From the NCBI GenBank assembly GCA_016215335.1, contig JACRKE010000025.1, positions 1 through 32,362 of the forward strand: 32,362 bases of DNA, in the 5' to 3' direction. The stretch comes from Candidatus Vogelbacteria bacterium (GTDB lineage: Bacteria > Patescibacteriota > Minisyncoccia > Phycocordibacterales > JACRKE01). The notes under the pieces were generated by a model that did no database searches, was not told the origin of the DNA, and was given only the letters and a program-made list of their open reading frames with translations. Shown one piece after another: positions 1 to 32,362 of this stretch (its first letter is position 1; each line of letters starts with the position of its first letter). Made by a program: the position numbers and the translations under genes.

Positions 1-1
1 A

Positions 2-106
2 CTGAATCCGGCTAAAATGAAACGAGAAATTGACCTCCTTACCAAACAACTCTATGATATTCAAAAGCGATTCGGAAACTCGCAGAAATTAACAGAAAAT
101 GCTTGA
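2..106 (+). CDS. C-terminal end of a truncated CDS (…LNPAKMKREIDLLTKQLYDIQKRFGNSQKLTENA*), charged/coiled-coil-like
   Basis: Open frame from window start to TGA at 104-106; too short to assign. Confidence 0.4.
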   Translation: MNPAKMKREIDLLTKQLYDIQKRFGNSQKLTENA

Positions 107-145
107 GAGGTTCGGTGACGTTTTATTATTATCTACTGCGGAGTG

Positions 146-266
146 TTTTGAATTACGAAATGATGAGCAAAACCGTTTTCTCCGAGGTCTTTCCTCGGGT
201 ACTCTCGAGGTGAGACCTCTGTGTATTGGAGAAAACAGGTTTTGTTGCTGATTTCGTAATTCAAAA
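146..266. repeat. Long imperfect inverted repeat (about 121 bp, arms about 55 nt)
   Basis: TTTTGAATTACGAAATGATGAGCAAAACCGTTTTCTCC on the left matches the reverse complement of the right arm GGAGAAAACAGGTTTTGTTGCTGATTTCGTAATTCAAAA with few differences; the inner part gaggtctttcctcggg/ctcgaggtgagacctc also pairs. Confidence 0.75.
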
Positions 267-318
267 TTCAAAGTTCAAAGTAGGCTAGATTTGAAATATT
301 GAAATTGATATTTGTATG

Positions 319-343
319 CATACACAAGACTGCCTTGTGTATG
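319..343. repeat. Short perfect inverted repeat CATACACAAG-actgc-CTTGTGTATG
   Basis: 10-bp perfect arms, 5-nt loop. Confidence 0.7.
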
Positions 344-344
344 A

Positions 345-386
345 AAAAAAAGACGGCCGGCGCTCTCCCTGGGGGGAGCGCCGGCC
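345..386 (-). terminator. Rho-independent terminator of the 416..1012 HIT-like gene
   Basis: GC-rich hairpin ggccggcgctc…gagcgccggcc at 355-386 followed on the minus strand by a T run (complement of aaaaaaaa). Confidence 0.75.
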
Positions 387-415
387 TATGCGCCGTATCG
401 GCAGTGCAGACCCGG

Positions 416-1012
416 CTAGTGTTTGGGTCCAAGGTTTACATCTTCGATTTTACCATTCTTGACCCAATCATTCTTTGTTCTCAACAACAAATCGTACAAT
501 CCACCGATTACGCCAAAGCGCTTCTTCTTGAATGCACCTGTCACGATTTCAAGGTATGTTGTGAGTGAATTGTCCTTGTAGAAGACTGCAATGCAGGGGC
601 CAGTCTTGTCTGGAACTTGGACCTGACAGTGAAGGTGGGCAATCGTAGCTGAGGTCAGATCGAAGTCGCCACTTCTCATGACGAGGTTACGGCCGGTGAG
701 ATTGAAGTGCTTCTTGATGAATCGCTGTCCCTCTCCAAATTCGATCCATCCCTCATCCGTAATTTCGTCCGCATCAGTCCAGTGGGGTATGGCGACGAGC
801 ATCACCTGATTGGCTTGATGTGGGTATTTGCACGGATGATCCCACACTTGCCACAGTTTCCGCGGACTCTCCCATAGTACGATGTTCACAGGGTGAAGTG
901 GCGGACAAAATGTGCATTTGCCTCTAGCGATGCCTTCCATAAGCCCACGCTGGAAATCACTTCGCGCGTTCTCAATTCGTCCCAGTTCTTCGGGCTTCTT
1001 GTTGTCTGACAA
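416..1012 (-). CDS. HIT-like / GalT-like nucleotidyl hydrolase-transferase family protein
   Basis: 198 aa; CTFC near N-terminus and HLHCQV motif (HxHxQ rather than HxHxH). Confidence 0.6.
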   Translation of the reverse strand: MSDNKKPEELGRIENARSDFQRGLMEGIARGKCTFCPPLHPVNIVLWESPRKLWQVWDHPCKYPHQANQVMLVAIPHWTDADEITDEGWIEFGEGQRFIKKHFNLTGRNLVMRSGDFDLTSATIAHLHCQVQVPDKTGPCIAVFYKDNSLTTYLEIVTGAFKKKRFGVIGGLYDLLLRTKNDWVKNGKIEDVNLGPKH

Positions 1013-1125
1013 ATTTATCGATCCTCCAATCTGCGCCTAGCGCATTAAATGAATTGTTACCGGCCTGCTAGTTCTTAGTCCACAGAAAATATACTCACGA
1101 CTACACGTGAGTCAAATGTTCAAAG

Positions 1126-1162
1126 GGCTGACACTTGGAAGCTCGGCTTCCAAGTGTCAGCC
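1126..1162. repeat. Perfect palindrome ggctgacacttggaagc-tcg-gcttccaagtgtcagcc overlapping the 3' end of the HIT gene
   Basis: 17-bp perfect arms, 3-nt loop; contains the stop codon of the 1157..1645 CDS; could also serve as a terminator. Confidence 0.75.
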
Positions 1163-1645
1163 AACTCTCGCAATCACTCCCGGCATGGTTTTCGGATTTT
1201 TGTACTCTTTGTGGTCTGGGTCCGATTGAATAATATGTGCATGCAGGTGATTCACAGATGCTCCGGTAAAATGAGTATCGCCGAAGCGGAGCATGAGTGA
1301 GCCGCCTTGAACATTTTTCTGTTTTGAAAGTTTTTTAATTGTTCGCTGAAGTTCAAGCCATGCGTCTTTTGTGATCTCCGAAATGTGCTCTATGTGCTTC
1401 TTGTGAATCAGAAGTAAATGATGCTTCACGGCTGTGTATGGATACATATTCTTGGTCACGAGCCAAAACTTACCTTTCATTTCGATAGGATTTTTGTGAT
1501 ACTTTGCTAACTTGTCAGGACAAAAAGGGCATACACCATCTTTCACAATATTTGAAATGACGCTATGGTAGCTGTGACCTGGGCGCGCGTTATTTAAATC
1601 AACAAAATTCTTTGGAGTTTTGTGTTTTGAGCTTTGTGCTTTCAT
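1157..1645 (-). CDS. HIT family protein
   Basis: 162 aa; CPFC and NHLHAHIIQ (HxHxH) motif. Confidence 0.8.
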   Translation of the reverse strand: MKAQSSKHKTPKNFVDLNNARPGHSYHSVISNIVKDGVCPFCPDKLAKYHKNPIEMKGKFWLVTKNMYPYTAVKHHLLLIHKKHIEHISEITKDAWLELQRTIKKLSKQKNVQGGSLMLRFGDTHFTGASVNHLHAHIIQSDPDHKEYKNPKTMPGVIARVG

Positions 1646-1649
1646 TAAT

Positions 1650-2561
1650 TTAAACCGGTGTCGGTATCAACATTTTCTCGTGTGGCTTATAATCCGCGAG
1701 ATCGAACTGTTTTGGGCGAATAGCAAAAATGTTTTTGAGCTCGGTATTCATGGTGACTGTTGGGAGTTTTCTTGGTTCGCGTTCGATAAGTTGCTTCACA
1801 AACGGAATCTGACTTTCGTAAATGTGCGCGTCGGAAATTGTGTGAATCAGACGCACGAATTTGTAGCCTAGAACTTGCGAAACTGCCATTCCAAGCGAAG
1901 CGTATTGTACAATGTTGAATGGCACGCCTACCGGCATGTCACCTGAGCGCTGGAAGTGGTGTAGTGAAAGTTCTTTTTTATCAGGCGAAATCATGAAGTG
2001 AAGCCAACCATGGCAGGGAGCTACGACAACTTTCCGTGGTGGTAAACCTTTGTGCTGAATGGTGTAAGGCGGAATCCAAGGAGAGATAATATGCGTGCGC
2101 AGAAATGGTCGCTCCTTCATCTGCGCCATTACTTCTTTGAATTGGTTGAAGGGTTCTCCGATTGGATTCGGGAAATCATGAAAGGCTGCACCGTAAGAGC
2201 CCGGACCAAGATCACCTTCTGGTAATTTGAAAATGTCACACTTTTCTTTAGTCACCCACTTCTTCCACCACTTGCACCCGTATTTCTCGAGACCAGTCTG
2301 TGTGTGTTCGCCATTAAGAAACGCAGCGATTTCACCGATGGCCCCAGCCATGAAGTTGCCTGACATGTCGCGCTCGGTGATAAGAGGGAAGCCATTTTCC
2401 ATTTCGTATCGAAGTTGAACGCCTACAAGCATCTTTGAGCGTCCGCCCTGAATTGGATTCACCCACTCGCCTTCCTTTAGAATTTTCCTAAGCACATCCC
2501 GATATTGAGTATCTGGCTTTCTCGACTTGAACGATTTGTATGCGTAGATGTTTTTTGACAT
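1650..2561 (-). CDS. thyA: Thymidylate synthase
   Basis: PCHGWLHF catalytic Cys region, FQRSGDMPVGVPFNI, DAHIY; start set at MSKNIYAYKSF, so the 426-aa ORF is over-extended upstream. Confidence 0.85.
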   Translation of the reverse strand: MSKNIYAYKSFKSRKPDTQYRDVLRKILKEGEWVNPIQGGRSKMLVGVQLRYEMENGFPLITERDMSGNFMAGAIGEIAAFLNGEHTQTGLEKYGCKWWKKWVTKEKCDIFKLPEGDLGPGSYGAAFHDFPNPIGEPFNQFKEVMAQMKERPFLRTHIISPWIPPYTIQHKGLPPRKVVVAPCHGWLHFMISPDKKELSLHHFQRSGDMPVGVPFNIVQYASLGMAVSQVLGYKFVRLIHTISDAHIYESQIPFVKQLIEREPRKLPTVTMNTELKNIFAIRPKQFDLADYKPHEKMLIPTPV

Positions 2562-2617
2562 GTTGTTTTTGTAATGATTTTTCTGAATTATATTCTTCCA
2601 CCTACAGCTCTGCCATA

Positions 2618-2645
2618 TTGTCACTCTGTGAAGCCGTGGTATATT
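2618..2645 (+). promoter_or_regulatory. Candidate promoter of folA (TTGTCA-N16-TATATT), predicted leaderless
   Basis: -10 hexamer at 2640-2645 lies 6 nt before ATG at 2652. Confidence 0.5.
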
Positions 2646-2651
2646 ACAGAA

Positions 2652-3185
2652 ATGATCCTGTCCCTCATCGTTGCGTACGATAAAAACCGCGTCATTGGCC
2701 ACGGAGGCAACTTGCCTTGGAATATTCCCGCTGACATGCGCTATTTTCGAGACGTGACGCGCGGTAAACCTGTAATAATGGGGCGCAAAACGCACGAATC
2801 TATAGGTCGTGCATTGCCGAAGCGCGCAAATATTGTGGTGACGCGGCAGATTGAATATAAACCAGCCGAGGGATGTGTGGTCGCGAGATCGCTTGAAGAA
2901 GCCGTTGAAATCGCTAAAGAAGCGGCACAAGAAGTAACCGCCTCGGCTGAAGGCTTCGGCGAGTCAAAGGAAGTAGTGGTTATTGGCGGGGGAGAGCTCT
3001 ATCGTCAGGCGTTGCCACTTGCAGACAAAATTTACGCGACAGAAATAGAAGCCGAATTTCCAGGCGACACTACATTTCCAATTATAGACATGGAAGAATG
3101 GCAGATTGAATCTGAGAAAAAACAAAAAGACGCGGATACGGCTAATCTGAATATAAATTTTGTTACACTTCTGAGAAAGAAATAG
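2652..3185 (+). CDS. folA: Dihydrofolate reductase
   Basis: MILSLIVAYDKNRVIGHGGNLPWNIPADMRYFRDVTRGKPVIMGRKTHESIG…VVVIGGGELYRQAL. Confidence 0.92.
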   Translation: MILSLIVAYDKNRVIGHGGNLPWNIPADMRYFRDVTRGKPVIMGRKTHESIGRALPKRANIVVTRQIEYKPAEGCVVARSLEEAVEIAKEAAQEVTASAEGFGESKEVVVIGGGELYRQALPLADKIYATEIEAEFPGDTTFPIIDMEEWQIESEKKQKDADTANLNINFVTLLRKK

Positions 3186-3255
3186 GGAAATGGTGTCGGA
3201 CGCTGTTTACCTATTTCATTTTTTCAACTAAATAAATATAAAATAAATTAAAGAT

Positions 3256-3279
3256 GGCCGGCCCCTGCTGGGGCCGGCC
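3256..3279 (-). terminator. GC-rich terminator hairpin ggccggcccc-tgct-ggggccggcc
   Basis: 10-bp arms; T-rich sequence follows on minus strand; sits between convergent folA and the P-loop kinase gene. Confidence 0.7.
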
Positions 3280-3298
3280 TGACTTGTCGAAAACTCGA

Positions 3299-4000
3299 CT
3301 ACGCACTGCGAAGCTTGTCACACACGATCTTCAGAAGCGCGATGGCAGTCTGCTGTCGGCTCAAATTCGATGTGTCGATGACACTACCCTTATCAAGCGA
3401 GAATTCTCGAAACGAAGTCGGGAACACTTGGTGAAGAGCAGCCAGAAGCTCCTTATTCACCGTGTCGCCCTCGTTGTGGACTAGTTTCCACATTGCTTCA
3501 CGCTTGAGCGCGATTCCTGGCGAGCAAGTGAGCAAGAAAGCGTGGTCGATCATCTCATGAAAAGTGTTCTGCGTCAGATAACCAACATTTCTCTCCGCGT
3601 CCTCACTAGACACCTTGTTGATCGCGGCGAAGGTTCTGAACCAGCAAGCCCTGTCGAATGGTCCGCGGTCTAGAAGTAGCACATCGATATGCGGGTCATC
3701 CGTAAATTGTGTGAGAACCTCCACGGCGTAGGCGCCAAGTGCGACATTGTATCGCATGGTACTACGCTTCAGGTGCTTCGGTACTACTACAGGACCTTCG
3801 GGTGGAGTATGGGTGAGCAGCCTATGACGCCGGAAGAAGTGATCAACAATCTCGATTACAGTTGTCTTGCCAGCGTTCGGCAGACCTGCGATCTCAATTG
3901 TGAGCGGCCTGCCCGCTCGTTGCTTGAACCTCTTCACGCCGTCAATAATGGCATTTCCCATAGAGGAAATGAAATCCTCCAACTCTTTGTCGATTTGCAC
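3299..4000 (-). CDS. P-loop NTPase, nucleoside/thymidylate kinase-like
   Basis: Walker A GLPNAGKTT; LLLDRGPFDRACW resembles the DRY/DRG region of dNK/TMPK-like kinases. Confidence 0.55.
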   Translation of the reverse strand: MQIDKELEDFISSMGNAIIDGVKRFKQRAGRPLTIEIAGLPNAGKTTVIEIVDHFFRRHRLLTHTPPEGPVVVPKHLKRSTMRYNVALGAYAVEVLTQFTDDPHIDVLLLDRGPFDRACWFRTFAAINKVSSEDAERNVGYLTQNTFHEMIDHAFLLTCSPGIALKREAMWKLVHNEGDTVNKELLAALHQVFPTSFREFSLDKGSVIDTSNLSRQQTAIALLKIVCDKLRSA

Positions 4001-4080
4001 TCTAGTCTCCTCTCAAGACGTAAATTTATGCATAATTGTCCAATGTTCTGATGGAATAATATGCTACAAGCACCTGGGAG

Positions 4081-4665
4081 TCAAAGAAGTGTTGCTCCAA
4101 CTTCTTTCCATGAAGACAATATTGGGATCCCTGAATTCACAATGATCTTTTGTTCTCGGGCTAGATTGTAATTATCAAAAAAAGCTCCGGTAGAAAATTC
4201 ATTGACCTTTTCAGCAACTTGAATTTTATCGTCCAAATACCAATCTAATCTCATGTCTAATATCTTTTGAATTTTGCTTCCAGTGTCCGCCGTAAATATA
4301 ATATTGTTTTCTTTGAAGCCAGTTTTTTCAAAGAAACGTTCTTTCGTTAGATACTCAAGCGCATATTTCTCGTGGCCGTCCCTCCTGGCACATACAATAT
4401 AAAGATCTCTATATTTGTTAATAAGTTCCTTGATTGTGTCTACGGCATCATCAAAAAAGACTGCATCAAAGGTTCTAATCGAATATATCTCTTCCTGAAT
4501 AGATTCCTTTAGTTTTTTCGGGATAAAATTTGACCAGACGTTACTGTTCGTCTGAGCCTTTTCAAGGAGGACGCCCTCAGCCTTTGCTAAATCAATAATA
4601 GTCTCCGAATGGTCAATCATCGTTCCATCAAAATCTAATCCAATTTTTTTGTATTTTACTTGCAT
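4081..4665 (-). CDS. HAD superfamily hydrolase
   Basis: GLDFDGTMIDH motif I, C-terminal WYLDDKIQ. Confidence 0.7.
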   Translation of the reverse strand: MQVKYKKIGLDFDGTMIDHSETIIDLAKAEGVLLEKAQTNSNVWSNFIPKKLKESIQEEIYSIRTFDAVFFDDAVDTIKELINKYRDLYIVCARRDGHEKYALEYLTKERFFEKTGFKENNIIFTADTGSKIQKILDMRLDWYLDDKIQVAEKVNEFSTGAFFDNYNLAREQKIIVNSGIPILSSWKEVGATLL

Positions 4666-4747
4666 TTAATTATGCGTCAGTTTTACTGAACAATATAACA
4701 CGCTCGAACTACTTTTACCTTTTTCTTGCGTATGGTATCGTTTAAAA

Positions 4748-7700
4748 ATGGAAGAAAATGTAAAAAACTTGACTGCCAATGAGCGTGAGTTACGCATTCT
4801 TAAATTCTGGGAAGAGAATAAGATGTTTGAAAAGTCTCTTGAGAAAACAGCTAGCAAAGGTGCCGCCTCCGCCAAAGGCTCCGGCGAGCCAAAGGAGTTC
4901 GTCTTTTACGAAGGTCCGCCGACGGCAAACGGAAAACCTGGCATCCACCATCTCGAAGCACGCGCGTTCAAGGATGTAATTCCGCGCTACAAAACCATGC
5001 AGGGTTTCCATGTGCGAAGAAAAGGCGGATGGGATACTCACGGACTTCCTGTAGAGCTTCAGGTTGAGAAAAAACTCGGTCTCAATTCAAAAAAAGCCAT
5101 TGAAGAGTACGGTATCGCAAAATTTAACAAAGAGTGCAAGGAAAGCGTCTGGCAGTATCTAGAAGATTGGAACAAATTTACGACACGCATCGGCTTTTGG
5201 GTTGATCAGAAAAATCCGTACGTTACTTATGAAAACAACTACATTGAATCAGTTTGGAATATTGTAAAGACTGTAAACGAAAAGAAGTTACTTTTTAAAG
5301 ACTACAAAGTAGTGCCATGGTGTCCGCGTTGTGGCACCGCGCTTTCGTCGCATGAGCTAGCACAGGGATATCAGGATGATAAGGATATTGCGGTGAAGGT
5401 GAAATTCAGGGTGATTGAAGGAAAAGCACGAAGCACTAAATCTGAAGCACGAAACAAGCACGAAGCACTAAATTCAAATATACAAACTGGGAATACGTAC
5501 ATTTTGGCTTGGACGACGACTCCGTGGACGCTACCGGGGAATGTCGCCTTGGCGGTAGGAGAAGAGATTGAATACGTGAAGGTTAGAAGTCAGAATCTGG
5601 AAACTGGAATCTTGAATAATTACATACTTGCAAAAGCAAGACTGGATACGCTTGGCGCGCCTTATGAGATAATTGAAAAACTCAAAGGCAGAGATTTGCT
5701 AGGGCTCGAGTATGAACCGCTTTATCCGTTTACCGAAAATTTGATCGAAGGCAGTGAGAAAGAGAAAATGGTTAATGCTTATAAGATTTATCCCGCGAAA
5801 TTTGTAACCACAGAGGACGGTACAGGCGTAGTGCACACTGCCGTCATGTACGGTCCCGACGACTTTGAACTCGGTAATCTAGTCGGCCTTCCGAAGCACC
5901 ACTTAGTAAAACTGGATGGAACCTTTGTTCATGGCACAGGATTTCTCGAAGGCCGATTTGTAAAAGATGAGGCGGTTGCCGTCGACATAATCAAAGATTT
6001 GGCGCACCGAGGGCTACTCCTCAAGAAAGAAAAGTACGAACACACTTATCCGCACTGCTGGAGATGCACGACACCACTCATCTATTACGCGAGAGACTCA
6101 TGGTATATTCGCATGTCATCCCTTCGCACCGAACTCGTAAAAGAGAATGAAGGAATCAACTGGGAGCCTGATTATATTAAAGAAGGGAGATTTGGTGAGT
6201 GGCTTCGTGAGATTAAGGATTGGGCCATCTCTCGCGAGCGTTACTGGGGAACACCTTTGCCTATTTGGACTACCGAGAGTGGAAAGATAGAAGTCATCGG
6301 AAGTATTGAGGAGATAAAAAAGAAAGTTAAAAAGTCAGGCAACAAATACATTCTGGTCCGTCATGGCGAGTCCGAGGCGAATGTTCTGGATATTTTCAAT
6401 TGCGATCCTACGGCTCCAGTGCATCTCACTGAAAAAGGCAAGACAGAGGTTAAAGATTTGGCTGCCAGATTAAAGAGTTCAAAGATTGATCTGGTGGTTT
6501 CATCTGACTTTGTTCGCGCCAAAGAGACGGCGAAGATTATTTCAGACCATCTAGACATTTCGGGAGAGAATCGACTTACTGAAGCTCGTTTCGGTGAAGT
6601 AAATTTTGGAGAATTCAACTTAAGACCGACTTCGGAATATAGGGGCTTTTTCAAAACGCCGGAGGAGCGGATGACTATAACTCCCGCCGGAGGCGAGTCA
6701 TACATGGATGTGCGCAAACGTGTGATGTCTGCCCTGGAAGACATGGAAACAGCATACAAAGATAAAACTATTTTGATTGTCGGTCACGGCGGTCCACAAT
6801 GGACTCTGGTCAACGGTTGTCATGGCGAGACTGCGAAAGAGATGGCGAAAGAGGCTCAAAATGGCGCGAGTATCAAATTGGGAGAGATATATAATATTGA
6901 CTACTCGCCATTTCCCCACGACGAAGATTTCGTCCTCGACTTGCACAAACCATACATAGACGAGATAGAACTTGTCTCGGATTCCGGCGAGCCGATGAAA
7001 AGAGTGAAGGAAGTAATGGATGTCTGGTTCGACTCGGGGGCCATGCCTTTTGCGCAGGATCACTATCCTTTCGACACCAAAGAACCAATTTATCCTGCGG
7101 ACTTCATCTCTGAAGCCATAGATCAAACTCGCGGTTGGTTCTATACGCTTCATGTAGTCGGTATTCTCATGGGACGTGGCAAGGCGTACAAAAATGTAAT
7201 CTGTCTCGGACACATCTTGGATGCGCAGGGTAAAAAAATGTCGAAGTCGGTCGGGAATGTTGTAGACCCTTGGCTCATGATGGAAAAATACGGCGTCGAT
7301 ACGCTAAGGCTCTGGATGTATTCAGTTAATCAACCCGGTGAATCGAAGAATTTTGATGAAAAGACAGTAGCTGAGCTTCATAATAAATTTTTCAACCTGC
7401 TTTACAATGTTCTCGCATTCTACGAATTGTATGCAGGGACACCCGGTGTCCGGATGCATTTGGACACCGGGTGTCCAAAATCTTCGAATGTTCTCGATCA
7501 GTGGATAGTGGCTAAGCTGGACGATTTAATTCAATCAATCACAGAAAGCATGGATGCGTACCAAACCTTCGGGCCGGTTCGCATGACAAAAGACTTTATA
7601 GACGATCTTTCAACTTGGTATCTGCGTAGAAGTCGTGACAGATTGAAAGATGGAGACAAGGATGCCAAGGCGACGCTTCACTATGTTTTAATTACGCTTT

Positions 7701-8284
7701 CTAAACTAATTGCTCCATTTGCACCATTTGCCGCCGAAGATATTTGGCTAAGACTTAGAGATGATGGTGATCAAGAAAGTGTGCATTTGGCGGAGTGGCC
7801 AGAATTGGAAACTAGAGACTGGAAAATGGAAACTGGAATAATTCAGGACATGAAGCTAGTGCGGGAGATCGTTACAATGGGCCTCGAAGCTCGCGCTAGG
7901 GCAAATATAAAAGTCCGCCAGCCCTTGTCTTGTATCAAGCTACTAGCTACTAACTACCAACTACCAGCTACTTTTTTGGAACTCATAAAAGAAGAGCTTA
8001 ATGTTAAAGAAGTTGTATTTGTTGATTCATTGGAAACTCCAGTCGAGCTTGATCTGAAAATTACTCCCGATCTGGATGCCGAAGGCAATGTACGTGAGCT
8101 TATGCGTTCAATTCAGGAAATTCGTAAAACGAGTGGTCTACAACCGCAGCAAGAAATTAATCTTACTCTACCCGAGCGATACAAGACCAATGTACTCAAG
8201 TTTGAGCAGCTACTTCAGAAAACTCTAAAAACAAAGCAGATTAAATTTAGAGACCAGTCAGATCCTACAATCGAGGTGGTTTAG
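4748..8284 (+). CDS. ileS: Isoleucyl-tRNA synthetase with an inserted histidine phosphatase domain
   Basis: FVFYEGPPTANGKPGIHH, AWTTTPWTLPGN, ISRERYWGTPLPIW, DVWFDSGAMPFAQ, KMSKSVGN; internal RHGES…GHGG domain. Confidence 0.95.
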   Translation: MEENVKNLTANERELRILKFWEENKMFEKSLEKTASKGAASAKGSGEPKEFVFYEGPPTANGKPGIHHLEARAFKDVIPRYKTMQGFHVRRKGGWDTHGLPVELQVEKKLGLNSKKAIEEYGIAKFNKECKESVWQYLEDWNKFTTRIGFWVDQKNPYVTYENNYIESVWNIVKTVNEKKLLFKDYKVVPWCPRCGTALSSHELAQGYQDDKDIAVKVKFRVIEGKARSTKSEARNKHEALNSNIQTGNTYILAWTTTPWTLPGNVALAVGEEIEYVKVRSQNLETGILNNYILAKARLDTLGAPYEIIEKLKGRDLLGLEYEPLYPFTENLIEGSEKEKMVNAYKIYPAKFVTTEDGTGVVHTAVMYGPDDFELGNLVGLPKHHLVKLDGTFVHGTGFLEGRFVKDEAVAVDIIKDLAHRGLLLKKEKYEHTYPHCWRCTTPLIYYARDSWYIRMSSLRTELVKENEGINWEPDYIKEGRFGEWLREIKDWAISRERYWGTPLPIWTTESGKIEVIGSIEEIKKKVKKSGNKYILVRHGESEANVLDIFNCDPTAPVHLTEKGKTEVKDLAARLKSSKIDLVVSSDFVRAKETAKIISDHLDISGENRLTEARFGEVNFGEFNLRPTSEYRGFFKTPEERMTITPAGGESYMDVRKRVMSALEDMETAYKDKTILIVGHGGPQWTLVNGCHGETAKEMAKEAQNGASIKLGEIYNIDYSPFPHDEDFVLDLHKPYIDEIELVSDSGEPMKRVKEVMDVWFDSGAMPFAQDHYPFDTKEPIYPADFISEAIDQTRGWFYTLHVVGILMGRGKAYKNVICLGHILDAQGKKMSKSVGNVVDPWLMMEKYGVDTLRLWMYSVNQPGESKNFDEKTVAELHNKFFNLLYNVLAFYELYAGTPGVRMHLDTGCPKSSNVLDQWIVAKLDDLIQSITESMDAYQTFGPVRMTKDFIDDLSTWYLRRSRDRLKDGDKDAKATLHYVLITLSKLIAPFAPFAAEDIWLRLRDDGDQESVHLAEWPELETRDWKMETGIIQDMKLVREIVTMGLEARARANIKVRQPLSCIKLLATNYQLPATFLELIKEELNVKEVVFVDSLETPVELDLKITPDLDAEGNVRELMRSIQEIRKTSGLQPQQEINLTLPERYKTNVLKFEQLLQKTLKTKQIKFRDQSDPTIEVV

Positions 8285-8286
8285 CT

Positions 8287-8859
8287 ATGTATCGTATCTA
8301 TACGTCAGAGGCTTTTATTTTGAATGCGCGAATTCAAGGCGAGGCGAATTTGACCGTGAATGCTCTTACTAGAGATTACGGACTCATTCGAGCCATGGCA
8401 CAGGGTGCGATGTTTATTAAATCCAAGAATCGATTTTCTCTACAAAAACTTGCCTTGAGCGAACTTTCATTTGTGCGAGGTAAAGAGATTTGGAGAATCA
8501 CCACCACAAGGCCGATTAGTGCCGTTCACACGTTGTGCCGAGAGTCAAAATCTTCAATGGCCAGAGTTTTCTCAATTGTGGAACGACTGGTGCATGGCGA
8601 AGAGAAAGATCAGAAACTTTTTGAACTATTGCTCGATTACTACGAGTTTATAAGTAATAACGATACTTATGATCATAAATCAGAACTAGTAATACTATTT
8701 AGAGTTTTGCACCACCTCGGGTATATAGGCGATTTATACGAATTCAGAGAGTTATTGTTAAGTGAGAAGATTAGTGCGACACTTCTCAACTCAATTTATG
8801 GCAAAGAGAGAGATGTACGAAATATTATTGAACACTCACTTACTGCCACACAGTTGTAG
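8287..8859 (+). CDS. recO: DNA repair protein RecO-like
   Basis: N-terminal MYRIYTSEAFILNARIQGEANLTVNALTRDYGLIRAMAQGA resembles the RecO OB fold; short at 190 aa. Confidence 0.7.
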   Translation: MYRIYTSEAFILNARIQGEANLTVNALTRDYGLIRAMAQGAMFIKSKNRFSLQKLALSELSFVRGKEIWRITTTRPISAVHTLCRESKSSMARVFSIVERLVHGEEKDQKLFELLLDYYEFISNNDTYDHKSELVILFRVLHHLGYIGDLYEFRELLLSEKISATLLNSIYGKERDVRNIIEHSLTATQL

Positions 8860-8877
8860 ATGTGGTACAATATTTAG

Positions 8878-10794
8878 ATGTCGAATGAGTTAAACGAAGG
8901 CAGGCTTACAAAGGCCGAAGAGATATTGAATAACCCTCAATCCGGAACTTTAGAGCGTAGGAGAAGTGGAGTAATTGAAAATCCACCCGAAATAGAACAC
9001 GCATGGAATCTTAAAAAAAATGATATGGGCACAAGGAAAAAAATAAAAGGTGCGAAATTCGTATTCATGATTGCCGCTCTATTCTTTTTGGTCGCCATAG
9101 GGATTGCGGCATTTATGTATTCAGGTGGCGGAAATGTTGTTTCCGGCAACAATATAGACATAGCTTTGGGCGGACCGCTTAGCGTAAAGGGGGGAGAAGA
9201 GGTTACTTTTAATTTGTCTATAGTGAATAATAACAGTATTGGGTTAGAACTAGCCGATATTACAATGACTTTCCCTGAAGGCACGAGGACTGCCGATTCT
9301 AAGTCGCTTACCTACTATCGAAAGAGCATTGGCACCATCGGTTCAAATCAGTCAACGAATGAAACCATTAAGGCTGTATTTTACGGCAAAGAAAATACAG
9401 ATAAAGTCGTGGCGGCAAGTTTGGAGTACAGAATTGCGGGTTCCAATGCTATTTTTGCCAAGGAGAAAAAGTTTTATTTTAAAATGGAAAGCTCCCCACT
9501 CACCATAACGTTAGACGCTCCGGCTGACGCGAACTCGGGACAGGAGATTATTTTAAATTTAAGAGCCGTCTCAAATTCAAAGACACCGATAAAGGGTTTG
9601 ATCATGCAGTTGCGTTATCCACCAGGATTTATTTTTAAGTCATCAGTACCGAATCCAATATCCGGTTACACAGATACTTGGAACATCGGAGATATGCAGG
9701 CAGAAGGACAAAGAGCTGTAGTCGTTAAGGGTATCGTAAATGGGCAAGATGATGAGGTCAAAAGTTTCAACGTTACCGTGGGAACTGTTGCCGAGAGTGA
9801 CTCGAGTAAGATTGGCACGGCATACAATCAAGCAAGTCAGACTATAATGATTAAGAGACCTTTTGTAGGTCTTCACATCGGCATAGATGGAGCCGATGTT
9901 TCCGGCGATACGTTTACGGCAGAAAGTTCGACTGTACTTAGAAATTCGATCACTTGGAGTAATGACATGCCGTCTAGAATTATGGACGGTGAGCTTGTGG
10001 CAAAATTATCCGGATTGGTTTTGGACCAAAGTTCCGTGAATGTGGATGATGGATTTTACCGTTCGGGCGATAACACAATCATCTGGGATAAATCGACTTT
10101 GCCCAGTATGGCTGAAATAGCTTCAGGCGCAAAAAATAAATTAGACTTTACTTTTCAAACTTTACCTCTCATTACTTCGGGCAATTCTATTTATCCAAAT
10201 CCGGAAATAGACATAGATTTCGTGTTCACCGGCACCAGGGTCGCAGACTCTAGCGGTAATGCGGGACGAGTTGAGACCAAGGTTTCGAAGAAAATTAAAT
10301 TCAGCACAGTGGCACAGTTGGTGTCACGTTCCGTCCACTATGTTGGCCCGATTCCGAACAGGGGACAGTTGCCGCCGAAGGTGGGCGCAGAGACTACTTA
10401 CACGGTAATATGGTCGCTTGTAAATTCCTCAAATAATCTTTCTGGTGCGGTGGTGAAGGCAAGCTTGCCAAGCTACGTGAAGTATACTGGGCAGTTCCTT
10501 CCAAGCTATGAGAAAGTCGCATATGATGGAAGGACGGGGCTCGTAACATGGGATGTCGGAAATCTTAAAGGTGGAACCGGACTTACTCTTCCGGCGAGGG
10601 AAATTGCATTCCAGATAGCGTTGACTCCAAGTATTAGTCAGTCGGGTCTTGTGGTTCCATTGACGGGCGACTCCACGCTCACGGGAAAAGATGATTTCAC
10701 CGCCGTGCAAAGAACAAATTCGAAACGTGGGCTTACCACAGAACTGACAACCGACGAACGATCAAGAGACGGGGAGTATCGGGTGGTGCAGTAA
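8878..10794 (+). CDS. Membrane-anchored surface protein with Ig-like/DUF11-like repeats
   Basis: Single TM near aa 60-85, then extracellular beta-rich repeats (e.g. TYTVIWSLVNSSNNLSGAVVKASLP). Confidence 0.6.
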   Translation: MSNELNEGRLTKAEEILNNPQSGTLERRRSGVIENPPEIEHAWNLKKNDMGTRKKIKGAKFVFMIAALFFLVAIGIAAFMYSGGGNVVSGNNIDIALGGPLSVKGGEEVTFNLSIVNNNSIGLELADITMTFPEGTRTADSKSLTYYRKSIGTIGSNQSTNETIKAVFYGKENTDKVVAASLEYRIAGSNAIFAKEKKFYFKMESSPLTITLDAPADANSGQEIILNLRAVSNSKTPIKGLIMQLRYPPGFIFKSSVPNPISGYTDTWNIGDMQAEGQRAVVVKGIVNGQDDEVKSFNVTVGTVAESDSSKIGTAYNQASQTIMIKRPFVGLHIGIDGADVSGDTFTAESSTVLRNSITWSNDMPSRIMDGELVAKLSGLVLDQSSVNVDDGFYRSGDNTIIWDKSTLPSMAEIASGAKNKLDFTFQTLPLITSGNSIYPNPEIDIDFVFTGTRVADSSGNAGRVETKVSKKIKFSTVAQLVSRSVHYVGPIPNRGQLPPKVGAETTYTVIWSLVNSSNNLSGAVVKASLPSYVKYTGQFLPSYEKVAYDGRTGLVTWDVGNLKGGTGLTLPAREIAFQIALTPSISQSGLVVPLTGDSTLTGKDDFTAVQRTNSKRGLTTELTTDERSRDGEYRVVQ

Positions 10795-10847
10795 ATCAAT
10801 CAAGTTGTTGATTTGACTTTTGACATTTGACCAGTAAAAATGCACAT

Positions 10848-12233
10848 ATGCAAGAACTGACCACTATGGAGAAGATTGTTGCGCTTTGTAAGCGGCGCGG
10901 TTTTATCTATCAAGGCTCGGAGATCTATGGCGGTATGGCAGGCATGTACGACTTTGGTCCGTACGGAGTAGAACTTCTTAATAATCTGAAAGCGGCTTGG
11001 TGGAAAGAGCACGTTCAAATTCGCGAGAACTACTTCGGACTCGACTCGGCGATGTTTAAGGACCCGCGCGTGTGGGAAGCCTCTGGTCATACGAGTGGTT
11101 TTTCTGACCCGCTTTCGGAGTGTAAAAAATGCAACACCCGCATTCGTGTTGATAAAGAGCTTGAGAATGTGGGGGTGGTCGCTGATGAGAAGATGTCTGA
11201 AGTTGAGCTTGGGGCGCTCTTTACTGAACACAAGGCAAAGATACATTGCCCGAAATGCGGGACAAACGAATTCACGCCGGTGCGAGCCTTCAATCTTTTG
11301 GTCAAAACAAACATGGGCGATTTTACTGGAGAGAATCAAGTGCCCGTATATCTCCCTGGGGAAGCCTGCCAAGGCATATACCTTAATTTCAAAAACGTCA
11401 TCGATACCACGCGCGCGAAGGTGCCGTTTGGCATCGCGCAGATCGGCAAAGCATTCCGTAACGAGATTTCACCGCGCAATTTTCTCTTCCGGACTCGGGA
11501 ATTGGAGCAAGCAGACACGCAATTTTTTGTACGTCCGCACGAAAACAAGGACGCGTATGAGAGAATTAAGCGGGAGCGTTTTCAGTGGTATCGCAATATG
11601 GGTATACGTGAAGATAACTTGCGCTGGAAACAGCATGCGAACCTGGTCTTCTATGCTTCAGATGCTTGGGATATCGAGTACAATTTTCCTACGCTCGGTT
11701 TTGATGAATTGGAGGGTATCCACGATCGGACGGATTACGATCTGACCCAGCACGGCAAATATTCAGGTGTCGATCTTTCTTACACTGATCCGCACACGGG
11801 AGAAAAATATGTCCCGTGGATTTTGGAAACTTCCGTGGGGCTGGGACGAATGTTTCTCGCCTTCCTTTCGGATGCATATACCGAAGATAAACTTGGTGGT
11901 GAAACGCGAACGGTGCTTAGGCTGGCTCCGTCCCTAGCGCCCATTAAGGTTGCTGTATTTCCGCTTCTAAAAAACAAACCTGAACTTGTTAGCAAAGCCA
12001 AAGAGATTTACAAAACCCTTCAGCCCATATTCATGACTGAGTTTGATGATAATGGAAATGTGGGAAAACGTTACCGCAGACAGGATGAGATCGGAACACC
12101 ATATTGCGTGACTGTAGATTTTGAAAGTCTGGAAGACGGGACTGTTACTATTCGAGACAGGGATACTGGAAGCCAAGAGCGGGTAAAAATCGATAAGCTC
12201 ACCGCAGTTCTTCTAGACAAACTCAAAAGCTAG
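10848..12233 (+). CDS. glyS: Glycyl-tRNA synthetase (alpha2-type, class II)
   Basis: MEKIVALCKRRGFIYQGSEIYGGMAGMYDFGPYG, HTSGFSDPLSECKKC, ETSVGLGR; start placed at ATG 10848 rather than the TTG at 10827. Confidence 0.92.
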   Translation: MQELTTMEKIVALCKRRGFIYQGSEIYGGMAGMYDFGPYGVELLNNLKAAWWKEHVQIRENYFGLDSAMFKDPRVWEASGHTSGFSDPLSECKKCNTRIRVDKELENVGVVADEKMSEVELGALFTEHKAKIHCPKCGTNEFTPVRAFNLLVKTNMGDFTGENQVPVYLPGEACQGIYLNFKNVIDTTRAKVPFGIAQIGKAFRNEISPRNFLFRTRELEQADTQFFVRPHENKDAYERIKRERFQWYRNMGIREDNLRWKQHANLVFYASDAWDIEYNFPTLGFDELEGIHDRTDYDLTQHGKYSGVDLSYTDPHTGEKYVPWILETSVGLGRMFLAFLSDAYTEDKLGGETRTVLRLAPSLAPIKVAVFPLLKNKPELVSKAKEIYKTLQPIFMTEFDDNGNVGKRYRRQDEIGTPYCVTVDFESLEDGTVTIRDRDTGSQERVKIDKLTAVLLDKLKS

Positions 12234-12265
12234 CGTAAAAACGTCTTAAAGCGTAAGATATTTAG

Positions 12266-13333
12266 ATGCCACTAAACGAAAAAAGCTTACTTACGGTGAG
12301 CACCGGAACCATGATTAGAGCTGGCCTTGTTGTAGTTTTTTTTGCAATATTTTTCGCTTTGAGCGATGTGATCCTTCTTATTTTAACGGCGATTGTGATT
12401 GCGTCCGCCATTGAGCCGTTTGCGAAGAAATTGACTTCATACCATGTCCACAGAACCGTAGCAGTGCTCCTAATTTATCTCATCGTTATTGGAATATTCG
12501 GGGGAATTATTTTCTTTTTCCTGCCGCCTCTTTTTGATGATGTAGCCCAGTTGTACAGAGCCTTCCCACAGATTGCAAAGGATTCAAGCCTTCTTACCCC
12601 GGTGTTCGAAAGATTTCCGAGCATAAGCGAGTATTTTAAAAGTGGTTTTTCCGTAACGGAAATCTTGCCGGGGAGTGCAGAAGTAGCATCTGATATAGGT
12701 AGTAAGCTTATCGGAACGGCTAGCGCAATTTTTAAAGGATTTGCTGGATTTGTACTAATGATCGTCCTTTCTTTTTATCTAGCGGTACAGGAGGACGGAA
12801 TTACCAATTTCTTAAGACTTATATCTCCTCCCAAGCACGAAGAGTATATAGTGAGTTTATGGAAACGATCCAGACACAGAATAGGGCTTTGGATGCAGGG
12901 GCAGCTATTGCTTGGAGTTCTTATAGGCGTGTTTGTCTATCTGGGCCTTGCCATATTCGGCATCAAGTATGCTTTATTGCTCGGAGTTATCGCCGGAATA
13001 TTTGAAATAATTCCTGTCTTCGGACCAATTATGGCGGCGGTACCGGGAGTACTTGTCGGATTTTCGAGCAGTCTTGCCACGGGACTGTTTATTCTCGCTT
13101 TCTATATCATCATCCAACAGTTTGAAAATCATCTTATATACCCGCTTGTGGTCAGAAAAATTGTAGGAGTGCCTCCGCTCCTCGTCATAATAGCGCTTGT
13201 GGTTGGCATGCAGCTCGCAGGTTTTCTCGGAGTAGTGCTCGCGGTGCCGGCGGTTACGGTAATAGTGGAGCTTGTCGATGATTTTGAAAAACACAAGAGA
13301 AGTTTGAGCGCACTCAAAGAGAATAATGGATAA
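12266..13333 (+). CDS. AI-2E family (PerM-like) transporter
   Basis: Multiple TM segments; GVIAGIFEIIPVFGPIMAAVPGVLVG and YPLVVRKIVGVPPLLVIIALVVG. Confidence 0.88.
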   Translation: MPLNEKSLLTVSTGTMIRAGLVVVFFAIFFALSDVILLILTAIVIASAIEPFAKKLTSYHVHRTVAVLLIYLIVIGIFGGIIFFFLPPLFDDVAQLYRAFPQIAKDSSLLTPVFERFPSISEYFKSGFSVTEILPGSAEVASDIGSKLIGTASAIFKGFAGFVLMIVLSFYLAVQEDGITNFLRLISPPKHEEYIVSLWKRSRHRIGLWMQGQLLLGVLIGVFVYLGLAIFGIKYALLLGVIAGIFEIIPVFGPIMAAVPGVLVGFSSSLATGLFILAFYIIIQQFENHLIYPLVVRKIVGVPPLLVIIALVVGMQLAGFLGVVLAVPAVTVIVELVDDFEKHKRSLSALKENNG

Positions 13334-14750
13334 GAGAATTTATATCACTACCACGTTGCCATACGTGAACGCGAAGCCTCACATGGGGCACGCGCTTGAA
13401 TTTGTGCGCGCCGATGTGTACGCGAGATATTTCAGAAAAGTCGGATACGAAGTTTTCGCCAACTTCGGCACTGACGAGCATGGCAAAAAAATTTATGAAA
13501 AGGCTGTTGAAGCAAAACAAACGCCGCAGGAGTATGTGGACTTTTATGCCGGAAAGTTTTTGGAAATTAAAAAACTTCTTAATTTATCTTTTGATAACTT
13601 CATACGCACTACCGATGCGAATCATGTAGACGCCGCAATCGAGTTCTGGAAAGTGTGTTGGAATAATGGAGATATATACAAAAACAAATACAAAGTTAAA
13701 TATTGTGTCGGTTGCGAGCTTGAGAAACAAGACTCGGATCTCGTAAATGGTGAATGTCCGGATCATCTTGGAAGAAAGATTGAAGAGATTGAAGAAGAGA
13801 ACTACTTTTTTAGATTTTCAAAATACGAGAAGCAGTTGCTAGAACTTTACGCAAAGAATCCGGATTTTGTGGTGCCGGAGAGCAGGTTTAATGAGATCAA
13901 GGCTTTTGTGTCGCGAGGACTTTCTGATTTTTCGGTTTCGAGACTTAAATCCAAAATGCCCTGGGGTATTGATGTTCCGGGGGACCCAGAACAAGTTGTT
14001 TACGTCTGGTTCGATGCGCTTGTGAATTATATTGCTGCTATCGGTTGGCCCGTGGACATGGAGAAATTCGAGAAATGGTGGCCGGTAGTGCAGTTTTGCG
14101 GCAAGGACAATCTTCGGCAACAATCAGCAATGTGGCAGGCCATGCTTATGTCTGCAGGGCTTCCACCGTCCGAGAAGATTTTTATAAATGGCTTTGTTAT
14201 TAGCGGCGGCCAGAAGATGAGTAAGACTATTGGGAACACTATTGATCCGGTAGAACTTGTCGAAGGTTATGGAACTGATGCTTTGCGCTACTATGTGACT
14301 CGCGGAATGTCCATTCATGAAGACTCGGATATGACGGAGGAGACTTTTAAATTGGCTTACAATTCAGGTCTCGCCGGCGGGGTAGGGAATCTTACCAATC
14401 GAATACTTAAGATGGCGGAGGATTGTTTGAGCGAACCGCATGTGCCGAAAGTGGGTGAATACGAAGATAATTTCAAAAAACTTGTCGAAAGCTACAGACT
14501 GAACGAGGCAATGGATTTGATTTGGAAGAAGGTTACAGAGCTAGATCAACGAATTCAAAAAGATCAGCCATTCAAACTAGTAAAGACCGATAAGGAGAAA
14601 GCAGCCCAAGTCGTACGTGAGCTCATTGATGGTCTGGCGTGGATAGCAGAACATCTAGAAATTTTTCTGCCGGACACTTCGGCAAAAATGGCGCAGGCGA
14701 TCAAGAAGGGTAAGAAACCAGAAGTTCCACTTTTCGCCAGAAAAGATTAG
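13326..14750 (+). CDS. metG: Methionyl-tRNA synthetase
   Basis: TTTLPYVNAKPHMGHALEF, GTDEHGKKI, KMSKTIGN. Confidence 0.95.
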   Translation: MDKRIYITTTLPYVNAKPHMGHALEFVRADVYARYFRKVGYEVFANFGTDEHGKKIYEKAVEAKQTPQEYVDFYAGKFLEIKKLLNLSFDNFIRTTDANHVDAAIEFWKVCWNNGDIYKNKYKVKYCVGCELEKQDSDLVNGECPDHLGRKIEEIEEENYFFRFSKYEKQLLELYAKNPDFVVPESRFNEIKAFVSRGLSDFSVSRLKSKMPWGIDVPGDPEQVVYVWFDALVNYIAAIGWPVDMEKFEKWWPVVQFCGKDNLRQQSAMWQAMLMSAGLPPSEKIFINGFVISGGQKMSKTIGNTIDPVELVEGYGTDALRYYVTRGMSIHEDSDMTEETFKLAYNSGLAGGVGNLTNRILKMAEDCLSEPHVPKVGEYEDNFKKLVESYRLNEAMDLIWKKVTELDQRIQKDQPFKLVKTDKEKAAQVVRELIDGLAWIAEHLEIFLPDTSAKMAQAIKKGKKPEVPLFARKD

Positions 14751-14801
14751 TCGCCACAAGAGTAGAAATACTTGATCACGACAAAAGTGTTCATTGATTC
14801 A

Positions 14802-14822
14802 CCGCCGGCCTCGTGCCGGCGG
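14802..14822 (+). terminator. GC-rich hairpin ccgccggc-ctcgt-gccggcgg between metG and tatD
   Basis: 8-bp perfect arms; followed by ttac rather than a clear T tract. Confidence 0.45.
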
Positions 14823-14845
14823 TTACTTATGCTAGAATTATTCAT

Positions 14846-15763
14846 ATGCAATTAAAATACATCGACGTTCATTCACACCTGCAGTTTTCAGCTTTTGATG
14901 CCAATCGAGAGGAGATTTTGGAGCGCATGCGCGCTGCTTCCGTAGGAACAATTGTTGTAGGAACTCAAAAAACCACCTCAAAATCATCAATCGAATTGGC
15001 ACATAGGACTTATCCACATACAGAGGGTTCCCCTCTGTATGTGGATAAGATGTGGGCAACAGTGGGCTTGCATCCTATACATACTTCTAAATCGTTCCAT
15101 GACGAAGCTGAACTCGGTGGCGGGGAAGCGGCGAAGGCTTTCACTTCACGTGGTGAAATTTTTGACTACGACACTTATTTGGAGATGGCACGAGATCCTA
15201 GGGTTGTTGCAATAGGCGAGTGTGGTCTTGACTACTACGAGCAAGTTGATGCTGAGGATCGTGAGACTAGGCTTGGAGCAGATTGGCGAGAGCGACAAAT
15301 CGATGCATTCTTGGGCCAGATTAAAGTTGCAAACGAAGTGAGGAAGCCCCTCATGTTGCATATTAGGCAAGTTAAAGGCTATGGAGGTGGCAAGGCCTAC
15401 GATGATGTGCTCGAGTTGCTCAAAAAATATTCAAAAACCCAAGCTCACGTGCACAGTTTCTGTGGGGACCCGGAAACTGCAAAAAAGTTTATAGACTTCG
15501 GTTGCACTCTCTCGTTTACCGGCGTTATTACATTTAGGCCTGAATACGCTGAAGCGGTCAAAGCCGTACCGCTCGATCGTATAATGGCTGATACCGACAG
15601 CCCTTACCTTTCACCTGTGCCTTACAGGGGTAAACAGAACGAGCCCGCTTACGTAGTTGAAATAATCAAGAAAATCGCTGAAATCAAGGAGTTGGATTTC
15701 GAAACAGCGAGAACCGCAATTTTAGAAAACTCATTTAGAGCCTTCAAGCTCGAACATCGTTAG
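14846..15763 (+). CDS. tatD: TatD family metal-dependent hydrolase
   Basis: IDVHSHLQF, VGLHPIH, IGECGLDYYE, DTDSPYL; ATG chosen at 14846. Confidence 0.9.
   Translation: MQLKYIDVHSHLQFSAFDANREEILERMRAASVGTIVVGTQKTTSKSSIELAHRTYPHTEGSPLYVDKMWATVGLHPIHTSKSFHDEAELGGGEAAKAFTSRGEIFDYDTYLEMARDPRVVAIGECGLDYYEQVDAEDRETRLGADWRERQIDAFLGQIKVANEVRKPLMLHIRQVKGYGGGKAYDDVLELLKKYSKTQAHVHSFCGDPETAKKFIDFGCTLSFTGVITFRPEYAEAVKAVPLDRIMADTDSPYLSPVPYRGKQNEPAYVVEIIKKIAEIKELDFETARTAILENSFRAFKLEHR
15010..15048. repeat. Palindromic repeat PAL-A copy 1, inside tatD: ttatccacatacagaggg-ttc-ccctctgtatgtggataa
   Basis: 18-bp perfect arms, 3-nt loop; 39 bp; further copies at 31148-31178, 32018-32051 and 32200-32230. Confidence 0.9.
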
Positions 15764-18110
15764 TTTCAACTTTTCTTATCATCCGAATCAGTTTAATTGA
15801 ATCGGCGGGTCTGTCTTCGAGTGTTGGGTCAATCATTTTTTCGTCATTGCTTACGCAGATTATTGTAAGTCTAGGATTCGATAGGTGAAGTTCGTAGATC
15901 ATTTTTCTCACTTCTGAAGCTATATTTGGATCAAGGCCATTAGTCGGTTCATCAAGAAGTAAAATTTTGGGTTTTCTCAAAAGTGCTCTTGCTAGAGCGA
16001 GTTTGGTTCGTTCTCCTTTTGAAGGTTTTAACGGGGGCGGCAAGTCTATGCTCGCACTTAAATAGGGTAGTCCAACTTTGTTTAAGACTTCTTTGATTTC
16101 GTTCTCTGAACTCTCTTCGGCATTCCACATTGTGAGATTTTTCTTGAGAGAGACGTCATTTAGAAAGTTCGGTTCGACATTCGCGTAACCCATTACAGTG
16201 TAAAGTGAATCTCTCCCATAATGTTTAATATTCTCTACATCAACTCCACCGAGTAAGACTTCGCCGTGTTCCGGATTGTATAGTCCAAGCATGCTCCGGA
16301 GCAAGCTTGTTTTGCCTGAAGCATTATCGCCGCCTATTACTACATATGAGCCAAATGGAATGGTTTCAGAAACAGCTTCGCGCATATATTTGTGGTGAAC
16401 ATCATTTAGTACTATATTCAAGTTTTCGAGTTCGCTCACACTGGTTCTTGCCGCCTCAACTGGTCCATCCGGTTTATCAAGTTCTTCATATTTACCTAAT
16501 TTCTCTTCGAGTCTTCTAATCTTTTCGACTTTATCCGGTAAGGTATTCATCCATGCATCTAATATCTTATTGAGACTTTTTTTCAGGTAGCCGATTGATT
16601 CAATGCTTGCAAGAACGTCGGGACCAGTCAATTTGCCTTGCAGGTATCTCACGTACCCAACTGTTGCTATTAAAACTTTTGCCAGTTTATTAAGACTCCT
16701 TTCCACAAGCCACTGTTTTTGGTTTTCCAGCCACCTGTCATCTGAGTTAATAGTAGCTTCTCGCTGTATTCCGAGAAATTCGCCCAAGACAGATTCTTGT
16801 AAAGGGGAACTTTTAACTTCTTCTAAGGCGGCTGTAAGCCCATCTATTCTCTTCTTGGACCTAGCTTGATCGTGATTTTGTTCCTTCTGCGCTCTTCTCT
16901 TTGAGTCAGCTTCAGCCTTATTCGCGTATAGATTGATAGGCAGATATACCAGACCTGAAATTCCTGTTATTGGGTCTATTTTTGTAATTAATGTGAGCGA
17001 TGTAATAAGGCCTGCTATAGCCGGTAACTGATGTATGAATAGTTCTTTAATCAGATCTACCGATGCCTCTATACCATCATGTAAAATCATGGCCTCTTTA
17101 GGATCGTCCTTTTTTCTAAGTAGCTCTTCAAAACTTACATAGAACAAATAGTGCGTAATCCTTTCTTGTATTTCTGCCTTTATTTCGCGCTCAATCGAAT
17201 GTGACACATCTCTTGATTTGACGTCAATCCAGTCAGATAACCCTCTTACCATCTCGTGTTCAATGAAGGCGGCGAGATTTAGTTTTCCATCCACAATAAT
17301 CCTACTTGAAAAAAATGGTGATATCTTCTCCATTACTTCAGATAGAAAATAGCCAAGCGAAATCTTGCTTGCCTTGCCGGCGAACTTGTCCAGTTTATAA
17401 GTTTTCCACAGTTCTCCAGCCACCTGAATAATGTCCGAAACGTTGTAACCATTTTTGTATTTAGTTTTTCCGCCGTGAAGTTTGGCAAGAATATGCAATT
17501 CAGTTTGACTCAGGCCGTAGTTTGATTTGACTCTGCTTGAAAAAGCCTGGATGGCCGCCTCGTCAGGAGTCGCATTGTTTCTATCGAATTCAGTGAAATC
17601 TTTTAGAATTGAACTCGTATTGACCGCTCTCGCCATGGACTCAAAATATTGCCAGCATACGCTTTCAATGTACCCGATCTGTTCATTGGTCAGTTCAGGA
17701 TTGTGTCTTTTTACATCACTTACGACTATCTCAAGCCACGAATTTATTAAGCTTTCGAACTCTCGAGAATTCACATTTATGGCCTCGCGTTCTGATACAT
17801 TCTCGCCATTTTCTATGCTAGTAAAAAATCGAATTCTCTCTATTATGGCGTTATATTTATCTATAGTTGCTTGTTCCAGAATATCGCTTAATCTCACCTC
17901 TTTGTAATGCTCCCTGCTCTCGCTGTTTTCTGTATCAAGCGACTTATTCATCGCAGATACGAGGGTGTGTCGAAGTGACTTCGCATGGTGGGCCAGAGAT
18001 AATTTTTGATCTCCCTTGTCACCTGCTGTATTTCGAGTTTTCCGCCTTACGAGTTCCTCATGTATTTCTTCAAATTGTTCAGAGCTACCCATATGCTCAT
18101 CATTATACAT
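15744..18110 (-). CDS. ABC transporter ATP-binding/permease-like protein with unusual long N-terminus
   Basis: GGDNASGKTSLL Walker A, KPSKGERTKLALARALL signature, ILLLDEPTNGLDP Walker B; hydrophobic stretch around LPAIAGLITSLTLI. Confidence 0.75.
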   Translation of the reverse strand: MYNDEHMGSSEQFEEIHEELVRRKTRNTAGDKGDQKLSLAHHAKSLRHTLVSAMNKSLDTENSESREHYKEVRLSDILEQATIDKYNAIIERIRFFTSIENGENVSEREAINVNSREFESLINSWLEIVVSDVKRHNPELTNEQIGYIESVCWQYFESMARAVNTSSILKDFTEFDRNNATPDEAAIQAFSSRVKSNYGLSQTELHILAKLHGGKTKYKNGYNVSDIIQVAGELWKTYKLDKFAGKASKISLGYFLSEVMEKISPFFSSRIIVDGKLNLAAFIEHEMVRGLSDWIDVKSRDVSHSIEREIKAEIQERITHYLFYVSFEELLRKKDDPKEAMILHDGIEASVDLIKELFIHQLPAIAGLITSLTLITKIDPITGISGLVYLPINLYANKAEADSKRRAQKEQNHDQARSKKRIDGLTAALEEVKSSPLQESVLGEFLGIQREATINSDDRWLENQKQWLVERSLNKLAKVLIATVGYVRYLQGKLTGPDVLASIESIGYLKKSLNKILDAWMNTLPDKVEKIRRLEEKLGKYEELDKPDGPVEAARTSVSELENLNIVLNDVHHKYMREAVSETIPFGSYVVIGGDNASGKTSLLRSMLGLYNPEHGEVLLGGVDVENIKHYGRDSLYTVMGYANVEPNFLNDVSLKKNLTMWNAEESSENEIKEVLNKVGLPYLSASIDLPPPLKPSKGERTKLALARALLRKPKILLLDEPTNGLDPNIASEVRKMIYELHLSNPRLTIICVSNDEKMIDPTLEDRPADSIKLIRMIRKVETNDVRA

Positions 18111-18136
18111 TAAGCCTTTATTAAATGCCTATACTG

Positions 18137-18165
18137 TTGCGTTTAGTAACTAGATTTGATACCAT
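18137..18165 (+). promoter_or_regulatory. Candidate promoter for rpsF (TTGCGT-N17-TACCAT with extended TGA)
   Basis: Consensus spacing; 10 nt before ATG 18176. Confidence 0.5.
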
Positions 18166-18175
18166 AGCTTCACTT

Positions 18176-18655
18176 ATGGACGACGAGACAAAACTATACG
18201 AAATAGGTTATTTACTGCTCCCGATGCTCTCGGAAGAGTCGGTTCCTGCGGAAATGGAGGCCATTCGAGGAATAGTTGAAAAACAAGGAGGCGTTATCGA
18301 ATCTGCCGAAGTACCTAAATCGCGTCCTCTGGCGTATCCAATTTCGAAAAAGATTGCAAACAAGCGTCAAGAATTTACACAGGCCTATTTTGGATTTATT
18401 CAATTTAAAGTGATCTCGGAAGTCGTACCTTCCATAAAAAGCGAAATCGAAAAGCTCGATAATATATTACGCATGATGCTTGTCGAGACCGTAAAGGTGG
18501 TACCTGTCGTAAGAAGAATTCCAACTCCGCAGATTGATACTGAATTAAAACCGGAAAGCGTAAAAGACGTTTCGAAAGAATCCAAAACAGTGGAACCTCT
18601 CACTTCCGAGCAGATTGACAAGGAGGTGGAAGGTTTGATTGCCGAAGTGTTATAA
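18176..18655 (+). CDS. rpsF: 30S ribosomal protein S6
   Basis: KLYEIGYLLLP…GGVIESAEVPKSRPLAYPI; gene order rpsF-ssb-rpsR. Confidence 0.85.
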   Translation: MDDETKLYEIGYLLLPMLSEESVPAEMEAIRGIVEKQGGVIESAEVPKSRPLAYPISKKIANKRQEFTQAYFGFIQFKVISEVVPSIKSEIEKLDNILRMMLVETVKVVPVVRRIPTPQIDTELKPESVKDVSKESKTVEPLTSEQIDKEVEGLIAEVL

Positions 18656-18663
18656 TACAAAAC

Positions 18664-19116
18664 ATGTATTTAAACAAAGCATTGGTGATTGGGAACTTGA
18701 CTCGCGATCCTGAAGTGAGGGCTATGCCTACGGGTAATAAAGTCTGCTCTTTCTCGGTTGCGACCAATAGAGTCTGGAAAGACAAAGAGGGTGCGAAGCA
18801 AGAGGCATCAGATTTTCACAACATTGTGGTTTTCGGAAGGCAAGCGGAGACGTGCGGACAGTATCTTAAAAAAGGCCAAAATGTAATGGTCGAAGGCAGA
18901 ATGCAGACAAGATCTTGGGATGACAAGACAAGCGGAGAAAAGAAATACAGGACAGAGATTGTGGCTGATAGAGTGCAGTTCGGGCCTAAATCGATGGGTG
19001 GAGGCAATAACTCGACACAAAGTGGCGCACAGGCAAATAGCAGTGCCGCGCCCGTTCTGATAGATACGATCGAGTATCCGACCGAAGAAAGTAATCCGGA
19101 GGATATTCCATTTTAA
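18664..19116 (+). CDS. ssb: Single-stranded DNA-binding protein
   Basis: MYLNKALVIGNLTRDPEVRAMPTGNKVCSFSVATNR; acidic DIPF C-terminal tip. Confidence 0.95.
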   Translation: MYLNKALVIGNLTRDPEVRAMPTGNKVCSFSVATNRVWKDKEGAKQEASDFHNIVVFGRQAETCGQYLKKGQNVMVEGRMQTRSWDDKTSGEKKYRTEIVADRVQFGPKSMGGGNNSTQSGAQANSSAAPVLIDTIEYPTEESNPEDIPF

Positions 19117-19186
19117 TTACAAGTAAGTAGGTTGTGGATCGTATTGAGTAGAAAATACGAATCCGCATTTCCTACAAACTACTTTT

Positions 19187-19396
19187 ATGAACACAACCAA
19201 ACAATGCTATTTTTGCAACAATAACGTGAAGCATATCGATTACAAAGACGTAGACGCTTTAAAGAAGTTTATGAATCCCTACGCAAGAATGCTTTCAACC
19301 AGAAAGACAAACACCTGCTCGCTTCATCAAAGAAAACTCGCGACGGCCATCAAGCGCGCACGATTTATTGCGCTTGTGCCATTTGTGTCGAGGTAA
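19187..19396 (+). CDS. rpsR: 30S ribosomal protein S18
   Basis: CYFCNNNVKHIDYKDVDALKKFM…ATAIKRARFIALVPFV. Confidence 0.93.
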   Translation: MNTTKQCYFCNNNVKHIDYKDVDALKKFMNPYARMLSTRKTNTCSLHQRKLATAIKRARFIALVPFVSR

Positions 19397-19414
19397 GTTT
19401 TTAAATTCAACGAA

Positions 19415-19448
19415 AACGAAAAATCGCCCCAAAAGGCGATTTTTCGTT
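19415..19448 (+). terminator. Terminator after rpsR (aacgaaaaatcgcc…ggcgatttttcgtt)
   Basis: 14-bp perfect arms with T-rich 3' arm. Confidence 0.8.
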
Positions 19449-19452
19449 GAAA

Positions 19453-19481
19453 TGGACATATCTAACTAAATCTGTTATAAT
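19453..19481 (+). promoter_or_regulatory. Candidate promoter TGGACA-N17-TATAAT
   Basis: Near-consensus -35, exact 17-nt spacer, perfect -10. Confidence 0.7.
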
Positions 19482-19524
19482 ATATTAAGGGTTATTGCAC
19501 CGCCAAGTGCGGGAAAGGACTCTT

Positions 19525-19653
19525 ATGGAAGGACTAGTGTTTGGGTGTCTTTGGGGCTTGTTCATGTGCGGAATCTACTGGTTCGGGTGTTACGTTAACA
19601 ACCCGAACGCCACATGGAACGATCCCGCGCGGTGCTACAGGCGCCGCCAGTAG
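19525..19653 (+). CDS. Small 42-aa putative membrane protein MEGLVFGCLWGLFMCGIYWFGCYVNNPNATWNDPARCYRRRQ
   Basis: ATG preceded by GGAAAGGA (SD-like) at proper spacing and by a strong promoter; hydrophobic N-terminal segment; below the ORF-track length cutoff. Confidence 0.5.
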   Translation: MEGLVFGCLWGLFMCGIYWFGCYVNNPNATWNDPARCYRRRQ

Positions 19654-19679
19654 AGACTTCTGGGAAAAGTCTCGAACCA

Positions 19680-19708
19680 TACCCCGGACCGCAAAGCGGT
19701 CAGGGGTA
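19680..19708 (+). other. Hairpin accccggaccgc-aaa-gcggtcaggggt downstream of the small ORF
   Basis: 12-bp arms with one mismatch. Confidence 0.55.
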
Positions 19709-19714
19709 GCTTTG

Positions 19715-19773
19715 TTACAACATCACACAAGGTCCGACCCTGTAACAGGGTCGGACCTTGTGTGATGTTGTAA
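19715..19773. repeat. Perfect 59-bp palindrome ttacaacatcacacaaggtccgaccctgt-a-acagggtcggaccttgtgtgatgttgtaa
   Basis: 29-bp perfect arms around a single central base. Confidence 0.9.
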
Positions 19774-19808
19774 TATCGAGATTTTTAGACTCGCAAAGTA
19801 CCTTTGAT

Positions 19809-20378
19809 TTATTTATTTGAAACTCTTTCCACGTAGTCGCCCGTAGTAGTATTGATTCGGAGTACATCACCTTCATTTACAAAAAGCGGCGCGTTGATTA
19901 TCGCTCCCGTTTCCAGAGTTACTTGCTTGGTACCACCCTTAGCTGTGTCACCTTTTACGCCAGGCGCTGCTTCTTTGACCACAAGATCCATCTTTATAGG
20001 TAGTTCAACCCCAAATATTTTTTCTTCAAAAATTCTAACGTCAACTAGCATGTTTGGCTTCATAAACTGTTTGGCATCTCCAATCATATCGGGCGAGAGC
20101 TGAAAGCGTTTACTCGGATCATTGATTTCGCAGAACCAAAACTCACCTTTGTTGGTATAAAGGAATTTTACCTGGCGTTTTTCGATATCAGCTTCTTCAG
20201 CCTTGTCGCTTACATGGAATGAATATTCAACCACGCGGCCAGACATTAAGTTTCTTAATTTGGTCGCATTTACAGGTTTTCTTTGTTGTTTTCGAAAGAC
20301 GTGTGACGTCAGCACTTCGTACGGTTCGCCTTCGAAAATAATAACTTTATGTACGGTAATTTCGTTGTATTCGAGCAT
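19809..20378 (-). CDS. efp: Elongation factor P
   Basis: HVFRKQQRKPVNATKLRNLMSGRVVEYSFHVSDK…GDVLRINTTTGDYVERV. Confidence 0.92.
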   Translation of the reverse strand: MLEYNEITVHKVIIFEGEPYEVLTSHVFRKQQRKPVNATKLRNLMSGRVVEYSFHVSDKAEEADIEKRQVKFLYTNKGEFWFCEINDPSKRFQLSPDMIGDAKQFMKPNMLVDVRIFEEKIFGVELPIKMDLVVKEAAPGVKGDTAKGGTKQVTLETGAIINAPLFVNEGDVLRINTTTGDYVERVSNK

Positions 20379-20390
20379 GGGATTTGGTTG

Positions 20391-20454
20391 GATTTAAGAT
20401 TTAGGATTTAGGAATAATGCACCGATTTTATTCCTAAATCTTACTTCTTAAATC
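20391..20454. repeat. Imperfect inverted repeat upstream of efp (gatttaagatttaggatttaggaataa / ttattcctaaatcttacttcttaaatc)
   Basis: About 27-nt arms, 10-nt spacer; left arm contains tandem gatttag words. Confidence 0.7.
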
Positions 20455-20635
20455 TGTTAAGTTCTAATCCGGCTAAGATACTATATTTTTAAGTAAAAAG
20501 GAAGAGAGAGCATAGGAGCGACCTAGAAAACAAGGAGTGTAATCATGACTGTGTTTTCGGAAGTACTCTTGTGGTACAACTTTTTTCCACGTTAGAGAGT
20601 TATACAAAAAATAGGCTACTTGATATAATAAATTC

Positions 20636-21262
20636 ATGTTTGGAACCAATTTTTTGACTAGTCGTAAGGAGAGAAAGGAGATCGACATTGCATACAAGTC
20701 AGATGAAGAGTTACTGGTGCTTTCAGTAAAGCATCCAGCGATGTTTAGTTTTATCATAAAACGCTACGAGCAGGCCTTTAGGCGTAAGGTCGTTAGAATA
20801 ATAGGTGATAGAGATGAAGTAGAGGATGTACTTCAGGAAGCATTTACGCGAATTTACATGAACGCCTCAAAGTACGAAAAAAGAGTAGGGGCCACGTTCA
20901 GTTCATGGGCGTACACGATTCTTTTAAACGTTGCGCTCACGTATTATGCGAAGTTAAAGAAGCAATCATTTAGACAACTGAGTCTTGATTCTGATGCTTT
21001 TACAACCTATCTGGAGCCAAGCGAAGATAGGTCAGAAGAAAAAGAGGCTGAAGACCATGTGGTATCAATTCTTGTGCGAATGCCACGAATGCTTTCAAGA
21101 ATACTCAGCCTTCATTTTATTGAAGACAAACCGCAGGAGGAGATCGCAAATAGTCTTCACATATCGGTAGCGGCTGTAAAGTCTAGAATACACAGAGCAA
21201 AGCGAGAGTTTAGGAAATTGGACCAGCGTTTAAGTTTGGCACAGGCTGAAAATAACAAATGA
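20636..21262 (+). CDS. ECF-type sigma-70 family RNA polymerase sigma factor
   Basis: Region 2 DEVEDVLQEAFTRIYMNASKY…FSSWAYTILLNVAL; region 4 PQEEIANSLHISVAAVKSRIHRAKREFRKL. Confidence 0.85.
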   Translation: MFGTNFLTSRKERKEIDIAYKSDEELLVLSVKHPAMFSFIIKRYEQAFRRKVVRIIGDRDEVEDVLQEAFTRIYMNASKYEKRVGATFSSWAYTILLNVALTYYAKLKKQSFRQLSLDSDAFTTYLEPSEDRSEEKEAEDHVVSILVRMPRMLSRILSLHFIEDKPQEEIANSLHISVAAVKSRIHRAKREFRKLDQRLSLAQAENNK

Positions 21263-21591
21263 CAAATACGTATATAAATAAATCAGTGATGCGCCGTGTC
21301 TATTTAATTTGGGCTTATCGTCTGATGGTCAACAAATTTACGGCGAAGATTGCCGCTCTCGGCATATTGGCATGGGGGCTCACAATGTATGTAGTTATTG
21401 AATCAGTCATGACTAACGCCTCCAGATTAAGCGGGTTTGATTACGCCGCCTACTACTGGAATGCGTTTCTCGGTACCGGTTTTTTTGTAGAAACGATACT
21501 TGTTGCGGCTGTTTTGATAGCTGCTCTTATTGTTCTAGACACTTTAAGCAACATAAAAAACGTTACTTTCGCAATTTTCAGAAGAGTGTAA
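21259..21591 (+). CDS. Small membrane protein (about 2 TM), translationally coupled to the sigma factor
   Basis: ATGA overlap with sigma stop; hydrophobic segments ALGILAWGLTMYVVIES and FFVETILVAAVLIAALIVLD. Confidence 0.65.
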   Translation: MTNTYINKSVMRRVYLIWAYRLMVNKFTAKIAALGILAWGLTMYVVIESVMTNASRLSGFDYAAYYWNAFLGTGFFVETILVAAVLIAALIVLDTLSNIKNVTFAIFRRV

Positions 21592-21657
21592 TTTGTGTTT
21601 GTATGAAGCTGCCTCTTGGGGTTTTAAGGTCATTCTTCTGTGAGTCTGAACTCCGCG

Positions 21658-22734
21658 CTACTCTTCAGGCTCTGCCTCGTCTTCTTTGTCTGGCTTTACC
21701 GGGTTTACTATTTTAAGTGCATCATTAAGAAGCGCCTCTTTGATTTTTGATAGAATTTCTTCTTTAAGCTTGGCATTTTCTTTGAGGAATGTGCGTGTGG
21801 CGTCGTAGCCTCTGCCAAGTTTTTCAGATCCATATGAGTATGATGAGCCGCTTTTTGTCATTACACCCATCTTTTCGCCGAGTGCAATTATCTCGCCCTC
21901 GGGAGAGATTCCCTCGTTGTATATTATGTCGAACTCTGCGAGTCGAAACGGTGCCGCAACTTTATTCTTCACTACTTTGGCGCGTGTGCGAGAACCCACT
22001 ACCTCTTCACCCTTTTTAATCTGCGCGATTTTCCTTATATCAATTCTCACCGATGAATAAAATTTGAGAGCCTTGCCACCAGGAGTGGTTTCAGGATTTC
22101 CGAACATCACCCCAATCTGCATACGGATCTGGTTAATGAAGATTACAACTGTCTTTGATTTGGCAACAATTGCAGTCATCTTGCGGAGAGCCTGCGACAT
22201 TAGTCGTGCCTGTTTGCCCACATGGAAGGCTCCCATGTCACCCTCAATCTCGTCTTTTGGTGTCAGTGCCGCCACGGAGTCAACCACGATTACATCAATC
22301 TCTCCGGAACGCACGAGGCTATCGGCAATCTCTAAAGCCTGTTCTCCGTTGTCTGGTTGAGAAATGAGAAGGTCGTCAATATGAACTCCAAGCTTTCTAG
22401 AGTAGTCCGGATCCATGGCGTGTTCAGCGTCTATAAAAGCGCATATTCCACCCTTCTTTTGTGCTTCAGCGATTACATGCAAGGCGAGCGTAGTCTTACC
22501 TGACGATTCGGGGCCGTAGATCTCTATAATTCTTCCACGTGGCATGCCCCCGACTCCAAGTGCTATATCTAAGCCCACAGATCCGGTAGGTATTACATCC
22601 ACGTCAACCTTTGGTTTGTCGCCAAGTTTCATTATGGCGCCTTCTCCAAACTTACTCTGAAGGTTTTTTAAGGTGCTTGCAATTTTAGATTGTCTCGCAT
22701 TATCGCTGCTAACCGGAGCGGTTTTCTTGATCAT
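21658..22734 (-). CDS. recA: Recombinase RecA
   Basis: [52 protein letters not shown]; no intein. Confidence 0.98.
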
Positions 22735-22768
22735 GAGTAGATTAGGTTATTTATTTGTACATGCCTGA

Positions 22769-23170
22769 TTATAACTGACTTCCCGTTAGTCTCGCCACCT
22801 CTTCTACGCGAGCCGTAGAATCTCCGGATTTGTAAACTATTTGAAGATGCTTGACTGCGGTACGGTCCATCTTGTCTACAGCTTTGACCTCTATCAGATT
22901 GTATCCATCAAGGAGCAGAACATTTTCTACGAACTGACCGTTCACGTCTGTGAATATTCTGCGCCCATTAAGAAATAGCGATGAGATGTCTTTGCTCTCA
23001 CCCTCTATTTTGAGCTCCCCGTTTGCCAAGAGAGAACCATTTTTAGGTGAATTTATTGTAATTTGGGGCCCCCATACAACACCTCTGAATTGATAAATTC
23101 CGTATGAGGCTATCGCAACAAATATGAAAACGTAAATTATGTATTTTATGATATGTGTGTTTGGTCCCAT
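22769..23170 (-). CDS. Membrane-anchored protein with Ig-like extracellular domain
   Basis: N-terminal TM IIYVFIFVAIASYGIYQF, then PQITINSPKNGSLLANGELKIEGESKDISSLFLNGRRIF. Confidence 0.6.
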   Translation of the reverse strand: MGPNTHIIKYIIYVFIFVAIASYGIYQFRGVVWGPQITINSPKNGSLLANGELKIEGESKDISSLFLNGRRIFTDVNGQFVENVLLLDGYNLIEVKAVDKMDRTAVKHLQIVYKSGDSTARVEEVARLTGSQL

Positions 23171-23182
23171 TTCTCTTACATC

Positions 23183-25561
23183 TTAGCTCTGGTTTTCTTC
23201 CTCCGCCGCTTTCTTAGCCGCGAGCTCTTTCTCAAGTGTATCAAATTCTACATTGCCTGAATACCCGCCGCCGAACTCTCCCTGTGGACTAGACCCACCA
23301 TAAACTTCTCTAGGTTTTGAACCTTCACCAGGACCTACCACTCCACGCTCTTCGAGAATATCAAGAAGTCTTGCGGCCCGCGCGTATCCAACTTTGAGTT
23401 TTCTTTGCAGATACGAAGAGGATGCCTTTCCCGCTTTAAGCACTGCTTCTCTTGCTTCTTCGTAAAGCTCGTCATCATCACCTCCATCATCAAGACCAGA
23501 AGAAGAATTTCCGCCAATACTACCTCCTGCCATGTTGTCTCTACCGCTCACCTCTTGCAGGTTGATTTCTGAAGGTGGGACATCTTCGTACTGTTTCGAT
23601 AGATATTTTACGACATCTTTCACCTCTCCTTCTGTTATATAAGCGCCCTGGATGCGAATAGGCTTAGACATATCAGCTCCGAGATAAAGCATATCTCCCG
23701 AACCCAGCAGTTTTTCCGCACCGGGCATGTCTATTATGGTGCGTGAATCGATTTGTGAAGGAACCTGTAGTGCTAGACGTGCTGGAATATTTGCCTTGAT
23801 TAGTCCCGTGATAACTTCAGTCGAGGGTCGTTGAGTGGAGAGTACAAGATGTATTCCGACCGCACGAGACATCTGAGCCAGTCTCACAACCGCCGCCTCC
23901 AATTCTCGCGGATATGTCGACATTATGTCCGCAAGTTCATCAATAATAATGACAATATAAGGCATTGCGGCAGGCGAATCATTATCTGTGGGTTTGTGAG
24001 TTGAAGGTTCAAAAATGGTTTTGTGGTATGACTGAATATCGCGCACGGATTTTTTTTCCAGAATATCGTATCTTCGATCCATCTCTTTTGCCGCCCACCT
24101 TAGGGTGAGAATTGTTTTCTTGGCATCGGTAATTACGGGCGTAAGCAGATGAGGGATTTTGTTGTAGAGAGTGAGTTCGACTCTCTTTGGATCGATCATA
24201 ATAAAACGCAAATCCTCAGGAGGATTTCTGTAAAGTAGCGATGCAATCAGAGTGTGAATGACCACAGATTTTCCACTGCCGGTCGCTCCTGCTATAAGCA
24301 GGTGGGGTGCTTTTGCTAAATTAGTGAAATGCGCGTGTCCGGAGATACTTCTTCCGAGTGCAATATATAGAGGTAATGATGCATCTCTGAAAGCGCCTTC
24401 TCCGAATATGGAACCCGCGCGAACAATTGTTTTTGTCGTATTCGGCATCTCTATCCCCACGAGTGCTTTACCGGGTATCGGAGCTTCGATACGAAGTGGG
24501 TGAGCAGCCAGAGCAAGGGACAGGTCATTTTGGAGTGCGACGATTCGAGAGAGTTTAACTCCTTCCGCGGGCTTCATCGCGTAACGTGTGATCGATGGTC
24601 CTATGGAAATTTCATCCATCTCTACATCAATACCGAAATTCATGAGTGTCCTTTTTATAATGTTAGCGTTCGCTTTAATATCACCAACTCCCGGCTTGCC
24701 TGAATCTCGCTCGAGTAGTTCTAATGGAGGCGGAGTGAATTGTCCCCGAGCTCTGAAGTCTACATTTATCTCGCCACCTCCTTCATCTTCAGTCCCGAAC
24801 ATTTTAGCGACTACACTTTTCTTCTTGTTCGCCTTAGGCGCCTCATCTTTTTTGTTATCTATTGCAGCCTGAGTCATCGCGACAGGAGTGGTATCAAGGA
24901 CAGGTATTGGCCCGGATTCATCAAGGACATCGTCTAGTGTGTCTTTTTGATCTGTTTCTTCGTCCTCACCCCAAAGCCTTTTGCCGAAAAGTTTTGGCTC
25001 TATTGTTACATGTGTATCAAAAAGAATTAGAATCGATACCACAACGATAGCAGAAAGAATGACCAGGCTGAGCAATGGATCAAACAATTTCGTAAATGGC
25101 AGAGAAACAGCATGTCCTAAATAGCCTCCAGTGATTGACTCAGAGGTCGGTGCTCGAAAGAAAATATCAACCATTGCAAGAGTCGAAAGAAAAAATATGA
25201 GACCCCCAAGCAGTGAGGTGAAAACAATATGCGGCCGAACCAGTTTAATAAAGGCCCAAGATAGCATTAAGAAGGCGAGCGGGAACAAGAAATATCCGGC
25301 ACCAAAGAAAAGATCTAGGTAGTAGTATGAAAACTGTCCAGCAGGGCCTGCAACATTCACATAGGACAGCACTAAGAAGATGGAAATAATAAGACAAAGA
25401 ATCGCCAGGATTCCGTGCTTGGTTTTTTCACTTAAACTTTGACTCAATTTACTTCCTCCGCTAGTCTTTCCTTCATTATCGTTGCTATCGACAATTTTGT
25501 TTTTTACTTTGTTATTTTTCAGTTCTTTTTTCTTGCTTGGCATAGACATAGTATACGCCAC
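23183..25561 (-). CDS. ftsK: DNA translocase FtsK/SpoIIIE
   Basis: Four N-terminal TM segments, GATGSGKSVVIHTLIASLLYRN, IMIDPKRVELTLY, C-terminal winged-helix gamma domain; internal start MPSKKKEL possible. Confidence 0.95.
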   Translation of the reverse strand: MAYTMSMPSKKKELKNNKVKNKIVDSNDNEGKTSGGSKLSQSLSEKTKHGILAILCLIISIFLVLSYVNVAGPAGQFSYYYLDLFFGAGYFLFPLAFLMLSWAFIKLVRPHIVFTSLLGGLIFFLSTLAMVDIFFRAPTSESITGGYLGHAVSLPFTKLFDPLLSLVILSAIVVVSILILFDTHVTIEPKLFGKRLWGEDEETDQKDTLDDVLDESGPIPVLDTTPVAMTQAAIDNKKDEAPKANKKKSVVAKMFGTEDEGGGEINVDFRARGQFTPPPLELLERDSGKPGVGDIKANANIIKRTLMNFGIDVEMDEISIGPSITRYAMKPAEGVKLSRIVALQNDLSLALAAHPLRIEAPIPGKALVGIEMPNTTKTIVRAGSIFGEGAFRDASLPLYIALGRSISGHAHFTNLAKAPHLLIAGATGSGKSVVIHTLIASLLYRNPPEDLRFIMIDPKRVELTLYNKIPHLLTPVITDAKKTILTLRWAAKEMDRRYDILEKKSVRDIQSYHKTIFEPSTHKPTDNDSPAAMPYIVIIIDELADIMSTYPRELEAAVVRLAQMSRAVGIHLVLSTQRPSTEVITGLIKANIPARLALQVPSQIDSRTIIDMPGAEKLLGSGDMLYLGADMSKPIRIQGAYITEGEVKDVVKYLSKQYEDVPPSEINLQEVSGRDNMAGGSIGGNSSSGLDDGGDDDELYEEAREAVLKAGKASSSYLQRKLKVGYARAARLLDILEERGVVGPGEGSKPREVYGGSSPQGEFGGGYSGNVEFDTLEKELAAKKAAEEENQS

Positions 25562-25777
25562 ATTAGAGTAAATTAGGAGTGGAATAGTAAAACGTTTTTT
25601 AGAGCGTAACGTCTTAAATTAAAAGACATGGCAAGATTGATTTTTAGCTTACCCGGAATATACTGAGACCTATATAAAATTCCAAAAAGACAAAAAATTT
25701 ATTTTATAAAAGACGCACGGTGACGCTAGTTATTAAGGACATGACTTTGACCGTTAGAGTGGAGATATATAAAAGAC

Positions 25778-26620
25778 ATGAGTATTGAAACAAGTAATAA
25801 AATTGAAAACATTCCAAACGATGTCCGATTCGCGTCCTTAAAGACAGAAAAACTTGTTACCGCATTGTATATGGTGACCAATATGCTACCCCAAGAGGAG
25901 CCATTAAAATGGAGAATTCGAGAAACTGGGATTAGATTACTAAACGACATTTCTTGCGCTGACGTTAATGTACTTGAGAGTCATGCGAGGTCGGTTAATG
26001 TCCTTAAAAGAATTTCCGGCGGTATAATTCCACTGATGTCTTTTTTGCAAATAGCGCGTTTCTCGGGAAGTTTGTCTGAAATGAACATCGCTCTTTTGCA
26101 AAAAGAGTTTGAAGGTCTTCTCAAGTTCATTGATGACGTAAAGATTTCTGAAGATACTGTTTTTGCAAACAAGATTGAGTCCGAACTGATTGTCGCTATG
26201 GAAGTTTCAGGGTCTGATAATTCGCATAAAAATCGTAATGAAAATCAAAATGTTATAACCGGGAGTCAGCTTAAAGATCATGTTATCTCTCCAGAGTACA
26301 AAGGATTGTCCGTTACGAATTCTGTGAAAAATGGATATACTCAAAAATCTGAGCCTATTGTTATCAAGGCTGAAGACGGTATTAAAAAAGACGAAACTTC
26401 AGTCCAATCTAAAAGCACGTCAATTCATGTAGAAATGGGACGCAAAGAAAGCATACTCGGCTTTATAAAGACAGGTATCGAGTACACCATAAAAGATGTG
26501 GCCAAAGAGATTCAAGGCGTGAGTGGTAAAACCATTCAGAGAGACCTTCAGGCTCTTGTGTCTGCGGGTTTGCTTCACCGTAAGGGAGAGCGGCGCTGGA
26601 GCCGTTATTTTAGGCCTTAA
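25778..26620 (+). CDS. Helical protein with C-terminal DeoR-like winged HTH
   Basis: ESILGFIKTGIEYTIKDVAKEIQGVSGKTIQRDLQALVSAGLLHRKGERRWSRYF. Confidence 0.65.
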   Translation: MSIETSNKIENIPNDVRFASLKTEKLVTALYMVTNMLPQEEPLKWRIRETGIRLLNDISCADVNVLESHARSVNVLKRISGGIIPLMSFLQIARFSGSLSEMNIALLQKEFEGLLKFIDDVKISEDTVFANKIESELIVAMEVSGSDNSHKNRNENQNVITGSQLKDHVISPEYKGLSVTNSVKNGYTQKSEPIVIKAEDGIKKDETSVQSKSTSIHVEMGRKESILGFIKTGIEYTIKDVAKEIQGVSGKTIQRDLQALVSAGLLHRKGERRWSRYFRP

Positions 26621-26695
26621 TACTGCTTATTTTAGCCAGAGCTCTCAACTGTATTTTGATATTGTTTACTCCCTACCGTCTACTGCCTAGCCAGA

Positions 26696-26724
26696 TTGCT
26701 TTTCCACCTTAATTAATGTACTAT
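26696..26724 (+). promoter_or_regulatory. Candidate distal promoter TTGCTT-N17-TACTAT upstream of the S-layer-like gene
   Basis: Consensus spacing. Confidence 0.35.
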
Positions 26725-26907
26725 TAACGAACCTGTAAGGTATGCCAGAAACAGGCCGATTGTCAAAATCTGTCTGTTAAAGGCAAATTGAAAATGACGT
26801 GAAAATGTATTGGCTTAGGCCAAACACACGTCATAGATGGAGTAAGATGTTTGTGTGTCTTGTCTCAACATGACAAGAATGTATACGTTCTTATCCACAC
26901 AAAGGTT

Positions 26908-26936
26908 TTGCAGGATTGCTACAATAATAATATACT
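26908..26936 (+). promoter_or_regulatory. Candidate promoter TTGCAG-N17-TATACT of the S-layer-like gene, implying an about 360-nt leader
   Basis: Exact 17-nt spacer, good -10. Confidence 0.45.
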
Positions 26937-27303
26937 TTGTAGCAGGATCATTCCGTGTTCCGTTTTGGGGCACCGAAGGTTCTAAAGCTCTCCGTGCGAT
27001 ATATTGAACGGAGAGGATGATGAACTTTGACAATAAAATAGCGCACATTCACAAGTAATAAGATTGTGGCACAAAATAATTAACAGACACAGAACGAACG
27101 TTCTCGATTTTGTCGGTAACGAAAGCAAGACAAATTGAAACTTAGATTCATTTTCACAAAAGGTGATTAATTTAAAAAATTTAAAAATCATCCGGAGTGA
27201 TTTGATAAATGTACACAAGGGTAGCAATGTCGAAGCTGCAACTCCGAATGTACTGACGGCATCAATTACAATAAAGAGATGCTGATTATTAGAGAGCAAT
27301 ATT

Positions 27304-30300
27304 ATGAATATATTTAAGAAAACGAAAGTTACAAAAGTCGTCGCGGTTTTCGCAGGTTTGATGACAGCCGTAATGATGCTTGGTGGAGTGGCAGTATTGC
27401 CGGCTTCAGCAGCAACAGCAGCTGAACTTCAAGCACAGATTCAGGCGCTTTTGGCACAGGTAGCGGCATTACAGGCACAGACAGGTGGTACGACAGTATC
27501 ATCGTCATGTCCCGTAGCCTACACATTCCCAGCAATGAACTTGAAGCTTGGAAGTAAGGGCGAGGCGGTCTGGAATGCACAGAAGGTTATGAACTTAAAT
27601 GCGGGAACGATGGTAGCACTTTCAGGTGCTGGATCTTCAGGCATGGAGACAATGACCTTTGGTCCTCTCACAAAGAGAGCGGTTACAAAGTTCCAGGAAT
27701 TTTACGCAGCTGACATCTTGGCCCCGCTCGGTCTGAGCGCTGGAACAGGAACAGTTGGTCCTTCAACACGTGCAAAGATGCAGTCAGTACTTGATGCGGC
27801 AGTTGCAGCATGTACAGCGCCTTCAACCGGCGGTACTACAACGGGTGGAACAAGCACCGGCGGTACTACAACGGGTGGAACAACAACAGGTGGAACCACA
27901 GCAGTGGCAGGTTCACTTGCGGTCGCCCCGGGCACCCAGCCGGCCAACTCGCTTGCACCACAGAGTGCTGCTCGACTCCCATACACTCGAGTTACATTCA
28001 CAGCCGGAGCATCCGATGTGGTTGTGAACGGTATTACAGTTGAGAGAGCGGGTCTTGCACAGGATGTTGTTTTCGCGGGAGTTTCACTCCTTGACGAGAA
28101 TGGTATCCAGCTCGGTATCGCAAAGACACTAAACTCAAACCACCAGGCAATTGTAGGTGAGCCGTTTACAGTAAAGGCTGGAACATCTCGCACAATGACA
28201 ATTGCAGGTAACATGGCAGCTTCACTTGCAAACTACGCAGGTCAGGTTGCAACATTGAAAGTCGTAGGAGTCAATACAACAGCGGCAGTTTCAGGCAATC
28301 TTCCAATAGAAGGTGCACAGCACACAGTGAACGCAACCCTTTCTATGGGTAGTGCAACATTGGTCGTGTCCTCATATGATCCAAACGGTGCTCAGACAAA
28401 GAACGTTGGTGATGTGAACATGAAATTTGCGGGCCTTAAAATGACAACAGGTTCGACAGAGAAAGTTTACTTACACTCAATTCGATGGAACCAATCAGGT
28501 TCAGCGGCATCGGGTGACCTCGCGAACTTAAAGACATACATTGACGGAACAGCATACGACACGGTCGTATCGGCTGACGGCAAGTACTTCACTTCCACAT
28601 TCGGTGCAAGTGGTATCTTGGTTGACAAAGGTTTCTCAAAGGACATCTGGATTCAGGGTGATATCGTAGGGTCAGGTGTCGCTGGAAGGACAGTGCAGTT
28701 TGATCTCTATAAGACAACCGACATTTACATGTCAGGTGAGACTTATGGATACGGTATTACACCAACACCGGGTGGTAATACTGCAGCAGCAGCGACAACC
28801 GGTTCACAGTTCGTTACAAGCAATGGTACAACTTCAGGAACAGCCGGTACCCCTTGGTACAGTGGTTCAACATTCACTGTAAACGCGGGAACAGTATCGA
28901 GTGTCCAGAAGGCAAATTCAGTAGCTGCGGCGAACGTTGCGGTGGGACTCGCGAATACAATTCTTGGTGGCTACGAAGTCAACTTGAAGGGTGAGCCAAT
29001 TTCAGTTCAGCAGTCAATCTTCCGTTACTCAACAACAACAGCAGCAGCCTTCCTCATTACCAACATAACAATCACTGACCAGAATGGTAAGGTTGTTGCC
29101 GGTCCGGTTGATGCGATAGTTGACACGAGCAGTCCATCTAAGGGCAAGGCTACATTCACGGACACCATAACCTATCCTACGGGTGTTTCTGTTTACACAA
29201 TCAAGGGCAAGGTTCCAACAACTGCCGGAAACAATGCGACAATTACGTTTGAGACCACCCCTTCAACAGATTGGTCAACAATCACAGGTCAGACAACCGG
29301 TAATTCTATAAGCTTGTCTTCGCTTTCAGGTTTGGTTCAAACGAACGCCCAGACAGTGAAAGCAGCATCAATCGCAGTTACAGTCTCCGGTACACCGGCG
29401 GCACAGACGCTCACAACCGGTTCCAACAAGCACTTGGCAACAATCAACTTAAGCACTACTGCTTCTGGTGAAGGAGTCAAATTCTCTTCGATTGTTCTAG
29501 GTCTTATTGGTAACTTGACGGCAACCACAACACAGCTCACAACTTGTGGACTGTATGATGGGGATGCGACTACTCCGCTAAACGGCACATCGGTAACTCC
29601 GGCCGCAACGGACACCACAATGACATTTTCGTTCGACAACGCTTTGATTGTTCCTAAGGGAATAACAAAGAATTTGAAGGCGAGATGCAATGTTTCAAGT
29701 GTGGGTACAAGCGCTAAATTCGTTCAGATTGGTGTTGCGAGTGGCACAGGTTCAAGTGTAATTTCGTCAGCAACAGGAGTTGACTCTTCTGCATCCGCGA
29801 CAGTTACATCAACATTGAACAACGGCCAGGCAATGACATTCGGAACAGCTTCTTACACTGTTGTGCTTGATTCCAACATGGCTTACAAGTCAGTTGAGGC
29901 GGGTACTACAGGTGTTACGGCAGCGGCGCTCAAATTCACAGCATCCAATGACGCTATTGACGTTGATAAGCTTGCTTTGATCCTTACCAATTCTGCCTCA
30001 AGTTCGCAGTCAGACCTCACTAAGGTAACTGTCTACGATGCAGCGGGTCAGAAACTAGCAGAGGATATATTCACTTCGGACGCTTACACTAAACAGCTTA
30101 CATTGTCTCCAAGACTTCATGTAAACAAGGACGCGTCAGCTACACTTACTGTGAAGGTTGATACAGCAACCATTGATTCAAACACAGCCTCAAGTCGTGA
30201 AGGTGCATTTATCGCAGTCAACTACGATAACGGTGCTACAAACGCAACAACGGCTTATGGATCTGATGGTGCGGTAGCGACGGACAGTTCAACTGCAGAC

Positions 30301-30978
30301 ACAGCGTCTTCAGGCTTCAGAATGTTCAAGGCGGTTCCGACAGTTGTGGTAAAAACAACTACAACCACATGTCCCGACTTGGCAACCAACTATCGATCAG
30401 GTGTGGCAAGTGCTGATAAAGTACTGTACTGCTTCACAGTATCAGGTGGTGGTGCGACAACGAACGGAGTTTCACTTCGCGAGTTTGTGATGAACATTGC
30501 AACTTCAACCAACTCATTGGCTGCAGGAAGTACAACTGTTACAAGTTTGTACGCGAAGGCCTATGACGAGAATGGTTCAGTGATAACAAATGCAAACTGG
30601 ACGAGTGACAGGTTTGTGACAGCCATATCAGCCTTGTTGGCTTCAGGCGACAACGTTATGGCCGCCGCAACTACTCCTCTGATGATTCCGGCAGGAAAGA
30701 CATACACAGTAAAGGTGTACGGAACTGTCACACATGTTGATGGTACCGATACTGGTGTAGCCGGATCAGTGATTGCGAAGATGAAACAGGATTCATCCTG
30801 GATGTCATCGGCAACCAAGATGATTGCATACACAACAGCTATGTCTAACTTCATCTGGTCACCGAACTCAACCACAACAACACCGGGCAATGGTCACGTT
30901 GATTGGGGTAACGGTTACGGTATTACAGGCGCATGGGGAACATACGCACCTGAATACGCAATCGGAGTTGTTCAGTAA
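27304..30978 (+). CDS. Putative S-layer/surface protein with N-terminal signal peptide and peptidoglycan-binding-like domain
   Basis: Signal peptide …AVMMLGGVAVLPASA; LKLGSKGEAVWNAQKVMN…FGPLTKRAVTKFQEFY…GTVGPSTRAKM; Thr/Gly linker; Thr/Ser/Ala-rich extracellular body. Confidence 0.8.
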   Translation: MNIFKKTKVTKVVAVFAGLMTAVMMLGGVAVLPASAATAAELQAQIQALLAQVAALQAQTGGTTVSSSCPVAYTFPAMNLKLGSKGEAVWNAQKVMNLNAGTMVALSGAGSSGMETMTFGPLTKRAVTKFQEFYAADILAPLGLSAGTGTVGPSTRAKMQSVLDAAVAACTAPSTGGTTTGGTSTGGTTTGGTTTGGTTAVAGSLAVAPGTQPANSLAPQSAARLPYTRVTFTAGASDVVVNGITVERAGLAQDVVFAGVSLLDENGIQLGIAKTLNSNHQAIVGEPFTVKAGTSRTMTIAGNMAASLANYAGQVATLKVVGVNTTAAVSGNLPIEGAQHTVNATLSMGSATLVVSSYDPNGAQTKNVGDVNMKFAGLKMTTGSTEKVYLHSIRWNQSGSAASGDLANLKTYIDGTAYDTVVSADGKYFTSTFGASGILVDKGFSKDIWIQGDIVGSGVAGRTVQFDLYKTTDIYMSGETYGYGITPTPGGNTAAAATTGSQFVTSNGTTSGTAGTPWYSGSTFTVNAGTVSSVQKANSVAAANVAVGLANTILGGYEVNLKGEPISVQQSIFRYSTTTAAAFLITNITITDQNGKVVAGPVDAIVDTSSPSKGKATFTDTITYPTGVSVYTIKGKVPTTAGNNATITFETTPSTDWSTITGQTTGNSISLSSLSGLVQTNAQTVKAASIAVTVSGTPAAQTLTTGSNKHLATINLSTTASGEGVKFSSIVLGLIGNLTATTTQLTTCGLYDGDATTPLNGTSVTPAATDTTMTFSFDNALIVPKGITKNLKARCNVSSVGTSAKFVQIGVASGTGSSVISSATGVDSSASATVTSTLNNGQAMTFGTASYTVVLDSNMAYKSVEAGTTGVTAAALKFTASNDAIDVDKLALILTNSASSSQSDLTKVTVYDAAGQKLAEDIFTSDAYTKQLTLSPRLHVNKDASATLTVKVDTATIDSNTASSREGAFIAVNYDNGATNATTAYGSDGAVATDSSTADTASSGFRMFKAVPTVVVKTTTTTCPDLATNYRSGVASADKVLYCFTVSGGGATTNGVSLREFVMNIATSTNSLAAGSTTVTSLYAKAYDENGSVITNANWTSDRFVTAISALLASGDNVMAAATTPLMIPAGKTYTVKVYGTVTHVDGTDTGVAGSVIAKMKQDSSWMSSATKMIAYTTAMSNFIWSPNSTTTTPGNGHVDWGNGYGITGAWGTYAPEYAIGVVQ
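27828..27902 (+). repeat. 30-bp tandem repeat encoding (S/T)TGGTTTGGT linker
   Basis: accggcggtactacaacgggtggaacaagc repeated about 2.5x. Confidence 0.8.
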
Positions 30979-31037
30979 AGTTTATTTACCTCTTGTGATT
31001 GCGCAGTCGGTTTAATTACCACTGTGTGATAGGTACC

Positions 31038-31067
31038 AAAAGCCCCCCGCCAAGGCGGGGGGCTTTT
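31038..31067 (+). terminator. Strong terminator aaaagccccccgcc-aa-ggcggggggctttt
   Basis: 14-bp perfect arms ending in TTTT. Confidence 0.85.
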
Positions 31068-31090
31068 GCGTGTCTGGAATATTCCAAAAT

Positions 31091-31113
31091 CCAGAATGGT
31101 TGAACCATTCTGG
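31091..31113. repeat. Perfect palindrome ccagaatggtt-g-aaccattctgg
   Basis: 11-bp perfect arms around one base. Confidence 0.75.
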
Positions 31114-31147
31114 GAGTATCAAGAGGTCTTTCTTACGGCAATACACA

Positions 31148-31178
31148 ATACAGAGGGTTCCCCTCTGTATGTGGATAA
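31148..31178. repeat. PAL-A copy 2 (left end degenerate): atacagagggttcccctctgtatgtggataa
   Basis: Core and right arm identical to the tatD copy. Confidence 0.85.
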
Positions 31179-31261
31179 TAAGTGTATAACATGTGCATCG
31201 AGCAAAATTGTGACAGGATTTCCTTGCGGATCTTTTGTTTAATAGTAGAATTAAAGCCACC

Positions 31262-31999
31262 ATGGAAAACAATAAAAAGATTTTAGGATTGGTGCTAGCG
31301 GTTCTCGTTATAATTTTGATCGCCTTGCTTATATCTAAAAGCAGGTCAAATGATGCCTCTAATGCTCAAAATAATGGCACGGGGACAACGACAGGTGCGG
31401 GCGTGAGTGCCAGGGCACCGAGTTTGGATAGGCAGCTTGTCATTCCAAAAGAGTACAGCAAGATTATTAAAAGCAAGATCGAAGCAGGAGTGCAAAGTGC
31501 GATCTCAAAAATCAAGTCCGATCCGGACAACATTGACAACTGGTTTAATCTCGCCCTTTGGTACAAAATGGCGAATGACTATCTTGGAGCGGAGGAGATT
31601 TGGCTTTATGTGAGCAAGATAAATCCGGAGAACAGAACGGCCCAAAGTAATCTAGGCGACTTATACAAAAACTCTCTGATTGATTACGCAAAGGCGGAAG
31701 CCGCTTGGTTGAGAGTGGTTGCAATCGATCCAACATATATTGATGCATACAATGAGCTCTATTTGCTTTACAGATACAATATTTCGGAAAAAACTGCAGA
31801 AGCTTCTAAGATTTTAATGACAGGTATAGAAAAGACCAAATCGCCAACGCTTATGTACCAGCTCTCGGAATATTACGGAAGTATTCCGAATAAGCCGCTC
31901 GCCATAGAGTGGTACAACAAAACCAAAACTGCCGCCAAGTCAATAGGCGACACGAAACTAATGAAATCAGTAGACGAAGCACTCAGCAAGCTCAAGTAA
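31262..31999 (+). CDS. Membrane-anchored TPR-repeat protein
   Basis: N-terminal TM ILGLVLAVLVIILIALLIS; TPR-like DNWFNLALWYKMANDYLGAEEIWLYVSKINPENRTAQSNLGDLY. Confidence 0.8.
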   Translation: MENNKKILGLVLAVLVIILIALLISKSRSNDASNAQNNGTGTTTGAGVSARAPSLDRQLVIPKEYSKIIKSKIEAGVQSAISKIKSDPDNIDNWFNLALWYKMANDYLGAEEIWLYVSKINPENRTAQSNLGDLYKNSLIDYAKAEAAWLRVVAIDPTYIDAYNELYLLYRYNISEKTAEASKILMTGIEKTKSPTLMYQLSEYYGSIPNKPLAIEWYNKTKTAAKSIGDTKLMKSVDEALSKLK

Positions 32000-32017
32000 A
32001 AACATACAGCACATACT

Positions 32018-32051
32018 CACATACAGAGGGTTCCCCTCTGTATGTGGATAA
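32018..32051. repeat. PAL-A copy 3: cacatacagagggttcccctctgtatgtggataa
   Basis: Identical core and right arm to tatD copy. Confidence 0.88.
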
Positions 32052-32199
32052 AGTGTTGATAAATGTTTCTCTCTAGGATTCAATGGATATTTTCTCGCGT
32101 CCGTCTGTACCGTATTCACTCCCATACTGAAGCCACTCGTCGTGAAAATCAGAAAAATCATTTACATTTGCAAAATATTCTGGAAAAGCATCTCTGTGC

Positions 32200-32230
32200 T
32201 ACAGAGGGTTCCCCTCTGTAGGTGTATAAT
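32200..32230. repeat. PAL-A copy 4 (diverged outer arm): tacagagggttcccctctgtaggtgtataat
   Basis: Identical core; right end changed to GTGTATAAT. Confidence 0.75.
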
Positions 32231-32280
32231 ACGCGTAGCGATTTCCTCGCGGCTCTGCCGCGATGACCTTGGAGGAAGGT

Positions 32281-32302
32281 TTGGAAACCCTCGGTTTCCA
32301 AG
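32281..32302. repeat. Short palindrome ttggaaacc-ctc-ggtttccaag, related to the 1126..1162 element
   Basis: 9-bp arms; compare cttggaagc-tcg-gcttccaag. Confidence 0.55.
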
Positions 32303-32314
32303 TAGAATAGAGGG

Positions 32315-32362
32315 ATGCCCGTCAAGAAAACATGGCACAATGCGTACGATACCCACTACCAC
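32315..32362 (+). CDS. 5' end of a truncated CDS (MPVKKTWHNAYDTHYH…)
   Basis: ATG with TAGAAT at 32303-32308 six nt upstream; open to window end. Confidence 0.5.
   Translation, partial: MPVKKTWHNAYDTHYH

Follow-up and report, generated by a model that had tools for sequence, protein, structure and literature searches.

An in-frame palindrome in a patescibacterial tatD gene as a probable terminal repeat of a RAYT-like transposase element

How does a palindrome come to stand in frame within a conserved protein gene, and what kind of element is it? The question is raised by the tatD gene in a window of 32,362 nucleotides, the whole stretch of DNA analysed here, which is contig C17 of the patescibacterial assembly G000 (836 kb, 46 contigs). 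In a profile search the tatD reading frame matches PF01026 with E=1.6e-64, and its match to TIGR00010 falls slightly under the cut-off. About 164 nt inside this gene, direct reading finds the 39-mer TTATCCACATACAGAGGG-TTC-CCCTCTGTATGTGGATAA, which a flanking C/G lengthens to a palindrome of 41 nt (15009-15049). The first-pass annotation had described the segment as a perfect 39-bp palindrome, in frame ahead of the conserved WATVGLHP motif. The palindrome is real, except that its two 18-nt arms enclose a 3-nt centre that is unpaired, and its place in the protein is as described, the in-frame product (T)YPHTEGSPLYVDK of 13-14 residues being immediately followed by MWATVGLHP. Folded as RNA, the 39-nt strand has a computed energy of -29.5 kcal/mol (z=-9.5), and dinucleotide shuffles give a mean of 0 matches to the 39-mer. 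The 21-nt core TACAGAGGGTTCCCCTCTGTA was found by direct reading to be free of stops in all six frames, while in the 39-mer TAA closes one forward frame. The features of the window are collected in Table 1.

Table 1. Positions of the palindrome copies and associated genes in the window.
Feature	Position	Strand	Remarks
tatD, TatD-family DNase with insertion	14846..15763	+	ATG at 14846, start MQLKYIDVHSH
Palindromic element in tatD	15010..15048	.	in frame as (T)YPHTEGSPLYVDK; absent from 27/27 readable orthologues
Intergenic copy	31149..31178	+	21-nt core plus TGTGGATAA
Copy on the 3'-end side of the decayed RAYT element	32022..32051	+	core plus TGTGGATAA, facing the relic, as in the intact C8 element at its 3' end
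RAYT transposase relic	32085..32204	-	40 residues, 73% identity to C8 RAYT residues 189-228, E=2.8e-15
Copy next to the truncated end of the RAYT relic	32200..32229	+	core plus GGTGTATAA
Second-family copy, intergenic	1134..1154	.	locus-specific palindromic flanks GGCTGACA...TGTCAGCC

The sequence evidence taken together indicates that the tatD segment is very probably a hairpin-forming terminal repeat, itself non-autonomous, of an element with a RAYT-like Y1 (HUH) transposase, and that it is probably mobilised by this transposase. Three lines of evidence bear on this assignment, namely the comparison with orthologues, the other copies of the palindrome and the gene that they bracket.

The annotation had expected orthologues to be shorter by about 13 residues. 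In the alignment of TatD from the order, every readable orthologue (27 of 27) has 2-4 residues where the present protein has 14, and none of them carries an equivalent segment. Within the same family, LANAY-SD-TWATIGLHP is aligned with LAHRTYPHTEGSPLYVDKMWATVGLHP here, a net gain of 11 residues or 33 nt, and the solved Thermotoga TatD shows a gap in the same position. KsgA carries the palindrome in frame as well, read again as the peptide TEGSPLYVDK; the loop that contains it varies in length, and no relative has the peptide. The full 39-mer occurs in frame in ychF of the sister genome, G001 (Candidatus Vogelbacteria CG10_51_16), and makes the protein there a net 15 residues longer than its G000 orthologue, with which it shares 76% identity, and than most of 18 further orthologues; in the alignment, the hairpin peptide occurs neither in the G000 orthologue nor in the 18 other orthologues. 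The in-frame element thus occupies different genes in sister genera, the 39-mer being found in ychF of G001 and the element in tatD and ksgA of G000. TEGSPLYVDK is the open frame common to TatD, KsgA and YchF. The net gains, as inferred from diverged proteins, differ by gene (33, 45 and 66 nt) and do not correspond to one constant unit. PepA of the WY3 genomes, where palindromes fill a loop, was also considered as a case of insertion, and it was left out of the count with a net gain of only 2-3 residues relative to solved structures.

Pattern searches, which diverged copies may escape, find ten copies of the family in the 836 kb of the genome: eight exact cores and two variants, one at C6:17558-17596, where TA is replaced by CG on both sides of the stem with pairing kept, and one at C28:8685, which has a 2-nt loop. 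A control pattern, read backwards, returned 0 matches. Two of the ten are in frame (tatD and ksgA), two surround a transposase gene on contig C8, two adjoin the relic of such a gene and four are plainly intergenic. The palindrome is therefore dispersed and not restricted to tatD, the case that the annotation had set against its own proposal; its in-frame copies are those of TatD and KsgA here and YchF in the sister genome. The annotation had further counted three other copies in the intergenic DNA of the window. The core is indeed present at 31149, 32022 and 32200, two of these sharing also the right-hand TGTGGATAA and hence 30 nt in common, but none is the full 39-mer. The copy at 31149 is intergenic, and the other two adjoin the decayed RAYT gene. 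The 30-nt sequence of the tatD copy is identical in ksgA and at intergenic sites. When the core was searched throughout the order with one mismatch allowed, 6 of 297 genomes matched. The matches in G109, G217 and G248, each single and mismatched, are likely due to chance, and the same is probably true of the hits in Clostridia, Lachnospiraceae, Thalassarchaeaceae and casp150, each of them a single copy.

The gene likely to mobilise the element, which the annotation did not include, is a RAYT-like Y1 transposase on contig C8. Here, two cores in inverted orientation stand on either side of a reading frame of 229 amino acids (851-1540) that matches Y1_Tnp PF01797 with 32.3 bits, above the gathering score of 23, and in which an H-F-H (HUH) motif can be read directly. 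Its sole NCBIfam match is NF047646 REP_Tyr_transpos, with 33.1 bits, under the cut-off of 80. As is characteristic of RAYT genes, the palindrome that flanks it has further copies scattered over the genome. The relic in the window corresponds to the C-terminus of the C8 protein and is located between the palindromes at 32022 and 32200; the palindrome at 32022 shares its inward-facing sequence with the 3' end of the C8 element (TGTGGATAAAGTGTTGATAAA as compared with GGTGGATAACTTGTTGATAAA). We read the arrangement at 32022, the relic and 32200 as the probable remains of a second copy of the C8-type element.

A complete element would accordingly consist of a hairpin with a TGTGGATAA-like flank, the RAYT gene, and an TTATCCACN-like flank with a second hairpin. 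The hairpin in single-stranded DNA is probably what the RAYT protein recognises, and solo hairpins would probably be moved or copied by it to other sites. Most of the copies that survive are intergenic; a few are in tolerant loops of protein genes, and insertions there would survive when the inserted nucleotides add up to a multiple of three. Because the 21-nt core is free of stops in six frames, a frame-neutral insertion would be read as extra residues, in the present case TEGSPLYVDK, which TatD, KsgA and YchF apparently tolerate with their function retained. The cell is thus predicted to make proteins that contain a piece of mobile DNA. The arms of the palindrome may in addition be lengthened by fold-back synthesis.

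The resemblance to Rickettsia palindromic elements (RPEs) that the first-pass annotation pointed out suggests a different account, in which the palindrome would be a Rickettsia-type RPE or a CGTC-tagged REP that has no dedicated transposase and was spread by another process. The behaviour is indeed alike. RPE-1, RPE-4 and RPE-6 are described, in PMC3733652 and its references 13 and 14, as short palindromes both in frame in functional protein genes and in intergenic DNA, and the palindromes of TatD, KsgA and YchF likewise lie in frame in unrelated housekeeping proteins and are absent from their orthologues. However, the RPE-4 and RPE-6 repeats, which PMC3733652 places in ORFs and reports without a transposase link, carry the CGTC tag, and no such tag is found next to the stem foot in any G000 copy. 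The present host, moreover, is a member of the Patescibacteria and not of the Rickettsiales, the closest named carrier of the 39-mer being Candidatus Vogelbacteria, and the family brackets its own RAYT gene in the same genome and adjoins the relic of it. We consider this account to be very improbable.

That the palindrome could instead be a functional site under selection which happens to overlap tatD, serving in DnaA-box titration or regulation or as a terminator or operator, is suggested by the flank TTATCCACA/TGTGGATAA, which is the consensus high-affinity DnaA box, and by the fact that four of the five exact DnaA boxes of the window belong to these palindromes; the strong fold of the strand and the position of several copies downstream of genes point in the same direction. 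Yet it is the core that is conserved and not the box, the same core being present in WY3 genomes without it, and DnaA-box function was rejected as the main reading on this ground. A terminator or operator some 164 nt into tatD would also be harmful, and the ksgA and ychF copies are at unrelated positions, which makes a selected site very improbable. The net gain of 33 nt in TatD is smaller than the 39-41 nt of the palindrome, so part of the latter must be derived from the site or altered in place, and one might then suppose that a lineage-specific loop of TatD became palindromic by chance or local mutation, without any insertion. The occurrence of the identical 30-nt sequence in ksgA and at intergenic sites, the 39-mer in the ychF of another genus and the result of the shuffles effectively refute this for the 30-nt common part, so that a local origin is conceivable at most for the outer left arm; for the segment as a whole we find such an origin extremely improbable.

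The 9-mer DnaA boxes TTATCCACA/TGTGGATAA are located at 15010-15018, 15040-15048, 31170-31178 and 32043-32051. Some RAYT-type proteins have DnaA-C-like domains, and their repeats are unlike DnaA boxes (PMC6006769). In the C8 RAYT protein no DnaA-C-like domain is seen, although its repeats do resemble DnaA boxes.

Hairpins bracketing RAYT genes, to which we assign the tatD segment, are found repeatedly in this genome and in the order. G000 has about ten RAYT genes of such kind, and most of them are bracketed by their own palindrome. The RAYT genes on contigs C33 and C14 belong to a second family, CTTGGAAGC-NNN-GCTTCCAAG, which occupies 16 places in G000 with at most two mismatches. It is in frame in RNase HII (22 residues longer than in most relatives), Tgt, Ung, a glycosyltransferase, and a reading frame of G001 that reads by eye as the tRNA thiouridylase MnmA, and also within RAYT genes. 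The two RAYT genes L176:1975 and L181:1711 (C33 and C14) have their own palindrome in frame at the corresponding place, and both share the extended flank CACCAA...TTGGTG. For the GTAAGG palindrome family no clear in-frame host gene was found. In the order, RAYT homologues are present in 54 of 89 genomes, and the same palindrome stands on both sides in 14 of the 29 RAYT loci examined, as compared with 0 of 250 control pairs. A point against the assignment is that in the WY3 genomes, which also have the 21-nt core, the RAYT genes detected carry other palindromes.

The copies of the CTTGGAAGC family have a constant core, and their flanks vary from place to place yet often prolong the palindrome, as in RNase HII (GCAATGGTTTA...TAAACCATTGC), at position 1134 of the window (GGCTGACA...TGTCAGCC) and on C33 (CCCATCTA...TAGATGGG). 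An extension of at least 4 bp is found in 8 of 14 copies, as against 3 of 182 mispaired flanks, and in the permutation test the observed total was reached in 0 of 20000 cases. For the flanks of the TACAGAGGG family it was reached in 92 of 20000, which is also significant but is partly due to something else, the constant right flank, and for the WY3 copies in 1852 of 20000, which is not significant. The palindrome pairs at RAYT genes elsewhere in the order behave in the same way: 5 of 16 arms run on past the shared core for 4 bp or more, in a sequence that differs from the partner's. At an orthologous locus of two WY3 bins (L018/L019) the difference is a change in both arms. According to PMC8794818, such stems can be generated and kept up through template switching at hairpins, and we infer that here it takes place after insertion or together with it. 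The pairing of the flanks might alternatively result from insertion into pre-existing inverted repeats or from selection for stem pairing. It is possible, although doubtful at present, that each RAYT hairpin insertion can extend its palindrome into the host flanks by fold-back (template-switch) synthesis, which copies the neighbouring sequence in inverted form; the mobile core would then have no more than about 21-23 nt, and each protein would gain a stretch whose length and sequence come partly from the host and differ with the site. If so, this would be a new route for mobile hairpins to lengthen proteins and would explain the varying in-frame net gains of 33, 45 and 66 nt. Hairpin-primed template switching, as suggested by the site-specific extension, might be one way in which new coding sequence arises.

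It is useful to compare the family with the known partners of RAYT transposases. According to PMC3733652 (Di Nocera 2013) and PMC6006769, RAYT genes pair with specific REP families and REPs can lie inside genes; the RAYT genes have on their flanks either GTAG REPs or, in the case of TIRYT, terminal inverted repeats. As in the REPtrons described there, a Y1/HUH gene is flanked here by its own palindrome, with several such pairs per genome and dispersed solo copies, some of them intragenic. Unlike in GTAG REPs, no GT[AG]G tetranucleotide is present 0-2 nt 5' of the hairpin foot, GTGG being confined to the 3' side, where TGTGGATAA is the conserved neighbour; each family has few copies, about 10-16, of which a noteworthy fraction lies within genes. 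The TIRtrons of PMC3733652, as characterised in its part on TIRs, have a transposase gene bounded by inverted repeats, some of them self-complementary, and solo copies that are repeated to a moderate degree. The present family likewise has terminal inverted repeats on both sides of its gene as well as solo copies, but direct reading does not find in the core the GGGGWSAS motif, which is reported there for the majority of TIRs and not for all, and the in-frame solo copies and locus-specific palindromic extension seen here are not part of that description of TIRs. The family is thus closest to the REP/TIR elements of RAYT transposases, working like an RPE and built like a TIRYT/REP terminal repeat. 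In-frame REPs are already known; what is new here is the patescibacterial setting and the missing GTAG/CGTC tag. We found no report of RAYT palindromes or in-frame palindromes in Patescibacteria in the openly licensed literature.

How RPE-like palindromes enter protein genes has been left open, since no transposase was tied to them; CGTC repeats are reported to lack one (PMC3733652). With in-frame palindromes and the Y1 transposase that they bracket in the same genome, the question becomes testable with one protein and one oligonucleotide. A streamlined patescibacterial genome appears to feed several palindrome families into conserved proteins, namely TatD, KsgA, RNase HII, Tgt and Ung, and where such proteins contain unusual insertions, these may represent mobile DNA rather than something ancient.

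Some further palindromes of the window and the order may be mentioned here. The primase DnaG of the two WY3 metagenome bins contains two hairpins back to back, with about 17-18 extra residues relative to solved primases, which speaks for insertion there as well. In WY3.bin67 and WY3.bin123 they are at L014:2387-2426 and L023:463-502 and are oppositely oriented; the doublet, which is REPIN-like and translated as part of the primase frame, reads RGEPSVNTEGSPLYTE in L014. Between the ssb-like and efp-like genes of the window, 19715-19773 is an intergenic, near-perfect palindrome of 59 bp with 29-nt arms that are 100% complementary, and its core ACAAGGTCCGACC resembles palindromes flanking RAYT genes elsewhere in the order. 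A long inverted repeat at 146-266, with 34-nt arms 53 nt apart and 82% complementary, is possibly a MITE, and its ATTTCGTAATTCA-type ends occur also in other genomes of the order. In ileS, a REPIN-like GGACACC hairpin doublet of 40 nt is in frame at 7437-7476 (AGTPGVRMHLDTGCPKSS); it was not counted as an insertion because the palindromes fill a loop with almost no net gain, about 2 residues relative to solved IleRS. The same IleRS gene (4748-8284) has a histidine-phosphatase (PGAM-like) domain, residues 535-710 (PF00300, E=1.7e-32), inserted within the class I synthetase domain.
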